Of a stretch of DNA of 63,401 nt, positions 1-63,401 are shown piece by piece. The position numbers and the translations under genes are program-made. The stretch is from a virus. Each line of letters starts with the position of its first letter. Position 1 is the stretch's first letter. Location: IMG/VR virus record IMGVR_UViG_3300042541_000733, positions 1 to 63,401 of that record, one strand, 5' to 3'. Under the pieces are notes generated by a model, which worked only from the letters and a program-made list of their open reading frames with translations, was not told where the DNA came from and searched no databases.

Positions 1-1
1 A

Positions 2-127
2 AAAGGTGATACTGGTAATACAGGTGCAACTGGTGCCACTGGTGCACAAGGATTACAAGGTATAAAAGGTGATACTGGTAATACAGGTGCAACTGGTGCC
101 ACTGGTGCACAAGGATTACAAGGTATA
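2..127 (+). repeat. Perfect tandem 63-bp repeat, two copies
   Basis: Positions 2-64 and 65-127 are identical and each encode 21 residues of Gly-X-Y collagen repeat. Identical codons, not just identical residues, point to a recent duplication or slippage event that changed fibre length. Confidence 0.9.
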
Positions 128-727
128 TTAGGATCTCAAGGTATACAAGGTGTATTAGGTTCTCAAGGTGTTGTTGGTGCCAATGGCGCTCAAGGCACAC
201 AAGGTTTGCAGGGTCCTATTGGACTTCAAGGTGCTCAAGGTATATTAGGCGGACTAGGGCCTCAAGGACCACAAGGTATATCAAGTCAAGGCACGACAGG
301 CGCTTCTGCATCAATTACTACAGATTCTACAAGCGCAGCCAGAAATGTCTTGTTTACAGATCAATCTTCTGGTTTCCTAAGCACAACGTATGTGAATAGT
401 AGCAGCTTAACATTTAACCCAGGTACGGCAACTCTTACAGCAACGAACTTCAATTCAAGTTCAGACAGATCAATGAAGTACAATATCAAAAATGTAAATG
501 GTGCGTTAAATAAATTAGAAATGTTAAACGGTGTAGAATTTACATGGAAAAATACAAATCTAGAATCGATAGGTGTTATCGCTCAAGATGTCGAAGATGT
601 GTTCCCTGAATTGGTATCAACAACAGATGGAAAGAAGACGGTAAACTATAATGGTCTTATCGGAGTTCTCATTGAAGCCGTAAAGACATTGAATGAAAAA
701 ATTGCAATTCTTGAAAGTAATACTTGA
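2..727 (+). CDS. Collagen-like tail fibre with C-terminal S74-type chaperone domain (5' end missing)
   Basis: The frame is open from the first bases of the window, so the gene is truncated at its 5' end. The N-terminal part seen is a run of Gly-X-Y triplets (collagen-like), including two identical 21-residue blocks. The last ~85 residues match the intramolecular chaperone of endosialidase (peptidase S74): a Ser-Asp-Arg-Ser-Met-Lys start, then '[16 protein letters not shown]' and a C-terminal coiled coil. In this family the domain trimerises the fibre and then cleaves itself off. I infer a distal tail fibre or virion decoration protein used in host contact. Confidence 0.85.
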
Positions 728-755
728 CACCACCAACCAAAACGTGCTATAAATA
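724..755 (+). promoter_or_regulatory. Overlapping sigma70-like and T4-type late promoter upstream of hsp20
   Basis: TTGACA at 724-729 is followed 18 bp later by TATAAA at 748. The same place reads TATAAATA (748-755), the T4 late-promoter core. It overlaps the stop codon of the tail fibre gene and precedes the small heat-shock gene by about 60 bp. Confidence 0.6.
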
Positions 756-816
756 GATATGTCTTCGCCTTAATGGGAAGACTACAACAACTAACTTGCA
801 TAAATGGAGTTAACAT

Positions 817-1353
817 ATGAACAAGTCATTTTTCGATCCCTTCTCTTTTGCTTCAGATTTTCCTAAGCAGTTTAACACTACAGTAGGTTTTGAACCTATT
901 CTCAAGCGTCTTGCGGAAATGAGTGAAACTCTTCCTAAGATTTCTGCCTATCCCCCATACAACATAAAGAAGACTGGTGATACTACGTATGTCATCGAAA
1001 TGGCTGTTGCAGGTTTCGGTAGACAAGATTTGGAACTTGAGCTTCAAGACGGAAAGTTAACCATCAAGGGTAACGTTCATACGAATGATACAGATGATAA
1101 TTACATCTTCAAAGGTATTGCTGAACGGGCATTCACTCGTCAATTTGAATTAGCTGATACGGTCGAAGTCAAGAATGCTGATCTTATCAACGGTATGCTT
1201 AAGATTTGGCTTGAGCGTTTCATTCCTGAAGATAAGAAGCCTAAGAAGATTAACATTGGGGAAGAACCTAAGACTGAATCAAAGAAAGAACTTCTTACCG
1301 AATCTGGCAACAATGCCACTAAAGAATATCTACAAGACAGATCGGATAAGTAA
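817..1353 (+). CDS. Small heat shock protein, Hsp20/IbpA type
   Basis: A 178-residue protein with an alpha-crystallin domain at about residues 45-145. It begins 'YPPYNIKKTGDTTYVIEMAV' and contains 'AVAGF' and a beta-sandwich pattern typical of IbpA/HspD proteins of Proteobacteria. The family holds unfolding proteins in a refoldable state. T4-like cyanophages often carry an hsp20 near virion genes. The C-terminal tail is longer and more charged than in bacterial IbpA and lacks a clear I-x-I motif. A late motif lies upstream, so expression with structural proteins and a role in assembly are plausible. Confidence 0.92.
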   Translation: MNKSFFDPFSFASDFPKQFNTTVGFEPILKRLAEMSETLPKISAYPPYNIKKTGDTTYVIEMAVAGFGRQDLELELQDGKLTIKGNVHTNDTDDNYIFKGIAERAFTRQFELADTVEVKNADLINGMLKIWLERFIPEDKKPKKINIGEEPKTESKKELLTESGNNATKEYLQDRSDK

Positions 1354-1502
1354 TGATAAGAACACTGAAGAAAATATTCACTCGCAAGAGTGAGCAAGAT
1401 CGCATGTATGATTATCTTTGTCAGGCTACAGATCAGGCTCACTTAGAATGGCTTCAGCGTGAATGGGACCGCAAGTCCTATAATGATAGGAGACATTGGT
1501 AA
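1353..1502 (+). CDS. Small DUF3563-like protein, 49 aa
   Basis: The ATG overlaps the hsp20 stop (TAATG), so translation is probably coupled. The 49-residue product starts MIRTLKKIFTR and continues with 'YDYLCQATDQAHLEWLQREW'. It resembles the small DUF3563 proteins of Proteobacteria (basic N-terminus, then a 'YLxQAxDxxxLExRxRE' helix). Function is unknown. The family link is from memory of the pattern only. Confidence 0.65.
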   Translation: MIRTLKKIFTRKSEQDRMYDYLCQATDQAHLEWLQREWDRKSYNDRRHW

Positions 1503-1555
1503 TGTTTCCTTATACTAATGAAGAAGCTGATTGGCTATCTGGCCAATGACACTAT

Positions 1556-1585
1556 ATATTGAGGGGGAATCAGCTCCCTCAATAT
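1556..1585 (+). terminator. Hairpin, likely terminator before pstS
   Basis: ATATTGAGGG (1556-1565) pairs perfectly with CCCTCAATAT (1576-1585) around a 10-nt loop, followed by a T-rich stretch. It separates the hsp20 unit from pstS. Confidence 0.6.
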
Positions 1586-1601
1586 TTATTATGGAGTTAC
1601 T

Positions 1602-2576
1602 ATGAACAATAAAACTATGATTACTCTTGCTGCTGCTCTATTTGCTTTTGGCACTAGTGCTGCTTATGCTACCAGCGACCAGATCCGTGTCGTTGGATCA
1701 TCCACTGTTTATCCTTTCACAACCGCTGTAGCAGAACAGTTTGCTAAGAAGAATGGTGTATCTGCACCAATCGTTGAATCAACTGGTACTGGTGGTGGTA
1801 TTAAGTTGTTCTGTGCTGGTGACGGTCCAGAAACTCCCGATGCAGTTAATGCTTCGCGCGAGATGAAGAAGGAAGAACTTGATTTGTGCGCTAAGAATGG
1901 TGTAGAGCATATTGAGCAAGTTACAATTGGTATTGATGCTATTGTTCTAGCAGCATCTAAGGATCATGTTGATATGAACCTAACAACCGAAGACATTTAC
2001 AAGGCTCTAGCCAAGTATGTTTTCGTTGATGGTGGTTTCAAAGAGAATACTTCTAAGACATGGAAGGACATTCGCGCTGATCTTCCTGCTGACAAGATTG
2101 AAGTTCTAGGCCCTCCGCCAACTTCAGGTACCCGCGACTCATTTATTGAGTTGGTATTTGAAAAGGAATGTAAGTCTGTCATTAAGAAGAACAACATCAT
2201 TGCATCACCGGAAGACACAAAGACATTCTGTCATTCTGTTCGTGAAGATGGCGCTTATGTTGAAGCTGGTGAGAACGATAATCTAATCGTTCAGAAGATT
2301 CAGGCTAATCCTAAGGCTTTAGGTATCTTCGGATTCTCATTCCTTGAGCAGAATGCAAACGCAATCAGTGGCACTACTGTTAACGGTGTTGTTCCTGAAT
2401 ACGAAGCAATCGCTGCTGGTCAGTATCCTATCTCACGTAAGCTTTATGTATACTTCAAAACTTCACATCTGGAATCCAATCCAAACTTGAAGAAGTTTAT
2501 GGAAGAATATCAGAGTGATGAGGCTATCGGCTCAGATGGCTATCTTTTGGACAAGGGTCTTATCCCACTTAAGTAA
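1602..2576 (+). CDS. pstS: PstS phosphate-binding protein
   Basis: 324 residues with a cleavable signal peptide (MNNKTMITLAAALFAF...AYA). The mature part starts 'IRVVGSSTVYPFTTAVAEQF' and has 'STGTGGGIKLFCAG' and 'PPTSGTRDSFIELV', the phosphate-binding loops of PstS-type periplasmic proteins. In cyanophages PstS is an auxiliary metabolic gene that raises phosphate uptake during infection. The start has GGAG 5-8 nt upstream. No other pst gene is seen in the window, so it must work with the host PstCAB transporter. Confidence 0.92.
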   Translation: MNNKTMITLAAALFAFGTSAAYATSDQIRVVGSSTVYPFTTAVAEQFAKKNGVSAPIVESTGTGGGIKLFCAGDGPETPDAVNASREMKKEELDLCAKNGVEHIEQVTIGIDAIVLAASKDHVDMNLTTEDIYKALAKYVFVDGGFKENTSKTWKDIRADLPADKIEVLGPPPTSGTRDSFIELVFEKECKSVIKKNNIIASPEDTKTFCHSVREDGAYVEAGENDNLIVQKIQANPKALGIFGFSFLEQNANAISGTTVNGVVPEYEAIAAGQYPISRKLYVYFKTSHLESNPNLKKFMEEYQSDEAIGSDGYLLDKGLIPLK

Positions 2577-2579
2577 TAG

Positions 2580-2608
2580 TTGACACAACAGAGAGGATGC
2601 TATATAAT
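2580..2608 (+). promoter_or_regulatory. Consensus sigma70 promoter
   Basis: TTGACA at 2580-2585, a 17-bp spacer and TATAAT at 2603-2608: a perfect match to the sigma70 consensus. It overlaps the first ATG of the downstream frame and so argues for the internal start at 2639. Confidence 0.85.
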
Positions 2609-2638
2609 AGTGTCCTCTCTTCTTTTTATAGGTATATT

Positions 2639-3394
2639 ATGAAACTAATCATTGAAAAGTCTGTAGTCGTTATCACGCCAACAATCGGCAAACCTGCTTT
2701 AGCAGATGCAATTCGTTCTGTTCAAGAACAAACATATTCTAACATTCGTCATTTGATTGTTGCGGACGGTCACAAAGAATATTCTGATGCAATGATGGAT
2801 GTTGTTCTGAATACTATAGAAATACCTCCTAAGAAAAATATTCAAACAACAAGCGTTCCTACAAATACCGGCGCAAAGGGTATTAACGGACAGCGCATTT
2901 ATGCCGCGTATCCCCATCTGGTTGATGAGGACTATGTGTTATTTCTAGATGATGATAATTGGTTTGAACCGAATCATGTCAAGTCTCTTGTCGAATTGAT
3001 CGAAGCTGAAAAACTTGATTGGGCACATTCATTGCGTAAAATATATACACCAGATAAGCAGTTTATTGCAGATGACAACTGTGAAGCATTAGGCAAATGG
3101 CCAATCTACTTTACACATGATAATCCACAGTATCTCGTAGACACTTCCGCATATGCATTCAAGCGTGAATTCATTCAGGCAACAAGCTACATTTGGGATG
3201 CAAAGCACTTCGCTTGTGATCGGATTTATTTCAACGCTATTCGAGAACGCAGTAGGTGGAATACAACGAGCAACCATTCTATGTGCTATCGTGTGGATAG
3301 TGGTCCTATTTCTGTGAACGGTGATTTCTTTATCGAAGGCAATCAAAAGCAACTTGAACATTATAAAGGAGAACTACCTTGGGTAAAGACCTAA
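2639..3394 (+). CDS. Family 2-like (GT-A) glycosyltransferase
   Basis: 251 residues from the ATG at 2639. An upstream in-frame ATG at 2597 lies across the promoter -10 box and was rejected. The N-terminus 'VVVITPTIGKPALADAIRSV' is the GT-A nucleotide-sugar fold. 'LFLDDDNWFEP' supplies a DxD metal-binding motif at about residue 105. First gene of a three-gene cluster with overlapping ends (3379 and 4274). The cluster probably modifies a glycan on the host surface, on DNA or on virions; acceptor and sugar cannot be told from sequence. Confidence 0.8.
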   Translation: MKLIIEKSVVVITPTIGKPALADAIRSVQEQTYSNIRHLIVADGHKEYSDAMMDVVLNTIEIPPKKNIQTTSVPTNTGAKGINGQRIYAAYPHLVDEDYVLFLDDDNWFEPNHVKSLVELIEAEKLDWAHSLRKIYTPDKQFIADDNCEALGKWPIYFTHDNPQYLVDTSAYAFKREFIQATSYIWDAKHFACDRIYFNAIRERSRWNTTSNHSMCYRVDSGPISVNGDFFIEGNQKQLEHYKGELPWVKT

Positions 3395-4284
3395 TTATTG
3401 GTGGTGCATCAAACTACGACTGGAATAAACTGAAGCATTGGGTCAACTCTATTAAGAAGTCTGGCTTTAAGGGTGATATCGTTTTGGTTGCAACGAACAT
3501 TGAAAAAGAAACAATTGAAAAGCTTACAGAAGAAGGACTTATCCTTGAACTTTATGGAGACGTTCAAGAAGATGGTAGTGTTAAGTCTTTTCACAATGGT
3601 GCACCGCACGTAGAACGCTTCTTCTATATCTGGAACTATTTGACTAAGCATGGATCAAAATATGACTTTGTAGTGGCAACTGATACCCGCGATGTTGTTT
3701 TTCAGTCCAATCCTTCTGATTGGTATGATGATGCAATTTTTGAAGGACTTCAAGACCTCATTGTATCGTGTGAAGGTATGAAGTATGAAGATGAACCTTG
3801 GAACAATCAAAATCTGTTGCAATCATTTGGATCATATTTCCATAAGATTTACAAAGAAATGAAAGTCTGCAACGTTGGTATTCTTGCAGGATCACCATCT
3901 CAAATGCGCGACTTGTTCTTCATGATTTTTCAAATGTCGATCAATCGTCCTATTCCTATTGTCGATCAAGTTGTATTCAACATTATTCTTCAGCAGAAGC
4001 CTTATACTGATATAGTGAAAACCACAACGAACAAAGATGCTTGGGCAATCAATCTAGGTATTACGAGAGAAGCAGTCAAGTCGGGTGCAGGTGACCTAGG
4101 AGCTACAATTCAAAACAATCCGTCTAAGATGATTCTATATGAAACTACATACCTTGACGAACAACCGAGTATTACGGATGATGGTATCGTTGTCAATTCT
4201 AAGGGTATACCGTTTGTTATAGTTCATCAATATGACAGAACATTGGCATGGCGTGAAAGCATTGAGGCTAGATATGATCAGTAA
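3379..4284 (+). CDS. GT-A-like glycosyltransferase with DxRD motif
   Basis: 301 residues. The start is TTG at 3379, supported by AAAGGAG 7 nt upstream and a 16-nt overlap with the previous gene. 'FVVATDTRDVVFQSNP' resembles the DxD region of GT-A transferases acting on polysaccharides, and 'CNVGILAGSPSQM' and 'IVDQVVFNIILQ' follow the usual order in such enzymes. No signal peptide, so it is cytoplasmic. Acceptor unknown. Confidence 0.65.
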   Translation: MGKDLIIGGASNYDWNKLKHWVNSIKKSGFKGDIVLVATNIEKETIEKLTEEGLILELYGDVQEDGSVKSFHNGAPHVERFFYIWNYLTKHGSKYDFVVATDTRDVVFQSNPSDWYDDAIFEGLQDLIVSCEGMKYEDEPWNNQNLLQSFGSYFHKIYKEMKVCNVGILAGSPSQMRDLFFMIFQMSINRPIPIVDQVVFNIILQQKPYTDIVKTTTNKDAWAINLGITREAVKSGAGDLGATIQNNPSKMILYETTYLDEQPSITDDGIVVNSKGIPFVIVHQYDRTLAWRESIEARYDQ

Positions 4285-4903
4285 TACAGGCGATATAAGT
4301 CAGTTCTTTGACTTTCTTAAAGAACGAGATGTGAAGTCTATTTTAGACATTGGTGCTAACGTTGGCAACTTCTCAATGATGATGAGACATATATTGCCAG
4401 AAGCTCAACTGTTTATGATTGAAGCTAATCCTTTTTGTGATGGCATACTGAAGAGAACAGGAATTCCATATTCGATTGTGTGTTTGTCTAATGATGTAAA
4501 AGATGTTCAGTTCTATTTTCAAGACGGTAATATGATTGGTACAGGATCATCTTACTACCTTGAAAATACAAATTATTTTTCTATGAAGAACTATTCTTGG
4601 GTTACCACACAAACACTTGATAGTGTGCTTGAACGTGATTGCCCAGATATCGCGTTTGATTTCATCAAGATGGACACTCAAGGTTCTGAAGTGGACATTA
4701 TGAAAGGTGGACAAAAAGCCATTTCTAATGCACGTTATGTTCTTTTGGAAATATCACTTATTCCTTATAACATAGGAGCTCCTTTAAAAGAAGAAGTATT
4801 GGAATACATGAAGAGTATAGGTTTTGTTCCAATCCAAAAAATTGATGAAAGCTATATGAATGGTTCACTTATTCAAGAAGATTGGATATTTGAAAAAGCT
4901 TGA
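4274..4903 (+). CDS. FkbM-family methyltransferase
   Basis: 209 residues from ATG 4274, chosen because GAGG lies upstream and it gives an 11-nt overlap with the preceding gene; an ATG at 4232 has no ribosome site. Rossmann motif I is 'ILDIGANVGNFSMMM' and 'FIEANPF'-type motif II follows as 'MIEANPF'. 'FIKMDTQGSEVDIMKGG' is the FkbM hallmark (D-x-Q/E-G-x-E). FkbM enzymes O-methylate sugars or other small groups. It probably methylates the product of the two neighbouring glycosyltransferases. Confidence 0.88.
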   Translation: MISNTGDISQFFDFLKERDVKSILDIGANVGNFSMMMRHILPEAQLFMIEANPFCDGILKRTGIPYSIVCLSNDVKDVQFYFQDGNMIGTGSSYYLENTNYFSMKNYSWVTTQTLDSVLERDCPDIAFDFIKMDTQGSEVDIMKGGQKAISNARYVLLEISLIPYNIGAPLKEEVLEYMKSIGFVPIQKIDESYMNGSLIQEDWIFEKA

Positions 4904-4928
4904 CATTCTGTGCTTCCAATGCTATGAT
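4900..4928 (+). promoter_or_regulatory. Sigma70 promoter
   Basis: TTGACA 4900-4905, 17-bp spacer, TATGAT 4923-4928. Drives the 88-aa gene at 4958 and possibly the tRNA-Gly that follows. Confidence 0.8.
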
Positions 4929-4957
4929 TATTAGTAATCTACATTAAGAGAGGAAAT

Positions 4958-5224
4958 ATGCTTAGTAAGTTGGAAATGGAAACTATTTGGCGTGAGCAAC
5001 CTTATGGTGCGTTTAAGTCTATAAAGTCCCGAATGAAAGGACGAAAGAAGTTTACTATTTCCGTTGAACCGTACGTTAAGAATTTTCTTCCTGCACAATC
5101 TTTTGTGGTGTATGCAAAGAATTACAACCATGCTTGTGATGAAGCAAGCATTCAGTTTTGGGCAAAGAATCGTGATACTATCGAAGTTAAGATAGACGGC
5201 TATTCGTTCAAAGAAGTTAGATAA
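4958..5224 (+). CDS. Hypothetical protein, 88 aa
   Basis: Starts at ATG 4958 after GAGG. Basic N-terminal half, mixed alpha/beta; no motif I recognise. It sits between a sigma70 promoter and tRNA-Gly. Confidence 0.75.
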   Translation: MLSKLEMETIWREQPYGAFKSIKSRMKGRKKFTISVEPYVKNFLPAQSFVVYAKNYNHACDEASIQFWAKNRDTIEVKIDGYSFKEVR

Positions 5225-5235
5225 ATACAAAGAGC

Positions 5236-5309
5236 GCGAGGTTGGTATATGGGTTGTGCCCCAGCCTTCCAAGCTGTAGAAGCGGGTTCGAGTCCCGCAC
5301 CTCGCTCCA
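5236..5309 (+). tRNA. tRNA-Gly(UCC)
   Basis: Acceptor GCGAGGT pairs with ACCTCGC, discriminator T, encoded CCA. Anticodon loop CTTCCAA gives UCC. T-arm GCGGG-TTCGAGT-CCCGC. It lies alone, 11 kb before the main tRNA array, behind a GATAAATA late-like motif at the end of the previous gene. Confidence 0.93.
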
Positions 5310-5332
5310 ATCTTTCATTATGAGGTAACACT

Positions 5333-5575
5333 ATGTCCATTTGGTATATTATTCTTTTCACTGTTCTGGCAGACGGTAAGGCTACCGTTGATACCAGATA
5401 TCCTAACACTCCTGAATACAATAACGAGAAGACTTGCAATGAAGTCGGCAACTTTCTTATGGATGAAGAGCAGACTAAGATTGGCACGAATGCTGGTATT
5501 GTCTATTACATCTGTAAGGAAATTACCGGCGAAGAAATCAAGAAGGCAACTAGCAAGACTGGAAGCGGTACCTAA
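5333..5575 (+). CDS. Hypothetical protein, 80 aa, paired Cys
   Basis: RBS GAGG precedes ATG 5333. Hydrophobic start 'WYIILFTVL', a mid Cys (EKTCNEVG) and a terminal 'YYIC'. The same layout (hydrophobic strand, C-E-x-G, YxC near the end) recurs in the 59-aa product at 60010, so the two look like distant paralogues. Function unknown. Confidence 0.7.
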   Translation: MSIWYIILFTVLADGKATVDTRYPNTPEYNNEKTCNEVGNFLMDEEQTKIGTNAGIVYYICKEITGEEIKKATSKTGSGT

Positions 5576-5742
5576 TGAATAACTTTACTCTAGATGAGTT
5601 TATTGAGAATGAAGATGGTAGTGCGACTATTTCCGTGACTATGGATTACGATACCCTTTTAGTGTTTGCGCGAAAAGGTATCATGGCCACTCTTATTGAA
5701 TCTGCTAATAAGATTATTGAAGAACAGGAAACTAAAGAATGA
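5575..5742 (+). CDS. Hypothetical protein, 55 aa
   Basis: ATG overlaps the preceding stop region (TAATG) and the gene ends in an ATGA overlap with the next one. 'TISVTMDYDTLLVFARKGIM' looks like a beta strand followed by an amphipathic helix. Coupled translation in a chain of three genes; function unknown. Confidence 0.7.
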   Translation: MNNFTLDEFIENEDGSATISVTMDYDTLLVFARKGIMATLIESANKIIEEQETKE

Positions 5743-6428
5743 AGGTTAAGATCGGCGGATATCCTGATACTTGGTGGACTTGTCAAATCCATTCTAACTA
5801 TATGGACAGGAAGTATGGTATTGAATGGAAAGAAAGTGAAACCAAGTTTGAAAAGTTTCTAGAAAAACTTGAATCTGCTATTCGGTGGTTCTATAACAAT
5901 ACTGTAAATCATGTTGTGAAGCATCGTAAGCGCAAGATCAGTGTTCGTATTGACCGTGAAGATACTTGGAGTATGGATCACACTCTAGCATACATCATTC
6001 TTCCTATGCTCAAACAATTAAAGGCCACAAAACACGGCAGCCCTTATATTGAACCTGAAGATATTCCAGAACATATGCGTTTGACTGAAAGAGAGACTGC
6101 TGTTTTTGATCACGGCTCTTATGATAAGACTCTAAACGCAACTGATGAAGAGATTGAAGCGGCCAGTGAAAAGTTTCATGCCCAGTGGATCTGGGTTCTT
6201 GATCAGATGATTTGGAGCTTTGAGCAAGAGATTGATGAAGAGGACGATTATAAGAATTACTATGATCCTTATGAACCAGGAGAAATCGTTGAGGGAGATT
6301 CTCTCTTCAGTAAAGAAGAGCGACTGAAGACCGGCAAGTTTAATGCTGAAAAGTGTAAGGCATATAATGAGCGTAAGCAACTTGGATTCACGCTGTTCGG
6401 TAAGTACTATCAGAATTTGTGGGATTAA
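5739..6428 (+). CDS. Conserved T4-like phage protein, 229 aa
   Basis: Overlaps the previous gene by 4 nt (ATGA). Contains 'DTWSMDHTLAYIILPMLKQL' and 'TKHGSP', a pattern I recall from uncharacterised proteins of many T4-like phages. Acidic C-terminus. No catalytic motif recognised. Confidence 0.75.
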   Translation: MKVKIGGYPDTWWTCQIHSNYMDRKYGIEWKESETKFEKFLEKLESAIRWFYNNTVNHVVKHRKRKISVRIDREDTWSMDHTLAYIILPMLKQLKATKHGSPYIEPEDIPEHMRLTERETAVFDHGSYDKTLNATDEEIEAASEKFHAQWIWVLDQMIWSFEQEIDEEDDYKNYYDPYEPGEIVEGDSLFSKEERLKTGKFNAEKCKAYNERKQLGFTLFGKYYQNLWD

Positions 6429-6431
6429 GAT

Positions 6432-6683
6432 ATGAAGTGTAACACCTGTAAGGTTGAGTTTGAGGATTTGACTGGACGACCGCCTATATTTGGTGTTGGT
6501 TCTGCAATGCTATATCTGAAAGATGATGATTACTACATTCTCGCTTACTTTGGTTCAAAATATGACATGCAAAGATTTGCTCTCAAGAAAGATAAATATG
6601 AGACAGGCATTGTCTGTGATGATTGTATTAGTAAATTTATAAAAGATGGCAAAGCCTGGATGATAGAAGACGGAGTATGGTAA
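6432..6683 (+). CDS. Small zinc-ribbon-like protein, 83 aa
   Basis: CNTC at the N-terminus and CDDC near residue 65 form a pair of CxxC knuckles that could bind one zinc. The middle is beta-rich. Starts 4 nt after the previous stop. Function unknown. Confidence 0.7.
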   Translation: MKCNTCKVEFEDLTGRPPIFGVGSAMLYLKDDDYYILAYFGSKYDMQRFALKKDKYETGIVCDDCISKFIKDGKAWMIEDGVW

Positions 6684-6705
6684 ACCCCTTATAAGGAATA
6701 GAGCT

Positions 6706-6906
6706 ATGACATATCAGACTATTTCCGAAGAGATTATAAAGCAAGCGGCAGAACTATCCGGACCTAACAGTAGCTTCCACACAGCACTAAAATATGCAGA
6801 TGACTATAGACAAGCAGGATTAAACCCTGTATACTATACAGACGATGAAGAGAAAATGGTATTCGTCACTACCGAAGAAAAAATGAACGGCAATGTATTC
6901 CATTAA
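6706..6906 (+). CDS. Hypothetical protein, 66 aa
   Basis: ATG 6706 with GGAATAG upstream. Short helical, acidic protein; no family recognised. Confidence 0.6.
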   Translation: MTYQTISEEIIKQAAELSGPNSSFHTALKYADDYRQAGLNPVYYTDDEEKMVFVTTEEKMNGNVFH

Positions 6907-6915
6907 GGAGAGACT

Positions 6916-7098
6916 ATGAATATTCTTGAAACTCAGTTCGTGCAGCGTGCCTATGATGGTAAGTGGGAAAAGCTTGCCAAAGTTATGGACTACGATAACA
7001 AGTATGTCTATAAGAGCGAGTCAGGATCAAACCTGACTTATATTCCAACTAAGTGGATGACAGTTGGTGTTTATGACATGTTAGTGGAACTAGAGTGA
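6916..7098 (+). CDS. Hypothetical protein, 60 aa
   Basis: Strong RBS AAGGAGAG before ATG 6916. Beta-rich with 'WEKLAKVMDYDNKYVY'. It ends in a TGATG overlap with the next gene. Function unknown. Confidence 0.65.
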   Translation: MNILETQFVQRAYDGKWEKLAKVMDYDNKYVYKSESGSNLTYIPTKWMTVGVYDMLVELE

Positions 7099-7415
7099 TG
7101 GCAGTAAATGTAAAGATCATTAAGTTGATCACGGGTGAAGAATTGCTTGGCGAAGTTGCCGACCATCATATTGAGGATAACATTACTCTTAAGAATCCTG
7201 TTCGTATCGTTGTGATGCCAAATAAGATTGATCCTAAGACTCCAAACATTGGATTTGCTCCGTGGGCAGAATTTACTGATGATAAGACTTTTGTGCTTGA
7301 CAAATCCCACATACTTGCTATAATGAACCCTATTAAAGAGTTCGTCAATCAGTATAATTCCATGTTTGGCGGTCTTGTTCTTCCTACAGGAAATCTTATA
7401 ACCCCAGGAGCATAA
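7098..7415 (+). CDS. Phage protein of Sm/LSm-like pattern, 105 aa
   Basis: ATG 7098 (an in-frame GTG at 7095 is less likely because of the TGATG coupling). 'IIKLITGEELLGEV' followed by strands and 'NPVRIV' is an Sm-like beta-barrel pattern seen in small proteins of T4-like phages. It lies directly upstream of DNA polymerase, overlapping it by one base, and its coding sequence carries a promoter for that gene. RNA binding would be a guess. Confidence 0.7.
   Translation: MAVNVKIIKLITGEELLGEVADHHIEDNITLKNPVRIVVMPNKIDPKTPNIGFAPWAEFTDDKTFVLDKSHILAIMNPIKEFVNQYNSMFGGLVLPTGNLITPGA
7297..7324 (+). promoter_or_regulatory. S70 promoter inside the LSm-like gene, driving DNA polymerase
   Basis: TTGACA 7297-7302, 16-bp spacer, TATAAT 7319-7324. 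It lies about 90 bp before the polymerase start. Confidence 0.7.
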
Positions 7416-9967
7416 TGTCTGACTTTTATACCAACGTACAGGTTTTCGGTTCACGTATTCTGTATCGCGGCGTTGAAAACGGTAGGAAAGTTCGTCGCAA
7501 GATCGATTACTTTCCTACCTTTTTTGTTCCCGCTAAAGAGACTACTGAATGGAAAACTATTCATGGAGAGTATGTTGCGGAACTGAAGCCCGGCAACATA
7601 CGTGAAGCCCGAGACTTCATCAAGCAATATGAAGATGTTGATGGGTTTGTTGTATACGGCAACAACAAGTATGAGTATGCTTTCATTGCCGACTCTTATC
7701 CCAAAGAAATTGATTGGGACCTTCAGCATATTAACATTACCAATATCGATATCGAGGTAGGTTCAGAGAATGGCTTTCCTGAACCCATGAGTGCATCTGA
7801 ACCAATCACAGCAATTACATTCAAGAACAAAGACAAGTTTGTGGTCTTGGGTTGTGGCATCTTTCAGAATAAGCGCGATGATGTTTGGTACATTCAGTGT
7901 CGTGATGAAGTAGACTTGCTCAAGCGATTTTTGGACGAGTGGACTTTTGATTATCCAGATATCATTACTGGTTGGAACGTGAAGTTCTTCGATATTCCTT
8001 ATCTTGTTAATCGTATCACGAAGTTACTTGGCGAAGCTGAGGCAAAGCGTCTATCGCCTTGGATGAACATTGATCAACGTACCGCCACTGTGATGGGTCG
8101 TGAACAAACCACATTTATACCTACTGGCATCGCAACCTTAGACTATATTGAACTATATCGTAAGTTTGCACCTGGCGGAGCTTCGCAAGAGAGCTACAAG
8201 CTGGACGCTATTTGTAACGTAGAGCTTGGCGAAAGAAAGTTATCGTATGAAGAATATGGATCACTGCATACTTTGTACAAAGACAATTACCAGCTATTCA
8301 TTGAGTATAACATTCGAGACGTGGAACTGGTAGGTAAGCTTGAAGATAAGCTCCGTCTAATCGAACTTGCCCTCACTCTTGCATATGATTCCAAATCAAA
8401 CTATGATGATGTGTTCGCTCAGGTTCGTATGTGGGATGCTATCATCTATAACTATCTTCTCAATAGAAAGATGGTGGTACCTCCAAAGACGCGCAATCGT
8501 AAAGATGAGGCATACATTGGTGCCTTTGTTAAAGATCCGCAGATTGGCGAACATAAGTGGGTTGCATCTTTCGATTTGAACAGTCTATATCCACATCTTA
8601 TTATGCAGTACAATATCAGTCCAGAAACTCTCATTCAACCAGAGAACTATGATGGTACGATTCGCGAGTTCCTTCTCAACAATACAGTATCAATCGATTC
8701 TTTGTTGAATCGAGAATGTAATACAAGCGTTCTTCAAACAGCAAATGTGACACTGACTCCTAACGGCCAGTTTTTCACAAAAGAACGTCATGGGTTCTTG
8801 CCTGAAATTATGGAGACAATGTACAATGACCGCAGTGTGTACAAGAAGAAGGCTATTGAAGCTAAGAAAGCCCTTGAAAAAGAAACGGATAACTCAAAAC
8901 GGTTTGAGATTGAAAAGAGGGTTGCAAGGTTTAACAACCTCCAGCTTGCGAAAAAGGTTTCTCTTAATTCAGCTTACGGTGCGTTAGGTAACGAGTTTTT
9001 TCGATTCTTCGATGTTCGTCAAGCTTCTGCCATTACAACAGCTGGTCAGCTTTCTATTCGATGGATCGAACACAGAATCAATGAGTGGATGAATAATCTC
9101 CTCAAAACAAAGGATGGTGATTATGTCATTGCGTCAGATACGGACTCGATTTACCTTTCGCTTGATAAACTGGTCAGCGAAACTATTGTTAAGCAGAAGC
9201 CGAATGCAACTACAAGAGAAATCATCGCCTTCATGGATAAGGCGTGTGAAGATAGGATCCAACCGTTTATTGACAAGGCTTATTCTGAGCTTGCTGAGTA
9301 CGTAAACGCATACGAACAAAAGATGCAAATGAAGCGTGAAGCTTTGGCAGATAAGGGTATCTGGACTGCCAAGAAACGCTACATCATGAATGTATACAAT
9401 AACGAAGGTGTTGAGTATGCAAAGCCCAAACCTAAAGTGATGGGTCTTGAGATGATCAAGTCTTCCACTCCTGCATATTGTCGCAAGATTATGTGGGAAG
9501 CAATTGATGTTGTTCTAAACGGTAACGAAGACAAGCTGATCGGTATGATTGAAGCATGGAAAGATGAGTTTAGAACTCAGAACATTGTTGATATTGCTTT
9601 TCCTCGTGGTGTGAATGGACTTAAAAAGTTCTCGGATCCGCAGAGGGTATTTGGTAAAGGTACACCAATTCATGTTCGTGGTTCTCTTCTATATAACAAT
9701 ATGATCATGCGTAGAAAACTCGACAAGACGTATCCTCTTATTCAAGAAGGTGAGAAGATTAAGTTTATCTTTTTGAAAGAACCAAACACTATTCAAAGCG
9801 ATATCATTGCATTCCCAACTATAATGCCAAAAGAATTGGAATTGGATCAGTACATCGATTACGATACACAGTTTGAAAAGTCTTTCATTGATCCTCTTCG
9901 CATTGTGCTTGACAGTATTGGATGGAAAACTGAACAAGTTTCATCCCTTGAAGATTTCTTTTCATGA
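7415..9967 (+). CDS. 43: DNA polymerase, family B (T4 gp43-like)
   Basis: 850 residues. Exonuclease motifs: ExoI 'ITNIDIEVGSENGFP', ExoII 'ITGWNVKFFDIPYLVNR', ExoIII 'YNIRDVELV'. Polymerase motifs: A 'SFDLNSLYPHLIMQYN', B 'KKVSLNSAYGALGNE', C 'ASDTDSIYLSL' (catalytic DTDS), then 'KKRYIMNV'. Replicates the phage genome with proofreading and would be tethered to the sliding clamp, which is not in this window. About 50 residues shorter than T4 gp43. Overlaps the previous gene by one base. Confidence 0.97.
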   Translation: MSDFYTNVQVFGSRILYRGVENGRKVRRKIDYFPTFFVPAKETTEWKTIHGEYVAELKPGNIREARDFIKQYEDVDGFVVYGNNKYEYAFIADSYPKEIDWDLQHINITNIDIEVGSENGFPEPMSASEPITAITFKNKDKFVVLGCGIFQNKRDDVWYIQCRDEVDLLKRFLDEWTFDYPDIITGWNVKFFDIPYLVNRITKLLGEAEAKRLSPWMNIDQRTATVMGREQTTFIPTGIATLDYIELYRKFAPGGASQESYKLDAICNVELGERKLSYEEYGSLHTLYKDNYQLFIEYNIRDVELVGKLEDKLRLIELALTLAYDSKSNYDDVFAQVRMWDAIIYNYLLNRKMVVPPKTRNRKDEAYIGAFVKDPQIGEHKWVASFDLNSLYPHLIMQYNISPETLIQPENYDGTIREFLLNNTVSIDSLLNRECNTSVLQTANVTLTPNGQFFTKERHGFLPEIMETMYNDRSVYKKKAIEAKKALEKETDNSKRFEIEKRVARFNNLQLAKKVSLNSAYGALGNEFFRFFDVRQASAITTAGQLSIRWIEHRINEWMNNLLKTKDGDYVIASDTDSIYLSLDKLVSETIVKQKPNATTREIIAFMDKACEDRIQPFIDKAYSELAEYVNAYEQKMQMKREALADKGIWTAKKRYIMNVYNNEGVEYAKPKPKVMGLEMIKSSTPAYCRKIMWEAIDVVLNGNEDKLIGMIEAWKDEFRTQNIVDIAFPRGVNGLKKFSDPQRVFGKGTPIHVRGSLLYNNMIMRRKLDKTYPLIQEGEKIKFIFLKEPNTIQSDIIAFPTIMPKELELDQYIDYDTQFEKSFIDPLRIVLDSIGWKTEQVSSLEDFFS

Positions 9968-9988
9968 TTAAACAGTATTGAGGTAGAT

Positions 9989-10378
9989 ATGACAGACGAT
10001 AGAGATTTTGACCAAATTATGGAAGATATTGTATCACAGCGTAATCAACCATATATTCAAACTGTAAGGCGTACCTGGGGAACGTGGCATGTTCTTGATG
10101 TTGATCAGGGATACAAGGTAAAGCGCCTACACATTCTTCCTGATCAGGCAATCTCACTTCAATACCACAATCATCGTTCGGAACATTGGACGATTGTACA
10201 GGGTGAAGGCAAGGTCATCGTTGATGGTAATATCTTTACTATTAGTAAGGGCGAATCATTTCATGTGCCTCGCATGGCTCTACACAAGATTACGAATACT
10301 CACCTTCATGAAACTTTGATTGCGATTGAAGTTCAGATGGGTGATATATGCAGTGAGGACGATATCGTTCGCTGCTAA
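9989..10378 (+). CDS. Cupin, mannose-6-phosphate isomerase type II-like
   Basis: 129 residues forming one cupin barrel: 'VRRTWGTWHVLDVDQGYKVK', then 'LQYHNHRSEHWTIVQGEGKV' (H-x-H...E metal ligands) and 'FHVPRMALHKITN'. This matches the C-terminal isomerase domain of ManC/mannose-6-phosphate isomerase. It may provide an activated sugar for the phage glycosyltransferases. Placed between polymerase and uvsX, which is odd for a sugar gene. Confidence 0.85.
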   Translation: MTDDRDFDQIMEDIVSQRNQPYIQTVRRTWGTWHVLDVDQGYKVKRLHILPDQAISLQYHNHRSEHWTIVQGEGKVIVDGNIFTISKGESFHVPRMALHKITNTHLHETLIAIEVQMGDICSEDDIVRC

Positions 10379-10384
10379 ATACGG

Positions 10385-10404
10385 CGTCAAGGAGAATCTT
10401 GACG
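10385..10404 (+). promoter_or_regulatory. Hairpin and late-like motif in the uvsX leader
   Basis: CGTCAAG (10385-10391) pairs with CTTGACG (10398-10404) around GAGAAT. A CTAAATA motif overlaps the cupin stop at about 10375. No T-run follows, so it could be an mRNA-stabilising or weak pausing hairpin. Confidence 0.5.
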
Positions 10405-10429
10405 ATAATCATAATATTGGAGAATCAAT

Positions 10430-11482
10430 ATGAGTAATATGTTTAACTCCCTACTAAAGGAGATTGATAATGAATACGCAGGAATCGCAGACGAAGGCGT
10501 GGAAGCTGGTGATGTTACTGGGTTCATTGGTACCGGCAGCTATAGTCTCAATGCTTTGCTTTCTGGTAGTATTTACGGCGGCCTTCCTGCTAACAAGGTT
10601 ACCGCGCTTGCAGGTGAACCTTCAACCGGAAAGACCTTTTATGCGATTAACATCGTCCGACAATTCCTCAGAGACAACGAAACAGGATTCGTCTTCTACT
10701 TCGAATCCGAATCCGCAATATCTAAGCAAATGCTGGCAGATAGAGAGATTGACACAAAGCGAGTTGCTGTTGTGCCGGTCGCAACTATCCAAGAGTTCCG
10801 CACTCAAGCCGTAAAGATCCTCGACAAGTATATTGAAAGTAAGAATGAAAAGGATCGTCCTCAGATGCTCTTTGTTCTTGACTCACTTGGCAATCTTTCT
10901 ACTACGAAAGAGATGGAAGATATTGCTGATGGTAAAGACACGCGCGATATGACACGCGCACAGCTTGTTCGTGGTGCTTTCCGTGTTCTCACTCTAAAGC
11001 TTGGCAAGGCCAAAGTTCCTCTCATCGTGACAAATCACGTTTATGATGTTGTTGGTGCTTATGTCCCAACTAAGAAGATGGGTGGTGGTTCTGGTCTTGA
11101 ATATGCTGCGTCTACTATTCTCTTCCTGTCCAAGAAGAAGGACAAAGACAAGTCCGATAACTCCATTACTGGTGCTATCATCACCGCAAATCTCAAGAAG
11201 GCGCGTTTGACAATCGAGAATAAGAAGGTCGAAACTCTCCTTGACTATGCAACTGGTCTTGATCCATACTATGGTCTTCTTGACCTCGCAGAGAAGTTTG
11301 GTATCTTCAAGAAGGTAACAACCCGTTACGAACTTCCTGATGGAACTAAAGCATTCGAATCAGCAATCGAAAAGAATCCTGAGAAGTATTTCACTAAGGA
11401 TATTCTCGACCAGATTGACGAAAAGTGTAAGGATGAGTTCCTCTATGGCAAGTCTAATGTTGCAGCAGTGGAGGAAGAATAA
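10430..11482 (+). CDS. uvsX: UvsX RecA-like recombinase
   Basis: 350 residues. Walker A 'AGEPSTGKT' at about 65-73, Walker B '[11 protein letters not shown]', and the RecA-core motif '[20 protein letters not shown]' (loop L2 region). Catalyses homologous pairing for recombination-dependent replication and repair. RBS GGAGAATC. Its stop overlaps the next start (TAATG). Confidence 0.93.
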
Positions 11483-11673
11483 TGAGTTTCCTTGAAAAAG
11501 CTAATGACAAATACGGTGCTATCTTCATGGTTTGTGCCGCAGTAACTCTAATACTACTTCTATTTGTCGGTGTTGGCATTGCAATTCTGACGAATGGTAT
11601 ATTTCTTTTGTTGTTTCCATTAGGATTCATCTACATGCTGTATAAGACCTATCGTGAGGGAGATAATCAATGA
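11482..11673 (+). CDS. Small membrane protein, 63 aa
   Basis: Two hydrophobic segments ('IFMVCAAVTLILLLFVGVGI' and 'FLLLFPLGFIYML') separated by a short turn, with a charged tail. Coupled to uvsX by TAATG and to the next gene by a 4-nt overlap. Function unknown. Confidence 0.7.
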   Translation: MSFLEKANDKYGAIFMVCAAVTLILLLFVGVGIAILTNGIFLLLFPLGFIYMLYKTYREGDNQ

Positions 11674-12026
11674 TTTTAGGTGTTGATTTTCGTTTCAGTG
11701 AAGTGTATAATACAGAGACTTCAGCAATTGAGTTGCTGACGGAAGCTTACAAGGGCATCATCTATCGTTATACAAACGTTGGTGTTCGTGAGAATGAGGA
11801 TGACACAGCCACATTGCGATTTGCATATGAGATATTGTCACCTGGCAAATTTAAGGAAGACAAGCTTCGTGAAGATGAGTATTTTCAGCAGCACCTTGGA
11901 TTAGTTCTCAATACCTTAATCATTGATATAGCGGAGATTGATAGTGCAAATAGAGAAGGTAATTCTGAAGAATCTGTTGAAGAACGAATCGTATATGAGG
12001 AGAGTTCTTCCGTTTCTGAAGACTGA
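11670..12026 (+). CDS. Conserved phage protein upstream of gp41, 118 aa
   Basis: Acidic, alpha/beta protein ('DFRFSEVYNTETSAIELLTE'), the type found just before the helicase gene in several T4-like phages. Its last 83 nt overlap the helicase gene in another frame, so its very acidic C-terminus may reflect that constraint. Function unknown. Confidence 0.65.
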   Translation: MILGVDFRFSEVYNTETSAIELLTEAYKGIIYRYTNVGVRENEDDTATLRFAYEILSPGKFKEDKLREDEYFQQHLGLVLNTLIIDIAEIDSANREGNSEESVEERIVYEESSSVSED

Positions 12027-13335
12027 GTATTTCAGTGATGAAGTGGAAAGAATGATCTTTAACGAGATTCATGATTTCACTTTGAAGTACAACAATCTTC
12101 CTACTGCTGACGCACTTTTGATTGAGGTAGATTCTCTACGAAATCTAACTGCTGATCAAGCCAAAGCTGCCAGTGAAGTGATCAAAGAAATCCAAAAGGA
12201 TGCTGTTGACACTAATGGTGACTGGCTTCTTGATTCGACTGAAAAGTTTTGTCAAGAGAAAGCAATCTATAATGCGATTATGCAATCTATCGAAATTATG
12301 AACAACAAGAATGGCGCTCTCACGAAGGGCGCCATTCCCGATCTTTTGACACAAGCTCTTGCTGTGACATTCGATCCTAACGTTGGACATGATTATTTCG
12401 AAGAGTTTGAAGAACGATATGAGTACTATCATCGTGTCGAACATAAGCTTCCTTTCGATCTAGAATTCTTTAACAAGATTACCAAGAATGGTTTTAGCAA
12501 GAAGACATTGAATATCTTTCTTGCAGGTACTGGTGTTGGTAAGTCTCTGACTATGTGTCATATGGCTGCTGCTAATATCTCACAAGGTAGAAACGTTTTA
12601 TACATTACTATGGAACTTGCAGAAGAAGAAGTTGCAAAGCGCATCGATGCCAATCTAATGAACATTGCAATTGATGATCTTTTAGTTCTTCCTGAAGACA
12701 TGTATCTTAAGAAAGCTGCTGCACTTAAGAACAAGTCCAACGGTAAGCTTATTGTAAAAGAATATCCAACTGCCTCTGCATCCACTCTTCATTTCAAATC
12801 ATTGCTGAATGAGTTGAGTTTGAAGAAGTCTTTTGTTCCTGAAATCATCTACATTGATTATCTTAACATCTGTGCATCTGCTCGTATCAAGCCTGGTGGT
12901 AACGTGAACAGTTATACCTACATCAAGAGTATCGCAGAAGAACTGCGTGGACTTGCTGTTGAGTTTGAAGTTCCCGTTGTGTCTGCCACTCAGACAAATC
13001 GTCAGGGCTTTGATAACTCAGACGTTGATCTAACAAACACATCTGAATCGTTCGGTCTACCTGCAACCGCTGACTTTATGGCTGCTCTTATTTCTACAGA
13101 ACAGCTAGAACAGTTAGGACAGATTATGGTAAAGCAGTTGAAGAATCGTTATGCTGATCCTTCATCGAACAAGCGGTTTGTGATTGGTATTGAAAAGGCA
13201 AAGATGAAGCTATTTGATGTGGAACAATCTGCACAAATGGATATCGTTGACAGTGGACAGACCTCTAGTATCTCTAAAATTCCTCAAAAACAATTTGGTA
13301 ATACAAAGGATAAGTTTAGAGGATTAAAAGTATGA
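11944..13335 (+). CDS. 41: Replicative DNA helicase (gp41/DnaB-like)
   Basis: 463 residues from GTG 11944. This start is 7 nt after GCGGAG; the TTG at 11938 is too close to it. Walker A 'LAGTGVGKSLTMCHMAAAN' at about 195, Walker B-type 'IIYIDYLNICASAR', and 'VSATQTNRQGFDNS' (motif H3). RecA-fold hexameric 5'-3' helicase that works with the gp61-like primase at 43199. The C-terminus overlaps a possible early start of the next gene. Confidence 0.93.
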   Translation: MQIEKVILKNLLKNESYMRRVLPFLKTEYFSDEVERMIFNEIHDFTLKYNNLPTADALLIEVDSLRNLTADQAKAASEVIKEIQKDAVDTNGDWLLDSTEKFCQEKAIYNAIMQSIEIMNNKNGALTKGAIPDLLTQALAVTFDPNVGHDYFEEFEERYEYYHRVEHKLPFDLEFFNKITKNGFSKKTLNIFLAGTGVGKSLTMCHMAAANISQGRNVLYITMELAEEEVAKRIDANLMNIAIDDLLVLPEDMYLKKAAALKNKSNGKLIVKEYPTASASTLHFKSLLNELSLKKSFVPEIIYIDYLNICASARIKPGGNVNSYTYIKSIAEELRGLAVEFEVPVVSATQTNRQGFDNSDVDLTNTSESFGLPATADFMAALISTEQLEQLGQIMVKQLKNRYADPSSNKRFVIGIEKAKMKLFDVEQSAQMDIVDSGQTSSISKIPQKQFGNTKDKFRGLKV

Positions 13336-13355
13336 TAGCAAGGAGAAGAAGTGAA

Positions 13356-13592
13356 ATGAAGTACAATGTTATTGCGTTACGGACTGAGGACAACGATTAT
13401 ATCTGGTGTGTTATGGAACAAGATACCGAACAACTCATTAGAGCATTTGAGTTTGAGGACGATGCCGACAGCTATTGTGAATTTCTAAGCGCGGGTGGGG
13501 CATTTGATGGGTTCACTCCCAGCTTCATTTTGCAGGAAGTTGCAAATTACAGAGATATCAACCGTGAGTTTAGTGCTATTCTCCACGAATGA
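13356..13592 (+). CDS. Hypothetical protein, 78 aa
   Basis: ATG 13356 chosen because AAGGAG lies at 13341-13346; an in-frame ATG at 13332 overlaps the helicase stop and has no site. Beta-alpha pattern 'MKYNVIALRTEDNDYIWCVM'. Function unknown; last gene before the repeat/terminator region. Confidence 0.6.
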   Translation: MKYNVIALRTEDNDYIWCVMEQDTEQLIRAFEFEDDADSYCEFLSAGGAFDGFTPSFILQEVANYRDINREFSAILHE

Positions 13593-13638
13593 CGGTCGGA
13601 AAGACCATGAAATAATCCACAAATAACGTGGAGGAACG

Positions 13639-13784
13639 GGCTGGAGACGGGTCTAGGAGCGGGTTGGAGCAATCATACCCCGTGCCAGAACCCCGCTCCA
13701 GCCTGCTCCTATTGCGTCTGGACAAGTTCTAATAAAATCAAGCACTTAGCTCATTATCAAAACCCAATAAAATCAAGCACTTAG
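13639..13784 (+). repeat. Composite repeat element, copy 1
   Basis: GGCTGGAGACGGGTC (13639-13653) recurs inverted at 58140-58154. CTCCAGCCTGCTCCT (13696-13710) recurs in the same orientation at 58147-58161. AAATCAAGCACTTAG occurs at 13735-13749 and 13770-13784, 35 bp apart, exactly as at 58186 and 58221. Internal G/C-rich inverted repeats (GGAGCGGG with CCCGCTCC) add folding potential. Non-coding; followed by a terminator and an early promoter. Confidence 0.8.
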
Positions 13785-13787
13785 CAC

Positions 13788-13811
13788 TGCGACAGGTTGT
13801 CGCACTTTTTT
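13788..13811 (+). terminator. Rho-independent terminator
   Basis: TGCGACA, loop GGT, TGTCGCA, then C and six Ts. Ends the replication transcription unit just before the early promoter at 13825. Confidence 0.9.
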
Positions 13812-13824
13812 GTTGGTCGCGACC

Positions 13825-13865
13825 CTTGAAATTCGACCTTGTCATACTTATCTATAGTATATGAG
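13825..13865 (+). promoter_or_regulatory. Early promoter family, copy 1
   Basis: Reads CTTGAA-ATTCGACCTTGTCA then TACTTATCTATAGTATATGA. Shares the TTATCTATAGTATATGA end with six other sites in the window. TATAGT (13853-13858) is a good -10, but no -35 sits 17 bp away; the conserved CTTGAA is 21 bp upstream. Drives the gene at 13879. Confidence 0.8.
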
Positions 13866-13878
13866 AAGGAAAACTACT

Positions 13879-14085
13879 ATGGCCAGACTTCATTTCGTGG
13901 AACGTCAAGCTTTCCGTAATGCCGTAGAGACCCTTTGGGACACGCGGAAGTTGTTTTGGGATGACCTGCGTTATGACCATCGCGCCCGCAACCAGATGAT
14001 TGCCAATGAGATCCGCAAGTTAGGATATGACGAAGTGACTTGGGTTCGGATCGGGAACCAAATTCAAGCTCAGGTTTACCAGTAA
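13879..14085 (+). CDS. Early hypothetical protein, 68 aa
   Basis: ATG 13879 with GAAGGA upstream; an ATG at 13861 is part of the promoter motif and was rejected. Basic, helical protein rich in Arg/His ('RQAFRNAVETLWDTRKLFWD'). Higher GC than the replication genes. Probably a host-takeover protein by position only. Confidence 0.7.
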   Translation: MARLHFVERQAFRNAVETLWDTRKLFWDDLRYDHRARNQMIANEIRKLGYDEVTWVRIGNQIQAQVYQ

Positions 14086-14124
14086 GTCATGCATTCCGCG
14101 CATATCAGTGTTGCGTTTATCGCT

Positions 14125-14163
14125 CTTGAAAAACCGACTTGCCGATCTTATCTATAGTATATG
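14125..14163 (+). promoter_or_regulatory. Early promoter family, copy 2
   Basis: CTTGAAAAACCGACTTGCCG followed by ATCTTATCTATAGTATATGA: the best representative of the family, identical to copy 5 (48859). A weaker palindrome remnant (TGCAT...GCATA) lies about 25 bp upstream. Confidence 0.85.
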
Positions 14164-14178
14164 ATGACGGAGAACACT

Positions 14179-14604
14179 ATGACCCTCGCTGAACACCTCG
14201 CTGCCCTCAATGCTGAGAAGCGGTCTTGGGTGGCTGAAGATCCCGATAACCGCTGGACTGGTCTTTATGTCGAGGAACTCGATTTCTGGGCTGAGATGGG
14301 CGTCACGACCGTGGCTCAGTTCAAGCGATACGAAAACGAAAGTTTCTTCTGGGAGATGTACAAGGATGTTACGGGTTGTCGCCCGCGCCACATCAACCTC
14401 AAGGACATGTCCGACGAGGAACTGGAACACGAGATTAGCCTTCTCAGCCGCATGATGGAAGACGAGATCAAGCGCGAGGAAGAGTGGCGCGCTCAGGAGA
14501 TGATCTACATTCAGGAAGACGCTGAGGAAGAGAACATCAAGCGCGATGAAGCTCCGCTTCCGATTGACTATGTGGCTCACAACTATCAGGATGGATGGCT
14601 CTAA
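14179..14604 (+). CDS. Early hypothetical protein, 141 aa
   Basis: ATG 14179 after CGGAGA. Acidic helical protein with a conserved-looking core 'PDNRWTGLYVEELDFWAEMG' and 'TVAQFKRY', and a Glu-rich helix (residues ~80-120). Pattern familiar from small early proteins of alphaproteobacterial phages; function unknown. First of five genes coupled by TAATG overlaps. Confidence 0.75.
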   Translation: MTLAEHLAALNAEKRSWVAEDPDNRWTGLYVEELDFWAEMGVTTVAQFKRYENESFFWEMYKDVTGCRPRHINLKDMSDEELEHEISLLSRMMEDEIKREEEWRAQEMIYIQEDAEEENIKRDEAPLPIDYVAHNYQDGWL

Positions 14605-14699
14605 TGGCCCTTGAAATTTTTGTCCGCGTTTCGCTCTTCATTGCAGTGATTGCATATCTTGTCTGGTTCTGGTCAACGATTTATTCGTGGGTGCTCTAA
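14604..14699 (+). CDS. Micro membrane protein, 31 aa
   Basis: Start overlaps the previous stop (TAATG). Sequence MALEIFVRVSLFIAVIAYLV then WFWSTIYSWVL: a single membrane span. Coupled at both ends, which supports it as real. Confidence 0.6.
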   Translation: MALEIFVRVSLFIAVIAYLVWFWSTIYSWVL

Positions 14700-14839
14700 T
14701 GCTTAGATTTCTACTCGGTATGGTTCTGGGCGCTTCGGCCACGACTGGTCTTGGCTTACAGATTGTGATGGGCACCATCGGCTTCGGCTTCATGGCTTGG
14801 GGCTTCTATTCAATGCTTATGCATGGGGAATTAGAATAA
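14699..14839 (+). CDS. Small Gly-rich membrane protein, 46 aa
   Basis: TAATG overlap with the preceding micro-ORF. Two short hydrophobic Gly/Ala/Thr segments ('LLGMVLGASATTGLGLQIVM', 'TIGFGFMAWGFYSML'). Function unknown. Confidence 0.6.
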   Translation: MLRFLLGMVLGASATTGLGLQIVMGTIGFGFMAWGFYSMLMHGELE

Positions 14840-15057
14840 TGTTTATTCTGGCATACGAATCGACCTATGAAAACCAAATAATCTTGGGTGTATATTCGTC
14901 CCTTGATACCGCTATGATTGCGGTACAGCGATATACTCGGGATTGCTCGGACTCAATTTTCTACCGTGATCTCGTTATCCGTCAGTTTACCGTTGATGCG
15001 GAACCTGAAATGGATACTGGAATTGTAGTGTGGAGCAACTGGCGTGAGGAAGAATAA
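14839..15057 (+). CDS. Hypothetical protein, 72 aa
   Basis: TAATG overlap at both ends. 'LAYESTYENQIILGVYSSLDTAMIAVQRY' is the short beta-hairpin-plus-helix pattern common in phage accessory proteins that report a 'change-over-time' value; the 62-aa product at 15315 has the same pattern and is a likely paralogue. Function unknown. Confidence 0.65.
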   Translation: MFILAYESTYENQIILGVYSSLDTAMIAVQRYTRDCSDSIFYRDLVIRQFTVDAEPEMDTGIVVWSNWREEE

Positions 15058-15314
15058 TGTTTAGCACCGATAGAAATGCCTATATGAATGGCTTTCACAT
15101 GACCTTCGCAAACGGTTGGACTGTCTCGGTTCAATTCGGCAAGGGCAACTATATCTCGGATCGTGATCATCACGGCCAGAGTGTTGATGCTGAGATTGCC
15201 GCTTGGGACAAGGATGACAACTGGTATTACTTTGACACCGAAAATGGTAAGGTCAAGGGTTGGGTTAAGGCTGATGAGGTCGCGGACTTCATGGCGATGA
15301 TAAAGGCAAAGTAA
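15057..15314 (+). CDS. Conserved phage protein, 85 aa
   Basis: Contains 'NGFHMTFANGWTVSVQFGKG' and 'AEIAAWDKDDNWYYF', a signature I recall from many phages of Proteobacteria. Small beta-sheet protein. Coupled to the previous gene by TAATG; the next ATG follows the stop directly. Function unknown. Confidence 0.75.
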   Translation: MFSTDRNAYMNGFHMTFANGWTVSVQFGKGNYISDRDHHGQSVDAEIAAWDKDDNWYYFDTENGKVKGWVKADEVADFMAMIKAK

Positions 15315-15503
15315 ATGAAAGTTTATGCTGCGGTTGGTCTAACGGCTCGATTTGATTGGGCTTCTAGATCCGATATCAAAATTCTCGGCTACTACAAAAC
15401 GAGAGAAGGCGCCGAGAGAAAAATTACAAAGATGAAAGAAAGTAATTCATGGTACATGGACTGGGAAGAGTTCGGTATTGATGCAATTACAATTGAGGAC
15501 TAA
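15315..15503 (+). CDS. Hypothetical protein, 62 aa
   Basis: Starts at the base after the previous stop. 'IKILGYYKTREGAERKITKM' is similar in layout to the product of 14839. Function unknown. Confidence 0.6.
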   Translation: MKVYAAVGLTARFDWASRSDIKILGYYKTREGAERKITKMKESNSWYMDWEEFGIDAITIED

Positions 15504-15508
15504 AACTA

Positions 15509-16015
15509 ATGGACATTAAGATCATCGGCAAGGCTAAGCACATGTGTAAGGCGGAAATCAAATTCGCTACCGCATTCTTTGCCAACTATGTGATGGGTGA
15601 GCGTTTAGCCAAGAACCTTGATTTCGAAATCCGTATCGAGGATCAGGGAAAAAATGAGGGTTGTTGCAATCCTCTTGATGCTGAACGGCGTCCTCGTTCC
15701 TTTGAGATTGGTATTCGTCCAGGAATGCAGAGGTATAAGATGCTCCAATGCCTCGCGCATGAGATGGTGCATGTGAAGCAGTATGCCCGTGGTGAGTTGT
15801 CTTCCGAGTTGATCACCGCAAAGTGGCAGGGAAAGACCTTCAAGTTGACTAACTCAATGGAAGATTACCTTAACTGGCCTTGGGAAGTGGAAGCTTACGG
15901 CCGTGATCGTTCGCTCTACCTGTTCTATCAGGTATTGTTGAAGACCGAAAAGGTCAAGTTTAAGAACGGAAAACTTTACATCGGTGGAAAACTGATGCGT
16001 TTCAACAAGACTTGA
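15509..16015 (+). CDS. Putative zinc metallopeptidase (HEMVH)
   Basis: 168 residues with 'LAHEMVHVKQYARGEL' at about residue 85, an HExxH zinc site followed by a Glu further on ('WPWEVEAYG') that may be the third ligand. Preceded by 'GCCNPLDAERRPRSFEIGI'. SprT/gluzincin-like fold is likely. A second, distinct HELVH protein is encoded at 56818, and a third HExxH lies in the large fusion at 30830. Confidence 0.75.
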   Translation: MDIKIIGKAKHMCKAEIKFATAFFANYVMGERLAKNLDFEIRIEDQGKNEGCCNPLDAERRPRSFEIGIRPGMQRYKMLQCLAHEMVHVKQYARGELSSELITAKWQGKTFKLTNSMEDYLNWPWEVEAYGRDRSLYLFYQVLLKTEKVKFKNGKLYIGGKLMRFNKT

Positions 16016-16040
16016 CAAACCTATTGGATAGTGTTAATAT
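16012..16040 (+). promoter_or_regulatory. Sigma70 promoter with extended -10
   Basis: TTGACA 16012-16017, 17-bp spacer, TAATAT 16035-16040 preceded by TG (extended -10). It overlaps the stop of the peptidase gene. The expected transcript start is at or next to the ATG at 16047. Confidence 0.75.
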
Positions 16041-16046
16041 ATAAAC

Positions 16047-16274
16047 ATGATGACAAAGCAACGGAATATTCAAGTCGGTGATCTGGTTCATGTTCGTACG
16101 GAATACAAGTACGGTGCACGACACAGTGTCTCCATCAAATCTGGAAAGATAATCAAAAGTGAGCGACATGACCATAAAGATACTTTTCGTTTATACACTG
16201 GCAATCCTCAGTATCCCGTTTCTGTTATCGCATATGAACGGGTCACCGGTCTTAAGCTTCGCGAGGTCGCGTAA
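16047..16274 (+). CDS. Hypothetical SH3-like protein, 75 aa
   Basis: ATG 16047/16050 lie about 7-10 nt after the -10 box, so the mRNA is probably leaderless; no ribosome site is visible. 'IQVGDLVHVRTEYKYGARHS' then 'IKSGKIIKSERHD' suggests an SH3-like barrel. Function unknown. Confidence 0.6.
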   Translation: MMTKQRNIQVGDLVHVRTEYKYGARHSVSIKSGKIIKSERHDHKDTFRLYTGNPQYPVSVIAYERVTGLKLREVA

Positions 16275-16477
16275 TGGTTAAGGCTCGTATGTCTAAGCCC
16301 CAAAAGAGTGTTAGGCGCCGTATTAAATCGATTCAAAATCAAATGTCTATTTGTAATAGACAAAGAAAGTCTGGCGTCACTGAGGATTATGAAGCCTATT
16401 TACTAGGCAAATTAGATGTTCTACTAGAAATGGAAGATTTTTTATATTGGCTAGAAGATGAGGTCGCTAATGGTTAG
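16274..16477 (+). CDS. Small basic protein, 67 aa
   Basis: TAATG overlap with the previous gene. Very basic N-terminal half ('SVRRRIKSIQNQM'), helical C-terminus. Could bind nucleic acid; no family recognised. Confidence 0.6.
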   Translation: MVKARMSKPQKSVRRRIKSIQNQMSICNRQRKSGVTEDYEAYLLGKLDVLLEMEDFLYWLEDEVANG

Positions 16478-16658
16478 GTCTTATGATGTAGACTTTTATA
16501 TTCTTGACAATCAGATCGGATTCATGCTATACTGCTTTGAAGAAGATGATTGTGTATGGGAACAGTTCTACCGTAACTCGGATGATGCTCACTTTGTGGG
16601 TCATAAGTTTCTTGACGGATGTTATGTTGAGGGTTATATCCTTGAGGATGTAGCATAA
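16470..16658 (+). CDS. Hypothetical protein, 62 aa
   Basis: ATG 16470 overlaps the end of the previous gene and follows GAGG. Beta-rich, acidic. A promoter for the tRNA trio is embedded in it. Confidence 0.6.
   Translation: MVRSYDVDFYILDNQIGFMLYCFEEDDCVWEQFYRNSDDAHFVGHKFLDGCYVEGYILEDVA
16504..16533 (+). promoter_or_regulatory. S70 promoter for the Arg-Leu-Met tRNA group
   Basis: TTGACA 16504-16509, 18-bp spacer, TATACT 16528-16533, inside the upstream coding sequence and 140 bp before the first tRNA. A CATAAATA late-like motif overlaps the stop codon at about 16653. Confidence 0.55.
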
Positions 16659-16670
16659 ATAAAGATTCAT

Positions 16671-16747
16671 GGCTCCGTAGCTCATCTGGACAGAGCAACA
16701 GACTTCTAATCTGTGGGTAGCACGTTCGAGTCGTGCCGGAGTCGCCA
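16671..16747 (+). tRNA. tRNA-Arg(UCU)
   Basis: Acceptor GGCTCCG/CGGAGTC, discriminator G, CCA encoded. Anticodon loop CTTCTAA with a 5-bp stem ACAGA/TCTGT gives UCU (AGA codon). The next tRNA begins at the base after CCA. Confidence 0.93.
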
Positions 16748-16823
16748 GCCCCCTTATCCCAGCGGTAGAGGAAGAGGACTTAAAATCCTTATAGGGTCAG
16801 TTCGAATCTGACAGGGGGCACCA
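16748..16823 (+). tRNA. tRNA-Leu(UAA) with a short variable loop
   Basis: Acceptor GCCCCCT/AGGGGGC, T-arm GTCAG-TTCGAAT-CTGAC, CCA encoded. Anticodon stem GAGGA/TCCTT with loop CTTAAAA gives UAA (UUA, Leu). The variable loop is only ATAGG (5 nt), although bacterial tRNA-Leu is class II with a long variable arm. The anticodon is clear; the amino acid it carries is uncertain. Confidence 0.85.
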
Positions 16824-16828
16824 ATCAA

Positions 16829-16904
16829 GCGCCTATAGCTCAATGGTTAGAGCTGACGGCTCATAACCGTCTGGTTCCGGGTTCGAATCCTGGTGGGCGC
16901 ACCA
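16829..16904 (+). tRNA. tRNA-Met(CAU), elongator type
   Basis: Acceptor GCGCCTA/TGGGCGC with G1-C72 paired (not initiator). Anticodon arm ACGG-CTCATAA-CCGT. D-arm AGCTCAATGGTTAGAGCT. CCA encoded. Confidence 0.88.
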
Positions 16905-16921
16905 AACAATGAGGAAAAGTA

Positions 16922-17137
16922 ATGAGAGTCCAAATGTCTGTTTTTCGTTCCGATGATATGGATCTTAAGGCTATTGTATATTACAATCCTCATAATGATC
17001 AGTATGAAATCGATTATTGTAAAAATGGATTCTTAGTAACGACCGAATCATATCAAGATCGAGGTCTCATTTACCACGAAGATGCCGCTGAGAATTATGT
17101 ATATGGAATCACAACTCTTGAAGGTAAAATGTCCTAA
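16922..17137 (+). CDS. Hypothetical protein, 71 aa
   Basis: RBS GAGGAAAAG before ATG 16922. 'MDLKAIVYYNPHNDQYEIDY' beta hairpins; no family recognised. Lies between tRNA genes. Confidence 0.6.
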   Translation: MRVQMSVFRSDDMDLKAIVYYNPHNDQYEIDYCKNGFLVTTESYQDRGLIYHEDAAENYVYGITTLEGKMS

Positions 17138-17285
17138 ATGTAAGAAGACTTTCAAAGGAGATGATTATATCGATGCTCTTTTGAATTGTCCATATTGGAC
17201 ATGCGGCTTGAAACAATCTACAGCGAATAACGGAGTGGGTGTTGGTACACGGGAGGGCCTTATAATCCCTTTAGCACTAGATTAG
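17103..17285 (+). CDS. Putative zinc-finger protein, 60 aa, overlapping a tRNA
   Basis: From ATG 17103 (within the end of the preceding gene). CPKC near residue 10 and C-x6-C ('CPYWTC') near residue 35 could bind zinc. The last 55 nt, including the stop, lie inside the tRNA at 17231. The start is uncertain; the gene may be real but would be cut by tRNA processing. Confidence 0.45.
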   Translation: MESQLLKVKCPKCKKTFKGDDYIDALLNCPYWTCGLKQSTANNGVGVGTREGLIIPLALD

Positions 17286-17322
17286 TGTTCTTGACTTGGT
17301 TCGAATCCAAGCACTCCGACCA
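17231..17322 (+). tRNA. Class II tRNA with anticodon UAU (Ile codon AUA)
   Basis: Acceptor CGGAGTG/CACTCCG perfect, discriminator A, CCA, T-arm CTTGG-TTCGAAT-CCAAG. A long variable arm (ACTA...TAGT helix) marks it class II (Leu/Ser/Tyr body). The anticodon loop is CTTATAA, i.e. UAU, with a C-T mismatch closing the loop. Isoleucine by anticodon, leucine-like by body and A73. 92 nt. Confidence 0.75.
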
Positions 17323-17332
17323 AATTAGAAAG

Positions 17333-17539
17333 ATGATGATGATTACGAAGATGGAAATGAATATCGGTGAGATTTTGGATCTTGCTGCTTGGCTTGAAAA
17401 GCACGGCCTTAAGCGGACACACCGAGTTGTAATCGAACAGGAATGTGGCAACGGTATTGGTACCGCAACACAGGCCAGAGTTAAGACTACTGAATCGGAA
17501 GGCATCTTTATTGATATCACCGATTATGATGTATGGTAA
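17333..17539 (+). CDS. Hypothetical protein, 68 aa
   Basis: First ATG after the tRNA is 17333; several in-frame ATGs follow (17336, 17339, 17351, 17357), so the start is uncertain. 'IGEILDLAAWLEKHGLKRTH' helix and 'ESEGIFIDITDYD' strand. Function unknown. Confidence 0.55.
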   Translation: MMMITKMEMNIGEILDLAAWLEKHGLKRTHRVVIEQECGNGIGTATQARVKTTESEGIFIDITDYDVW

Positions 17540-17544
17540 TATAT

Positions 17545-17626
17545 GCGAGTGTGGTGAAACGGTAGACACAGTGGTCTCAAAATCCACCGCGTAAGCATGG
17601 GGGTTCAAGTCCCTCCACTCGCACCA
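17545..17626 (+). tRNA. tRNA-Leu(CAA)
   Basis: Acceptor GCGAGTG/CACTCGC, discriminator A, CCA. Anticodon loop CTCAAAA gives CAA (UUG). Class II variable arm CGCGTAAGCATG. D-loop AAACGGTAGACACAG typical of tRNA-Leu. Confidence 0.92.
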
Positions 17627-17641
17627 AACAAAGAAAGCAAA

Positions 17642-18265
17642 ATGAGTAGCATTTTTTACGGAGAACCCAAACAAAAGTTTGTAGGAAACTATAGAGAATG
17701 GAATGGCACTTCTCTTGATGAGAGTAAGTATTATACAGATTTAATCTATCCTCATATTGATCATGCATTAGATCATGTGACACTAGATGGACTCTATATG
17801 GAATTTGGAGTGTACACTGGACGCTCATTGAGACACACCGCAAAGAGATTGCCTAATAAGACTATTTACGGTTTTGATGTGTTCACTACAGGTTTGCCAG
17901 AATCTTGGCATTGTGTGCCACAAGGTATGTTCTCTATACCTGTTCCTGTCTTTGAGGAAAAAAATATTGAGTTGGTCGTTGGTTTATATGATGAAACATG
18001 TCCAACATTTCCTAAATCGAATGTGGCATATATGCATATTGATTGTGATTTGTATAGTTCGACTAAAACAGTGTTTGACAACTTTGCCGACTATATTGTT
18101 CCTGGAACTGTAATTGTGTTTGATGAATATTACAATTACGGAACTTATCAGGACCATGAATACAAGGCATTTAAAGAACTTTTAGAATTTCGAAAGTTGA
18201 GTTGTATTCCTTTAGGTGTTGTCGAAACGGAAGCAGCATGTCCCGCTTCTTTTCTCATAACTTAA
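17642..18265 (+). CDS. TylF-like class I SAM O-methyltransferase
   Basis: 207 residues from ATG 17642 (frames starting inside the tRNA were rejected). 'LYMEFGVYTGRSLRHTA' is the SAM-binding loop; 'MHIDCDLYSSTKTVFDNFAD' and 'VIVFDEYYNY' carry the metal/acid residues seen in macrocin O-methyltransferase (TylF) relatives. These methylate sugars on glycans or macrolides. Together with FkbM at 4274 it suggests extensive glycan methylation. Confidence 0.85.
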   Translation: MSSIFYGEPKQKFVGNYREWNGTSLDESKYYTDLIYPHIDHALDHVTLDGLYMEFGVYTGRSLRHTAKRLPNKTIYGFDVFTTGLPESWHCVPQGMFSIPVPVFEEKNIELVVGLYDETCPTFPKSNVAYMHIDCDLYSSTKTVFDNFADYIVPGTVIVFDEYYNYGTYQDHEYKAFKELLEFRKLSCIPLGVVETEAACPASFLIT

Positions 18266-18272
18266 AAAAAGG

Positions 18273-18312
18273 TTGACAAAACTTCAATGTCCGTCTAAAA
18301 TGTATATAAATA
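18273..18312 (+). promoter_or_regulatory. Sigma70 promoter plus overlapping late motif
   Basis: TTGACA 18273-18278, 17-bp spacer, TAAAAT 18296-18301, followed at once by TATAAATA (18305-18312). Serves the 27-aa reading frame and ends at the terminator at 18447, so it defines a very short transcript of about 165 nt. Confidence 0.7.
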
Positions 18313-18334
18313 GAAATAACACTACAGGAAACAA

Positions 18335-18418
18335 ATGAAACACCGTTATTGCCCCATTGCGAATAATCAACCAAAAGGTCGTCCATCATGGGCAGACAAC
18401 GGGGGTTCTATGATTTGA
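18335..18418 (+). CDS. Possible 27-aa peptide
   Basis: ATG 18335 with CAGGAAAC upstream; MKHRYCPIANNQPKGRPSWA then DNGGSMI. It sits alone between a promoter and a strong terminator, so the short transcript could instead be a small RNA with or without this peptide. Confidence 0.4.
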   Translation: MKHRYCPIANNQPKGRPSWADNGGSMI

Positions 18419-18446
18419 GTCTTGTTACAGACTTAGATTCTTAAAG

Positions 18447-18475
18447 AACCCCGATGAGGAAACTCTCGGGGTTTT
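18447..18475 (+). terminator. Rho-independent terminator with GAAA loop
   Basis: AACCCCGA (18447-18454) pairs with TCGGGGTT (18466-18473). An inner GAG/CTC helix is capped by GAAA. TTTT follows. Confidence 0.9.
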
Positions 18476-18488
18476 GTTATGCGCCAAA

Positions 18489-18555
18489 TGCATAGCAGCT
18501 ATGCAAAATAAAACATTGAAAAACAGACTTGCAGGCATTATCTATAGTATGTGAG
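18489..18555 (+). promoter_or_regulatory. Palindrome and early promoter family, copy 3
   Basis: TGCAT-AGCAGCT-ATGCA (18489-18505) is followed after 9 bases by the promoter motif (18515-18555): ATTGAAAAACAGACTTGCAG then GCATTATCTATAGTATGTGA. TATAGT is the likely -10. The most diverged copy in its central part. Confidence 0.75.
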
Positions 18556-18576
18556 AGATTGAGAGAAGGAGGGGCG

Positions 18577-18771
18577 ATGCTTCACTTCGTAGGGTTTAAG
18601 GGCGACGAATACCTTCGGGCTTGTCGCATTTTCGGACTACCAGATTTCATCCATCCGGGATGGGATCTTCGTGCTCGACGGGAGATAACTCCCGATGATA
18701 CCGTTGTCTTTGCTACTGGCTCTTTTAATCAGGAGCCGCGTAGTCGGTCTTTTAGTGACCTCAAGGAATAA
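18577..18771 (+). CDS. Conserved phage protein, 64 aa
   Basis: ATG 18577 with a very strong site, AAGGAGGGG. 'FGLPDFIHPGWDLRARREI' and 'DDTVVFATG' recur in small proteins of many Proteobacteria phages as I remember them. Isolated early gene placed inside the tRNA array. Function unknown. Confidence 0.75.
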   Translation: MLHFVGFKGDEYLRACRIFGLPDFIHPGWDLRARREITPDDTVVFATGSFNQEPRSRSFSDLKE

Positions 18772-18801
18772 CGGTCTGCTGATTTACATTGTTAAGTTCC
18801 T

Positions 18802-18913
18802 AGAGATAACGAAAGTTATCTCTTCCGAGACACACCAGACAGGACGACAGGTTGGTTCGAAACGTCTGCGTCCGATATTAGCTTATCGAACTAAACTAGC
18901 TGGTGTGTCGCGG
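18802..18913 (+). ncRNA. Candidate structured RNA A (three-way junction)
   Basis: A hairpin AGAGATAAC-GAAA-GTTATCTCT (18802-18823) is followed by a long closing helix: CCG-A-GACACACCAG (18825-18838) with CTGGTGTGTC-G-CGG (18900-18913), 13 pairs and one mismatch. Inside are GGACG/CGTCC (18842/18869) with a nested CAG/CTG, and GATA/TATC (18874/18884). No conserved protein frame. It lies between an early gene and tRNA-Asn. Fold read by eye; no known family recognised. Confidence 0.65.
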
Positions 18914-18929
18914 AAGTGATAAGTTTTAT

Positions 18930-19006
18930 TCCCTTGGAGCCGGGTTGGTACCGGCACCTGACTGTTAATCAGGCCGTTATAGGTTCGAATCCTATTAAGG
19001 GAGCCA
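18930..19006 (+). tRNA. tRNA-Asn(GUU)
   Basis: Acceptor TCCCTTG/TAAGGGA, discriminator G, CCA. Anticodon arm CTGA-CTGTTAA-TCAG. T-arm ATAGG-TTCGAAT-CCTAT. Confidence 0.92.
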
Positions 19007-19010
19007 ATAT

Positions 19011-19085
19011 GCGGGTATAGCTCAGAGGTAGAGCGTCACGTTGCCAACGTGAATGTCGTGGGTTCGATCCCCATTTCCCGCTCCA
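19011..19085 (+). tRNA. tRNA-Gly(GCC)
   Basis: Acceptor GCGGGTA/TTCCCGC (one T-T mismatch), discriminator T, CCA. Anticodon arm TCACG-TTGCCAA-CGTGA. Confidence 0.92.
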
Positions 19086-19089
19086 ATAT

Positions 19090-19164
19090 GCGCCAGTAGC
19101 TCAGTGGTAGAGCAGGGGTCTCTTAAACCCAAGGTCAAGAGTTCAATTCTCTTCTGGCACACCA
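19090..19164 (+). tRNA. tRNA-Lys(CUU)
   Basis: Acceptor GCGCCAG/CTGGCAC (one C-A mismatch), discriminator A, CCA. Anticodon loop CTCTTAA gives CUU. T-arm AAGAG-TTCAATT-CTCTT. Confidence 0.9.
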
Positions 19165-19169
19165 ATTAA

Positions 19170-19243
19170 GGTCTTGTAGTGAATGGATATCACACCTCTC
19201 TGTCTAAGAGGAGTAACGAGTTTGAGCCTCGTCAAGATCGCCA
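19170..19243 (+). tRNA. tRNA-Asp(GUC)
   Basis: Acceptor GGTCTTG/CAAGATC, discriminator G, CCA. Anticodon arm CCTCT-CTGTCTA-AGAGG gives GUC. Position 37 is T rather than the usual purine, which is atypical. Confidence 0.88.
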
Positions 19244-19248
19244 ATAAC

Positions 19249-19403
19249 AGCCCACCTCTTGACAATGTGGGTGCCTGACATACGGGCTTGGGGAGAGATA
19301 TAAAGTATTAAGGTATGAAACTCCTCCACCATTTAGTACGCCGAGCATCCTTCGGGATACGCTGGGTAGGGTTGACGGCACCCTCGCAGTACGAAAGCCG
19401 TTA
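19249..19403 (+). ncRNA. Candidate structured RNA B between tRNA-Asp and tRNA-Pro
   Basis: 160 nt with no gene. Helices: CCCAC/GTGGG (19251/19267), AGCCC/GGGCT as an alternative outer pair, ATCC-TTCG-GGAT around 19348-19360 (a UUCG-capped hairpin), AGGGT/ACCCT and ACGGC/GCCGT near 19368-19401. The fold is dense but several helices are mutually exclusive. It could also act as the tRNA-Pro leader. Confidence 0.5.
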
Positions 19404-19404
19404 T

Positions 19405-19481
19405 CTAGGTGTGGCGAAGTCTGGTATCGCACTTGCCTTGGGCGCAAGGGGCCGCAGGTTCGAATCCTGCCACCTAGACCA
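19405..19481 (+). tRNA. tRNA-Pro(UGG)
   Basis: Acceptor CTAGGTG/CACCTAG, discriminator A, CCA. Anticodon arm CTTGC-CTTGGGC-GCAAG. T-arm GCAGG-TTCGAAT-CCTGC. Confidence 0.93.
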
Positions 19482-19551
19482 ATTCATGAAGTCTGAGTTG
19501 TGGGTACACTCGTAGTGGCACAAGTAGCTGAAGGAACCCTCGCCTAATTCT

Positions 19552-19626
19552 ATCAGTGTGGTGTAGCGGTAACATGCCGGTCTCCAAAACCGTGCGTCTA
19601 GGGTTCAAATCCTTACACTGATGCCA
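19552..19626 (+). tRNA. tRNA-Trp(CCA)
   Basis: Acceptor ATCAGTG/CACTGAT perfect, discriminator G, CCA. Anticodon arm CGGT-CTCCAAA-ACCG. The 70 nt upstream (19482-19551) hold only weak GAGT/ACTC pairing. Confidence 0.93.
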
Positions 19627-19629
19627 ATT

Positions 19630-19737
19630 AGAAGAGAAGGTAGCGGGCTGCGAACCTGCAAGAACATTCTGAGTGATCGCACACTCGGCATTAAGTATCC
19701 CATCGCCATTAGTGGCGATGCGTGGAGCTTCTCTTCT
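19630..19737 (+). ncRNA. Candidate structured RNA C (cloverleaf-like, no tRNA core)
   Basis: A perfect 10-bp closing helix AGAAGAGAAG/CTTCTCTTCT (19630-19639 with 19728-19737) encloses three hairpins: GCGGG-CTGCGAA-CCTGC (19643), GAGTG-ATCGCA-CACTC (19671) and CATCGCCA-TTAG-TGGCGATG (19701-19720, 8 bp perfect). The layout is a four-way junction like a tRNA, but there is no TTCGAAT T-loop and no CCA. Ends just before a sigma70 promoter. Confidence 0.75.
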
Positions 19738-19743
19738 TCTTAC

Positions 19744-19772
19744 TTGACTTTGCTAATTGCCTCGTCTATAAT
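19744..19772 (+). promoter_or_regulatory. Sigma70 promoter
   Basis: TTGACT 19744-19749, 17-bp spacer, TATAAT 19767-19772. Drives the 57-aa gene and the tRNA-Ala fused to its end. Confidence 0.85.
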
Positions 19773-19796
19773 ATAACAACAATCAACGAGGTAATG

Positions 19797-19970
19797 ATGA
19801 AGCGAAGCGCATTCGAAAAGATTTTTTGGGATTCAGTTGATGCTGGTATCAATCCACATCCTGATACATATACAGAAGAAGAATTATGTGCATACAATCC
19901 TGCCGTGCCGCGTTGGTTCATTAAACAACATGTTGCAAAGCGGGATGCAAAAAAGAAAACGGGGTGCTGA
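19797..19970 (+). CDS. Hypothetical protein, 57 aa, stop inside tRNA-Ala
   Basis: ATG 19797 (or 19794) after CGAGG. 'FEKIFWDSVDAGINPHPDTY' helical; basic tail ending KKKTGC. The last three codons and the TGA lie in the acceptor and D region of tRNA-Ala (from 19961), so mature tRNA release would remove the stop codon from the mRNA. Confidence 0.65.
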   Translation: MKRSAFEKIFWDSVDAGINPHPDTYTEEELCAYNPAVPRWFIKQHVAKRDAKKKTGC

Positions 19971-20035
19971 TGATAACGGAAGCATGCCGCCCTTGCAAGG
20001 CGGACGACAGGGTTCGATTCCCTGGCATTCCACCA
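19961..20035 (+). tRNA. tRNA-Ala(UGC)
   Basis: Acceptor GGGGTGC/GCATTCC (with two G-T pairs), discriminator A, CCA. Anticodon arm CCGCC-CTTGCAA-GGCGG. T-arm CAGGG-TTCGATT-CCCTG. The G-T pair near the acceptor end fits alanine identity. Confidence 0.92.
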
Positions 20036-20040
20036 ATTCG

Positions 20041-20154
20041 ATCTAACTACTTACGCCTGAAGCGCCAGTTGCTTGAAACTGGATGACGTTATCAGGATTA
20101 GTCGATGAAATGTTAGAAGACATTCGCGCCAATACGTGCGGCGCAGCAAGTTTC
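20041..20154 (+). ncRNA. Candidate structured RNA D, leader of tRNA-Tyr
   Basis: Hairpin CCAGTT/AACTGG (20065/20077) nested in CCTGA/TCAGG (20056/20092), then GCGCC/GGCGC (20126/20140). An upstream CTTAC can also pair with the GTAAG of the tRNA-Tyr acceptor strand. It abuts the tRNA with no gap, so it may be a precursor leader rather than a separate RNA. Confidence 0.5.
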
Positions 20155-20240
20155 GGGTAAGCGGCAACGACGGCGAGTTGCGGCGGACTGTAAATCCCCT
20201 GTCTAGTACTTAGTTGGTTCGAATCCAACCTTACCCACCA
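20155..20240 (+). tRNA. tRNA-Tyr(GUA)
   Basis: Acceptor GGGTAAG/CTTACCC, discriminator A, CCA. Anticodon loop CTGTAAA, class II variable arm TGTCTAGTACTTA, T-arm GTTGG-TTCGAAT-CCAAC. Confidence 0.92.
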
Positions 20241-20244
20241 AATT

Positions 20245-20459
20245 ATCCAGTATTCTAGAACAGACTGGAGAGACCTCGCAAGACTATCAGAGGGGAATGC
20301 TTGCTAATATCGGATTGCTTACCTCAATAAGCGCAATGGGCTAAACCGATAGGGTGTAAAGAATAAAAATTTGCCGAAAGGCATACGAAGCAGGCCTAGG
20401 GGTCGGTAGAAATGGCAGGGCATGAGCCCGTGCGCTCTGGGTGTAGAAATACCCGACCA
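20245..20459 (+). ncRNA. Candidate structured RNA E, about 215 nt
   Basis: Helices read by eye: CCAGT/ACTGG (20247/20264), CCTC/GAGG, TATCGG/CCGATA (20308/20346), GCTT/AAGC inside it, TGCC-GAAA-GGCA, GGGC-ATGA-GCCC, GGGTGT-AGAA-ATACCC, and GGTCGG (20401-20406) with CCGACC (20453-20458) followed by A. The 3' 60 nt form a shrunken tRNA-like unit without a T-loop. No protein frame. I found no clear group I intron core (no matching P7 pair). Confidence 0.55.
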
Positions 20460-20469
20460 ATTAATTTAC

Positions 20470-20544
20470 TGGCGCATAGCTCAGAGGTAGAGCACTGTCC
20501 TGATAAGACAGGGGTGGAAGGATCGTTACCTTCTGTGCCAACCA
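20470..20544 (+). tRNA. tRNA-Ile(GAU) with atypical T-loop
   Basis: Acceptor TGGCGCA/TGTGCCA perfect, discriminator A, CCA. Anticodon arm CTGTC-CTGATAA-GACAG perfect. The T-arm is GAAGG-ATCGTTA-CCTTC, lacking the usual TTC start. Confidence 0.88.
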
Positions 20545-20545
20545 T

Positions 20546-20935
20546 TTACTGCTGACTTGGAGCAATGTCGTATGAAATACGCTTCTTCTTTTTCTTTGTC
20601 GGTTGTGTAGGCTTAGGCACAGGCTTTACAATAGGCTTCTGCTTTGCGGCCTTAAGTTCTTTGTTGAGTTGATCAATAACAAGTCTTTGATCCTCAACCT
20701 TTGTATTAAGATAATCAACATCTTCCGTTAGAGTTGTGATCTGACCTTCAAGATCAGTCTTCTCTTTGATAACAACTTCAAGGTTATGTTGTGCTATCGA
20801 TGCCTGTTCTTGATATTGCTTAGCCGAGGCATAATAGTTTCTCATTTCAAAGAAAAGGTAGAACGTTGTGAAAACTGAAATGGCACAAAGCAAAAGTAAT
20901 AACAGTGTTGGCATAGTTCTAAGTCCTTTATTCAT
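20546..20935 (-). CDS. Membrane-anchored coiled-coil protein (spanin-like?)
   Basis: 129 residues on the minus strand with AGGAT upstream of its ATG. One N-terminal membrane span (LLLLLLCAISVFTTFYLFF), a long coiled coil (residues ~35-95) and a Pro/Lys-rich tail ('KPVPKPTQPTKKKKK'). The N-in span plus periplasmic coiled coil fits an inner-membrane spanin (Rz type), but no Rz1-like lipoprotein frame was found. It converges on tRNA-Ile with 1 nt between. Confidence 0.7.
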   Translation of the reverse strand: MNKGLRTMPTLLLLLLCAISVFTTFYLFFEMRNYYASAKQYQEQASIAQHNLEVVIKEKTDLEGQITTLTEDVDYLNTKVEDQRLVIDQLNKELKAAKQKPIVKPVPKPTQPTKKKKKRISYDIAPSQQ

Positions 20936-20978
20936 AATGCTAATCCTGTAGTAGACATTTAAAGTATATAGTTAATAT

Positions 20979-21052
20979 TGGGAGATCGTCTAAAGGTAGG
21001 ACGCAGGATTTTGATTCCTGCTATCTAGGTTCGAATCCTAGTCTCCCAGCCA
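20979..21052 (+). tRNA. tRNA-Gln(UUG)
   Basis: Acceptor TGGGAGA/TCTCCCA, discriminator G, CCA. Anticodon arm CAGGA-TTTTGAT-TCCTG. T-arm CTAGG-TTCGAAT-CCTAG. Confidence 0.92.
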
Positions 21053-21055
21053 ATT

Positions 21056-21130
21056 GAACCCTTAACTCAGTGGTAGAGTAGCGGGCTTTTAATCCGTCTG
21101 TCCTGGGTTCGAATCCCAGAGGGTTCTCCA
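21056..21130 (+). tRNA. tRNA-Lys(UUU)
   Basis: Acceptor GAACCCT/AGGGTTC, discriminator T, CCA. Anticodon loop CTTTTAA. Three bases after tRNA-Gln. Confidence 0.92.
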
Positions 21131-21135
21131 AATAT

Positions 21136-21210
21136 GGTTCCATCGACTATCGGTTAGGTCAGGTCCCTTTCAAGGATCAGAGGCGGGTTCGACTCCCGCT
21201 GGAACTACCA
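21136..21210 (+). tRNA. tRNA-Glu(UUC)
   Basis: Acceptor GGTTCCA/TGGAACT, discriminator A, CCA. Anticodon loop CTTTCAA. T-arm GCGGG-TTCGACT-CCCGC. Confidence 0.92.
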
Positions 21211-21221
21211 ATCAAGGAGTT

Positions 21222-21356
21222 ATGATGTTCAAACTCACTTCATTATCTGCTATCGGAGCTAAGTCGTTGGCCAAGCAGTATGTGAGATTCGGTTACAAAC
21301 TGGTCTCACAAATTTATGACAAGAAGAAAGAAGTATACATTAGTACATTTAAGTGA
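21222..21356 (+). CDS. Small basic protein, 44 aa
   Basis: Strong RBS AAGGAG before ATG 21222. Sequence begins MMFKLTSLSAIGAKSLAKQY. The stop TGA is directly followed by the first base of the initiator tRNA. Function unknown. Confidence 0.6.
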   Translation: MMFKLTSLSAIGAKSLAKQYVRFGYKLVSQIYDKKKEVYISTFK

Positions 21357-21432
21357 TGCGGGATGGAGCAGAGGTAGCTCGCTGGTCTCATAAGCCAGAG
21401 GTCGTGGCGTTCGATTCCCACTCCTGCAACCA
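21357..21432 (+). tRNA. tRNA-fMet-like (CAU), initiator-type D-arm
   Basis: Acceptor TGCGGGA/TCCTGCA, discriminator A, CCA. The D-arm GGAGCAG...GGTAGCTC is that of initiators. Anticodon arm CTGGT-CTCATAA-GCCAG. Position 1-72 can pair T-A, unlike the bacterial C1-A72 mismatch, and the T-stem has an extra C (GTGG-C-G), so the initiator role is likely but not certain. Confidence 0.78.
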
Positions 21433-21433
21433 A

Positions 21434-21508
21434 CCCGTTTTAGTTCAATGGTTAGAACGCATGTCTGTGGAACATGATACGGTGGTTCGATTCCACCACT
21501 CGGGACCA
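21434..21508 (+). tRNA. tRNA-His(GUG), alphaproteobacterial type
   Basis: Anticodon arm CATGT-CTGTGGA-ACATG, T-arm GGTGG-TTCGATT-CCACC. The base before position 1 is A, not G, and the discriminator is A73. Lack of G-1 with A73 is the alphaproteobacterial tRNA-His pattern. Acceptor has two mismatches in the inner half. Confidence 0.88.
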
Positions 21509-21511
21509 CTT

Positions 21512-21560
21512 TGTTCATTCATTTGTACGCGAAGCGTCTATATGTACAAACAAGTGAACA
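21512..21560 (+). ncRNA. Long intergenic hairpin between tRNA-His and tRNA-Gln
   Basis: TGTTCA/TGAACA (21512/21555) and TTTGTAC/GTACAAA (21522/21544) stack across a 4x4 internal loop, with ACGC/GCGT at the tip. Possibly a processing or transcription-pausing element; no T-run. Confidence 0.6.
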
Positions 21561-21561
21561 T

Positions 21562-21635
21562 TGCCGGGTCGTCTAACGGTAGGACGCATGACTCTGACTC
21601 ATGCTATCGTGGTTCGAATCCATGCCTGGCAGCCA
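21562..21635 (+). tRNA. tRNA-Gln(CUG)
   Basis: Acceptor TGCCGGG/CCTGGCA, discriminator G, CCA. Anticodon arm CATGA-CTCTGAC-TCATG. Similar to the UUG isoacceptor in its D-arm (CGTCTAACGGTAGGACGC). Confidence 0.92.
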
Positions 21636-21651
21636 GAATAAATAAGTTAAT

Positions 21652-21727
21652 GGAGCCGTAGCAAAACGATTAATGCGCGGGACTGCAAATCCTTGAGGTA
21701 TCAGTTTGAATCTGATCGGCTCCTCCA
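21652..21727 (+). tRNA. tRNA-Cys(GCA)
   Basis: Acceptor GGAGCCG/CGGCTCC, discriminator T, CCA. Anticodon loop CTGCAAA. T-arm ATCAG-TTTGAAT-CTGAT. An AATAAATA motif lies 10 bp upstream. Confidence 0.92.
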
Positions 21728-21732
21728 ATAAT

Positions 21733-21824
21733 GCATTCGTATCCCCCTCCGCTACGAACGGAGAGAAAGGTAACTGGAAATGGTATAACAACTAATGCAG
21801 GTTCGAATCCTGTCGAATGCTCCA
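21733..21824 (+). tRNA. tRNA-like RNA, possible tRNA-Arg(ACG) with displaced D-arm
   Basis: Acceptor GCATTCG/CGAATGC, discriminator T, CCA and T-arm GCAGG-TTCGAAT-CCTGT are canonical. The only anticodon-like arm, CTCCG-CTACGAA-CGGAG (loop ACG), starts just 7 nt after the acceptor, where a D-arm should be. About 33 nt follow before the T-arm and contain a D-loop-like AATGGTATAAC. 92 nt. Either an atypical tRNA-Arg or a tRNA-shaped RNA not used in decoding. Confidence 0.6.
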
Positions 21825-21840
21825 TTAAAGGATAAAATTA

Positions 21841-22188
21841 ATGAAACTTATTAAAACTTTAATTGCCACATCATTTTTATTTGCGGCAATACCTTCTGCT
21901 CATGCTACCGTTGCTTCCTGGTATGATTGTGTGAAACCAGGTGAATGTAGTAAGAGCAAGATAACGGCTAATGGGGAAAAGTTTAATCCCAATGCGTTAA
22001 CAGCGGCGCATAAAACACTTCCATTTGGGACAAAAGTCCGTATTATACATAAAGGAAGATCCGTTGTTGTGAGAATTAATGATCGCGGCCCATTTATTAA
22101 GGGTCGTCATATTGATCTTTCCAGAGCTGCTGCTCGAAAAATTGGATGTCACGGAGTTTGCAGAGTGCAAATGGTTGTGATAAAATAA
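21841..22188 (+). CDS. RlpA-like double-psi beta-barrel protein
   Basis: 115 residues with a signal peptide ([20 protein letters not shown]). The mature part '[10 protein letters not shown]', '[20 protein letters not shown]', '[20 protein letters not shown]' matches RlpA, a septal ring lytic transglycosylase; the Asp in 'NDRGPF' is the family's conserved acid. Probably exported to the periplasm to act on or bind peptidoglycan. No SPOR domain. Confidence 0.88.
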
Positions 22189-22287
22189 TATATGTTAGAG
22201 GTTTGTGAGTGGACTGTATTTGACTGGAAACTCTCGTCAATCATAAAAGTGGAGGGCGTAACCACTATAAGAAATCGCATCGAATTT

Positions 22288-22375
22288 GGAAGGTTGGTAG
22301 AGTGGTCTATTGCGCTCGCCTTGAAAGCGAGAGAACCGAAATGTTTCGTGGGTTCGAATCCTACATCTTCCGCCA
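22288..22375 (+). tRNA. tRNA-Ser(UGA), copy 1
   Basis: Acceptor GGAAGGT/ATCTTCC, discriminator G, CCA. Anticodon arm CTCGC-CTTGAAA-GCGAG, class II variable arm. The region 22189-22287 before it holds two small hairpins (TTGAC/GTCAA, AGTGG/CCACT). Confidence 0.92.
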
Positions 22376-22456
22376 TTTATGAGGGTGCATTGCCAACAAG
22401 CTTGATGGCTGCTAAATAGAGTAGTGTTTCCAACCCTTACCATTTACGGAGTTGAT

Positions 22457-23047
22457 ATGTATAAAGTCGAAATTGAAAATAATCTGGTGGCTAGATATGA
22501 TAATGTTATACCAGATAATCTATGCGACAGTATTGTCAACTATATGGCAATAAATAAACCAGAAAAACCCGTTATTGAAAAGCAACCTTGGCTACAAAAC
22601 GACAATCTTCCATTCCTTGATATTGAAAACAAAAGATTGCGTTGTCAAATCGATTCTTATAGATTCTTATTGAGTCAACTTGTAGGTAAACATTACAATA
22701 CATTTGTGTATCCAAATTTTTCTGATATTGTTGTCTGGCGAACAGGCATGTATATGGATTTTCATAAAGATGATGGAAACGAAGGCCCAATGAAACACGC
22801 CTTCGCGCCTCGCAAGTATAGTATGATTGCATATCTTAATGATAACTATGTTAGCGGTGAAACAGTAGTTCGATTTGAAGATGGTAGTGAATATACAAAT
22901 GTTCCTAAAAAAGGCTCAGTTTTCTTCTTCAAAGCAAATGAAGAATGCCTACATAAGGTTAATGCCATTTCAAAGGGCACAAGATACACTTATGCAATAT
23001 GGTTTGCAACCAATGCTTTTGAATGTGAATGTGTAGATAGCCATTAA
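22457..23047 (+). CDS. 2OG-Fe(II) oxygenase, prolyl 4-hydroxylase-like
   Basis: 196 residues from ATG 22457 (RBS ACGGAG). 'YMDFHKDDG' provides the H-x-D iron ligands; the distal His is in 'EECLHKVNAI' and the 2OG-binding Arg in 'KGTRYTYAIWF'. Common in T4-like phages; substrates may be proteins or nucleic acids. A CTAAATA motif lies about 45 bp upstream. Confidence 0.88.
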   Translation: MYKVEIENNLVARYDNVIPDNLCDSIVNYMAINKPEKPVIEKQPWLQNDNLPFLDIENKRLRCQIDSYRFLLSQLVGKHYNTFVYPNFSDIVVWRTGMYMDFHKDDGNEGPMKHAFAPRKYSMIAYLNDNYVSGETVVRFEDGSEYTNVPKKGSVFFFKANEECLHKVNAISKGTRYTYAIWFATNAFECECVDSH

Positions 23048-23053
23048 CAATTT

Positions 23054-23141
23054 GGATAGATGGCCGAGCGGCTGAAGGCGCCAGTCTTGAAAACTGGAGA
23101 ACAGAAATGTTTCGTGGGTTCGAATCCTACTCTATCCGCCA
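23054..23141 (+). tRNA. tRNA-Ser(UGA), copy 2
   Basis: Acceptor GGATAGA/TCTATCC, discriminator G, CCA. Anticodon arm CCAGT-CTTGAAA-ACTGG. Shares the variable arm and T-arm (27 identical bases) with copy 1 but differs in acceptor, D-arm and anticodon stem. Confidence 0.92.
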
Positions 23142-23144
23142 CTT

Positions 23145-23246
23145 TCGGGACGAAGCCAGAGTAACTGAGACAACTGGCTTAATGAGTAACTGCTGGCAAA
23201 GCCGCTAAATGACTTTCTCAGGTCGTGCAGAGGCTCACGTACCCGA
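23145..23246 (+). ncRNA. Candidate structured RNA F after tRNA-Ser
   Basis: A closing helix TCGGG-ACG (23145-23152) with CGT-A-CCCGA (23238-23246) encloses AGCCAG/CTGGCT (23154/23174), GGC-AAA-GCC and TGAG/CTCA. 102 nt, starting 3 nt after the tRNA CCA and ending before the RBS of the next gene. Confidence 0.65.
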
Positions 23247-23267
23247 TCTAATTAAAAGGAAAACAAT

Positions 23268-23414
23268 ATGAGTAAAGATTGTGGATGTGGAAGAAGTCCA
23301 ACTGGAAAGTGTGTTGGATGGCATAACTTGACAAACGAAGATTATTCTGCTAAAATTAGAGAATACGAAAAGAAACAGTTGTCGGAATCTTCTCCTCAAC
23401 TGCTAAAAGACTAA
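23268..23414 (+). CDS. Small Cys-rich protein, 48 aa
   Basis: AAGGAAAA before ATG 23268. 'CGCGRSPTGKCVGWHNLT' is a compact possible metal-binding motif (C-x-C...C...H) I recall from many phage micro-proteins. It ends 2 nt before tRNA-Phe. Function unknown. Confidence 0.75.
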   Translation: MSKDCGCGRSPTGKCVGWHNLTNEDYSAKIREYEKKQLSESSPQLLKD

Positions 23415-23416
23415 AT

Positions 23417-23492
23417 GTGTTCTTGGTGAAGCTGGTGCTCACGTTTGCCTGAAGAGCGAAAGAACTCTGTTCGATCCAGAGAGAACACACCA
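23417..23492 (+). tRNA. tRNA-Phe(GAA)
   Basis: Acceptor GTGTTCT/AGAACAC, discriminator A, CCA. D-stem GTGA/TCAC. Anticodon arm TTTGC-CTGAAGA-GCGAA. T-arm CTCTG-TTCGATC-CAGAG. Confidence 0.9.
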
Positions 23493-23497
23493 AATTT

Positions 23498-23516
23498 CAC
23501 TTATTATAAATAAGTG
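23498..23516 (+). promoter_or_regulatory. Late motif within a hairpin before the Gly/Asn-rich gene
   Basis: TATAAATA at 23505-23512 lies inside a perfect inverted repeat, CACTTATT-ATA-AATAAGTG. The next gene starts at 23571. Confidence 0.55.
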
Positions 23517-23570
23517 TATATACTATGTAGTATGTAACAAATACTTAAACGTGAAAAAAGGAATCTAAAA

Positions 23571-24248
23571 ATGAAGTTCACAATTCTGTTCGGCGCAGTA
23601 GCACTAGCTGCGACTGCTTTCACACCACTTGCTCATGCCAGTGCCGCTCTTAGCGGTCTTGACAAGCAATGCTACAATATCCTTCGTGATGAATGGTCAA
23701 GCTGCAATAAGGGATCAGGTGCAGATAATAAGAATCTTCCTGATTTCAAGTTCAATATGAAGCATCGTGATAAGCCAGGAAAGCCTGACGATAACGACCA
23801 TGGTAATGGCAACGGTAATGGAAATGGAAATGGCCATGATAACGGCCATGATAACGGCCATGGAAATGGCAACGGTAATGGAAATGGAAATGGCAATGGT
23901 CATGATAACGGCCATGGAAATGGCAACGGTAATGGCAACGGTAATGGCAACGGTGGCGATAATGGAGGCGACAACGGTAACGATGGCGACAATGGTAATG
24001 GCAACGGTAATGGCAATGGTAACGGTAACGGCGGCAATAATGGCGGCGATGGTGGTTGCCAAGGAGCTGGCGGCGGTAACTGCGGCATAGGAAACGGTGG
24101 CGGTGGCGGCAACGGAACCGGCAACGAAGGTAACGGCAACGGACCTGGCAATAACAACGGCGGCGGTAATAACAACCCTCGTCAACATAATAGCAATGAT
24201 ATAAATGGTTTTGATCCTTCCAGCGGTCTATACGGACCTGGGACGTAA
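23571..24248 (+). CDS. Secreted Gly/Asn-repeat protein, 225 aa
   Basis: Signal peptide 'FTILFGAVALAATAFTPLAHA', a short globular part with two Cys (residues ~34 and ~45), then ~130 residues dominated by Gly-Asn repeats with Asp-Asn-Gly-His units, and a 'GGCQGAGGGNCG' patch. Low-complexity, export-directed. The G/N/D repeats could bind calcium or form a flexible matrix; no family recognised. Confidence 0.8.
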   Translation: MKFTILFGAVALAATAFTPLAHASAALSGLDKQCYNILRDEWSSCNKGSGADNKNLPDFKFNMKHRDKPGKPDDNDHGNGNGNGNGNGHDNGHDNGHGNGNGNGNGNGNGHDNGHGNGNGNGNGNGNGGDNGGDNGNDGDNGNGNGNGNGNGNGGNNGGDGGCQGAGGGNCGIGNGGGGGNGTGNEGNGNGPGNNNGGGNNNPRQHNSNDINGFDPSSGLYGPGT

Positions 24249-24260
24249 TGACAGATAAAC

Positions 24261-24282
24261 GATAAGGGCTTCGGCCCTTATC
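24261..24282 (+). terminator. UUCG-capped hairpin terminator
   Basis: GATAAGGGC-TTCG-GCCCTTATC, 9 bp perfect with the stable C(UUCG)G tetraloop. No T-run follows and tRNA CAU starts 4 nt later, so it may act as a processing or stability element instead. Confidence 0.7.
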
Positions 24283-24285
24283 TAT

Positions 24286-24361
24286 GCCGCTGGGACGGTA
24301 TTGGCTATCGTGCCCTCCTCATAAGGGGGATAACCCAGTTCGAAACTTGGCAGCGGCACCA
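24286..24361 (+). tRNA. tRNA with CAU anticodon (Met or lysidine-type Ile2)
   Basis: Acceptor GCCGCTG/CAGCGGC, discriminator A, CCA. Anticodon arm CCCTC-CTCATAA-GGGGG. D-arm ACGG...TCGT. Third CAU tRNA in the window; because an elongator (16829) and an initiator-like (21357) are already present, this may be tRNA-Ile2 reading AUA after TilS modification. That is inference. Confidence 0.85.
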
Positions 24362-24380
24362 AATTATAAAGAGAACAACA

Positions 24381-24731
24381 ATGTACACATATAATTGCAA
24401 AGTTCTTAATATTGTCGATGGCGATACTATTGATATTGAAATAGACCTTGGATTCAATATCAAAGTTAAGGAACGTGTTCGTCTCCTTGGCGTTGACACT
24501 CCAGAAGTATTTGGACCAAACGCATCGCCGGGCGGTATTGTCGCATCTGATTTTACCAAAGACTGGATCCAACAAAGACAGGCTATCAACAACAAGTTTG
24601 TATATTATAGCATCAAATATAATTCTAGAGATAAGTATGGTCGAAGCCTTGGTGTTATTATGTGGACTGGGTCTTTTCAGTCTGAAAGCTTGAATGAAGC
24701 TATTATTGCATCTGGTAATATCAAGAAGTAG
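24381..24731 (+). CDS. Thermonuclease (SNase-like)
   Basis: 116 residues: 'VLNIVDGDTIDIEIDLGF', 'RVRLLGVDTPEVFG' (catalytic Arg and Asp region), 'KYGRSLGVIMW' and 'ESLNEAIIASG', the order of a staphylococcal nuclease domain. Calcium-dependent nuclease in the family. No signal peptide, so it acts in the cell or virion. Confidence 0.88.
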   Translation: MYTYNCKVLNIVDGDTIDIEIDLGFNIKVKERVRLLGVDTPEVFGPNASPGGIVASDFTKDWIQQRQAINNKFVYYSIKYNSRDKYGRSLGVIMWTGSFQSESLNEAIIASGNIKK

Positions 24732-24782
24732 CAGCATTCTAAATACTTCACGGTCAATAAAGGCCAATAATGAGGTATTAAC

Positions 24783-24956
24783 ATGCTAAACACACTCGTT
24801 GTATTAGTTCTAGTCGTTGCCGTTCTCTGGGTTCTCTGGGAAATGTGGCAGAACGGTTGGGACCTTAAGAAGGGCGGCGCCGCTATCTTAGCTGCCATTG
24901 CTGCTTGGTGGGTATGGATCCACGATTCAGTAACTTCAATAGTTTCTGGAATGTAA
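24783..24956 (+). CDS. Small membrane protein, 57 aa
   Basis: ATG 24783 after GAGG. Two membrane spans ('LVVLVLVVAVLWVLW' and 'GGAAILAAIAAWWVWI') with a short charged loop. A TCTAAATA motif lies about 45 bp upstream. Could be holin-like; function unknown. Confidence 0.65.
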   Translation: MLNTLVVLVLVVAVLWVLWEMWQNGWDLKKGGAAILAAIAAWWVWIHDSVTSIVSGM

Positions 24957-24972
24957 ATAAAGAACCGTCGTT

Positions 24973-25067
24973 GGCCCGTGACGGTATATAAATCCTCGGG
25001 GTGTAAGTTCCTGCCTTGACCCTTCCATAAGGAATCACTGATCGCAGTAACCGCTAACGGGCCTCCA
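24973..25067 (+). ncRNA. Candidate structured RNA G: tRNA-like, acceptor helix with CCA
   Basis: GGCCCGT (24973-24979) pairs with ACGGGCC (25057-25063), followed by T and CCA as in a tRNA. CGGT/ACCG extends the helix. Inside are GGGT/ACCC, TTCC-ATAA-GGAA and ACTG-ATCG-CAGT. There is no TTCGAAT T-arm and no anticodon arm. A competing hairpin ACCGTC/GACGGT (24964/24980) overlaps its 5' end. 95 nt. Confidence 0.65.
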
Positions 25068-25076
25068 ATTTAAATG

Positions 25077-25272
25077 CCGATTCCGACGGGAATCGGTCGA
25101 GTGCAAGGAAATGGCTGGACGCAAAGACCGGCTAACTTGGCTAGATGGTGTGGTGCCCGCGCGTGATCTACGAGAGTAGAAGATGTGTCGTCTCCGACCA
25201 AGAGAATCTAGGCTGTCACGTTGAACAGGTATCTGGGCCGTGACTTGTGGGTGTACCCGAATCCCACCTCAC
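25077..25272 (+). ncRNA. Candidate structured RNA H, about 195 nt
   Basis: CCGATTCC-GACG-GGAATCGG (25077-25096), GCTGG/CCGGC, an outer pair CTAGAT/ATCTAG (25141/25206) enclosing TCTAC-GAGA-GTAGA and GTCG-TCTC-CGAC, then GTCACG/CGTGAC (25215/25239) and a T-arm-like GTGGG...CCCAC with an enlarged loop ending CCGAAT. No protein frame; no known class recognised. Confidence 0.6.
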
Positions 25273-25295
25273 CTTATTAATCAGTAGGAGCATAA

Positions 25296-25793
25296 ATGCC
25301 AGGTCCATTATGGGAAGCAACTAGAGACTTACACCATGCTTGTGAAGCGCATCCTGTTGGTGCTGCTATGGCAAGTGGTAGTCCACCCATGAAATGGTAT
25401 GCTGACTGGCTTTCCGCTCTTTACACTATACACTGGGAAGTTGATCAACATATTCCAGAAGTCATTCGTAGAACGGAAAGAGTTCAAAATGACTTGACAT
25501 CAACCAACTGTCCTGCTAATATAATACGTGCTGCCAACAAATATACTAATTCCTTAATAACGGAAAAAGATATTGCGGGTGCTGCTTATGTGCTTACTGG
25601 AGCGCACCTGATGGGCGGTGAGATTATGCGTAGGCGTCTTGTTGGTTATCCTACCACTCATCTGGAATGGGATGATCGTAAGGCTGCACTTGTGGAACTT
25701 AATAAGTTTAGAGAGCGTGAAGAGATTGCAGAGGAATCTAAAAAGTGTTTTCATGCTCTTCTAAAAATTATGGACGAAATTAAGGCCGATTAG
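25296..25793 (+). CDS. Heme oxygenase-like protein
   Basis: 165 residues, all-helical. 'LWEATRDLHHACEAHPVGAA' resembles the proximal helix of heme oxygenase with its heme-ligand His (one of H13/H14). 'GAAYVLTGAHLMGGEIMRRR' resembles the distal Gly-rich helix. 'WYADWLSALYTIHWEVD' sits where the family has the second helix. The fold assignment is from pattern; activity on heme is not shown. The TAG stop lies in the 5' end of tRNA-Val. Confidence 0.7.
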   Translation: MPGPLWEATRDLHHACEAHPVGAAMASGSPPMKWYADWLSALYTIHWEVDQHIPEVIRRTERVQNDLTSTNCPANIIRAANKYTNSLITEKDIAGAAYVLTGAHLMGGEIMRRRLVGYPTTHLEWDDRKAALVELNKFREREEIAEESKKCFHALLKIMDEIKAD

Positions 25794-25859
25794 CTCAGTG
25801 GTAGTAGCGTCTCGTTTACACCGAGAATGTCGGGAGTTCGAATCTCTCATCGGCTACCA
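25784..25859 (+). tRNA. tRNA-Val(UAC)
   Basis: Acceptor GGCCGAT/ATCGGCT, discriminator A, CCA. Anticodon arm TCTCG-TTTACAC-CGAGA. T-arm GGGAG-TTCGAAT-CTCTC. Its first 10 nt are the last codons and stop of the preceding gene. Confidence 0.92.
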
Positions 25860-25864
25860 ATAAC

Positions 25865-25946
25865 GCGGATATGGTGAAATGGCAGACACGCTAGTCTTAG
25901 GAACTAGTGCTTCGGCGTGGGGGTTCAAGTCCCTCTATCCGCACCA
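25865..25946 (+). tRNA. tRNA-Leu(UAG)
   Basis: Acceptor GCGGATA/TATCCGC, discriminator A, CCA. Anticodon arm CTAGT-CTTAGGA-ACTAG, class II variable arm TGCTTCGGCGTG. Confidence 0.93.
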
Positions 25947-25947
25947 A

Positions 25948-26069
25948 TTAGAGAAGTTCAGGCCCGCAAGGTCTGGCGGTAATTACAGTTGGGGCGCGGA
26001 ACCATACTCGTTGGCTCCTTTAGTCCCGGTACACAAGAGTAAAATATGGGTGAGTGTACACTTCTCTAA
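25948..26069 (+). ncRNA. Candidate structured RNA I, closed by a 10-bp helix
   Basis: TTAGAGAAGT (25948-25957) pairs perfectly with ACTTCTCTAA (26060-26069). Inside: AGGCC/GGTCT, ACTC/GAGT and GTACAC/GTGTAC (26029/26054). It starts 2 nt after a tRNA CCA and its closing strand resembles that of candidate C (19630). 122 nt, no protein frame. Confidence 0.75.
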
Positions 26070-26078
26070 CTTAACAAA

Positions 26079-26152
26079 GCCTCTATAGTATAGTGGTAGA
26101 ACAATCCTTTGGTAGGGGATTGGCTCCAGTTCGATTCTGGATAGAGGCACCA
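26079..26152 (+). tRNA. tRNA-Thr(GGU)
   Basis: Acceptor GCCTCTA/TAGAGGC, discriminator A, CCA. Anticodon arm ATCCT-TTGGTAG-GGGAT gives GGU. T-arm TCCAG-TTCGATT-CTGGA. Confidence 0.9.
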
Positions 26153-26160
26153 TATAAATA
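26153..26160 (+). promoter_or_regulatory. Late promoter motif between two tRNA genes
   Basis: TATAAATA directly after the tRNA-Thr(GGU) CCA and 8 bp before the next tRNA. It could give late expression of the last part of the array. Confidence 0.45.
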
Positions 26161-26167
26161 GTTAAAT

Positions 26168-26254
26168 GCTGGCTTGGCTGAACGGCTGAAGGCAACGGTT
26201 TTGTAATCCGTCGGAGTAATCCCATTGCAGGTTCGAATCCTGTGGCCAGCACCA
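26168..26254 (+). tRNA. Class II tRNA with anticodon UGU (Thr codon ACA)
   Basis: Acceptor GCTGGCT/GGCCAGC, discriminator A, CCA, T-arm GCAGG-TTCGAAT-CCTGT. The D-arm GGCTGAACGGCTGAAGGC and the long variable arm are those of a serine tRNA. The anticodon loop TTTGTAA reads UGU (Thr) over a stem with one T-T mismatch. Confidence 0.75.
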
Positions 26255-26274
26255 TCTTTTTTAGGAACTTAATA

Positions 26275-26769
26275 ATGATTAGAAAGCATCTCGACCTAGA
26301 CGCCGTTCGCGCGTTTATTCATGAACAATCTCCAGAAACAAAGGTATATCTAGGCGGCGACTCAGAACGTTTTCAGATTGACGGTGTGTGGTATGCTGAC
26401 TACATCAACGTGGTAGTTGTTCACAAGAACGGCAAGAACGGTTGTAAGGTGTTTGGTGGTATAGTGCGTGAGCGCGACTATGACCAGCAGAAGGACAAGC
26501 CTCGTATGCGCCTTATGAATGAAGTGATGAAGACCGCGCAGCTATACATAGACCTTGAAGAAGCTCTGGAAGATCGTGTGGTTGAAATCCATCTTGATAT
26601 CAATCCAGATTCAAAGCATGGTTCTTCATGTGTTATAAACGAAGCTGTTGGTTACATTCGTGGTATGTGTAACATCATACCTCTGGTCAAGCCAAATGCT
26701 TGGGCAGCTTCATACTGTGCTGATCGATTCAATGACGCAATTTGGAATGCTAAGAAGGAAGTAGCCTAA
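26275..26769 (+). CDS. RNase H-like protein (YkuK/DUF458 type)
   Basis: 164 residues from ATG 26275 (an earlier ATG lies in the tRNA). 'KVYLGGDSERFQIDGVWYAD' and 'VEIHLDINPDSKHGSSCVIN' plus 'EAVGYIRGM' match the YkuK/DUF458 RNase H-fold family. Biochemical role not settled in the family; a nuclease acting on structured RNA would fit this neighbourhood but is inference. Confidence 0.8.
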   Translation: MIRKHLDLDAVRAFIHEQSPETKVYLGGDSERFQIDGVWYADYINVVVVHKNGKNGCKVFGGIVRERDYDQQKDKPRMRLMNEVMKTAQLYIDLEEALEDRVVEIHLDINPDSKHGSSCVINEAVGYIRGMCNIIPLVKPNAWAASYCADRFNDAIWNAKKEVA

Positions 26770-26966
26770 TGTTTATCAAGCTAACGAATATGGTTCCTGA
26801 ACGAAAAGGTGATCCTCTATATCTCAATGTAAATCATATCAAAGTGGTATATGAGGATCACGTTCCTGGCGGCAGCCTTTTAACTCAAGTCCATGCGGAA
26901 AATGTTACATGGTCAGTCGAAGAAAGTCTTGGTGAAGTAATGAAGTTAATTGGAGAAGCAGTTTAA
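26769..26966 (+). CDS. FlbD-like small protein, 65 aa
   Basis: TAATG overlap with the previous gene. 'MFIKLTNMVPERKGDPLYLN' and 'VNHIKVVYED' followed by 'VEESLGEVMKLI' match the FlbD-like pattern (small protein named from flagellar operons, common in phages). Function unknown in phages. Confidence 0.7.
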   Translation: MFIKLTNMVPERKGDPLYLNVNHIKVVYEDHVPGGSLLTQVHAENVTWSVEESLGEVMKLIGEAV

Positions 26967-27392
26967 ATGGCTAGATTTCTCGTTATGGTATGCGTTGTAA
27001 TCTTTGCAATCTATATGTTAGTTGTTGGAGCTAAAGCAGAAGTAGTTATTACTATTGTAAAATCACAACAGATGATGTATGTCGAAACTTTAAACGATAC
27101 ATATGAGTGGCCAATTTCTACGGGTCGAGAAGGATACAATACACCGTCTGGAGAATATCGCCCCTATCTTCTTAAGAAGATCCACTACAGCAAGAAGTAT
27201 GATAACGCTCCGATGCCTTGGTCAATTTTCTTTCATGAGGGATACGCAATTCACGCTACATATGATATACATAATCTTGGATCTCCGGCGTCTCATGGTT
27301 GTGTTAGACTTGCACCTCGTGAAGCTCAGTGGCTCTATAGGCTAGTTAAAGACGAAGGATCTGAAAATACGTTTATCTACATTCATGATTAG
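26967..27392 (+). CDS. L,D-transpeptidase (YkuD) with signal peptide
   Basis: 141 residues. N-terminal signal/anchor 'FLVMVCVVIFAIYMLVVGAKA'. The catalytic motif 'HATYDIHNLGSPASHGCVRL' has the conserved His and Cys (SHGCVR) of YkuD. Such enzymes make 3-3 crosslinks in peptidoglycan or attach proteins to it. Its last base is the first base of tRNA-Ser(GCU). With RlpA at 21841, it is the second exported wall enzyme in the array. Confidence 0.9.
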   Translation: MARFLVMVCVVIFAIYMLVVGAKAEVVITIVKSQQMMYVETLNDTYEWPISTGREGYNTPSGEYRPYLLKKIHYSKKYDNAPMPWSIFFHEGYAIHATYDIHNLGSPASHGCVRLAPREAQWLYRLVKDEGSENTFIYIHD

Positions 27393-27481
27393 GAAGGTTG
27401 GCCGAGCGGCCGAAGGCACCTCACTGCTAACGAGGCGTACCTTAATCGGTACCGTGGGTTCGAATCCCACACCTTCCACCA
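27392..27481 (+). tRNA. tRNA-Ser(GCU)
   Basis: Acceptor GGAAGGT/ACCTTCC, discriminator A, CCA. Anticodon loop CTGCTAA, class II variable arm GTACCTTAATCGGTAC, T-arm GTGGG-TTCGAAT-CCCAC. Last tRNA of the array. Confidence 0.92.
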
Positions 27482-27485
27482 ACAT

Positions 27486-27514
27486 AATAGGCGTCCATTA
27501 GGGCGCCTATTTTT
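27486..27514 (+). terminator. Rho-independent terminator ending the tRNA array
   Basis: AATAGGCG pairs with CGCCTATT around a 10-nt loop, then TTTG. Confidence 0.9.
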
Positions 27515-27520
27515 GTTATG

Positions 27521-27527
27521 CTAAATA
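27521..27527 (+). promoter_or_regulatory. Late promoter motif CTAAATA
   Basis: Directly follows the array terminator and lies 33 bp before the first gene of the late block; the same GCTAAATA occurs at 10374, 22413 and 61557. Confidence 0.5.
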
Positions 27528-27559
27528 CTGAAGAACAAAAACTAATAAGAGGTCGACTG

Positions 27560-28861
27560 ATGCGTTCTTTACAGGAAATTTTGACAGAAACAAACAATAA
27601 CCTAAGAAGAAAAATTCTCGGTGAAGCAAAACTAAACGCTAAGGCAGCATCACCTATTGGGGCTCGACACATTGAAAAGTATGTTGATCCGTATCTTCCT
27701 AAAGGTGACAGACATGCGCCTGATACCCATGAGTTGGAAAAAGATCATGATGGTATTCCAAAAGGAACAAGACTTACGGTCAAGCGCAAAGAAATAGATA
27801 AACATGGCGTTACCCACATACATGCTATACCTTCTGGTAGCACAAGAACTGTTAAAATTCCTTTAAGCTCTATTCGTAAGCCAAGCGACAAAGATGGCAA
27901 ACATAATGAAGAACATGCTGTAAAGAAGGTATGGAATCACTTTTCGGGAATGAACGCAAAAGATAAGAGTAAACACAGCCTTGATAGCACGTTAGCTGAA
28001 ATTGATAAGGCAGAAAAAGATCCGAAACATCCTCTACACATCAAGAATGCTGAAGACCACGAGTTTTCTGGTAAGATTTCAGGCAATAACAAAAAAGTAG
28101 GTACTTCGGAATCTCATAATCTTGCAAGAAAGACATACTATCAAAATCTAAGAGATGCTGCACATACTGTACATGGAATGAGAAATCATCCAGACTTTTC
28201 TGATCACTATAAAGATGGTGATTCCATGGAACATTCTGGCAAAGCAAAGCCTAAACTATCTAAGCATTATCTAAGCAAAGGTGTGACTGGAGCCGGAGCA
28301 ACTTCAAAAGGTGATGCTCTGATCATCAGGTCGAAAAAAGGTACGAAAGGTGTTAAAGCCATCTCGTTCAAAAAGACAGGCAACTCACAACTAATGTCTT
28401 CAAGTCCTGCAGAATTTCATGCCATCTATAGCCATGCTATGAAGAAAGGCAAGATCGACACACCTGAAAATGAAGAACACCTGCAGAAGGTCAGAAAACA
28501 TATGGAAGCCGGAGACCACGAACGCGCCCATAAAATTGTACAGAAACTTCACGATAAACATCCAGATCTGATTCATCATGTTGCCGAAGAAGCACTGACA
28601 GGTAATGGCAAGTTTGCAACCGAAGAAGGTCGCGCGACACATATTGCTGAGATTGGTAAAGATGCTAAAGTTATGACTACAAAAGAATTCTTAAAGGCAC
28701 ATAGAGAACCAATCTCTAGATTGAGACCAAGAATTCGAAAGAGTAAGCACCTTGGTGGAACAAAAGCTACCGGAAGCCTTGAAACACCAAAGCTGCCTAA
28801 AAGACCTAAAATTGCAGAAAAAGTCAAAGCTGTCATTAAGAAAAGAATGAAGAAAGATTGA
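27560..28861 (+). CDS. Unknown late protein, 433 aa, CTS-like N-terminus
   Basis: ATG 27560 with AGAGG upstream; an ATG at 27518 overlaps the late motif. N-terminus MRSLQEILTETNN resembles short capsid-targeting peptides. Basic overall, Lys/His-rich, with 'GDALIIRSKKGTKGVKAISF' and 'SSSPAEFHAIYSHAM'; the latter layout recalls a nuclease-like or DNA-binding core but no family is recognised. Overlaps the next gene start. Confidence 0.75.
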   Translation: MRSLQEILTETNNNLRRKILGEAKLNAKAASPIGARHIEKYVDPYLPKGDRHAPDTHELEKDHDGIPKGTRLTVKRKEIDKHGVTHIHAIPSGSTRTVKIPLSSIRKPSDKDGKHNEEHAVKKVWNHFSGMNAKDKSKHSLDSTLAEIDKAEKDPKHPLHIKNAEDHEFSGKISGNNKKVGTSESHNLARKTYYQNLRDAAHTVHGMRNHPDFSDHYKDGDSMEHSGKAKPKLSKHYLSKGVTGAGATSKGDALIIRSKKGTKGVKAISFKKTGNSQLMSSSPAEFHAIYSHAMKKGKIDTPENEEHLQKVRKHMEAGDHERAHKIVQKLHDKHPDLIHHVAEEALTGNGKFATEEGRATHIAEIGKDAKVMTTKEFLKAHREPISRLRPRIRKSKHLGGTKATGSLETPKLPKRPKIAEKVKAVIKKRMKKD

Positions 28862-30093
28862 TGATCAACTACACAGAATATCTTACTGAGAGTAAAGAAG
28901 GCAAGAATCTCCATCTAGAGCATCTTGAAGATGAGGTACTCAATGGTGGAGTTCTCGGCACACGTGGAGCAATCAACTTTCTACAATCTCTAAGAGACAT
29001 GCTTGCAGGTCACGCTAAAACACATGTGAACATTACAACGAAATGGGATGGTGCACCTTCAATTTTTGCTGGCATCAATCCAGAAAATGGCAAGTTCTTT
29101 GTTGGTACAAAAGGTGTGTTTGCACAGAATGCAAAACTGAACTACACGAAAGCAGACATCGATAAGAATCATCCTGGTGAAGGTCTTAATGCAAAGTTAA
29201 AAATTGCATTGGAGTATCTACCTGAATTAAATATTCATGGTGTTCTTCAAGGCGATATGATGTTTACAAGTTCAGACTTGAAGACTGTACAGATTGATGG
29301 TCAGTCTTTTGTTACCTTTCAACCAAACACTATTGTCTATGCTGTGCCTGTCAATTCAGAGTTAGCGAAGAATCTTCATGCTGCGAAGATGGGTATTGTT
29401 TGGCATACAACTTATGCAGGCAAGACACTAGCAAATATGAGAGCATCATTTGGTGCTAATATTTCAAATTTACGAGCGACTAAGAACGTATGGTTTAGAG
29501 ATGCTTCTTATGTTGATGCTTCTGGTACAGCTACATTTACAGAAGACGAAACAAAAATATTGAATTCTATTCTTGCTCAAGCAGGATCTCTATTTAGAAC
29601 CATATCACCAAAAACGCTCAACATAATCGCAACAAACGATATATACAAGATTCCTATCAAGACATGGAACAATTCCAAAGTTCGTGCTGGACAAGAAATT
29701 ACCAACACTGCTTCTCATGTTGCAGGTCTTATTGCCAGTATTGAAGAGAAGCTTAATCGTAATATTCTTGATGCTAAGAAAGCCGATACAAAGCGAAACC
29801 GTGAGCAGGAAAAGAAAATTATTATGGACTTCTATCGTTCCCATAAAAACGAATTGAAAAAAATATTCGATTTACAGAACATTTTGGTTCGGGCAAAGAA
29901 CATGATTGTTCGTAAGTTGCAAATGGCAAAAGATGCATTCGGAACATATCTACGTGTCGATAATGGATACAAAATTACTAATGCGGAAGGTTTTGTTGCT
30001 ATTGACAAGATCAGTGGTAATGCTGTAAAATTAGTAGATAGATTGGAATTTTCACAGGCAAACTTTAATGCCACAAAGACATGGGACAAATGA
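28861..30093 (+). CDS. KxDG nucleotidyltransferase, RNA ligase-like (cyanophage DUF6267-like)
   Basis: 410 residues. 'TTKWDGAPSIFAG' at residues ~59-71 fits the KxDG adenylation motif I of DNA/RNA ligases (Lys61). 'GVLQGDMMF' (~127) fits motif III, 'NTIVYAV' IIIa, 'AEGFVAIDK' (near 380) motif IV and 'NAVKLVDR' motif V. Motif order and spacing suit an Rnl-type ligase. N-terminus MINYTEYLTESKEG looks like a T4 capsid-targeting peptide. Related cyanophage proteins are uncharacterised, so ligase activity is inference. Confidence 0.72.
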   Translation: MINYTEYLTESKEGKNLHLEHLEDEVLNGGVLGTRGAINFLQSLRDMLAGHAKTHVNITTKWDGAPSIFAGINPENGKFFVGTKGVFAQNAKLNYTKADIDKNHPGEGLNAKLKIALEYLPELNIHGVLQGDMMFTSSDLKTVQIDGQSFVTFQPNTIVYAVPVNSELAKNLHAAKMGIVWHTTYAGKTLANMRASFGANISNLRATKNVWFRDASYVDASGTATFTEDETKILNSILAQAGSLFRTISPKTLNIIATNDIYKIPIKTWNNSKVRAGQEITNTASHVAGLIASIEEKLNRNILDAKKADTKRNREQEKKIIMDFYRSHKNELKKIFDLQNILVRAKNMIVRKLQMAKDAFGTYLRVDNGYKITNAEGFVAIDKISGNAVKLVDRLEFSQANFNATKTWDK

Positions 30094-30785
30094 AGCTAGA
30101 TCATTATCTTAAGACTCACAAGAAAGAAATCCGAACTCTCAATGTATGGGACATCGATGACACTCTTGGCAAGACGGATGCTAAAGTTAAGGTTGTAAAG
30201 AATGGCAAAGTCATTCACGTTTTAGATCCAAAAGCCTTCAATCATTATCAACTTCAACATGATGAGGTATTTGATTTCTCAGAGTTCAGATCAGGTAAAG
30301 TATTTCGTAATACATTCAAACCTATCAATAGTATTCTAGATCGTGCAAAAAATATTGTCATGAACCAGACTGAAAACTCCCACTCAATCATTCTGACAGC
30401 TCGGGCTGATTTCGAAGATCATCATGAATTCCTGCAAGCATGGAGAGATCATGGTTTTCCTATCGATCACGTTTACGTAGAACGTTCAGGCAATCTGTCC
30501 AATCTTAATTCTTCTATGCCCGCACATATCAACAAGGGTGTCATTCTCAAAAAGTATCTCGCATCTGGTAAATTTGATCGAATTCGCATGTGGGATGATC
30601 ATAAAGCTAATCTAGACATGCTCTTTAAAGTTGCAGAGATGTTTCCTAACATTGAAGCGATTGGATACCTTGTCAAGGGAGATAAGGTAACGCGATACAA
30701 CCACAGCAAAAAACATGTTGCTGAAGAAGTGAAGTCGGCAGTTCGTAGTGCTGTAAAACGTAAAGCATACGGGATCAATATCTAA
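30090..30785 (+). CDS. HAD-superfamily phosphatase (PseT phosphatase-like)
   Basis: 231 residues; ATG 30090 overlaps the previous stop (ATGA). 'TLNVWDIDDTLGKTDA' supplies DxD (Asp21, Asp23), 'SIILTARADF' the motif II Thr, and 'RMWDDHKANLDML' the motif III/IV acids. In T4 PseT such a domain removes 3'-phosphates from RNA. Between a ligase-like and a kinase-bearing gene, a 3'-end-healing role is plausible. Confidence 0.8.
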   Translation: MKLDHYLKTHKKEIRTLNVWDIDDTLGKTDAKVKVVKNGKVIHVLDPKAFNHYQLQHDEVFDFSEFRSGKVFRNTFKPINSILDRAKNIVMNQTENSHSIILTARADFEDHHEFLQAWRDHGFPIDHVYVERSGNLSNLNSSMPAHINKGVILKKYLASGKFDRIRMWDDHKANLDMLFKVAEMFPNIEAIGYLVKGDKVTRYNHSKKHVAEEVKSAVRSAVKRKAYGINI

Positions 30786-30790
30786 GAATA

Positions 30791-30797
30791 CTAAATA
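30791..30797 (+). promoter_or_regulatory. Late promoter motif CTAAATA
   Basis: Located 33 bp upstream of the 913-aa gene, the same spacing as at 27521. Confidence 0.45.
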
Positions 30798-30829
30798 CCT
30801 CTATAGATATAACATCCTGTAGAGGGACA

Positions 30830-33571
30830 ATGAAAATTAAATCAAAAACGGTACCACAGAAGGTACCTGGTGTAGCGTTCTACGGCAAAGCCCGTATTCC
30901 TCAACGAGGACACAGAACAGCAGTCGATCAGGGCAAGCAACTTGCCCAAAAAGTAGGCGGTAAGCTGACCGTCGGACTGTCAGGTGCAGCAGAACCCCTA
31001 GATATTCTCACAAAGAAAGCACTAGCTGAGAAGCTATTTAATCATCCAGTTCATGTTGGAACACCAGAAACACGAAGCCTTCATCATTTCTTAACACACA
31101 TGAATCAACATCATGATGATCTTCATCTGATAGCAGGTTCTGATCGTGTGCCAGAATACCAAGAATATCTGAAAAAATATAATGGTAGACCTAATAAAAA
31201 AGGTCAAATAGATTTCAACTTCAAAAGTTGGAAAGTTCATACTGCTGGTGGTAATCGCACAGAAAGTAATAAAGATCCTCGCGACATGTCTGAGGATGAA
31301 CTGACATCCACTGTGTCGGCATCTAAGCTTGAAAAATTGGCCAAAGAAGGCAATTGGGAACACTTTAAAGCATATCACGCAGGAGTACCTACTGCACATG
31401 TTCGCAAAGTATACTCTCAAATTCGAAAGTTTCATAGCATTAATGAAGCTGCTACCATTAGAGAAGAAATCACACGCAAAGAACTAGCACCAATGCTGGA
31501 CTCATTCGTAAGCTTTGCATCTAAAAAATTAGGCATCAAATCGCTTCCATCTGTTCGTCATAAAGATGAAAACGACGATTACAATTCATTTGCCGCATAC
31601 AATCCCTCAAAGAATGAACTTTCTATTTCAACGAAGAGCCGTCATCCAATGGATGTGTTTCGTTCGATAGCACATGAGCTTGTGCATCATAAGCAGAATG
31701 AAGAAGGTCGTATTGGCAAAGATATCGCTAAAGAAGGCGATACAGGTTCTGATATTGAGAATGAAGCAAACGCAGAAGCTGGTAAAGTAATGCGTTGGTT
31801 TGCAAAAGAGAACCCACATATGTTTTCCAAAGATCACATTATTGAGGAAACAATCTCTGAAGGAATCAATGATCCAGGTAAGATGAAAGCTATATTCTTA
31901 GCTGGTGGTCCTGGTTCTGGTAAAGATTATGTAATGAACTCTGTTCTTCAGGGTGAAGGATTGCGTGAAGTTAATTCTGACGTTGCTTTTGAATTTCTAA
32001 TGCAGAAGAATGGTCTTGATCTTGAAATGCCAGAAAATGAAAGAGTTGAGCGTGAGGTAATTCGTAAAAAAGCCAAGAAGACTACACGTAAGCGCGAGAC
32101 TGAATATCTAAGAGGCCGTTTAGGTGTTATCATCAATGGCACTGCTGATGATATTGAAAAAATTAAACTCATCAAACAAAGACTTGAATATGGTGGCTAC
32201 GAAACAATGATGGTGTTTGTCAATACATCCAATGATGTATCCAGACAACGCAATGTTGAGCGTGGTAAGATGGGCAAGCGTAAAGTTCCTGATGGCACTG
32301 ACAAGCAAGGAATAGCCGATAACTCACCAGACATTCGTACAGAAAAGTGGAAAGCTGCTCAAGAAAATATTGGTGAACTGCAAAAGATTTTTGGCAATCA
32401 AAAATTTGCTGTCATCGACAATACTGTAGATACCCGTAATGCTTTACCTGACGAGAAGTTAAAAGTACAAGCTGATTTTGATCGCGTTCGTCGTATGGCA
32501 CAACAGTTTGTTCGTGCTGATAACAAGAATCCGCGTTCTCAAAAGTGGATCGAACAAGAAGCAGAGCGCCGTGGTATCACTCAATATCAGGCACCAAAAA
32601 GCTTTAAGACGCTAACACAAATTCGTCAAGATATTACACCAATGCCAAAACATATGCCAGATAACGAAGTAATGGTACAAGCAAGACGGTTAGGTCTTTC
32701 GTACTATGGTTTCGGTAGATTTGGTCGCAAAGTTAACGGTAAGAATCATGTTCTATACCATAGTCAAGGAAATAATCTCGTGAGAGTAATGAATGAAGAT
32801 AAAGATCCATACTGCATACCTGTGAACGAGAAGTTCGAAGAGTTTATGAAAGAAGCAAAAGGCAATAAACCTTCTGAACGTGAAGAAGGTACAAAATCGC
32901 TTGTCAAAGTGTATGCTCAAGAAATACCAGGTCAAGAGATCATTGCAAAAGATGGTGTTGGTCCTGAAATTTCAACATCACAAATACCAACAAGAATTGG
33001 AAGTAGTGTAACAGTTTCAGAAAGCATTCATAGCTGGATGAATTCGAATGCCACACAAATTAAATTTCAAACCAAATATGGAAATGTATGGGAAGAAAAG
33101 CTTGTAGAAGCTGCTCTTCGTTTAGAAAAAGCTGGTTGTGGCTGTGATCACAAAGATATGCCAAAAAGCATTAAGAAGCTTATGGAACGTCATATGACAC
33201 CAGAAGAAATGAAAAAGCGTGAAGAGATTGCAAAAGCTATTCATCGTGATAATCCAGAAATGCCTATGTCTAAGAAGATGCGAATTGCTACTGCTCAAGC
33301 TATGAAAGAAGATTGGAAAAAAGTCAATCAACAAGATAACACAGATGGCATGAGTAAAGCTGCGGTTAAAGCATATCGTCGTGAAAATCCTGGATCAAAG
33401 TTATCAACAGCAGTGACAGAACCTAATCCAACTGGCAAGAGAAAAAATAGACAACATTCATTTTGTGCAAGAATGGGCGGTATGCCCGGTCCTATGAAAG
33501 ATAAAAACGGAGAAGATACTCCTAAGGCAGCCTCTCTTAAGAGATGGAATTGCAGACGCAAAAGAAAATAA
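30830..33571 (+). CDS. 913-aa fusion: nucleotidyltransferase, HExxH zincin, P-loop kinase, C-terminal basic domain
   Basis: Residues ~10-200 form an NMNAT-like nucleotidyltransferase ('GVAFYGKARIPQRGHRTAV', QxGH replacing HxGH; 'TVSASKLEKLAKEGNWEHF' replacing ISSTxxR). Residues ~215-325 hold 'IAHELVHHKQNEEG', a zincin site with Glu-rich 'DIENEANAEAGKVM'. 'AIFLAGGPGSGKDYV' (~354-368) is a Walker A kinase with 'LEYGGYETMMVFVNTS'. The last ~120 residues are Lys/Arg-rich with Cys pairs. It also carries 'AKDGVGPE', a motif shared with the next two products. Role: end-healing, NAD salvage, or a processed polyprotein. Confidence 0.75.
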   Translation: MKIKSKTVPQKVPGVAFYGKARIPQRGHRTAVDQGKQLAQKVGGKLTVGLSGAAEPLDILTKKALAEKLFNHPVHVGTPETRSLHHFLTHMNQHHDDLHLIAGSDRVPEYQEYLKKYNGRPNKKGQIDFNFKSWKVHTAGGNRTESNKDPRDMSEDELTSTVSASKLEKLAKEGNWEHFKAYHAGVPTAHVRKVYSQIRKFHSINEAATIREEITRKELAPMLDSFVSFASKKLGIKSLPSVRHKDENDDYNSFAAYNPSKNELSISTKSRHPMDVFRSIAHELVHHKQNEEGRIGKDIAKEGDTGSDIENEANAEAGKVMRWFAKENPHMFSKDHIIEETISEGINDPGKMKAIFLAGGPGSGKDYVMNSVLQGEGLREVNSDVAFEFLMQKNGLDLEMPENERVEREVIRKKAKKTTRKRETEYLRGRLGVIINGTADDIEKIKLIKQRLEYGGYETMMVFVNTSNDVSRQRNVERGKMGKRKVPDGTDKQGIADNSPDIRTEKWKAAQENIGELQKIFGNQKFAVIDNTVDTRNALPDEKLKVQADFDRVRRMAQQFVRADNKNPRSQKWIEQEAERRGITQYQAPKSFKTLTQIRQDITPMPKHMPDNEVMVQARRLGLSYYGFGRFGRKVNGKNHVLYHSQGNNLVRVMNEDKDPYCIPVNEKFEEFMKEAKGNKPSEREEGTKSLVKVYAQEIPGQEIIAKDGVGPEISTSQIPTRIGSSVTVSESIHSWMNSNATQIKFQTKYGNVWEEKLVEAALRLEKAGCGCDHKDMPKSIKKLMERHMTPEEMKKREEIAKAIHRDNPEMPMSKKMRIATAQAMKEDWKKVNQQDNTDGMSKAAVKAYRRENPGSKLSTAVTEPNPTGKRKNRQHSFCARMGGMPGPMKDKNGEDTPKAASLKRWNCRRKRK

Positions 33572-33601
33572 ATATAAAGAAACCTAAAAAGGAAATCAAC
33601 A

Positions 33602-35830
33602 ATGTTTGACAAAAACGATCCACTAATCGGCGCCGTTCAAAAAGTAATGCAGACGAATGCTGCTGAACGTGAAGCCGTTAAGGCAGTAAACGAAAAATTC
33701 GGTGTTCAAGACCGTAAGGTTTTACCGCATGAAAAGCAGAGTGAGTGGGATGCAGCATATAAGGCTGTATTGACAGAATGTGTGGAATCAATTGATGAAG
33801 CAAAAAATAAAAGTCGTGCACCAGGTGTAAATAGTCCTGAGGCATCTAAGATTAGAAAGATTGCTGGACCAGGTCTAGTGCAACATGCACAACCATGGCA
33901 TGAATCTCAAAAAGGTCACGATGTATTTACCCATCATGACCCTGAAAGTGATAAAGTTAGAGCTTTTAAGGTTCATCAACAAACAGGTAAAATTTCTGAA
34001 ATTAAGAATTATGTTCACGGCATGGGTGAAGAAGCACTTGAAGAAATGTCCCTTAAGCAAAGGATGCTTGCTAGAGTAGGAGCAAAAGTAAATCGAAAAG
34101 ATAATCCAAAAACTATTGGAAAAGATGATTTGGAAGGTGCTCGTCAAGGACACGCTTCACATATCAGAGAAGATGAAACTCCAATGACCAAAATGGGCAT
34201 CAAGAAGCCAGACTATGCGCCCGAAGGAGAAACTCCTGATTATGCAAAGTCTAAGGAACAGACACCAAATCGTACAGCTAAGACTTCACTGCCTGCAGGA
34301 ACCTTAAAGAAGGCTATCAAAGAAAATTCTATCACTTCCATTCAAGAAGAAATTTCATACAACCTAGCTGAAGAAGCTTTTGGCATTTATGAAAATAATG
34401 GAACACAAGATTTTGTTGATTACATCGACTCACTAAATGAAGAGCAGCTTGAGCTACTCGGCATGAATGAAGAGTTTATGCAGTTTGTAATCAATGAAGG
34501 TCTTTGGGACTCAATCTCAGCGGGCGCAAGAGGCGCTTGGGACTCTGCTACATTGGGTGGAGGCAAATATGTTTCAGCGGCAGTCAAACACGGTTATAAC
34601 AAGATAACAGGTAAAAAGTCTTCGTATTCAGATGAAGTTGATAAAGAAGATGCCGCAAATAAGAAAGCCGAAAAAGATAATCCAACAGCTTATAATGTTG
34701 GATCTTATGGAGCTGATGCTGCATTGTTAGCAACAGGTGCTGGTGGCATTGCAAGATTTGCCGCAAAACAGGCTCTTAAAGGTGGAGTAAAGTCTGCGGC
34801 TAAATTAGCTGCAAGTAAGCCAAGTGGTGTTGCAAAAGCTGTAAATTCACTTTCAGGCAAATCATTTGGTGCAGGTATTGCAGGTCATGCAGGAGCTGGC
34901 TTAGCAGGACAACATAAAGGACTTAATGAAGATGTAACTTTATTCAAAGAGCAGTTGTCGGATTATCTTTATGAAAACTATACTCTTGAAGAACTAGACG
35001 CCTTAACAGAAGAACAGGTTGATCAGATTGTCAATGAAAATTTGAAAGCAAATGCTTTAGAATATGGTGGCAAACTACTCTCAAAAATTCCTGGTGGTAA
35101 AACTATTGTGGACAGAGCTTCACAATGGATGTCTAGAGGAACTAAAACTGCTGATACAGCATCTGGAACAACAGCTAAAACTGCTGACACAGTAACAGAT
35201 GCCGCAAAGAAAAGTAAGGCAGATGATATTGCAAGTAGCGCAACAAACAGAACAAATGGATCAAACGGAAAAGCTGTATCAGGATCTGAACCTAAACCGC
35301 CGGCAGCTGCAACAGCACAAACCAGAACAGGTAAAGGTCCAAAACAAAATAAACCTCCTGAAACTAAACCAGCTGCTGAAGCTCCAAAACCTGTAGAACC
35401 GCCAAAAGCTCCAGCCTCAAAGGGTCAAAAGGTTCTTGACGCTGTTAAAAAAAATAAGGGCAAACTTGCTGTTGCTGCAGGTGCTGCTGGTGTGACTGCT
35501 GCTGCACTATCCGGAGATTCTACACCTGATGATGCCACAGCACAACAGCAATCAGGAAATGGAAGTTCAGGTCCAAATCGCGCTTCAGGATCTAATCCTG
35601 CAAATCCAGGTTCAGGTTCTTCATCTAAGTCTTCGGACAAGCCATCAGGTACAGTCAAGAAAAAGAAGATGACTTTGAAGCCTAAAGCGGACAGAAACGC
35701 CCCTGGTTCTAGAGAAGCCAGACGTAGGGTTCTAGCAGGCAAAGATGGTGTTGGACCAGAAGGTAAAAAAATGAGAGATAAAGCGGCAACTACACTTGGT
35801 GTAACAACAGGCAAAACAATAAGAAAGTAA
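33602..35830 (+). CDS. Large low-complexity virion-type protein, 742 aa
   Basis: RBS AAAGGAAA. Charged N-terminal half with several '(S/L)xEE/EA' segments, an Ala/Gly-rich hydrophobic helix pair (~380-440), a Thr/Ala/Pro/Lys-rich linker (~520-680) and a tail 'SREARRRVLAGKDGVGPEGK'. Composition suggests a scaffold, prohead-core or internal virion protein, possibly cut by a prohead protease. No enzymatic motif. Confidence 0.7.
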   Translation: MFDKNDPLIGAVQKVMQTNAAEREAVKAVNEKFGVQDRKVLPHEKQSEWDAAYKAVLTECVESIDEAKNKSRAPGVNSPEASKIRKIAGPGLVQHAQPWHESQKGHDVFTHHDPESDKVRAFKVHQQTGKISEIKNYVHGMGEEALEEMSLKQRMLARVGAKVNRKDNPKTIGKDDLEGARQGHASHIREDETPMTKMGIKKPDYAPEGETPDYAKSKEQTPNRTAKTSLPAGTLKKAIKENSITSIQEEISYNLAEEAFGIYENNGTQDFVDYIDSLNEEQLELLGMNEEFMQFVINEGLWDSISAGARGAWDSATLGGGKYVSAAVKHGYNKITGKKSSYSDEVDKEDAANKKAEKDNPTAYNVGSYGADAALLATGAGGIARFAAKQALKGGVKSAAKLAASKPSGVAKAVNSLSGKSFGAGIAGHAGAGLAGQHKGLNEDVTLFKEQLSDYLYENYTLEELDALTEEQVDQIVNENLKANALEYGGKLLSKIPGGKTIVDRASQWMSRGTKTADTASGTTAKTADTVTDAAKKSKADDIASSATNRTNGSNGKAVSGSEPKPPAAATAQTRTGKGPKQNKPPETKPAAEAPKPVEPPKAPASKGQKVLDAVKKNKGKLAVAAGAAGVTAAALSGDSTPDDATAQQQSGNGSSGPNRASGSNPANPGSGSSSKSSDKPSGTVKKKKMTLKPKADRNAPGSREARRRVLAGKDGVGPEGKKMRDKAATTLGVTTGKTIRK

Positions 35831-35834
35831 GATA

Positions 35835-37178
35835 ATGGCAAAAACATTATTGGAAACATATAGATCATTGTATGAGGCAAATAAGTTTCGCGCTCAAGCA
35901 GCTGGATTGGGTGCAGCACCAGCTGCTCCCTCTCCAAACCCTGTTGATGCCAAAGCACAAGGTATTGGTGCAAGACCAGCATCGTTACCTAGTACTAGTG
36001 GAACATCAACATCATTTGGCGGACCTTCTAATGCCATCAATAATCTTAGTCGAGTATCACAACGATCATCTAAACCTGTCGTTGATTTAAGTAAACCTGG
36101 TATAGGTCCTGGATCTCAAGGTGACACTGGTAGAATGAATACTGTTGCTAAACCTATATCCCAAGCAGTTTCAGATACATCTTCATATTCAGCACAGGCA
36201 AAAATTAATAAACCGGCGTTGAGTAATGTTTCAGGCAATCAAAAACCTACAAATAATATACAAACGCCTATAATGGACAAAGCAGTCACAGCAAAAACTG
36301 CGGCAGATAATGCAGCTAGAGTGCAAGCTATTAGAAGACCTGGAGCCCCTGCGCCTGTAAGCAGAACTCCTGGTCGAGGTGGCAACACCGGCGGTAGATA
36401 TGGTATGCAGCGCCCGGATATCGTCAAGCCGGGCGGATCGACTCAACAGCCATATGGTATGAATATTCCAAAGAAGAGTCCTACACTTCAGGCTCAGACG
36501 GATGGTAATATTACAGATAAGAAACCAGCAGATCAAGACATAGCAAGACGAAATGCTAGAATTCAGGCAATCAGAAGACCTGCAGTCAGCAACTCAACCA
36601 TTCCTTTGTCTAATACTCCATCTGTTGCAGCCGCAGAGCCTACAGAACCACTTCAAAAAGCTAAGCCAATTAAACCTACTAAGACGAATAAAGTTGTACA
36701 AAAACCTCAAGTTAAGACAGAGGTACCTGTAGCAAGTAAGACTAAAACAAAACCTAATATTTCTTCTTTTGCACAGAGAGAAGCTAAACGTAGAGTTCTT
36801 TCCGGCAAAGAGGGTGTTGGTCCAGAAGCTAATAAAATAAGAAAGACTTCTGGTGTTAAGCTTGGTAAAACAACAGGCACAACTATACGCCAAAAAAATC
36901 TTGGTGAGATGCTAACAAACTTTATCAACCAGAAGTTGGAAGAGCGTCATACATTTGGAAATGCAGCAAAAAGTTCAAATCATAGCACACTTGGTGAATT
37001 AGGTTCACGCAGGGGTGATGAGAAACAAAAAATGGATCTCAAGAGATATCAAAAAGTTGTGAGAAACCGTCTTGCTGAAGAAGATGCACAAGCTGAAACA
37101 AAACAACCTAAGAAGATCAAGCGCAAGAAGGGAACACCCGTTGTATTTGATCCTGAAACAACAAATCTTACTTACTAA
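35835..37178 (+). CDS. Disordered virion-type protein, 447 aa, CTS-like N-terminus
   Basis: MAKTLLETYRSLYEANKFRA resembles a capsid-targeting/propeptide segment. Pro/Ala/Asn-rich and probably disordered through ~300 residues with 'ARxQAIRRPxxP' repeated twice. 'QREAKRRVLSGKEGVGPEA' matches the tail of the 742-aa neighbour. Likely another internal or core protein. Confidence 0.68.
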   Translation: MAKTLLETYRSLYEANKFRAQAAGLGAAPAAPSPNPVDAKAQGIGARPASLPSTSGTSTSFGGPSNAINNLSRVSQRSSKPVVDLSKPGIGPGSQGDTGRMNTVAKPISQAVSDTSSYSAQAKINKPALSNVSGNQKPTNNIQTPIMDKAVTAKTAADNAARVQAIRRPGAPAPVSRTPGRGGNTGGRYGMQRPDIVKPGGSTQQPYGMNIPKKSPTLQAQTDGNITDKKPADQDIARRNARIQAIRRPAVSNSTIPLSNTPSVAAAEPTEPLQKAKPIKPTKTNKVVQKPQVKTEVPVASKTKTKPNISSFAQREAKRRVLSGKEGVGPEANKIRKTSGVKLGKTTGTTIRQKNLGEMLTNFINQKLEERHTFGNAAKSSNHSTLGELGSRRGDEKQKMDLKRYQKVVRNRLAEEDAQAETKQPKKIKRKKGTPVVFDPETTNLTY

Positions 37179-37184
37179 TAAATA
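37177..37184 (+). promoter_or_regulatory. Late-like motif AATAAATA
   Basis: Overlaps the stop of the previous gene, 20 bp before the next ATG, which also has AAAGGAG. Confidence 0.4.
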
Positions 37185-37203
37185 GTTTAAAAGGAGAACT
37201 TAA

Positions 37204-37692
37204 ATGACACTTTGGGGTAATACAGACAACGCATCTGGCAATAATAAGCCGAAGTATGCAAACACATCTAGCGTATTCGGCGTTTCTGTCACAGAAGCGG
37301 CTAATACTTCAGGTGATGGAAATAAAGTTGCACATTCTGGTTGGGTAGAGCAGAAGCTCGGCACAGGACCACTTGCAACAATCACAATCGATGATGGTGG
37401 TACAGGATATTCAAATGGATTCTTAACACTAACTGGAGGTAGTGGTTCTGGTGCGAATGCATCGTTTACAGTTAATGCAAACGGAGTAATCAATGCCGTA
37501 ACGATAAATGCAACAGGTTCTGGTTATGTATCAGTACCAACTGTAACAGCAGCAGGATCAAACACTAACGTTGCTTCATTTACAGCAACAACTGGTGGTC
37601 GTTCAGGCCGTCGTCAGTATGAAACACTTGTAGCTACAGGTTCTATCACTGGCGATAATACAGCAGACAATACATACTTCCCAGGCACATAA
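37204..37692 (+). CDS. Virion-type beta-helical protein, 162 aa
   Basis: 'MTLWGNTDNASGNNKPKYAN' start and Gly/Thr/Asn-rich beta repeats ('DDGGTGYSNGFLTLTGGSGS', 'NATGSGYVSVPTVTAAG'). Proteins with this N-terminus are widespread among T4-like cyanophages as predicted structural proteins. Ends in an Arg-rich 'TTGGRSGRRQYETL'. Confidence 0.75.
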   Translation: MTLWGNTDNASGNNKPKYANTSSVFGVSVTEAANTSGDGNKVAHSGWVEQKLGTGPLATITIDDGGTGYSNGFLTLTGGSGSGANASFTVNANGVINAVTINATGSGYVSVPTVTAAGSNTNVASFTATTGGRSGRRQYETLVATGSITGDNTADNTYFPGT

Positions 37693-37713
37693 TAGATAGT
37701 GGAAAGCAAGAGC

Positions 37714-38511
37714 ATGACTGATATTCAAGAAAATCATGAATTTATGGCAGACGGCAGAGTAGACATTAAGGATCCGCAAGTGCTTGTAGCACTTAATGCG
37801 GGTCTAGCAGAAGCTACAATGTCTGCTTCAATCACTCCATATACTGCATGGAGTAGAGTGCAGAAAGTTCTTGCAATCTATCACATTCATATTCCAAATC
37901 CTCTTCTAAGAGGATCTGATGGTAATCAAGTTATTCCTATCAGTCAGTTTGGAAATAAATTTGGACAAACGAATGATGGTGATACTGTCGTTAATGACAC
38001 TTCACCATTTTCGTTATACTTCGAATGGGAAATGGATGATCGTGGGTTATTCAAAATCTTTGCAGAGATTGTAAATCAAGATGATCTTGAAGAAATTCTA
38101 GATGATTACGGCAGTGAAGTTGAAGAAGTCAATGAAGCTTACGACAAAGAAGAACTTGCAAAAGGCGCAAATGACGAACATAAAGAACATGGCCTTAGTA
38201 AGAAAGAATCTCTTAAAGTAGCAAAAGATCATCTCACAAAAGTAGATGATCACTACTATTCTAAGCTTGATAAGATCGGATTAGAAGAAATGAAGATCGA
38301 TCCAAAAGTGATGCAAAAAGTTATTGATCGTCGTAAGAAAAAAGCTTATTCAGGTAAAGATCCTAAAAAGAATGCAGCAAACATTGAGCTTATGAAAAAG
38401 CTTATGTATGCGAGAGATAGAATTATGGATAAGCACTATCCTGAAGGTTCTGATAAAGAATGGCGCGATGACATGCAGAAGCGCGAAGATGAAAGATTTA
38501 ATCGGAAATAA
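37714..38511 (+). CDS. Conserved T4-like virion-associated protein, 265 aa
   Basis: ATG 37714 (a GTG at 37699 is also possible). 'ASITPYTAWSRVQKVLAIYH' and 'FSLYFEWEMDDRGLFKIFAE' are conserved in phages of this group as I recall. Charged helical C-terminus. Function unknown. Confidence 0.72.
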   Translation: MTDIQENHEFMADGRVDIKDPQVLVALNAGLAEATMSASITPYTAWSRVQKVLAIYHIHIPNPLLRGSDGNQVIPISQFGNKFGQTNDGDTVVNDTSPFSLYFEWEMDDRGLFKIFAEIVNQDDLEEILDDYGSEVEEVNEAYDKEELAKGANDEHKEHGLSKKESLKVAKDHLTKVDDHYYSKLDKIGLEEMKIDPKVMQKVIDRRKKKAYSGKDPKKNAANIELMKKLMYARDRIMDKHYPEGSDKEWRDDMQKREDERFNRK

Positions 38512-38897
38512 TGATTACAGATTTAAATGATGATAATTTCTTGATTTTTGCGATGAAAGCTTATGATAGACCTAACGTTCTAATGTCAGAATTTGAAGAA
38601 GACATAAACAGAATTAAGTATGTCAAAAGACTAGTAAAACGATACAGAATTAACGGTGAGTTAAAAGAAAGACTGATACTGAACCACATCATCATTTTAG
38701 GAAATGTATTCGGTGTTGAAGCAACGGTAAGAATGCTGTTTCTCAAACTTGATCCAGAAGACTACACGATACTTAAAACATTTCTACTTTATTTGAACTA
38801 TATGCCTAAATTCGTATCTGTCATTAATGGACATAACATACACTCTAGCGATATCTCTATAGATGTGTTTGTAGGTAAACGACTTAGAGATATTTAA
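38511..38897 (+). CDS. Conserved T4-like phage protein, 128 aa
   Basis: ATG overlaps the previous stop. 'FLIFAMKAYDRPNVLMSEFE' and 'RIKYVKRLVKRYRINGELKE' form a helical pattern typical of a small protein near structural genes in cyanophages. Function unknown. Confidence 0.75.
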   Translation: MITDLNDDNFLIFAMKAYDRPNVLMSEFEEDINRIKYVKRLVKRYRINGELKERLILNHIIILGNVFGVEATVRMLFLKLDPEDYTILKTFLLYLNYMPKFVSVINGHNIHSSDISIDVFVGKRLRDI

Positions 38898-38913
38898 AAT
38901 TATTCATATCATC

Positions 38914-38928
38914 GATGGCATAGCCATC
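38914..38928 (+). terminator. Short hairpin between late genes
   Basis: GATGGC-ATA-GCCATC perfect 6-bp stem; weak T content after it. Possible pause or weak terminator before 38962. Confidence 0.4.
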
Positions 38929-38961
38929 ATACACTGTTGTCAAGAGGCTGTCAAGAAGAAA

Positions 38962-39828
38962 ATGAATATCAAAGAAGAAGCACCAACAACGAGCGTAGCA
39001 AGTGGCGCAGTGGAAATGCTTCCAGTAGTACGTAAACGTGGAAAATTTGCAGGCAACAAGACTGTTATTCTCGCGCGTGAGACATTCAATTCCCTTCGTG
39101 TAGCCAGATCAAAGCATAAGCACTGGCGCAAATATCTCAAAGACGATCCTATGTTTGAGGAAGTGAGGCAGATTGCCTATTCCACAAAGGGTCCAATTGT
39201 TGTAGAATGTGACACAACGGGTGCTTGCATGTTTGTCCGTTTTGGTGAAGGAGATTCCCTCTTTGAAGCAGTAGAAAACAATGTTGGAAATACAAAAGAG
39301 TGGAAGTCCGCTCTTGGTGATGCTGGTAAAGATGCTCCAACTCTTCGTAGAGATGTAAAGAATAATTACGGTAAAGAGAGTTATCTCGGATCATTGAAAG
39401 GACATCATGTTCGCAAAACAGTAGAAGGTAGTATCACTTCATATCATTTGCAACATCCTGAAACGAGAGAAATTACACACTCAGTAAACGGTCGTCTAAG
39501 AAACGGTGTTCTAAAAATCTATGGTGCAGCATCTACGGGCAACTCACCAATCAAAATGCATCACTTTTACCATCATCTCCTAAAAAAGCATTTGAAGGCT
39601 GTTGAGAGTGATAGTCAATCTGCAGGCGCTATAAGCATGTGGCAGAGACTAGCAAAAGAGCGTGGAGTGTCTGTTCATGGACACGTTGATGGTAAAGCAG
39701 TAAATGTTGATCCCCAAGATACTTCAGAAACACACGCAAAAAGAGACGATAAAACACCCGGTAGCGGTAAGATTAGAAGAATGAGAATGGTAGCATCATA
39801 TCATAAGAAAGGTGCCAAAAAACTATGA
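38962..39828 (+). CDS. Unknown basic late protein, 288 aa
   Basis: 'MNIKEEAPTTSVASGAVEML' start, then 'KTVILARETFNSLRVARSKH', 'IVVECDTTGACMFVRFGEGD' and 'LQHPETREITHSVNGRLRNG'. Basic, no motif I know. Its N-terminal 'EEAPTTSVASG' could be a propeptide. Overlaps the endolysin start by 4 nt (ATGA). Confidence 0.7.
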   Translation: MNIKEEAPTTSVASGAVEMLPVVRKRGKFAGNKTVILARETFNSLRVARSKHKHWRKYLKDDPMFEEVRQIAYSTKGPIVVECDTTGACMFVRFGEGDSLFEAVENNVGNTKEWKSALGDAGKDAPTLRRDVKNNYGKESYLGSLKGHHVRKTVEGSITSYHLQHPETREITHSVNGRLRNGVLKIYGAASTGNSPIKMHHFYHHLLKKHLKAVESDSQSAGAISMWQRLAKERGVSVHGHVDGKAVNVDPQDTSETHAKRDDKTPGSGKIRRMRMVASYHKKGAKKL

Positions 39829-40346
39829 CAAACTGGCCATTACAGCGCGAATGTGATTCCTTCTATGGTAATCCACGCGGCAAGAATGTAACACAACCAT
39901 CAGCGAAGTGGGAATCAGCATATCTGGTTCCATTTAAACCACCATTTCGAATCACATATGCTGGTAAGCATGTTGCTCAATTCAAAGTCAATAAGAACTG
40001 TCTAGTTGGTTTTCAAGAAGCATTCAATAACTTGCTTAAGGCCGCAGGCGGTAAGCAGAAGACTTTAGATCACTGGGGCGTATCAATCTTTGCTGGCTGT
40101 TACAACTATCGCTTGATGCGTGGTGGTAACAGTCTATCAATGCACTCATGGGGTTGCGCTATCGACCTCGATCCTGCTAACAATTCACTCTCAGATAATA
40201 CTCCACGTTTTGCTCAGTTCCCAGAAGTTCTGGATGCATGGTCAAGAACAGGTGCATTATGGGGCGGTGATTGGGATGGCGATAAGGACACATTAGATGA
40301 ACGTCGTTGTGATGGAATGCATTGGCAGTTTGCTAGACTAAGATGA
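39825..40346 (+). CDS. Endolysin, M15 D-Ala-D-Ala carboxypeptidase type
   Basis: 173 residues. 'SMHSWGCAIDLDPANN' is the SxHxxGxAxD zinc motif and 'RRCDGMHWQFARLR' the second His motif of M15 (VanY/Ply500 type) peptidases. 'GALWGGDW' precedes it as usual. Cuts peptide crosslinks in peptidoglycan at lysis. First of a lysis cassette with two holin-like genes. No signal peptide, so it needs a holin. Confidence 0.92.
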   Translation: MTNWPLQRECDSFYGNPRGKNVTQPSAKWESAYLVPFKPPFRITYAGKHVAQFKVNKNCLVGFQEAFNNLLKAAGGKQKTLDHWGVSIFAGCYNYRLMRGGNSLSMHSWGCAIDLDPANNSLSDNTPRFAQFPEVLDAWSRTGALWGGDWDGDKDTLDERRCDGMHWQFARLR

Positions 40347-40642
40347 AAGAAGATCCTTGGCTGAAGACATATTGGAGACCGGCAATTGCATGGCAGTATT
40401 TGATTGTATGCGTTTGCGACTTCATTATATTTCCTTCGGTATTCATGTATATTGTTAGAGAGCCGTGGGATCCTATTACACTAAAAGAGGGTGGATTCTA
40501 TCATCTGGCCATGGCAGCAATTATAGGTGTTGCAGCATGGACAAGAGGTCAAGAGAAGATTGTTCAATTGATGGATGGTAGTGAAGAAGTACAGAAGACA
40601 ACTACAACCATGACGCCCACACAGACTAAACGAGGTAAATAA
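40343..40642 (+). CDS. Holin-like membrane protein, 99 aa
   Basis: 4-nt overlap with the endolysin. Spans at 'WQYLIVCVCDFIIFPSVFMYI' and 'YHLAMAAIIGVAAW'; 'RPAIAWQYLIVCVCD' recalls P2/HP1-type holins. Hydrophilic Thr-rich tail. Confidence 0.8.
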   Translation: MKEDPWLKTYWRPAIAWQYLIVCVCDFIIFPSVFMYIVREPWDPITLKEGGFYHLAMAAIIGVAAWTRGQEKIVQLMDGSEEVQKTTTTMTPTQTKRGK

Positions 40643-41220
40643 TGTTAGCAATTTTATCCTTACTATCACCACTTTTTGGTATTTTAGGAAGCCTTTTACC
40701 TTCCGTTGTGAAAATATTTGAGCGTAAGCAGGAGATTAAATATGAACTTGATATGGCAAAGATTACCGCTGAGGCAGGGAAGTACACTGCCGAAGTACAG
40801 TATGATATTGAGGCTATCAAGGCTAATGCTATCGAGAGACAATCTCTTTATGATCATGATAAGTCTCTTGATGGTGGAAAGTTTATTAACGCACTACGCG
40901 CTTCTATTCGCCCCATCATCACTTATTCATTCTTTCTTCTTTTCGTTGCAGTAAAAACTGCCGCAGCATACGTAATGATCAAGAATGGTCAAGATATACC
41001 AACCATGCTTGACGCTGTATGGGACGTTGATACAATGTCGCTGTTCTCAACCATAATCGCATTCTGGTTTGGTAGTCGTGTTATGGAAAAACAGAGCAGA
41101 ATTAATGCTGTCGTTTCTTCGTCACAACCACAAATCATAGTAAAAACTAAAGTGCCTACACAACCACAACCACTTCCATCAAAGCCAAAAAGACCGGCAG
41201 GGATGGGAAGAGATAAATAA
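40642..41220 (+). CDS. Holin of the 3-TM superfamily, 192 aa
   Basis: TAATG overlap. N-terminal span 'LAILSLLSPLFGILGSLLPS', then a coiled region, 'GGKFINALRASIRPIITYSF' and 'STIIAFWFGSRVMEKQ': the GG...RPxITY...FWFGSR signature of 3-TM holins (gene transfer agent release type). Pro/Lys-rich C-terminus. Confidence 0.87.
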   Translation: MLAILSLLSPLFGILGSLLPSVVKIFERKQEIKYELDMAKITAEAGKYTAEVQYDIEAIKANAIERQSLYDHDKSLDGGKFINALRASIRPIITYSFFLLFVAVKTAAAYVMIKNGQDIPTMLDAVWDVDTMSLFSTIIAFWFGSRVMEKQSRINAVVSSSQPQIIVKTKVPTQPQPLPSKPKRPAGMGRDK

Positions 41221-41235
41221 AAAAGGAGTGGTAAA

Positions 41236-41712
41236 ATGTCTGATGATATAGAAAATAAAATAGAAATTGAATTATTGAAAAAAGATGTGGTTACAATGTC
41301 GGCACTTCTTACGAAGTTCGATGCCGCACTTGATAAGATGCAAGAAATTGCATCAAGTCTGTCTCGAATGGTATCTTTGCAAGAGCAGAGACTTGAAGTA
41401 CAAGAAATAGCTACAAAAGAATTGCAAAGCGTGCTGGAAATGAGAAGAATAGAAAACAATCAAGAAATAAAAGACTTACATTCAAGAATTACTACGATCA
41501 ATAGAGAACTAACAGAAAAGATAACAGAAACAGAAAAGACCATTCTTACCGAAATTCAAACACTACATGCTGAATTGAAAACCGATCATAAAAGTATTGG
41601 AACTAGACTTTCAAGCATTGAATTATGGAAATATGGAGTTGCTGCTATAGTTGCAGTTATGATATTCTTAGTTACTAGGAACGCAATTAATATTGACAAT
41701 TTGTTTAAATAA
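41236..41712 (+). CDS. Tail-anchored coiled-coil protein, 158 aa
   Basis: AAAGGAG before ATG 41236. Long coiled coil (residues 10-125) and one C-terminal membrane span ('YGVAAIVAVMIFLVTR'). The layout fits a spanin-like or lysis-regulating protein next to the holins. Confidence 0.75.
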   Translation: MSDDIENKIEIELLKKDVVTMSALLTKFDAALDKMQEIASSLSRMVSLQEQRLEVQEIATKELQSVLEMRRIENNQEIKDLHSRITTINRELTEKITETEKTILTEIQTLHAELKTDHKSIGTRLSSIELWKYGVAAIVAVMIFLVTRNAINIDNLFK

Positions 41713-41713
41713 A

Positions 41714-42490
41714 ATGAGAACTTTTCTACAACATCTCGTTGAAAATAAAGAAGTTGAAAAAGAACTTCCTAATTCACGAGGTGTACTTATTCATGGCAGC
41801 AAGTTGTTTGTTGGGGTCAGCCATGGTACACCACCAGAACTGACACCGCAAGTTCATGCTATGGTCAAGCACCATATTAAACAATACGGACATTGGAATG
41901 AAGGTGATGGCGGTGATGCAAAAGTCACACGCAACATTACTGGAAAAGCTAAAGCTCATGGATCATTTGATACGGATATGATCGACAAGGCCTTATATAC
42001 CGATAAGAAGGGTAGACGCTTTCTTGCTCCACATCACATATCAAATCTATTTGGTAATTTGCCTAAAAGTCCACAAGAAGCAGGTGTTATAAATCATCTG
42101 ACTAATCCGAATATGACACTAAGAGATTCTGTTGTCGCAAATCATGAAAAGATTTTCGGATCAAGAGCATCACCAGAAAACATTGACACGTTCTTTAAGC
42201 AAGCAGGTCCTCACTTTGAAAGAATGTCACAAAAGCCTGCAGATCAACGCAATGTGCAGAGATTTATTCGTAGAGGTACTAAAGATGGTTGGAAGGGTAA
42301 TGAGAACCCAGATACTGGTGTAGGTAATATGATTAGACAAGCTCAACTCGAAAGAGAAAACTATCTTTTAGATAAGGCGCCACCGGGTGTATATTTTATC
42401 GGTTCAGGACATTTGCCGTCAATGTCAGAAACAGTCAGAAGCAGAGGAATTAAACCTCGTTTGATTGGCGGCTCTCACGCTCACTTATAG
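41714..42490 (+). CDS. Unknown late protein, 258 aa, CTS-like N-terminus
   Basis: ATG 41714 just after the previous stop. MRTFLQHLVENKEVEK again has the short hydrophobic/acidic leader. 'PADQRNVQRFIRRGTKDGWK' and 'VYFIGSGHLPSM' are distinctive but unassigned. His-rich N-terminal domain. Confidence 0.7.
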   Translation: MRTFLQHLVENKEVEKELPNSRGVLIHGSKLFVGVSHGTPPELTPQVHAMVKHHIKQYGHWNEGDGGDAKVTRNITGKAKAHGSFDTDMIDKALYTDKKGRRFLAPHHISNLFGNLPKSPQEAGVINHLTNPNMTLRDSVVANHEKIFGSRASPENIDTFFKQAGPHFERMSQKPADQRNVQRFIRRGTKDGWKGNENPDTGVGNMIRQAQLERENYLLDKAPPGVYFIGSGHLPSMSETVRSRGIKPRLIGGSHAHL

Positions 42491-42501
42491 GGAAATCAAA
42501 A

Positions 42502-43140
42502 ATGGACATTAGAGAAAATTTTTACAACAGACTACATGAAGCAAGAAATCCTGAATTAAAGAAACTTATTAGAAATTATGCAGGCCATAAAGCCGCCGCT
42601 TATGATTCTGGCGATTCTGGAGATGATGAAAGTATGGATCATCATGAAGATGAGGCCAAAAAGATATTGAAGGTTATCAAAAAGAATCATGGACATGAAG
42701 CTGCTAATCATGCAGAGATGTCTGCCGACTCAAATATTTTTGGAACAGAGCGCAAACGCGCACGAAGACCCGACTCTCTAGAAGGCGGACTAAGAGCAAA
42801 TTTCCGTAAAGACCTAACTAAAAAGGGTGTAATCCCTAAGAATACACAAAAGGCCATGCAGGGAGTTGCGGCTTCCGGTGAAGGTAAATTAAAGAGAAAA
42901 ATTAGCAAACCTAAAGGTATTATACCTGAAGAAACTCTTAACGAACTCCGCGGTAAGTCCAGTCTTTCGGATGATGAAAGAAAGGAACTTAAAGATCGTA
43001 TCCGTAAAAAGCACGGCAAAGCATGGAACGACACGATAGATATTAGAAAAGAAAAGAAGTCCTCTGGTCCAGCTGATACCAGAGATATGGACAAATTGAG
43101 AGATCGTCTAGCCAGAATGTATAACAAGTTAGACAAGTAA
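42502..43140 (+). CDS. Unknown Lys/Arg-rich late protein, 212 aa, CTS-like N-terminus
   Basis: MDIRENFYNRLHEARNPELK, then an acidic patch ('DSGDSGDDESMDHHEDE') and a highly basic C-terminal half. Probably nucleic-acid binding and possibly packaged. Ends the late block; a sigma70 promoter follows at once. Confidence 0.68.
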   Translation: MDIRENFYNRLHEARNPELKKLIRNYAGHKAAAYDSGDSGDDESMDHHEDEAKKILKVIKKNHGHEAANHAEMSADSNIFGTERKRARRPDSLEGGLRANFRKDLTKKGVIPKNTQKAMQGVAASGEGKLKRKISKPKGIIPEETLNELRGKSSLSDDERKELKDRIRKKHGKAWNDTIDIRKEKKSSGPADTRDMDKLRDRLARMYNKLDK

Positions 43141-43143
43141 CCG

Positions 43144-43171
43144 TTGACTTTTTAAATCCACCTGATATAAT
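43144..43171 (+). promoter_or_regulatory. Sigma70 promoter for primase
   Basis: TTGACT 43144-43149, 16-bp spacer, TATAAT 43166-43171, 28 bp before the primase ATG. Confidence 0.8.
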
Positions 43172-43198
43172 GCCATCTATGTAACATTAGGTGGCATT

Positions 43199-44203
43199 AT
43201 GTCTTTGTATATTGATCGGAAATACATATCTCTCGTTTCAACTAAACTGGAACGTTTTAAGCAGAAGTCGGAATTTCTCTGGAACTTCCGTTGCCCTATC
43301 TGCGGAGATTCCCATAAGAATAAGTTGAAGACGCGCGGCTATTTCTACCGCCGCAAGTCTGATCTATTCTTTACATGTCATAATTGCGGAACAAGTCTAT
43401 CGATTGGTAGCTTTCTAAAGACGATTGATCCGTCACTATATCGTGAGTATCAATTGGAACGATTCAAGAATGAATCGACGGGAAACGTTCCAAAACCAGA
43501 TTTCACTTTAGTGAAGACGAAGCCCATATTCAAGACCGCAATCGATCTTCCTACAATAGCATCCTTACCGAACGAACATATCGCAAAGCGTTATTTGCTT
43601 GAGCGAAAGATTCCGCGTGAAAAACTGAGTGATATATACTATGCTGAGAACTTCAAATCATTCGTGAAAGAAGTTCTGCCAGATTATGATAAATCTTTAT
43701 ATGATGAATCTCGTATTGTATTCCCGTTCTACGACAAAGAAAAGAAACTGTTAGGTTTTCAAGGTCGTGCAATCGGTAATAGCAAAATCAAATACATCAC
43801 AATCAAATTGGAAGAAGACGGCAAAAAGTTGTTTGGAGCGGATCGTGTAGATATTTCCAAACGCATCTATGTTGTCGAAGGTCCTATTGATTCTATGTTC
43901 TTACAGAATTCACTTGCAACAATGGATGCTTCGTTGTATAATATTACTCTTTTGTTCGGTAATCATGATTACGTGTTCATTCATGATAATGAGCCACGAA
44001 ATGCTGCGATTGTAAAGCAAATGAGTAAGACAATTAGTCACGGTAAAAATATTTTTATTTGGCCTCAAGGTGTAGCTGCGAAAGACATAAACGACTGGAT
44101 CCTGATGGGAACGACAGCCTCAGAGATTCAGCGTATTATAGATACTAACACGTTCGCTGATCTAAGGGCAAAGCTGGAGTTTGAGAGATGGAAAAAGGTG
44201 TAG
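43199..44203 (+). CDS. 61: DNA primase (gp61-like)
   Basis: 334 residues. Zinc-binding 'CPICGDSHKNK...CHNCG' (residues ~35-65), then the TOPRIM region 'RIYVVEGPIDSMFLQNS' and 'YVFIHDNEPRN' (E and DxE acids). Makes RNA primers with the gp41-like helicase. Overlaps the next gene by 16 nt. Confidence 0.93.
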   Translation: MSLYIDRKYISLVSTKLERFKQKSEFLWNFRCPICGDSHKNKLKTRGYFYRRKSDLFFTCHNCGTSLSIGSFLKTIDPSLYREYQLERFKNESTGNVPKPDFTLVKTKPIFKTAIDLPTIASLPNEHIAKRYLLERKIPREKLSDIYYAENFKSFVKEVLPDYDKSLYDESRIVFPFYDKEKKLLGFQGRAIGNSKIKYITIKLEEDGKKLFGADRVDISKRIYVVEGPIDSMFLQNSLATMDASLYNITLLFGNHDYVFIHDNEPRNAAIVKQMSKTISHGKNIFIWPQGVAAKDINDWILMGTTASEIQRIIDTNTFADLRAKLEFERWKKV

Positions 44204-44454
44204 TTAGAAAGTTTCGTAAGAAGCCTGTAACAATTGAAGCAATGCAATTAACAGATGCAAAATCTGTTTTAGATATCGAAGAATGGATGGACAGTAGTGA
44301 TACTGGTTATAGCACATCACCACCTACAATTTGGATCAAGACAAAAGAAGGCATCATGGAAGCATCTGCTGGCGATTGGGTAATCAAAGGCGTTGAAGGT
44401 GAGTTTTATCCTTGCAAGCCAGCAATTTTTATCAAGACATATCAGGAAGTATAA
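44188..44454 (+). CDS. Conserved phage protein, 88 aa
   Basis: 'RKFRKKPVTIEAMQL' at the start and 'GDWVIKGVEGEFYPCKPAIF' near the end: a very common small phage protein of unknown function with a predicted barrel fold. Start lies within the primase end. Confidence 0.85.
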   Translation: MEKGVVRKFRKKPVTIEAMQLTDAKSVLDIEEWMDSSDTGYSTSPPTIWIKTKEGIMEASAGDWVIKGVEGEFYPCKPAIFIKTYQEV

Positions 44455-44456
44455 TT

Positions 44457-45155
44457 ATGAATAGTGTGAAGTTGATCGGCATGACACAGCCGACTATTTT
44501 TATGGCCAATATGAATGATCTGCCTGAAAAAGCAAGTGATATTCCTAACATGACCGCAGAACAGTTGATTGCTTACTGTGCCCGCGTATCTAATCCTGCT
44601 AATCAGGACAATCCAGATAGCGAACGTCTTCTTAAGTATCTTGTGAAGAACAAGCACTGGTCGCCATTTGAAATGGCACATGTTATCATGGAGATCCAGA
44701 CTACCCGTGATATCGGTAGACAGATCCTTCGTCATCGTTCTTTCTCGTTTCAGGAATTTTCACAGCGTTATGCGGAAGTTCAAGAGATGAGTGAACCGCG
44801 CGAAGCACGATTGCAGGATACAAAGAATAGACAGAATAGTATTGAAACAAATGATTTGGGTCTGGCATTCGATTGGATTACCGTTCAAAACGATTTAATG
44901 CGAGACGCGCAAAATGCATATGAATGGGCAATAGAAAATGGCATCGCAAAGGAAGTTGCTCGTTCTGTTCTTCCTGAAGGTCTCACTATGTCACGCATGT
45001 ATATGTCAGGATCACTCCGTTCATGGATCCACTACTGTGAACTTCGTATGGCCAACGGAACGCAGAAGGAACATAGAGAATTAGCTACCCAGTGTTGGAA
45101 TATCATTACTGAACAATTCCCCTCACTTAAGAACGTATTAGAAAACAATCAATAA
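44457..45155 (+). CDS. thyX: Flavin-dependent thymidylate synthase ThyX
   Basis: 232 residues from ATG 44457. The ThyX signature is 'RHRSFSFQEFSQRYAE', followed by 'ARSVLPEGLTMSRMYMSG' and 'LRSWIHYCELRM'. Converts dUMP to dTMP using FAD and methylene-THF. Paired with NrdJ for dNTP supply. Confidence 0.95.
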   Translation: MNSVKLIGMTQPTIFMANMNDLPEKASDIPNMTAEQLIAYCARVSNPANQDNPDSERLLKYLVKNKHWSPFEMAHVIMEIQTTRDIGRQILRHRSFSFQEFSQRYAEVQEMSEPREARLQDTKNRQNSIETNDLGLAFDWITVQNDLMRDAQNAYEWAIENGIAKEVARSVLPEGLTMSRMYMSGSLRSWIHYCELRMANGTQKEHRELATQCWNIITEQFPSLKNVLENNQ

Positions 45156-45175
45156 AAATTTAGGAGACTACACGT

Positions 45176-47110
45176 ATGTCAGGCAGTAATATGTTACCGA
45201 CACTATATCAAGAGTTCATTTATAAGAGCCGCTATGCTAAGTGGTTATGGGATGAAAATCGTCGTGAAAACTGGGATGAAACAGTTGCTCGTTATTTCAA
45301 CTTCTTTGATGAACACATCAAGGAAAATACTGGATACACTGTTACCAAAGAAGAACGTAAGCAACTTGAAGATGCTGTATTGAACCTTGAAATCATGCCA
45401 TCTATGCGCTGCTTGATGACTGCTGGTGAAGCTCTCAAGCGCGAGAATGTTGCTGGTTACAATTGCTCTTATGTTGCTGTAGATAATCCTCGCTCATTCG
45501 ATGAAATTCTTTATGTTCTTATGAATGGCACTGGTGTTGGTTTCTCTGTTGAGTCTAAGTTTGTTGATCAACTGCCTATCGTATCGGATTCATTTCATGA
45601 TACTGAAACAAATATCGTAGTGGCAGACTCAAAGCTTGGTTGGGCAAAGTCTCTTAAGGAACTTATTCATCTTCTTTATGCTGGCCAAGTTCCTCGTTGG
45701 GATCTTTCTAAGGTTCGTCCCGCTGGCGCACCGCTCAAGACATTTGGTGGTCGTGCTTCTGGCCCAGCACCGCTTGAAGACCTATTTAAGTTTTGCGTAT
45801 CAACATTCAAAAAGGCTGCTGGTCGTCGTTTGACCACATTGGAGGCACATGATATCGTTTGTAAGATCGCTGAAATCGTGGTTGTTGGTGGTGTTCGTAG
45901 AAGTGCTCTCATTAGCCTTTCTGATTTGTCTGACGACCGTATGCGCGTTGCCAAGTCTGGTGACTGGTGGAAAGAAAATGTACAACGCGCTCTCGCTAAC
46001 AACTCATTTGTGGCTAAAGAGAAGCCTGATGTGGGCATCTTCATGCGTGAGTGGCTTTCCCTCTATGAGTCGCGCTCTGGCGAACGCGGCATATTCAGTA
46101 GAGCGGCGTCTAGGAAGCAGGCCGAAAAGTTTGGACGAAGAGATCCGGATCACGATTTCGGCACCAATCCATGTAGTGAAATCATTCTACGTTCCAGAGA
46201 ATTCTGTAATCTCACAGAGGTTGTCGTTAGAGGAGATGACACCCCAGAAAGTCTCAAACGAAAAGTCAAACTCGCAGCTATACTTGGTACATTCCAATCC
46301 ACACTTACCAACTTCAAATACTTGAGCAAGAAGTGGTCTGAGAATTGTGAAGAAGAGCGTTTGCTTGGCGTGTCACTGACTGGTATCATGGACAATGAGT
46401 ATACGAATGGTACTGGGGCTAAAGTAATACTTGATGGCGCACTCGAATCAATGTTGGAGGATCTACGCAATGAAGCAGTCAAAACTAACGCTACTTGGGC
46501 TGCGAAACTTGGTATTCCTGTATCTGCTGCTATTACTTGCGTCAAACCTTCTGGCACCGTATCTCAGTTGGTCGATTCGGCTAGTGGTATTCATGCTCGT
46601 CACAGTCCCTATTATATTCGTACTGTTCGCGCAGACAAGAAAGACCCACTAGCACTAATGATGAAGGACATGGGGTTCCCTTGTGAGGATGATGTGACGA
46701 AGCCTCAGCACACTTATGTCTTCTCATTCCCACAGAAGTCTCCTGATCATGCTGTGTTCCGTTCTGAGATTAGTGCAATCTCACAACTTGAAATGTGGTT
46801 GACTTATCAGCGTCATTGGTGTGAACATAAGCCATCTGTTACTGTGTCTGTTAAGGAAGAAGAATGGCCAGAAGTTGGTGCTTGGGTTTACAATCACTTT
46901 GATGAAATGTCTGGCGTATCATTCTTGCCATTCTCAGACCATGTCTACAAGCAGGCACCTTATCAAGATTGCACCAAGGAAGAATACGAAGCTCTTGCTG
47001 CTAAAATGCCTAAAGAAGTTGACTGGACAAAGTTAGCTACATATGAGAAGCAAGACGCAACAACCGGCTCACAAGAATTAGCGTGTGTAGCCGGTGGTTG
47101 TGAAATTTAA
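45176..47110 (+). CDS. nrdJ: Class II ribonucleotide reductase (adenosylcobalamin-dependent)
   Basis: 644 residues. 'AGYNCSYVAVDN' (redox Cys), 'NPCSEIILRSREFCNLTEVV' (thiyl Cys region), 'VKPSGTVSQLVDSASGIHAR', and the C-terminal 'CVAGGCEI' Cys pair of RTPR-type class II enzymes. Needs cobalamin from the host, which suits an alphaproteobacterial B12 user. No NrdB subunit is needed or found. Confidence 0.93.
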   Translation: MSGSNMLPTLYQEFIYKSRYAKWLWDENRRENWDETVARYFNFFDEHIKENTGYTVTKEERKQLEDAVLNLEIMPSMRCLMTAGEALKRENVAGYNCSYVAVDNPRSFDEILYVLMNGTGVGFSVESKFVDQLPIVSDSFHDTETNIVVADSKLGWAKSLKELIHLLYAGQVPRWDLSKVRPAGAPLKTFGGRASGPAPLEDLFKFCVSTFKKAAGRRLTTLEAHDIVCKIAEIVVVGGVRRSALISLSDLSDDRMRVAKSGDWWKENVQRALANNSFVAKEKPDVGIFMREWLSLYESRSGERGIFSRAASRKQAEKFGRRDPDHDFGTNPCSEIILRSREFCNLTEVVVRGDDTPESLKRKVKLAAILGTFQSTLTNFKYLSKKWSENCEEERLLGVSLTGIMDNEYTNGTGAKVILDGALESMLEDLRNEAVKTNATWAAKLGIPVSAAITCVKPSGTVSQLVDSASGIHARHSPYYIRTVRADKKDPLALMMKDMGFPCEDDVTKPQHTYVFSFPQKSPDHAVFRSEISAISQLEMWLTYQRHWCEHKPSVTVSVKEEEWPEVGAWVYNHFDEMSGVSFLPFSDHVYKQAPYQDCTKEEYEALAAKMPKEVDWTKLATYEKQDATTGSQELACVAGGCEI

Positions 47111-47120
47111 GGATAGAAAA

Positions 47121-47282
47121 ATGACAAAAGAAGTAGATAAAATAAAATGTAACTACTGTGAGTCATCATACAAGGTGCTTTATGATTATGAAGAAACGCA
47201 GGGTCAACCTCGCTTCTGTTCTTTCTGCGGTGAAGAGTGTTTTGATGGCGATGAAGTGGAGTTAGAAAGTGATGATGAGTAA
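47121..47282 (+). CDS. Small zinc-ribbon protein, 53 aa
   Basis: ATG 47121 with AAGGAT upstream. 'CNYCESSYKVLY' and 'CSFCGEECFDG' give two CxxC knuckles. Acidic tail. Follows nrdJ by 10 nt. Confidence 0.75.
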   Translation: MTKEVDKIKCNYCESSYKVLYDYEETQGQPRFCSFCGEECFDGDEVELESDDE

Positions 47283-47436
47283 ACTATGGAGATTGGTATT
47301 TCAACCGTATATGGAAGATGAATACGGTGCATACTATCATAGTGGAATAGGATACACAGGCGTTTCATATAGTCCAGATAAATATGCTAGAAGAAAACAC
47401 TATGGTATTGGATATACAGGAGTTTATAATGAATGA
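47275..47436 (+). CDS. Tyr/Gly-rich small protein, 53 aa
   Basis: ATG 47275 (or 47272) overlaps the end of the zinc-ribbon gene. Contains a repeated 'GIGYTGV' motif. It overlaps the next start by 8 nt. Function unknown. Confidence 0.55.
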   Translation: MSKLWRLVFQPYMEDEYGAYYHSGIGYTGVSYSPDKYARRKHYGIGYTGVYNE

Positions 47437-47752
47437 AGATTGGACAGAAGGTTTTAAAGAAGGTTTTAAAATCGGTTTAGAAGAAGGTAAGAGACATCAA
47501 AATCTTAATCCCGTTCCATATACTCAACCTTATGTACCTTTAAGCTTGATGAAAGACAAGTGTCCAAAGTGTGGCATTACAATTAGTGGTGTTATGAATT
47601 ATACTTGTAGTAGCATTAATTGTCCAACATTCTATCAAGTAACATCTTATGGTGCTGTAGGTGCTGTAGGTTCTACTGCTCTTGACACAGATGCTCTTGG
47701 CGCTAACGGTCCGTGTGGACCAACTGAACCGATTGACTACTCTAAGAGGTAA
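47429..47752 (+). CDS. Hypothetical protein with zinc knuckles, 107 aa
   Basis: ATG 47429 after AGGAG. 'CPKCGITISGVMNYTCSSIN' gives C-x2-C...C...C. Gly/Ala-rich tail with 'GAVGAVGS'. Function unknown. Confidence 0.65.
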   Translation: MNEDWTEGFKEGFKIGLEEGKRHQNLNPVPYTQPYVPLSLMKDKCPKCGITISGVMNYTCSSINCPTFYQVTSYGAVGAVGSTALDTDALGANGPCGPTEPIDYSKR

Positions 47753-47785
47753 CATACATACTCTCGAAAGGGAGTTTCGGTATGT
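47752..47785 (+). promoter_or_regulatory. Hairpin covering the RBS and start of the GIY-YIG gene
   Basis: ACATAC (47752-47757) pairs with GTATGT (47780-47785), which contains the start ATG at 47782. An inner ACTC/GAGT pair (47760/47772) covers the AGGGAG ribosome site. Such a structure would block initiation on long transcripts. Confidence 0.65.
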
Positions 47786-48186
47786 GGCTTTACAACGAAA
47801 AAGAGATTGGTGATGATGAGATTGAAGGCTATGCCTCATTCGTGTACATCATCACCAATCTCGAAACAGGAAAGAAATATATTGGCAAAAAAATCTTCAA
47901 GTCGATCCAAAGAAAAAAAGTCAAAGGCAAAACGCGAAGAAAAAAAGTTGAAAAAGACAGCGGATGGAAATCGTATTTTGGATCTAACATCGTCCTGCTT
48001 GGAGATGTTGAGAAACTGGGACAAGATAGATTCCGACGCGAAATCCTAAAACTCTGTAAGACACGCGGAACAGCCTCTTACTGGGAAGCCAAATATCAGA
48101 TGGAACATCAGGTATTGGAAAAACCAGATGAATACTATAATGAATGGATTATGGTAAAAGTTCATCGCTCTCACATTAAGAGCTAG
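47782..48186 (+). CDS. GIY-YIG-type endonuclease-like protein
   Basis: 134 residues. 'FVYIITNLETGKKYIGKK' is the GIY-YIG motif (residues ~18-35), then 'SGWKSYFGS' and 'RREILKLCKTRGTASYWEAK' with the conserved Arg and Glu. Resembles free-standing homing or Seg-like endonucleases of T4-like phages. Confidence 0.82.
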   Translation: MWLYNEKEIGDDEIEGYASFVYIITNLETGKKYIGKKIFKSIQRKKVKGKTRRKKVEKDSGWKSYFGSNIVLLGDVEKLGQDRFRREILKLCKTRGTASYWEAKYQMEHQVLEKPDEYYNEWIMVKVHRSHIKS

Positions 48187-48357
48187 TTATTTCTTAACAT
48201 CAACATTCATTGAAGCCTTAACAGGCTTACCTGAGATCGCAGCACAAAGTTCTTCCGCTCTGATCAAAACCGATACCTCAACACCATTACTAGTCATTGT
48301 CAATCTTCCACCACGAAGAACGATTGATACCTGTTCATTTCTAATATTAGCTTCCAT
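48187..48357 (-). CDS. Minus-strand hypothetical protein, 56 aa
   Basis: Stop at 48187-48189 and ATG at 48355-48357 (complement) with a strong AAAGGAGATT site. A GATAAATATC late-like motif lies upstream on this strand. Sequence starts MEANIRNEQVSIVLRGGRLT. Small beta-rich protein, convergent with the GIY-YIG gene. Function unknown. Confidence 0.7.
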   Translation of the reverse strand: MEANIRNEQVSIVLRGGRLTMTSNGVEVSVLIRAEELCAAISGKPVKASMNVDVKK

Positions 48358-48400
48358 AGTAATCTCCTTTTCAGATATTTATCTGCGACAATAAAACATC

Positions 48401-48429
48401 TTGTGGAAATGTTGCGGCGCATATATACT
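48401..48429 (+). promoter_or_regulatory. Sigma70-like promoter
   Basis: TTGTGG, 17-bp spacer, TATACT (48424-48429); precedes the 60-aa gene at 48464. Confidence 0.5.
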
Positions 48430-48463
48430 AGTGTTCAGAACATTAGAGAGAAGGAGTCCTACC

Positions 48464-48646
48464 ATGATTGCATGGGGAAGAGCAGTAATAGGCGCTATGA
48501 ATGGTTTTAAAGATACCGGAGAAACTGGATTGACCAGAATGTTCCGTACAGAATACTCAAAAGAGTATCAAATGATGAAAAAGAACGGTTATGAAATTAA
48601 TGACAGTTTTGTGAGAACATTCTTAGACATGAGAAAGCATTCATAA
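48464..48646 (+). CDS. Hypothetical protein, 60 aa
   Basis: ATG 48464 with AGAAGGAG. Helical; 'MFRTEYSKEYQMMKKNGYEI'. Monocistronic between promoter and terminator. Function unknown. Confidence 0.65.
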   Translation: MIAWGRAVIGAMNGFKDTGETGLTRMFRTEYSKEYQMMKKNGYEINDSFVRTFLDMRKHS

Positions 48647-48688
48647 AAGTCAAAATGTAGTCTTCGTACTACTTTAAGTCGTTTAATG

Positions 48689-48728
48689 TAGCAGGTATGC
48701 ACCAAAAGCATATCTGCTATTCGTTTTT
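48689..48728 (+). terminator. Rho-independent terminator
   Basis: TAGCAGGTATGC (48689-48700) pairs with GCATATCTGCTA (48708-48719), 12 bp with one G-U, then TTCGTTTTT. Confidence 0.85.
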
Positions 48729-48732
48729 AACC

Positions 48733-48772
48733 CTTGAAAAACCGACTTGCCGTTCTTATCTATAGTATATGA
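48733..48772 (+). promoter_or_regulatory. Early promoter family, copy 4
   Basis: CTTGAAAAACCGACTTGCCG then TTCTTATCTATAGTATATGA. Immediately after a terminator; only ~85 bp before copy 5. Confidence 0.85.
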
Positions 48773-48852
48773 TGCTGACCCACTCCCTCTATCGCAAGTT
48801 GTATCGCTTCTTTATTGGACCCATGCGTCCGATGCATAGCAGATATGCGTAA
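48769..48852 (+). CDS. Possible leaderless 27-aa leader peptide
   Basis: ATG-ATG at 48769/48772 lies right after the TATAGT box; the frame ends TAA at 48852 inside the palindrome of copy 5. MMLTHSLYRKLYRFFIGPMR then PMHSRYA. No ribosome site. May be a chance frame or a leader peptide between the tandem promoters. Confidence 0.3.
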   Translation: MMLTHSLYRKLYRFFIGPMRPMHSRYA

Positions 48853-48898
48853 ACTGCCCTTGAAAAACCGACTTGCCGATCTTATCTATAGTATATGA
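48833..48898 (+). promoter_or_regulatory. Palindrome and early promoter family, copy 5
   Basis: TGCAT-AGCAGAT-ATGCG (48833-48849), 9 bases, then CTTGAAAAACCGACTTGCCG and ATCTTATCTATAGTATATGA (48859-48898). Same 40 bases as copy 2. Drives the early gene at 48916. Confidence 0.85.
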
Positions 48899-48915
48899 CA
48901 ATGAATGAGGATACC

Positions 48916-49206
48916 ATGAGCTTCGTAGTTTTCGAGACTGCCACCACCCGCTACGCTGGGAAAAAGGCCAAGTATGACGATCCGATTTTCCCGACCATGG
49001 CTGCTGCCAAGTCTCACATGACGCGATTGATCAAGTCTGGGAAGTATACGGCCGAACAGATTGCCGTTGCCGACCGCAGCTACTTCCATGATGAGATTGA
49101 AGCGATTGTGGAGCGTACCAACCTCATGAGCGGGAAGCCGTTCTTTGAGCGTATCAATGTCCCTTACTACTGCTCGCCGTCGAGCGAAACTTACTGGAGC
49201 ATGTAA
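48916..49206 (+). CDS. Conserved phage protein, 96 aa
   Basis: ATG 48916 with GAGG. 'AAAKSHMTRLIKSGKYTAEQ' and 'DRSYFHDEIEAIVERTNLMS' then 'SSETYWSM' at the end: a highly recognisable but uncharacterised protein of many phages. First gene of an early operon running to about 50.3 kb. Confidence 0.85.
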   Translation: MSFVVFETATTRYAGKKAKYDDPIFPTMAAAKSHMTRLIKSGKYTAEQIAVADRSYFHDEIEAIVERTNLMSGKPFFERINVPYYCSPSSETYWSM

Positions 49207-49277
49207 TGCTCTTCTGGGCATACCTTCTTCTACTATTCTTCATCTTTCTGTTTATCACTGAGGACACAAATGTCTAA
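49206..49277 (+). CDS. Micro membrane protein, 23 aa
   Basis: TAATG overlap. MLFWAYLLLLFFIFLFITED then TNV: one membrane span. The next start overlaps it. Confidence 0.5.
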   Translation: MLFWAYLLLLFFIFLFITEDTNV

Positions 49278-49392
49278 CGCCGAAATTCGTGATTTGTTTG
49301 ATTCGAATCCCAACTTGTCTGTCGCGCACATTGCGCGCCGCACAGGCAAGTCTATCGCACAGATTGTCAAGATCCTTATGGAGAAGAACTAA
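49270..49392 (+). CDS. Small HTH protein, 40 aa
   Basis: 'SVAHIARRTGKSIAQIVKIL' is a helix-turn-helix of the resolvase/HTH-23 type. No other domain. Could bind DNA as a small early regulator. Confidence 0.6.
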   Translation: MSNAEIRDLFDSNPNLSVAHIARRTGKSIAQIVKILMEKN

Positions 49393-49393
49393 T

Positions 49394-49669
49394 ATGGAAC
49401 GCCGCGAATATAACGGTTGGACTAACTATGAAACTTGGCTCGTCAACATGTGGTTCGGCGATATCTTTACCGATATGCAGAACGAGCGTGAAGACACCTC
49501 GGCTCAGTCCCTGGAAGACTTTGTGACTTCCATGCTTGAAGATCAGGGGCAGCTTCCCGAGACTGGTTTCGCTGCGGACATTATGAATGCCGCAATGAGC
49601 CAGGTTGACTGGGACGACCTTGCTTCTCATTATGAACTGGAAGAGGAAGATGAAGAGCAAGCCGCGTAA
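49394..49669 (+). CDS. Conserved phage protein, 91 aa
   Basis: ATG 49394, GGAG upstream. 'NGWTNYETWLVNMWFGD' is a signature seen across unrelated phages; acidic C-terminus. Function unknown. Confidence 0.85.
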   Translation: MERREYNGWTNYETWLVNMWFGDIFTDMQNEREDTSAQSLEDFVTSMLEDQGQLPETGFAADIMNAAMSQVDWDDLASHYELEEEDEEQAA

Positions 49670-49772
49670 TCACGTGGCAAAAACCTTGTGGACACCAAAA
49701 TTCCGTCCGCAAGTGACGAAGAACCCTAAGGCATATACTCGTAAGGAAAAGCACAAGGTGAAGTATGCGTAA
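49650..49772 (+). CDS. Small basic protein, 40 aa, faintly ArfA-like
   Basis: Overlaps both neighbours. MKSKPRNHVAKTLWTPKFRP then QVTKNPKAYTRKEKHKVKYA. The 'P-x-FR-x-x-V-x-x-x-K-x-Y-x-RK-x-KH' spacing resembles ArfA ribosome-rescue factors. Short; similarity is only suggestive. Confidence 0.55.
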   Translation: MKSKPRNHVAKTLWTPKFRPQVTKNPKAYTRKEKHKVKYA

Positions 49773-49947
49773 GCCCTATATTACCTATAATGAAATTCCT
49801 CAGTTGATGCGTGAATATCTCTTGACCGTGGCCGAAAAGCGCGATATTATGGAGATACCGATTGAAGATATCAATTCCTATCTAGTGGGTCTTCATTCGT
49901 ATTACAGCACACAGAAGGAAGAGTATTCGGAAGGTTGGATTGAGTGA
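49765..49947 (+). CDS. Hypothetical protein, 60 aa
   Basis: 8-nt overlap with the preceding basic protein and 1-nt with the next. Helical; 'MRKPYITYNEIPQLMREYLL'. Function unknown. Confidence 0.65.
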   Translation: MRKPYITYNEIPQLMREYLLTVAEKRDIMEIPIEDINSYLVGLHSYYSTQKEEYSEGWIE

Positions 49948-50105
49948 TGGTTTCATATTTTTGGGAGTTACAGCCAAATGCTGTTGACATGGAATGGGTT
50001 ACCATATATACTCCTTACTATAGACACTTTTTGTTCTACGGAAGTAACGAAGGTGTTATGTTCGTTCCTGGTACCTATGCTGAAATGATAAAGGATTATG
50101 ATTGA
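49947..50105 (+). CDS. Hypothetical protein, 52 aa
   Basis: TGATG overlaps at both ends. Aromatic-rich beta protein ('VTIYTPYYRHFLFYGSNEG'). Function unknown. Confidence 0.55.
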   Translation: MVSYFWELQPNAVDMEWVTIYTPYYRHFLFYGSNEGVMFVPGTYAEMIKDYD

Positions 50106-50278
50106 TGACTAAGCTCCGCGAGAAGATTATCCTCAAGGCCAAAGGTAGTGCTTATATTGTCCAGTCACTCGAAAATCGAATTACGCCATTTGTCGGCAAT
50201 GTTCTAAACGAGGGTGAAGTGACGAAGCTCCTGCTCGAAGCAAAGGTTTCTGGCGCTCTTACTGTCAAGGTTATCTAA
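50105..50278 (+). CDS. Hypothetical protein, 57 aa
   Basis: TGATG overlap. 'MTKLREKIILKAKGSAYIVQ' and 'NEGEVTKLLLEAKVSGALTV'. Resembles a short beta-alpha-beta unit. Function unknown. Confidence 0.6.
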   Translation: MTKLREKIILKAKGSAYIVQSLENRITPFVGNVLNEGEVTKLLLEAKVSGALTVKVI

Positions 50279-50289
50279 GGAAAAATAAA

Positions 50290-50652
50290 ATGGTTGATGT
50301 TTACGAAGGTTCCTTCTCTTCTTGGGAAGATGTTTGCCGTCAGTTTGAGGAATCTATACCTGAACCGGATGAAGTGATATTTGCGGTTTATGATCAGGAA
50401 ATGTACGAAGGTTCGGCTGATGTGATTTATCGCGTTGGTGAACGCTTCTACTGGGCGTCTGGCTCTCACTGTTCCTGCTACGGTTTGGAAGAGCAGTTTG
50501 ATCCTGAAGAGTATTCTGCTGAGTTGCTTATAGCGGCTTTGCGGCGCGGCCATCACTTTTATTGGGCAGGAGATCATGCTGACGCTCTCCGTAAGGAAAT
50601 CATAGAGCGGGTTATCTCTTCCGCGTCTTATCATTGTGGGTATTGGGGCTAA
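50290..50652 (+). CDS. Conserved phage protein, 120 aa
   Basis: AAGGAAAA before ATG 50290. 'VIFAVYDQEMYEGSADVIYR' and 'GSHCSCYGLEEQFDPEEYSA': a pattern common to many phage early regions. Function unknown. Confidence 0.82.
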   Translation: MVDVYEGSFSSWEDVCRQFEESIPEPDEVIFAVYDQEMYEGSADVIYRVGERFYWASGSHCSCYGLEEQFDPEEYSAELLIAALRRGHHFYWAGDHADALRKEIIERVISSASYHCGYWG

Positions 50653-51014
50653 TGGCACTCGTCTACACCAAGACCTCTTCAGGTCGCAAAAAGCCATCTA
50701 AGAAGGTCTTGCGTCTCCGCGAGGAGCGTAAGACTTTTTTTTCAACCATTCTCAAGGACAAGCCGCGCAAGGAACGCACCCTAAATATTCCTGAGCGTGA
50801 AGTGAAGAAGCTGCCACCTCTTTCTAATTCGGTCGGTAATGGCTTCAAGCGGTCAGTAGATGACTATAAGTGGAAGCGCGACCGTGAGGAAACTGTTGCG
50901 ACTATCAAGGAAATCGAGCGCAAGAAGACGCGGGTTGCTCCTGCATACAACAAGGGCGCTGTTCAATACTTGACAGATGGCACCGATCCTGCTACAATTG
51001 GACGTAAGATATGA
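50652..51014 (+). CDS. Conserved basic phage protein, 120 aa
   Basis: TAATG overlap. Lys/Arg-rich N-terminal half, 'IPEREVKKLPPLSNSVGNGF', and 'APAYNKGAVQYLTDGTDPAT' near the end; recurring in phages of Proteobacteria. A sigma70 promoter is embedded at its 3' end. Confidence 0.8.
   Translation: MALVYTKTSSGRKKPSKKVLRLREERKTFFSTILKDKPRKERTLNIPEREVKKLPPLSNSVGNGFKRSVDDYKWKRDREETVATIKEIERKKTRVAPAYNKGAVQYLTDGTDPATIGRKI
50970..50998 (+). promoter_or_regulatory. Sigma70 promoter inside the 120-aa gene
   Basis: TTGACA 50970-50975, 17-bp spacer, TACAAT 50993-50998, just before ATG 51011. Confidence 0.7.
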
Positions 51015-51298
51015 GTGATTGGGGAAGTGAAGTTGAGGTTGAGCGGCGCAACCGTATCCGCTTGACCTTGGCTGCATATGCATATGAGTTTGATGATAAT
51101 CCGATCATGTCCGATGCTGAGTTTGATGACATATCACGCAAGATCAATCCGGATATTGCGACAGGCAGCAAACGACATGACAAATTCTTTAGGGAAAAAT
51201 TTGATCCAGACACTGGCATGTGGATTCGCCAGCATCCATTTCTTCGCGCAGTAGAACGGGCATATCGTTGGAATCTATCTAAAGGTTATTATAAATGA
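51011..51298 (+). CDS. Phage protein with ligase N-terminal-like motif, 95 aa
   Basis: 'NRIRLTLAAYAYEFDDNPIM' and 'SDAEFDDISRKINPDIATGS' resemble the Ia domain (NMN-binding, YxxxDxPxxSDAxYD) of NAD-dependent DNA ligases. No catalytic domain is present. Common in phages; role unknown. Confidence 0.75.
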   Translation: MSDWGSEVEVERRNRIRLTLAAYAYEFDDNPIMSDAEFDDISRKINPDIATGSKRHDKFFREKFDPDTGMWIRQHPFLRAVERAYRWNLSKGYYK

Positions 51299-51960
51299 AG
51301 TTTGGTATTATCTCAGATTTGCATATGGAATTTCAACCGTGGCTTTATGAGCCTGAACCGGATCTATTTTATCTGAATGCAGGCGACACTCATCCGAATC
51401 CGTTGATGCGAGACTATTTTGAGTCACTGTATAATGGTAAAATCTTTTCAGTTAAGGGCAACCACGACTATTACGGACACTCTTTTAGGAATGCCGATAT
51501 AGATTTTCCTGATCCGATAGAAGTTGAAGGTATCAAGATTGCTGGTGCCACGCTTTGGACTGAAATCTCTCCCGTTCGCTGGTGGAACTTCAAAGAGTAT
51601 ATGGTAGATTGTCAACAGGTTGCCGGTATGAACTATGATCGGTATATGAATGCCCATACAGTACATAAGCATCACTTGTTTGATTCTGGTGCTGATATCT
51701 GGGTCATTCATCACTTGCCGTCATATCAGTCGGTTCATGAAGAATATAGGAATTCTGATGGCAATGACTTCTTTGCTACTGAATTGTCACCAAAGATTCT
51801 TGATATGGTAAAGCCACCAAAGCTGATCGTTCATGGTCATACTCATAAGCAATGTGATTATATGATTGGCAATACTCGCGTTGTCTGTAATCCTCGTGGC
51901 TATCCGAATGAGAATGAATGGTACCAGAACTATAAACCTTTAATTGTGGAGATTGAATGA
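51295..51960 (+). CDS. Metallophosphoesterase
   Basis: 221 residues. 'IISDLHMEFQ' (D-x-H), 'LNAGDTHPN' (GD), 'VKGNHDYYG' (GNHD) and 'IVHGHTHKQ' (GHxH) are the calcineurin-like metal motifs. Substrate unknown: nucleotides, RNA ends or proteins. Confidence 0.92.
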   Translation: MKFGIISDLHMEFQPWLYEPEPDLFYLNAGDTHPNPLMRDYFESLYNGKIFSVKGNHDYYGHSFRNADIDFPDPIEVEGIKIAGATLWTEISPVRWWNFKEYMVDCQQVAGMNYDRYMNAHTVHKHHLFDSGADIWVIHHLPSYQSVHEEYRNSDGNDFFATELSPKILDMVKPPKLIVHGHTHKQCDYMIGNTRVVCNPRGYPNENEWYQNYKPLIVEIE

Positions 51961-52214
51961 TGGACATTCGAATCTATACTAAGGACAACTGTTCTTGGTG
52001 TGTTAAAGCGAAAGAACTTATGAACAACATTGGAATTCCATATACGGAACTCAAGCTCGGTGTGGAATTTACACGCGAAGAACTGCGGGAACTTATTGGT
52101 GAACATTTACCCTTGACAGTGCCGCAAATTTTCGTGTATAATAAGCGTATTGGAGGTTATGAAGACTTCCTTGAGTATTGTGAAAATCATGGAATAATTG
52201 GAACAACGGAATAA
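51960..52214 (+). CDS. Glutaredoxin
   Basis: 84 residues. 'IYTKDNCSWCVKAKELM' (CSWC active site) and 'TVPQIFVYNKRIGGYEDF' (cis-Pro and GSH-binding motifs). Could reduce the class II RNR C-terminal disulfide. ATG 51960 preferred over 51957. Confidence 0.92.
   Translation: MDIRIYTKDNCSWCVKAKELMNNIGIPYTELKLGVEFTREELRELIGEHLPLTVPQIFVYNKRIGGYEDFLEYCENHGIIGTTE
52113..52142 (+). promoter_or_regulatory. Sigma70 promoter inside the glutaredoxin gene
   Basis: TTGACA 52113-52118, 18-bp spacer, TATAAT 52137-52142. Precedes 52218. Confidence 0.65.
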
Positions 52215-52217
52215 AAC

Positions 52218-52466
52218 ATGTATAAGATTGAAAAGAACGTGCCTATGACTAACAACCGTATTGACCTTATTGATGACTCTACCCGATATACTCAATACTA
52301 TCCTTTGGATCACATGAAGGTAGGAGATTCGTTCCTCGTGCCTTTTACCAAGAAGCGGTTTACTCCGAAGAAGATTTGTGTCCCGTATGAAAAGGCCCGC
52401 GAGAAGGGTATTGAAATCTCATGTCGTACGGAATCACGAGGTGTTAGGATTTGGCGAATTGAATAA
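52218..52466 (+). CDS. Conserved phage protein, 82 aa
   Basis: 'MYKIEKNVPMTNNR', 'YPLDHMKVGDSFLVP' and 'ISCRTESRGVRIWRIE': a ubiquitous small phage protein with a predicted beta fold and a basic C-terminus. Function unknown. Confidence 0.85.
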   Translation: MYKIEKNVPMTNNRIDLIDDSTRYTQYYPLDHMKVGDSFLVPFTKKRFTPKKICVPYEKAREKGIEISCRTESRGVRIWRIE

Positions 52467-52653
52467 GTATGTAAGTGATTCGAATACTAAATATACTATA
52501 TACATGATGCCCAAACAGTCCGATTGGCAATGCACTCTTATCGGTGGTCCAAATGGTGCTGTTTATAATCCTACAGAGGGTAATGAGCCCAATTGGTTCC
52601 ATCGCAAGATGCAAGAACTTTGTTTTGGTTTTAAATGGAGAAAGATTAAGTGA
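52459..52653 (+). CDS. Hypothetical protein, 64 aa
   Basis: Start set at TTG 52459, with AGGA 9 nt upstream, giving an 8-nt overlap with the previous gene; earlier in-frame starts lie deep inside that gene. 'YTIYMMPKQSDWQCTLIGGP'. Function unknown. Confidence 0.5.
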   Translation: MNKYVSDSNTKYTIYMMPKQSDWQCTLIGGPNGAVYNPTEGNEPNWFHRKMQELCFGFKWRKIK

Positions 52654-53003
52654 AGAAGTTTCTGCTTACAATCTCAATGGTTGCATTGTTTGTTTCTCCT
52701 GCAATTGCGGGCAACAAGAATAATGTTAACCAGTTTGAAAACTGGCAGCACAACCAAGAGCAAACTTACAATTATAATTACAACTATAATTACAAGTACA
52801 AGAACAACAACGGCGATTGGTATGAGAACCCAAATGTTTGGGCGCCAATCGTTGGAGGTCTTCTCGGCGGTCTTGTAGAGCGTTCGGCACCTCCTCAACA
52901 ATACTATGAGTATGAGTACCCACCTTGTCGGGCAGTTATCATGCCTGTATTCGTCCCCAGTTTAGGAGTTTATCGTAAGATGCCAGTACAGGTGTGCGAC
53001 TAA
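52650..53003 (+). CDS. Secreted Asn/Tyr-rich protein, 117 aa
   Basis: GTG start. Signal peptide 'KKFLLTISMVALFVSPAIAG', then a Tyr-Asn repeat, a glycine-zipper-like 'PIVGGLLGGLVE', and two Cys in the C-terminal part ('PPCRAVIMP', 'VQVCD'). Probably periplasmic or outer-membrane associated; possible superinfection or envelope role is a guess. Confidence 0.7.
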   Translation: MKKFLLTISMVALFVSPAIAGNKNNVNQFENWQHNQEQTYNYNYNYNYKYKNNNGDWYENPNVWAPIVGGLLGGLVERSAPPQQYYEYEYPPCRAVIMPVFVPSLGVYRKMPVQVCD

Positions 53004-53305
53004 TGACCAAGAACCAGATTCGCGAACTTTTGCAAGAAACTATTGCAACTGTTACATTTGAGAAGACTGATGGTACAATTCGAGCAATGAACTGTACCTT
53101 AATTCCAGCCCTTATTCCTGTTGCATCTACAGAAGAAGGTTTGATTCCTCGCACTAAACGTGAGGAAAATTCTAATCTACTTGCTATATGGGATCTTGAG
53201 AAGGGCGATTGGAGATCGTTCAAGATTGATTCTATAAAGAAGATCGGTATTATGTATCCATTTGACAGAGAAGGAATTGTTTATGCCTCACCCACACAAG
53301 AATAG
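53003..53305 (+). CDS. WYL-2/Sm-like SH3 beta-barrel protein, 100 aa
   Basis: ATG 53003 in a TAATG overlap. 'TVTFEKTDGTIRAMNCTLIP' and 'LLAIWDLEKGDWRSFKIDSI' match the small phage 'WYL_2, Sm-like' family. Probably a nucleic-acid or ligand-binding barrel; role unknown. Confidence 0.82.
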   Translation: MTKNQIRELLQETIATVTFEKTDGTIRAMNCTLIPALIPVASTEEGLIPRTKREENSNLLAIWDLEKGDWRSFKIDSIKKIGIMYPFDREGIVYASPTQE

Positions 53306-53369
53306 GCCTCGCAAGGGTCGTCGTAAGATTGGTAGTGCAAAGAGAAAGTCTCGCAACAAGAGGAAGTAA
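53283..53369 (+). CDS. Highly basic micro-protein, 28 aa
   Basis: Overlaps the previous gene by 23 nt. MPHPHKNRPRKGRRKIGSAK then RKSRNKRK. Arg/Lys-rich like a ribosomal-protein tail; likely binds nucleic acid. Confidence 0.5.
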   Translation: MPHPHKNRPRKGRRKIGSAKRKSRNKRK

Positions 53370-53372
53370 CTC

Positions 53373-53633
53373 ATGAGCAAGAGTCGAGCCGAAAGAAGAC
53401 ACCATCATCAGCGTATGTTAGATCGTGTTAAGTCTTTTCACTGGTTGAAAAAGAAGTTTTGGAACGGCACTGACGAAGATCGAGAGTTACATTACAAGAA
53501 GATGGCAGAAACACGACAAAAGTGTTCATGTCATATGTGTGGGAATCCACGAAAGTATTGGAAAGAAGAAACTATGCAAGAGAAGCGCGTAAAGGAAAAT
53601 GAAAAGTTTGATGAGGATGAAAATGTCTTCTGA
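53373..53633 (+). CDS. Conserved phage protein with C-x-C-x2-C, 86 aa
   Basis: 'ERRHHHQRMLDRVKSFHWLK' and 'CSCHMCGNPRKYWKEET': a common phage protein with a possible metal site (CxCxxC plus His). Function unknown. Confidence 0.85.
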   Translation: MSKSRAERRHHHQRMLDRVKSFHWLKKKFWNGTDEDRELHYKKMAETRQKCSCHMCGNPRKYWKEETMQEKRVKENEKFDEDENVF

Positions 53634-53949
53634 TAACGGAATCTACATTCTTTCCACACGAGGTCCCGAATACAGGGTCGCGCATCATCAAAACATCGAA
53701 GAGATATATGGAACTTTTAATGATGATACATATACATGGAATGGTGATGAACAGGAGATGTGGAATTATTTCCATAATGCCCGAATGTTTACCAATCTCG
53801 AACAAGCCCTTGACTATGCCGAATTGATCAGCTATAATTATGAATATCTTGAGTATGGAATTTGTGTAATTTCCGATTTTACCAAGATTGACTTTGAAAG
53901 GCTGAAGGAAAAATATGGCAAAGAAGAAGCAGAAGACGATTCGCGGTAA
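53623..53949 (+). CDS. Conserved phage protein, 108 aa
   Basis: ATG 53623 with GAGG. 'GIYILSTRGPEYRVAHHQNI' and 'NYFHNARMFTNLEQALDYAE' recur in phages. Overlaps the 11-nt end of the previous gene and the next start by 35 nt. Function unknown. Confidence 0.8.
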   Translation: MSSDNGIYILSTRGPEYRVAHHQNIEEIYGTFNDDTYTWNGDEQEMWNYFHNARMFTNLEQALDYAELISYNYEYLEYGICVISDFTKIDFERLKEKYGKEEAEDDSR

Positions 53950-55069
53950 GTTTGCGGACGAAAAGTATCTTGGTCAAGAACCAGATCTTCGTGGCGAAGT
54001 TACAAATGCTCAGATCATTTCAGCTTACAACTGGTACAATTATTTTTATGATGGTGACCAAGCTAAGGTTTGGATCGTTGAATACCTGAAAGAGTTTTAT
54101 AAAACAGAAAAGGAACTTATCAAAAATGTCAACAGAATTAATTCTAATCTTTGCCGCACTAGCGGTTGGAATTGTCGTATATTACTATTGGGCGGCAACC
54201 TCCCACAAGACCTCCAAGATCGAAACATTGCCCGAATCAAAGCCCTTGCCGCCGGTGCAGCCAATGCCAGCACCGACTCCAGTTCCAGTAGCGGAGAAGG
54301 CATCAGCAAAGAAGAAGACGGCATCGAAAAAGAAGTCAAGCAAGTAATTTCAGTTCAGGAGCGTGTGACTAATCGCGCTAATGATTTGATTGCTGATATC
54401 GAAGGTCACTTGGACAATTTCTATCGCAATGGTACTATGTTCAAGCCCGTAGATTGGCTCTCTGCACAAGATGTTAAGCCGATGATCGCTCAGAAGATCG
54501 CGGATTATTATAAGCCTCTTTATGCTGAAATCTTTGATGCCCTTAACGGCAAGAACGATCAGCTTAGAGAGGCTTATTCTTCTTGGAAGAAGCCGAAGCT
54601 GAAAGCTTACATGGAATTTGTTAGGTCTATCATTTCGGCTGCTGAAACTCGCACAACTATTGTTAAGGCAACTCGCAAGCCTCGTAAGAAGAAAGAGAAG
54701 CCTGCATCAGCTCTCGTATCGAAACTCAAGTATAAGGTAAAAGATGAAACACTCAAGTTGGACTCAGTCGATCCGAAACAGATCATCGGATGCAATCAAC
54801 TCTGGATCTTCAATACTAAATATCGAACCCTTGGTGTCTATAATGCTATGGGTCCTGCTGGTTTGTCTGTCAAAGGCAGCACTCTTGTAGGCTTTGATGA
54901 AAAGACCTCTCAGATCAAGACGCTGCGTAAGCCTGCCGAACAACTTAAGAAGTTGCAAGAGGGTGGCAAGATTGTTCTGAGAAAGTTTATGGACGAAATC
55001 AAATGTAAGCCCAAGACTGCAACTGGTCGCATAAATAATGAGACAGTTCTAGTAAGGATCATCAAATAA
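53915..55069 (+). CDS. Conserved T4-like phage protein, 384 aa
   Basis: 'AYNWYNYFYDGDQAKVWIVE' and 'WNCRILLLGGNLPQDLQDRN' in the first third, then a Ser/Ala-rich patch (~115-135) that coincides with an overlapping frame, then 'KLKAYMEFVRSIISAAETRT', a Lys-rich linker and a beta-rich C-terminal domain ('WIFNTKYRTLGVYNAMGPAG'). Known as an uncharacterised protein in this phage group. Confidence 0.8.
   Translation: MAKKKQKTIRGKFADEKYLGQEPDLRGEVTNAQIISAYNWYNYFYDGDQAKVWIVEYLKEFYKTEKELIKNVNRINSNLCRTSGWNCRILLLGGNLPQDLQDRNIARIKALAAGAANASTDSSSSSGEGISKEEDGIEKEVKQVISVQERVTNRANDLIADIEGHLDNFYRNGTMFKPVDWLSAQDVKPMIAQKIADYYKPLYAEIFDALNGKNDQLREAYSSWKKPKLKAYMEFVRSIISAAETRTTIVKATRKPRKKKEKPASALVSKLKYKVKDETLKLDSVDPKQIIGCNQLWIFNTKYRTLGVYNAMGPAGLSVKGSTLVGFDEKTSQIKTLRKPAEQLKKLQEGGKIVLRKFMDEIKCKPKTATGRINNETVLVRIIK
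54126..54347 (+). CDS. Nested membrane protein in another frame, 73 aa
   Basis: ATG 54126, AAGGA about 12 nt upstream, entirely inside the 384-aa gene in a different frame. MSTELILIFAALAVGIVVYY is a membrane span; the rest is Pro-rich then Lys-rich ('APTPVPVAEKASAKKKTASK'). The sequence looks like a designed small membrane protein rather than random translation. Confidence 0.5.
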   Translation: MSTELILIFAALAVGIVVYYYWAATSHKTSKIETLPESKPLPPVQPMPAPTPVPVAEKASAKKKTASKKKSSK

Positions 55070-55449
55070 TGACCACTATCGTCCAATTCCCTTCCAATCG
55101 TATCGTCCGAGAAGTAGCACCCAACATTGAAGAGATAGAGAAGGCAAAAGAAAAAAGCCTTCAGAAACATGCCGAAACGATTGTTGAAGATTTGATTCTC
55201 AACATCATGGATGCACTTGAAAATTATGGTATTGATACAGATGGCGATACTTTTGAACGAGACTTCACATTCGCTGCCGATGGCTTGAGGGCTACTGTAT
55301 ATCGCTCATTTAACATTGAGCATCCTCTTCATTCGTTTATAGATACAAACGTAACGGTAGTTAAGGCTGAAAGCTTTGATGACTTGAAAGAAAAAATCAA
55401 GAAAATCATTATTGAAGATGCCGAAGAAGTAGTTGACACAAACGAATAG
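55069..55449 (+). CDS. Conserved phage protein, 126 aa
   Basis: TAATG overlap. 'TIVQFPSNRIVREVAPNIEE' and 'IVEDLILNIMDALENYGIDT', which I recall in T4-like phages near rnh. Acidic. Function unknown. Confidence 0.75.
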   Translation: MTTIVQFPSNRIVREVAPNIEEIEKAKEKSLQKHAETIVEDLILNIMDALENYGIDTDGDTFERDFTFAADGLRATVYRSFNIEHPLHSFIDTNVTVVKAESFDDLKEKIKKIIIEDAEEVVDTNE

Positions 55450-55461
55450 CTACTATATAAT
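55433..55461 (+). promoter_or_regulatory. Consensus sigma70 promoter
   Basis: TTGACA 55433-55438, 17-bp spacer, TATAAT 55456-55461. Perfect consensus; drives the RNase H gene at 55481. Confidence 0.85.
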
Positions 55462-55480
55462 AGTATGCTAAAGGTGATAA

Positions 55481-56332
55481 ATGATACTGATTGATTTGAA
55501 CCAAGTTCTAATTTCCAATCTCATGCAGCAACTTGGATTTAATTCCAAAATGCAGCTTGATGAGGATCTCATTCGACACATGGTACTAAAGTCTTTGCAT
55601 TCCTACGCAAAGCAGTTTCGCGCAAAGTATGGACAGATTGTCATTTGCTGTGATAGTAAGAAGTACTGGCGAAGAGATGTTTTTCCATTCTATAAGGCTG
55701 GACGTAAGAAAGAACGTGACAGGTCCAATCTTGATTGGAATACAATCTTTGAATGTCTGAACAAGATACGTGATGAGCTAAAAGAGTATTATCCTGGTCG
55801 TGTAATTGAGGTTGAAGGTGCTGAGGCCGATGATATCATTGGCACTCTGACTGTTCGATTTGCTCCAAATGAAGAGGTCCTGATTCTATCGTCTGATAAG
55901 GATTTCGTTCAGCTTCAAAAATATCCCAACGTGACACAATACAGTCCCATCCTCAAGAGATATATCCAGTCTGATAATCCCCACCAATATATTAAGGAAC
56001 ACATTATCCGCGGTGATCGTGGTGATGGCATTCCTAACTTCCTGTCTCCAGACAATACTTTTGCAGCTGGCTCTAGACAGAAAGTTCTAAATAGTAAGAA
56101 GGTGACTGAATGGATTTCTAAGTCTCCAGAAGAGTTCTGTGAGAATGATGTAATGCTGCGTGGATATAAGCGTAATCAGTTGCTTGTTGACCTTGACTAC
56201 ATTCCCGTTGATCTTCGCAATAACATTATGGAAATGTATGACACTGTGAAGATTGGCAACAAACAAAAGCTAATGAACTATTTTATTGAGAAGAGACTAA
56301 GAAACATGATCGAAATTTTAGGTGAGTTTTAA
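55481..56332 (+). CDS. rnh: RNase H / 5'-3' exonuclease (T4 rnh-like)
   Basis: 283 residues of the FEN1/T4 RNase H family: 'IDLNQVLISNL', 'VICCDSKKYWRRDVFPFYKA', 'VEGAEADDIIGTL' and 'ILSSDKDFVQLQ', 'GDRGDGIPNFLSPDN' carry the metal-binding acids. Removes RNA primers from lagging-strand fragments. Confidence 0.92.
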   Translation: MILIDLNQVLISNLMQQLGFNSKMQLDEDLIRHMVLKSLHSYAKQFRAKYGQIVICCDSKKYWRRDVFPFYKAGRKKERDRSNLDWNTIFECLNKIRDELKEYYPGRVIEVEGAEADDIIGTLTVRFAPNEEVLILSSDKDFVQLQKYPNVTQYSPILKRYIQSDNPHQYIKEHIIRGDRGDGIPNFLSPDNTFAAGSRQKVLNSKKVTEWISKSPEEFCENDVMLRGYKRNQLLVDLDYIPVDLRNNIMEMYDTVKIGNKQKLMNYFIEKRLRNMIEILGEF

Positions 56333-56760
56333 TGGCCAAAAATATGTACGAAATCTTTGACGAGTTTGAATCCGCAAAGACGAAGCAAGAGAAGATCGAA
56401 ATCTTGCAAAAGAATAAGAACTTTGCACTAACGAACGTTTTGATGTATGCCTTCGATCCAAATATCCATTTTGTGTTTGACAAGGTACCATATTATAAGG
56501 CAGAAGATGTGCCTCCAGGTATGAGCTATTCGTCCATTCATCACGAATTGGATCGGATGTATCTGCTGATAAAGGATCATCCACGCACGTCTCCTAATTT
56601 GACAATGCAACGCCGTGAGCAACTTCTTATCCAGATGCTTGAAGCATTAGAACCACGTGAAGCTATCATTCTTATCAATATGATTCTCAAGAACCTTAAG
56701 ATCAAGGGTCTTGATGCGAAGATTGTTAAGGAAGCTTTTCCAGGCTTACTTCCCGAGTAG
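56332..56760 (+). CDS. Conserved cyanophage/T4-like protein (DUF6433-like), 142 aa
   Basis: 1-nt overlap with rnh. 'MYEIFDEFESAKTKQEKIEI' and 'PREAIILINMILKNLKIKGL', 'PGLLPE' at the end. Found next to rnh in T4-like phages as I recall. Function unknown. Confidence 0.78.
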   Translation: MAKNMYEIFDEFESAKTKQEKIEILQKNKNFALTNVLMYAFDPNIHFVFDKVPYYKAEDVPPGMSYSSIHHELDRMYLLIKDHPRTSPNLTMQRREQLLIQMLEALEPREAIILINMILKNLKIKGLDAKIVKEAFPGLLPE

Positions 56761-56817
56761 TTTACAGTATGATCTATGGTCGAAATATGTTATGTGAGAC
56801 TTTAACGAGGAACTCAT

Positions 56818-57225
56818 ATGTCACGAAAGAGACAAAGATCAAAACTTGCGAAGATAATGCAATCGAATGATGATGCAGCATACTATACAACCATCGAAGA
56901 CTGTGTTAAATGGTTCAATATCATTAACCGCGAAATCTTCGATGGCACTCTTGCACCCCTTCACGAAATCGACATTCGTTGGAGACGCGGCGCCCACGCA
57001 TACTATGAATTCTGGCTCGACACAAAAGATCCAGATTACATGTACGGAAAACTGTGCATGAACAAGCGATACAATTCCAAAAAATTTTTTGTAGAAGTCT
57101 TAGCACATGAGCTTGTGCACCATTACCAGTTCCATAAGGATCGCAAGGTAACCCATGGTGACACTTTCATGTGCTGGACGGAAACATTCAACAAGAGAGG
57201 ACTACGTTTAGTAAAGGCTTATTGA
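56818..57225 (+). CDS. SprT-like zinc metallopeptidase
   Basis: 135 residues. 'VLAHELVHHYQFHKDRKVTH' (HExxH) and 'GDTFMCWTETFNKRGLRL' with 'DGTLAPLHEIDIRWRR' upstream: the SprT/Spartan core without the zinc-ribbon tail. RBS GAGG. Confidence 0.85.
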   Translation: MSRKRQRSKLAKIMQSNDDAAYYTTIEDCVKWFNIINREIFDGTLAPLHEIDIRWRRGAHAYYEFWLDTKDPDYMYGKLCMNKRYNSKKFFVEVLAHELVHHYQFHKDRKVTHGDTFMCWTETFNKRGLRLVKAY

Positions 57226-57226
57226 C

Positions 57227-57388
57227 ATGAAATACACAAAGAAGATGCGAGACTATGATGATGAAGAACAGGCCGAGCGTGAGCTTAAGAAGCGTCGGCC
57301 AATCCGCAATTGGACCAAAATGTATAGCGAACATGCGGATGACATAGACGAATATGATGATTTTCATAATCACAGATTAAAGTCTTAA
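57227..57388 (+). CDS. Charged small protein, 53 aa
   Basis: ATG 57227 one base after the previous stop. Begins MKYTKKMRDYDDEEQAEREL; alternating basic and acidic helix. Function unknown. The 110 nt after it lead to early promoter copy 6. Confidence 0.55.
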   Translation: MKYTKKMRDYDDEEQAERELKKRRPIRNWTKMYSEHADDIDEYDDFHNHRLKS

Positions 57389-57417
57389 CTTACGTAGTTT
57401 CACATATATGAGGTCGG

Positions 57418-57484
57418 TGCATGACAGATATGCAGGGGTTTACCCTTGAAATCCGCCGGTGCCGATCTTATCTATAGTCTATCA
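57418..57484 (+). promoter_or_regulatory. Palindrome and early promoter family, copy 6
   Basis: TGCAT-GACAGAT-ATGCA (57418-57434), 10 bases, then CTTGAAATCCGCCGGTGCCG and ATCTTATCTATAGTCTATCA (57445-57484). Downstream the gene at 57502 has GGAGAC. Confidence 0.8.
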
Positions 57485-57501
57485 GAAACGGAGACTATCG
57501 C

Positions 57502-58137
57502 ATGGCTATCGCTTGGACCGAGCAACACAAGGGTTTTTACGATTCCCAGTCAAATTGGGAAGGTGTAACACTTAAGGTTGAGCACGACCGAAACTACCGG
57601 ATCATGTCCGACGTATGGGGTTCCGCAGACTGGGCCACAGTCTGGGATGAGGCCACAGCGTCTCCCAAGACCATTCTTGTCAATGTATACGATATGAATG
57701 GACCCGACTGGAAGCCCATCCAGATCATGGTGGACGCGACCGACAAAATCCGCGAGAAATACAAGCAATGGAAGATCAACCTGGAGTTTAAGGATCTGCT
57801 GGAAAAAGCCGAAGATGCGGCAATGCGGATCGAGAAAAATTGTATCGCAAAGGTTGTACGTGGCAAAAGCGGCAAAGGTACTATCGGGAAAGTTGTAGTG
57901 AAGATGGATGCAACTTACGGTATGGGCTTTCGCTCTTCCGTTGAACCGAAGCTGGCAATTGCCACCTCTGACGTTAAGGTAAAGAAGGCCTTACGCTCTG
58001 GTAAGGTTGCGGAAGTCTATCAGGACGTAGTTTGGGTTTGGGCTCGCAACTGCCAGCGGGTTGATGTCGTCCAGATTGACAAGGAAGCTCTCCTCCAGCA
58101 AGCTCAGGAGCGGGTGGTACGTACCCTCGCAGCCTGA
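57502..58137 (+). CDS. Early protein with KOW-like segment, 211 aa
   Basis: 'TEQHKGFYDSQSNWEGVTLK' N-terminal beta domain, then a helix (~85-110) and 'CIAKVVRGKSGKGTIGKVVV' (a KOW/SH3-like strand-turn-strand with G-x-G) and a C-terminal basic helix. A nucleic-acid-binding early protein is plausible; no defined family. Confidence 0.7.
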   Translation: MAIAWTEQHKGFYDSQSNWEGVTLKVEHDRNYRIMSDVWGSADWATVWDEATASPKTILVNVYDMNGPDWKPIQIMVDATDKIREKYKQWKINLEFKDLLEKAEDAAMRIEKNCIAKVVRGKSGKGTIGKVVVKMDATYGMGFRSSVEPKLAIATSDVKVKKALRSGKVAEVYQDVVWVWARNCQRVDVVQIDKEALLQQAQERVVRTLAA

Positions 58138-58139
58138 GC

Positions 58140-58235
58140 GACCCGTCTCCAGCCTGCTCCTCCGCGTTCCTAGAGAACCCCAATGAAATCAAGCACTTAG
58201 CTCAGAATGAAAACCCAACAAAATCAAGCACTTAG
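58140..58235 (+). repeat. Composite repeat element, copy 2
   Basis: GACCCGTCTCCAGCC (58140-58154), CTCCAGCCTGCTCCT (58147-58161), and AAATCAAGCACTTAG at 58186-58200 and 58221-58235 with the same 35-bp spacing as copy 1 (13639-13784). Sits directly after the early gene stop and ~60 bp before early promoter copy 7. Confidence 0.8.
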
Positions 58236-58257
58236 GAAAAAGCAGGTATGTTCTGGA

Positions 58258-58333
58258 TGCATACCTACCATGCAAAAAAACATGGATTCCGCCCTTGAAA
58301 AAGTGGGTTGCCGTTCTTATCTATAGTATATGA
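58258..58333 (+). promoter_or_regulatory. Palindrome and early promoter family, copy 7
   Basis: TGCAT-ACCTACC-ATGCA (58258-58274), 19 bases, then CTTGAAAAAGTGGGTTGCCG and TTCTTATCTATAGTATATGA (58294-58333). Drives 58351. Confidence 0.82.
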
Positions 58334-58350
58334 CAATGAGAAAGAGTTCC

Positions 58351-58575
58351 ATGAAGACCTACCGCCCGATCAAGACTGCCCGCGAAAAAGCAAAGTTTCA
58401 CGCTACGGTTGCAAATCATCCTAATGCTAATATTCGATTGGCTGCCAACTATATCGCTGAGGCTTTTCAAGCGGCTCGCAAGGGAGATGTTTCCGATTTT
58501 ATGACTTTCATTTCCCTCGCACAAAAGTTTGCTGAGGATGTTGACTTCTGCAACCCCGAAAGGAACCTTCGCTAA
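58351..58575 (+). CDS. Hypothetical protein, 74 aa
   Basis: ATG 58351 with AGAAAGAG. Helical, basic: 'ANIRLAANYIAEAFQAARKG'. The first of four early genes linked by TAATG overlaps. Function unknown. Confidence 0.7.
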   Translation: MKTYRPIKTAREKAKFHATVANHPNANIRLAANYIAEAFQAARKGDVSDFMTFISLAQKFAEDVDFCNPERNLR

Positions 58576-58862
58576 TGGCCAAGTTTCGCAAGACCATTCC
58601 CGTTGACGCTTTGCTTGATTATGCCAACGGTTATCTCGCGGCCGATTATCAGGGCGGCGATGATCCCGCTTCGGTCGCTCGGCGCACAGGCATGATTGAT
58701 CTGCTCGAAGCGGCTCTGCTCTCGGCTGGCCGATATTGCGGATACTCTTATCTTGATGATAAGGTGATCACCAAGTCCAAGCCCGGTATTCGCTGGGTTG
58801 AGGGTCAGGCACCGAAACACACCTTCCATGAAACCGATTGCACTCGACGGAGATATGCATAA
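58575..58862 (+). CDS. Conserved phage protein, 95 aa
   Basis: TAATG overlap. 'IPVDALLDYANGYLAADYQG', 'RTGMIDLLEAALLSAGRYCG' and 'ETDCTRRRYA' at the end: frequent in phages; function unknown. Confidence 0.8.
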   Translation: MAKFRKTIPVDALLDYANGYLAADYQGGDDPASVARRTGMIDLLEAALLSAGRYCGYSYLDDKVITKSKPGIRWVEGQAPKHTFHETDCTRRRYA

Positions 58863-59026
58863 TGACTGACAAAGTACGGGTATTCGATTACCTAAACGCC
58901 CTGCGTGATTCCGGGATCACCAACATGTTTGGTGCCACTCCCTATGTTCAGCGGGTATTTGATATTCCGCGCAAGGAAGCAATGGATCTGTTGGTCGAGT
59001 GGATGAAAACCTTTGATGACCGATAA
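58862..59026 (+). CDS. Conserved phage protein, 54 aa
   Basis: TAATG overlap. 'YLNALRDSGITNMFGATPYV' and 'EAMDLLVEWMKTFDD': a recognisable small helical phage protein. Function unknown. Confidence 0.8.
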   Translation: MTDKVRVFDYLNALRDSGITNMFGATPYVQRVFDIPRKEAMDLLVEWMKTFDDR

Positions 59027-59031
59027 TCTGC

Positions 59032-59060
59032 TTGACTGTATCCACGGAATGTCGTATAAT
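59032..59060 (+). promoter_or_regulatory. Sigma70 promoter
   Basis: TTGACT 59032-59037, 17-bp spacer, TATAAT 59055-59060. Drives 59096. Confidence 0.85.
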
Positions 59061-59095
59061 ACCTATATTGCCAGTTAACGAAAGGAAATCATTAC

Positions 59096-59611
59096 ATGGC
59101 TAGAACTAATGGCGTGCCTGCTCACCTTCGTGCCCTTGAGTTGTTCAAAACTCAGGTTACGGTAACTCCAGCCGAACTCGACAAGTTTGTTGGTGCCGGC
59201 GCATATGCGTCCAAATACGTTTGCTACCTGAAGAATGACGGTCATGAGATTACCGTCAACAAGCAGGGTCGCACGGTTGTGTCGTATACCTACGTGAGTG
59301 AGGGTGATTCGGCTTCTCGCTCTAACAAGTGGGTCGCGCCTGCAAAGCGCGGTGCTGCTCCCGCTGCTCGTAAGCAGAAGGCCACCGTTGTCAAGACTGC
59401 AAAGCCTGTTAAGGTGCGCCAGTCGAAGCAGACTGCACCCGCAGCTAAGGCCGCACGAAACGTTCTTCAGGAACGTGCGGATAGGGAAGCAGACGCTATC
59501 CTCGCTCAACTTGGAATGAAGGATGCCGGTGAAATCTCGCATGGTTCCTACTCTGTTGATCCTGATTGGGACTCGATGGACGGTATTGATGTGGCCAACT
59601 TCCTCAAGTGA
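59096..59611 (+). CDS. Winged-helix-like N-terminus plus Ala/Lys linker, 171 aa
   Basis: Residues 1-60 ('LELFKTQVTVTPAELDKFVG' then 'KYVCYLKNDGHEITVNKQGR') fit a winged-helix layout. Residues ~80-120 are Ala/Lys/Pro-rich like a histone-type linker, then an acidic tail. Possibly a DNA-binding regulator. AAGGAAA before ATG. Confidence 0.7.
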   Translation: MARTNGVPAHLRALELFKTQVTVTPAELDKFVGAGAYASKYVCYLKNDGHEITVNKQGRTVVSYTYVSEGDSASRSNKWVAPAKRGAAPAARKQKATVVKTAKPVKVRQSKQTAPAAKAARNVLQERADREADAILAQLGMKDAGEISHGSYSVDPDWDSMDGIDVANFLK

Positions 59612-59645
59612 GACTAAATATCTCTATAATAATCGGAGAAAAGAA

Positions 59646-59867
59646 ATGCTAAGACGCTCGCTTTTAGCAGGGTTAACGGCCCTGCCTTTTTTTGCTATTG
59701 TGGCCAATGCTGCTACAACTCAACGCAATAACGCAACATGGAAGGTGCCTTCGGGCGTCAAAAAGATCCGTGTTCGTTCATGGAATCCAGACGGTAGTGT
59801 TGATTTGGATCGTACACTGAATGTTTCACCCAATCAAGTTTTTCGTATTGACGCAATTGAGGATTAA
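59646..59867 (+). CDS. Secreted small protein, 73 aa
   Basis: ATG 59646 after CGGAGAAA. Signal peptide 'LRRSLLAGLTALPFFAIVAN', then 'PSGVKKIRVRSWNPDGSVDL'. A terminator hairpin lies inside the signal-peptide codons. Function unknown. Confidence 0.7.
   Translation: MLRRSLLAGLTALPFFAIVANAATTQRNNATWKVPSGVKKIRVRSWNPDGSVDLDRTLNVSPNQVFRIDAIED
59667..59693 (+). terminator. Rho-independent terminator inside a coding sequence
   Basis: GCAGGG (59667-59672) pairs with CCCTGC (59680-59685), then C and seven Ts (59687-59693). All within the signal-peptide codons of 59646, so transcription may be attenuated there unless antiterminated or protected by translation. Confidence 0.75.
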
Positions 59868-59870
59868 GCT

Positions 59871-59999
59871 ATGAATGAACTAGATTTGCTTATTGGCAAG
59901 GTAACATCGCGCGCCTTCGCTATAGGTTTTGGACTTGGTGTTTTGTTTGTACTCTTCGCCGCGATGATAGGTTTTGGACTGCTAAGTCTTATTAATTGA
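59871..59999 (+). CDS. Small membrane protein, 42 aa
   Basis: Follows the previous stop by 3 nt. MNELDLLIGKVTSRAFAIGF then two hydrophobic Gly-rich stretches. Function unknown. Confidence 0.55.
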   Translation: MNELDLLIGKVTSRAFAIGFGLGVLFVLFAAMIGFGLLSLIN

Positions 60000-60009
60000 G
60001 GACTAAATT

Positions 60010-60189
60010 ATGCAATGGGTATTGATTGTTTTTGTACATGTTGGTATGTGGGGTAATACAGACTCAGTATCATTGACCAATGTGCCGATGGCTTCTCAGG
60101 AAGTTTGTGAAGCTGCTGGATCTCAACTTGGTGCTCTTGTTAGTGGTACCAAAAAGGAAATAGCCTACGTTTGTGTGAAGAACCAATAA
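60010..60189 (+). CDS. Hypothetical protein, 59 aa, paired Cys
   Basis: GAGG before ATG 60010. Strand 'QWVLIVFVHVG', mid 'VCEAAGSQL' and 'IAYVCVKNQ' at the end: same plan as the 80-aa product at 5333. Function unknown. Confidence 0.65.
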   Translation: MQWVLIVFVHVGMWGNTDSVSLTNVPMASQEVCEAAGSQLGALVSGTKKEIAYVCVKNQ

Positions 60190-60208
60190 TTATGTAAAGG
60201 ATTTTATT

Positions 60209-60400
60209 ATGAAAAATAAATCATTAATTGTTGCCAGTTTGTTAACTGCTGTGACAGGTACTGTTATGCTTGGCGCTACGCCTGCCGTAGCGGCTGAGCA
60301 GGAATCTATTGAAGATTACTGTGATTACCCTCTTGTGAATCCTCGTTTGCCAGAAGACCCTTGTCTTCACGAAGATCATGGCGGTAACTATACATCGTGA
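60209..60400 (+). CDS. Secreted small acidic protein, 63 aa
   Basis: Signal peptide 'KNKSLIVASLLTAVTGTVML'..'VAA', then two Cys in an acidic mature region of ~35 residues. Could be a periplasmic peptide. Overlaps the next start by 4 nt (GTGA). Confidence 0.65.
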   Translation: MKNKSLIVASLLTAVTGTVMLGATPAVAAEQESIEDYCDYPLVNPRLPEDPCLHEDHGGNYTS

Positions 60401-60933
60401 ACATTTTCGCAATCGATAAAGATCCAATCCAGTCTGCGATGTGGATGGTGGACAAGCATGTGGTCAAGATGATCCTTGAGACCGCACAACTTTTGTCCAC
60501 CGCTCATCGCGTTCTTGATGGCGAACAATATATTGACAAGACCAAGACTGGTCGTAATGTCAAGCGTTGGCGTTTGCCTGATGAGCGTGAGCAACACCTA
60601 TATTCGGCCACGCATGTATCGCATCCTTCGGCTGTGTGGTGCCGCTCATCCAACAACAACTATAACTGGCTCTATTGTCATTTCTTAGGATTGCTGGCCG
60701 AATACACTCATCGATATGGCAAGGTACATAAGTGTGATAGCATGAGTGAATGGCTCATGAGAACACCTCATAACATTCGCGTGTTCTATCTAACACCTGT
60801 AACACCAGCAATGCCTGACGAATACAAAGTGCCAAACGATTCTGTCGCATCCTATCGCAACTACTATCGTGTGGCTAAGGCAAGGATGCACAAATGGACA
60901 AAGCGTGAAACACCGGAGTGGATCAATGACTGA
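60397..60933 (+). CDS. Conserved phage protein, 178 aa
   Basis: 'MNIFAIDKDPIQSAMWMVDK' and 'HVVKMILETAQLLSTAHRVL', then 'HPSAVWCRSSNNNYNWLYCH': a widely distributed phage protein, sometimes annotated as a pyrimidine-dimer glycosylase but without convincing motifs. Function unknown. Confidence 0.82.
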   Translation: MNIFAIDKDPIQSAMWMVDKHVVKMILETAQLLSTAHRVLDGEQYIDKTKTGRNVKRWRLPDEREQHLYSATHVSHPSAVWCRSSNNNYNWLYCHFLGLLAEYTHRYGKVHKCDSMSEWLMRTPHNIRVFYLTPVTPAMPDEYKVPNDSVASYRNYYRVAKARMHKWTKRETPEWIND

Positions 60934-61369
60934 CTATGAAACAATACGCAAGGACATCTATGAGAGTTTCCATGACACATTTCATAAACTCTATATATCG
61001 GAGTTGAAGGATCAAATCGCTGATAAGGATGAGGTCATCACATCAAATGATCATGTGATTGCTGAACAACAGGCCGAAATCGAACGGCTGAATAATATCA
61101 TTCAGACCATGCGGTACGCGGAAGATGAAGACAAGATAAATGTCTCTATGGAAAACGAGCGGTTGAAAGAAAAGTGTGACAAACAAGCTATGGTTATTCG
61201 TAGAATGTTTGTTGAAGAATTTCCAGACACTTGGTTTGCATGGCATGGATATGGAGAGAAAGATCGAAATGGTCTTCCTCAGTACATCGAGGTTGTACCA
61301 GCACATGGTGTGGGTTGGACTCAGGTATATGAACGAACCGAACGAACAATCAGTATGGAAGGTTCGTGA
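60926..61369 (+). CDS. Coiled-coil protein, 147 aa
   Basis: ATG 60926 overlaps the previous gene by 8 nt. Heptad pattern at ~35-85 ('IAEQQAEIERLNNIIQTM'), C-terminal 'EEFPDTWFAWHGYGEKDRNG'. Function unknown. Confidence 0.65.
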   Translation: MTDYETIRKDIYESFHDTFHKLYISELKDQIADKDEVITSNDHVIAEQQAEIERLNNIIQTMRYAEDEDKINVSMENERLKEKCDKQAMVIRRMFVEEFPDTWFAWHGYGEKDRNGLPQYIEVVPAHGVGWTQVYERTERTISMEGS

Positions 61370-61551
61370 TGTATGAAGAACTTAACAATAGGGGTCTAGA
61401 TGCTACAGAAAAATTTCTGGATCGTCGGGCCCTTATATTTCTTGAAGAAGCCATTGCTCATTATATTGGTCGATATGGTGTAAAAAAGACACAGGACTAT
61501 CTTCGTTATCAATTGGAATATTTGGATGAGTTTCGCACAGAAGACAAATGA
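61369..61551 (+). CDS. Hypothetical protein, 60 aa
   Basis: TGATG overlap. Helical; 'ALIFLEEAIAHYIGRYGVKK'. Function unknown. Confidence 0.6.
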   Translation: MYEELNNRGLDATEKFLDRRALIFLEEAIAHYIGRYGVKKTQDYLRYQLEYLDEFRTEDK

Positions 61552-61557
61552 CGTTTG

Positions 61558-61564
61558 CTAAATA
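61558..61564 (+). promoter_or_regulatory. Late motif CTAAATA
   Basis: Lies 8 bp before ATG 61573; if used the leader would be extremely short. Confidence 0.4.
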
Positions 61565-61572
61565 CAGACAAG

Positions 61573-61830
61573 ATGACAGAACAACCAAGTAACACAAAAC
61601 CAAGCTCAAGAACTAAAAATCTTGTCACAGGCATTTTAATCAGCGGATGGATTCTATCTGTCTTACTGATACTCTCTATTGTATCTGCTTCTGTATATCT
61701 CCAAACAGTATATCCTAATACACCATTGCCTGATACTCTACGAGAGTGGTCGGGCATATCTATTGGATTCTTGTTTGGCAACTTTTTCACTATTATAAAA
61801 GAATATGTGACCGCTAATAACGATTTTTAG
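61573..61830 (+). CDS. Two-span membrane protein, 85 aa
   Basis: 'LVTGILISGWILSVLLILSI' and a second, weaker span 'WSGISIGFLFGNFFTIIKEY'. Similar small membrane proteins occur in T4-like phages; holin-like at most. Confidence 0.65.
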   Translation: MTEQPSNTKPSSRTKNLVTGILISGWILSVLLILSIVSASVYLQTVYPNTPLPDTLREWSGISIGFLFGNFFTIIKEYVTANNDF

Positions 61831-61841
61831 AATGAAGGATT

Positions 61842-61849
61842 TATAAATA
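61842..61849 (+). promoter_or_regulatory. Late promoter TATAAATA
   Basis: Perfect late core 5 bp before ATG 61855; transcription would begin at about the start codon. Confidence 0.6.
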
Positions 61850-61854
61850 GTAGC

Positions 61855-62109
61855 ATGATTTACAGTTTCGAAGACCAAGATACTGGCGACGAATTTGAGT
61901 TGGAAATGACATATGATCAACTCAATGAATTCCTTACCAACAACCCTAAGGTCAATCAGACGTTCAGAATCAATCTAGGCGATTCAGTTCGAATGGGCGT
62001 CACTAGACCACCATCAGATTTCTCTAAGTATGTTTTGGGCCGCGTTAAAGAAAACAATCCTTTAGGCGGTGCAGTTGAAAGACGTTATACAATTCCAAAA
62101 GAAATATGA
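61855..62109 (+). CDS. FmdB-like phage protein without zinc ligands, 84 aa
   Basis: 'MIYSFEDQDTGDEFELEMTY' recalls FmdB-type phage proteins, then 'FLTNNPKVNQTFRINLGDSV'. The usual Cys pairs are missing. Function unknown. Confidence 0.7.
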   Translation: MIYSFEDQDTGDEFELEMTYDQLNEFLTNNPKVNQTFRINLGDSVRMGVTRPPSDFSKYVLGRVKENNPLGGAVERRYTIPKEI

Positions 62110-62135
62110 AATCCAGAAGAAGACTACTATTTTTG

Positions 62136-62177
62136 AAAGGGAGCAATCATTCAGGTGATCCGCTCCCTTTTGTTTTT
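62136..62177 (+). terminator. Rho-independent terminator before phoH
   Basis: AAAGGGAGC (62136-62144) pairs with GCTCCCTTT (62162-62170), then TGTTTTT. It argues that phoH starts after it (62190, AAAGGAGA). Confidence 0.85.
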
Positions 62178-62189
62178 AAAGGAGACAAC

Positions 62190-62906
62190 ATGTCTAGAAA
62201 GCCTAAGAACAAGAAACAACCACAACCAGAAGCACAACAGAAGCAGGCTGCTCATTTCGAATTGAGAACAATCAAGCCTCTCACATCAAATCAGGAGAAA
62301 GCGTTCAGTTCATATCGACAAGGCTATCATCTAATGCTACATGGTTTTGCTGGAACAGGAAAAACATTCTGTGCTTTGTATCTTGCTCTAAATGAAATCT
62401 TGACAGGCAACTCAATATATAATAAAATAATCATTGTTCGCTCGGTTGTACCTTCCAGAGATATGGGATTTCTTCCAGGTTCAATGAAAGAAAAAGCCGC
62501 TGTCTATGAAGAACCATATCGTGAGATTTGCGATAGTTTGTTTGGAAGAGGTGATGGTTACGATATACTCAAGATGAAGGGAATTGTCCAGTTCACAACC
62601 ACTTCATTCTTGCGTGGTATCACATTCAACAAAGCGATTGTAATATTGGACGAAAGCCAGAACTTGACTTTTCAAGAAGCAGACACAGTAATGACACGCA
62701 TGGGTGATGAATCTCGTATCATCGTTTGCGGCGACTTTAGACAGACAGACTTACTAAAGAGACACGAACAAGAAGGCATCACACAGTTGATGGCCATTAC
62801 AAAGCGTATCAATACATTTGAGCATGTGGAATTCATGAAGGAAGATATTGTTCGCTCTGGTTTGGTGAAGTCATATATAATACAGAAAGATGCAATGGGT
62901 TTATGA
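62190..62906 (+). CDS. phoH: PhoH-like ATPase
   Basis: 238 residues from ATG 62190. Walker A 'LHGFAGTGKTFCALYLAL', Walker B 'AIVILDESQNLTF', and 'RIIVCGDFRQTDLL' (sensor). 'IIIVRSVVPSRDMGFLPG' is the PhoH signature. Predicted RNA helicase/NTPase; common in T4-like phages. Overlaps the next start by 4 nt. Confidence 0.9.
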   Translation: MSRKPKNKKQPQPEAQQKQAAHFELRTIKPLTSNQEKAFSSYRQGYHLMLHGFAGTGKTFCALYLALNEILTGNSIYNKIIIVRSVVPSRDMGFLPGSMKEKAAVYEEPYREICDSLFGRGDGYDILKMKGIVQFTTTSFLRGITFNKAIVILDESQNLTFQEADTVMTRMGDESRIIVCGDFRQTDLLKRHEQEGITQLMAITKRINTFEHVEFMKEDIVRSGLVKSYIIQKDAMGL

Positions 62907-63401
62907 AGAAATTTAATTTTGTCGAAGGAATGCCCGAGCTTAAACAGCTTGAGGTGGATGAAAGCACTGGAGAGAGGTTTTATATCTCTCCCAACGGTGT
63001 GAAACTTCCATCTGTCACAACTGTCCTCGGGCATTTCAAAAAGAAGGCTATGATCGAGTGGCGCAATCGCGTTGGTCATGAGGAAGCTGATAGAGTTTCT
63101 ACACGCGCGTCCCTGCGTGGAACTAAGTTCCATAATATGATGGAAAGTTACATTCGTGGTGAAGATGGATTCTTGGATGGTGTAATGCCTGACATGAAAC
63201 AATCTTTCAACGATATGAAAGAAACACTTGACTTGATCGACAATATACGCTATATTGAGAGTCCGCTATACAGTGAGAAGCTTGGCGTTGCTGGAAGAAC
63301 AGATGTTATCGCCGAGTTTGGAAAGACACTCTCAATCATCGACTTCAAAACTTCCAGAAAAGAAAAGAAGGAAGAGTGGATAGAAAATTACTTTGAGCAA
63401 T
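62903..63401 (+). CDS. PD-(D/E)XK nuclease (RecB/Cas4-like), truncated at window end
   Basis: ATGA overlap with phoH; the frame runs off the window. 'GVKLPSVTTVLGHFKKKAMI' and 'RGTKFHNMMESYIRGE' (motif with catalytic His/Glu), then 'GVAGRTDVIAEFGKTLSIID' and 'DFKTSRKEKK' (D...D-x-K). Typical cyanophage exonuclease of the RecB superfamily. Confidence 0.85.
   Translation, partial: MKKFNFVEGMPELKQLEVDESTGERFYISPNGVKLPSVTTVLGHFKKKAMIEWRNRVGHEEADRVSTRASLRGTKFHNMMESYIRGEDGFLDGVMPDMKQSFNDMKETLDLIDNIRYIESPLYSEKLGVAGRTDVIAEFGKTLSIIDFKTSRKEKKEEWIENYFEQ

Follow-up and report, generated by a model that had tools for sequence, protein, structure and literature searches.

Does one stretch of 222 bases in a viral genome encode two proteins in different frames? 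The question was raised by a 384-aa gene in the 63,401-nucleotide sequence IMGVR_UViG_3300042541_000733, the whole of which was analysed and is here called the window (position 1 being its first letter). According to the original prediction, a small membrane protein (membrane span, Pro-rich part, Lys-rich tail) is encoded in another frame of this gene, and an open reading frame answering this description (ORF1) lies entirely within the larger gene, hereafter the host gene. From comparison with relatives, we consider it very probable (about nine chances in ten) that the overlap encodes two proteins, that is, dual coding by overprinting. The features concerned are the following, all on the + strand.

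53915–55069, +: host gene, 384 aa; matches PHROG 11903 (E 7.7e-79); AF2 model with mean pLDDT 82.5
54110–54114, +: AAGGA, Shine-Dalgarno-like motif 11 nt before the ORF1 ATG; AAGGA in 30/30 non-redundant clade sequences
54126–54347, +: nested ORF1, 73 aa, in the +1 frame of the host gene; predicted membrane protein with one helix, a linker rich in Pro and a tail rich in Lys; found in 53/53 covered clade loci; synonymous observed/expected 0.49
54135–54194, +: predicted ORF1 membrane segment (residues 4–23), overprinting the conserved host motif GWNCRIL; AF2 helix at residues 2–31; the same +1 stretch is often hydrophobic in nearer outgroups
54228–54299, +: ORF1 Pro-rich linker; 9 Pro against 2.3 expected under synonymous recoding of the host, with 0/1000 draws reaching 9
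54275–54352, +: disordered linker of the host protein (residues 121–146), holding the final part of the nested gene; pLDDT <50 at residues 122–141; expanded in the clade, short in outgroups
54297–54344, +: ORF1 Lys-rich tail; kept in the clade; its charge mirrors the Lys/Glu-rich host frame
54345–54347, +: ORF1 stop TAA, supplied by GTA-ATT, which reads Val-Ile in the host frame; position shared by every member without ORF2 (see below) except L093

Genomic setting and the expectation from chance

The host protein matches PHROG 11903 over its full length, a family with no function assigned in PHROG and with relatives in phages of Ochrobactrum, Rhizobium, Sinorhizobium and others. A scan of bacterial and archaeal genomes found no copy of the host gene, and a fold search with the host model returned no PDB relative, only uncharacterised viral homologues being matched. 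A T4-type RNase H gene lies downstream with one gene in between, and the window also encodes a T4-type DNA polymerase, UvsX, a replicative helicase, ribonucleotide reductase (RNR) and PhoH. The DNA polymerase is approximately 50% identical to those of cyanophages, and the phage is, judged from these sequences, T4-like and a member of an uncultured group. Other features of the window include a 116-aa ORF at 53599–53949 that overlaps the start of the host gene by 35 bases, a small protein at 52650–53003 with a signal-peptide-like start, a Tyr/Asn repeat (YNYNYNYNYKYK) and no significant PHROG match, and a 913-aa protein at 30830–33571 with PHROG matches to a cytidyltransferase-like part alongside ATPase-like and unassigned parts.

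The length of ORF1 alone is at chance level, with six nested ATG-initiated ORFs of at least 73 aa observed in the window and 5.6 expected when all window genes were synonymously recoded, and observation of this single sequence would not justify a claim of dual coding. The hydrophobicity and the basic tail of the product also follow largely from host residues read in the +1 frame; only its Pro content lies far above the recoding null, as it does in nearly all clade members. ORF1 is considered more than a chance frame because it is conserved and constrained in relatives. As to its initiation, the ATG is invariant in 30/30 non-redundant members, the AAGGA motif stands at a longish spacing (11 nt), and a +1-frame stop occurs one or two codons upstream of the ATG in 27/30 members; this motif and the nearness of the stop to the ATG point to translation probably beginning at ORF1's own ATG, not by frameshift.

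Conservation and constraint among relatives

Relatives of the host gene were collected by scans of viral contigs. The original prediction had been staked on the nested frame being free of stops in close relatives, and ORF1 was intact at the same place and in the same frame in 53/53 clade loci whose sequence covers the region (L001–L042, L046, L049, L053–L058, L062, L076 and L093), with lengths of 63 to 87 aa that differ by whole codons. The N-terminus nearly always reads M(S/P/Q)(T/I)EL, a hydrophobic stretch comes next, and the C-terminal end is Lys-rich; exceptions are L040 and L093, which start differently, and L039, which lacks the Pro-rich part, while in L049 the host frame is shifted beyond the overlap (possibly a sequencing error) and ORF1 is intact. 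The 30 non-redundant carriers form one clade, with modest support (UFboot 74), and deeper relatives of the host gene lack ORF1. PHROG and Pfam matches of the ORF1 protein were weak and a tblastn search of a cultured-phage collection gave no match to it; by these searches, ORF1 occurs only in a clade of uncultured phages. The alignment of the nested proteins offered no segment sufficiently conserved to scan with. ORF1 would thus date at least from the common ancestor of the clade, within which identity between host proteins falls as low as about 60%. The original prediction had spoken of dual coding or recent overprinting; overprinting is upheld, and ‘recent’ would be apt only relative to the deep gene family. 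Outside the clade, L043 carries from about position 2150 a different hydrophobic ORF of 68 aa in the same +1 frame and without the expanded linker; it was not accepted as an ORF1 member and was treated as chance or latent.

Two longer nested ORFs of the window served for comparison, the frame of the UvsX-nested ORF being open in 33/60 relatives (synonymous observed/expected 0.95) and that of the RNR-nested ORF in 28/55 (0.87); the ORF1 overlap gave 0.59 in the cruder pipeline used for these two. Both are in the +1 frame: the UvsX-nested ORF (114 aa, window 10470–10814) has a hydrophobic stretch and its ATG is kept in 51/60 relatives, and the ATG of the RNR-nested ORF (158 aa, window 45849–46325) is kept in 42/55.

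The synonymous-site analysis proposed with the original prediction, performed on the 30 non-redundant clade members, revealed strong suppression of host-frame synonymous change over the ORF1 overlap (observed/expected 0.49, Z -9.1, Z values assuming independent sites). Taken separately, the membrane half gave a ratio of 0.68 and the Pro/Lys half one of 0.36; random deeper pairs gave 0.63–0.74 over the overlap, and at the same place in outgroups without ORF1 the ratio was 1.10, no suppression being present there. In a simplified OLGenie-type count (method idea PMC7531306), the ratio SN/SS, in which the numerator counts changes silent in the host frame and altering the nested one, was 0.44 in the overlap versus 0.96 outside, with few SS sites (23). 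Host dNN/dSN in the overlap was 0.60 with the nested alignment and 0.62 with the host alignment, versus 0.16 outside, so that the host protein is relaxed here, and the most variable codon position in the linker is host position 1 (nested position 3). The dNN/dNS ratio of ORF1 itself hardly differed from the control (0.64 versus 0.69), and the case for ORF1 therefore rests on the host-synonymous sites. A weaker synonymous dip (0.65–0.70), also absent in outgroups, was seen at about host codons 289–333 (window 54779–54913), under which no conserved alternative ORF was found; such dips can thus have other causes.

The host linker and a second nested frame

Across the second half of ORF1 the host frame is a Ser/Ala/Glu-rich linker, and its codon use departs from that elsewhere: Ala GCC 80% versus 16%, Thr ACC 83% versus 18%, Ser TCC/AGC 72% versus 21%, Val GTC 85% versus 28% and Glu GAA 96% versus 70%. 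Host codons ending in CC or AA are those that yield Pro and Lys codons in the +1 frame, and the Ser/Ala-rich composition, which the original prediction had attributed to the overlap, is explained by it in this reading of the codon bias. The host model is disordered at residues 122–141, so the linker can tolerate a composition imposed in this way.

In the subclade L053–L058 the linker holds approximately 125 extra host residues, and a second nested ORF (ORF2) of 129–130 aa, also in the +1 frame, starts directly at the ORF1 stop (TAA-ATG) and ends at the host Val-Ile site. The example below is given in positions of its own locus.

L057, from about 1754 to 2143: ORF2, with a transmembrane (TM) segment, a coiled coil and a Pro- and Lys-rich end

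Between L053 and L057, nested positions 1, 2 and 3 of ORF2 changed 14, 12 and 27 times, respectively, with a dNN/dNS of 0.34 and the host frame near neutral. Judged by these counts, selection in the ORF2 stretch clearly acts on the shifted frame, which provides the cleanest sign that this frame is protein-coding in the linker. ORF2 was not found outside the nested setting, and a tblastn search against cultured phages gave no match. The TAA-ATG junction would probably couple translation of ORF1 and ORF2, making them a nested gene pair.

Alternative readings, predicted role and origin

Dual coding would be set aside if the nested frame were untranslated, the host sequence being held by RNA structure, codon choice or constraint on the host protein, and the open ORF being a by-product. 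Consistent with this, the +1 frame stays open in about 23% of synonymous recodings of the host (median across members), the host gene shows a further synonymous dip that coincides with no ORF, and much of the hydrophobicity and charge of ORF1 derives from the host protein. We nevertheless regard it as very unlikely, given that the start and frame are kept in 30/30 members despite changing length and sequence, with Pro far above the recoding null, that the host protein is relaxed in the linker and nested position 3 is the most variable there, that in ORF2 the third nested position has about twice as many changes as either of the others, and that relatives without ORF1 lack the synonymous suppression. 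Programmed frameshifting from the host frame into +1, yielding a host–nested fusion, is less probable still: the A-rich stretch ATCAAAAATG immediately upstream of the nested ATG would suit it, but the upstream +1 stop leaves almost no room for a shift in 27/30 members and the ATG is invariant. Constraint imposed by an antisense ORF that covers these bases can be practically dismissed, for although one antisense frame is open across host codons 79–128 in 30/30 members, its ends and first Met differ among relatives and some copies have no Met.

With dual coding as the preferred reading, the ORF1 product is probably a small protein of the inner membrane whose flexible basic tail would lie in the cytoplasm. 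Its AF2 model consists of one helix (residues 2–31) followed by disorder, and the mean net charge is about -1 over residues 1–5, +0.9 over residues 23–37 and about +7 over the whole tail; the cytoplasmic location of the tail is proposed because the N-terminus is acidic and the tail-side end of the helix positive, following the positive-inside rule. A role as an inner-membrane anchor, acting in host takeover or at the time of replication, whose basic tail would bind a polyanion (such as DNA, RNA or acidic lipid), is put forward only tentatively.

The nested genes best known from phages act in lysis, and phiX174 E is read in the +1 frame and has an N-terminal TM segment and a basic C-terminal part. 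E, a small membrane protein, is encoded within gene D in a shifted frame, an arrangement interpreted as de novo overprinting of the older frame (PMC8227390), and lambda Rz1 (o-spanin) lies inside Rz (i-spanin), in its +1 frame, where the host segment over Rz1 is permissive (PMC6139136). These precedents favour the main functional rival to the membrane-anchor role, which involves the same dual coding and which we hold to be unlikely, namely that ORF1 is a lysis protein (a phiX174 E-like effector or a one-helix holin) with ORF2 i-spanin-like; ORF2 does contain a TM segment, a coiled coil and a Pro-rich part, and it has weak PHROG matches of the Rz type (E 0.047–0.4). Set against a role in lysis are the position of the gene close to that of RNase H, in a window with many replication genes, the absence of any lysis gene among the subset of window proteins scanned, the spanin matches, none of which is significant, and the absence of Cys, hence of a lipobox, from ORF1 in 27/30 members. 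ORF1 was accordingly rejected as an o-spanin (Rz1-like), the other three members having no conserved Cys position, and ORF2 as an i-spanin (Rz-like), its best Rz-like PHROG match not being significant (E 0.047) and its neighbour ORF1 having no lipobox. The likeness to E in D lies in the arrangement alone, a small membrane-protein gene inside another phage gene in a shifted frame, with no sequence relation claimed; phiX174 differs in being a small ssDNA phage whose E lyses, whereas here the host gene has an expanded disordered linker and a second nested gene in tandem. Rz1 is likewise a membrane-associated, Pro-rich protein encoded in a nested +1 frame, but it is a lipoprotein that works in lysis with the product of its own host gene, whereas ORF1 has no lipobox, its 384-aa host matches no spanin and the pair lies in a replication region.

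Turning to the origin of ORF1 as an overprinted gene, most members show across its TM half a closer match to genome codon usage in the host frame than in the nested one, so the host frame is taken to be the older there. When read in +1, the host GWNCRIL region is often hydrophobic even in the nearer outgroups, with stops interrupting it in most of them. These observations agree with ORF1 having been overprinted on an older host gene, its membrane helix arising from a latent hydrophobic reading. We propose that the 384-aa gene was overprinted a single time, in the ancestor of a T4-like clade among environmental phages, where the latent hydrophobic +1 reading of the GWNCRIL helix region, together with an ATG, AAGGA and the expanded linker, would have become a complete small gene. 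Ribosomes would most likely initiate at the internal ATG of the same mRNA and produce a 63–87 aa protein whose single membrane helix is joined to a Lys-rich tail by a flexible spacer, usually rich in Pro; later, in one subclade, the linker would have gained the second +1 gene of 129–130 aa.

Overprinting is already known, and annotation pipelines skip such overlaps; what appear to be new are this nested family and the tandem nested pair. We lean somewhat towards the view that the disordered linker in this replication-region gene has been a nursery for new membrane genes, a second +1 gene being added later in tandem and the host frame becoming, across approximately 130 codons, a passive read-through of a stretch in which the shifted frame is selected. 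With dozens of relatives, an outgroup without ORF1, identifiable raw material and a later second gene, this family would allow the birth of a membrane gene by overprinting to be traced step by step.
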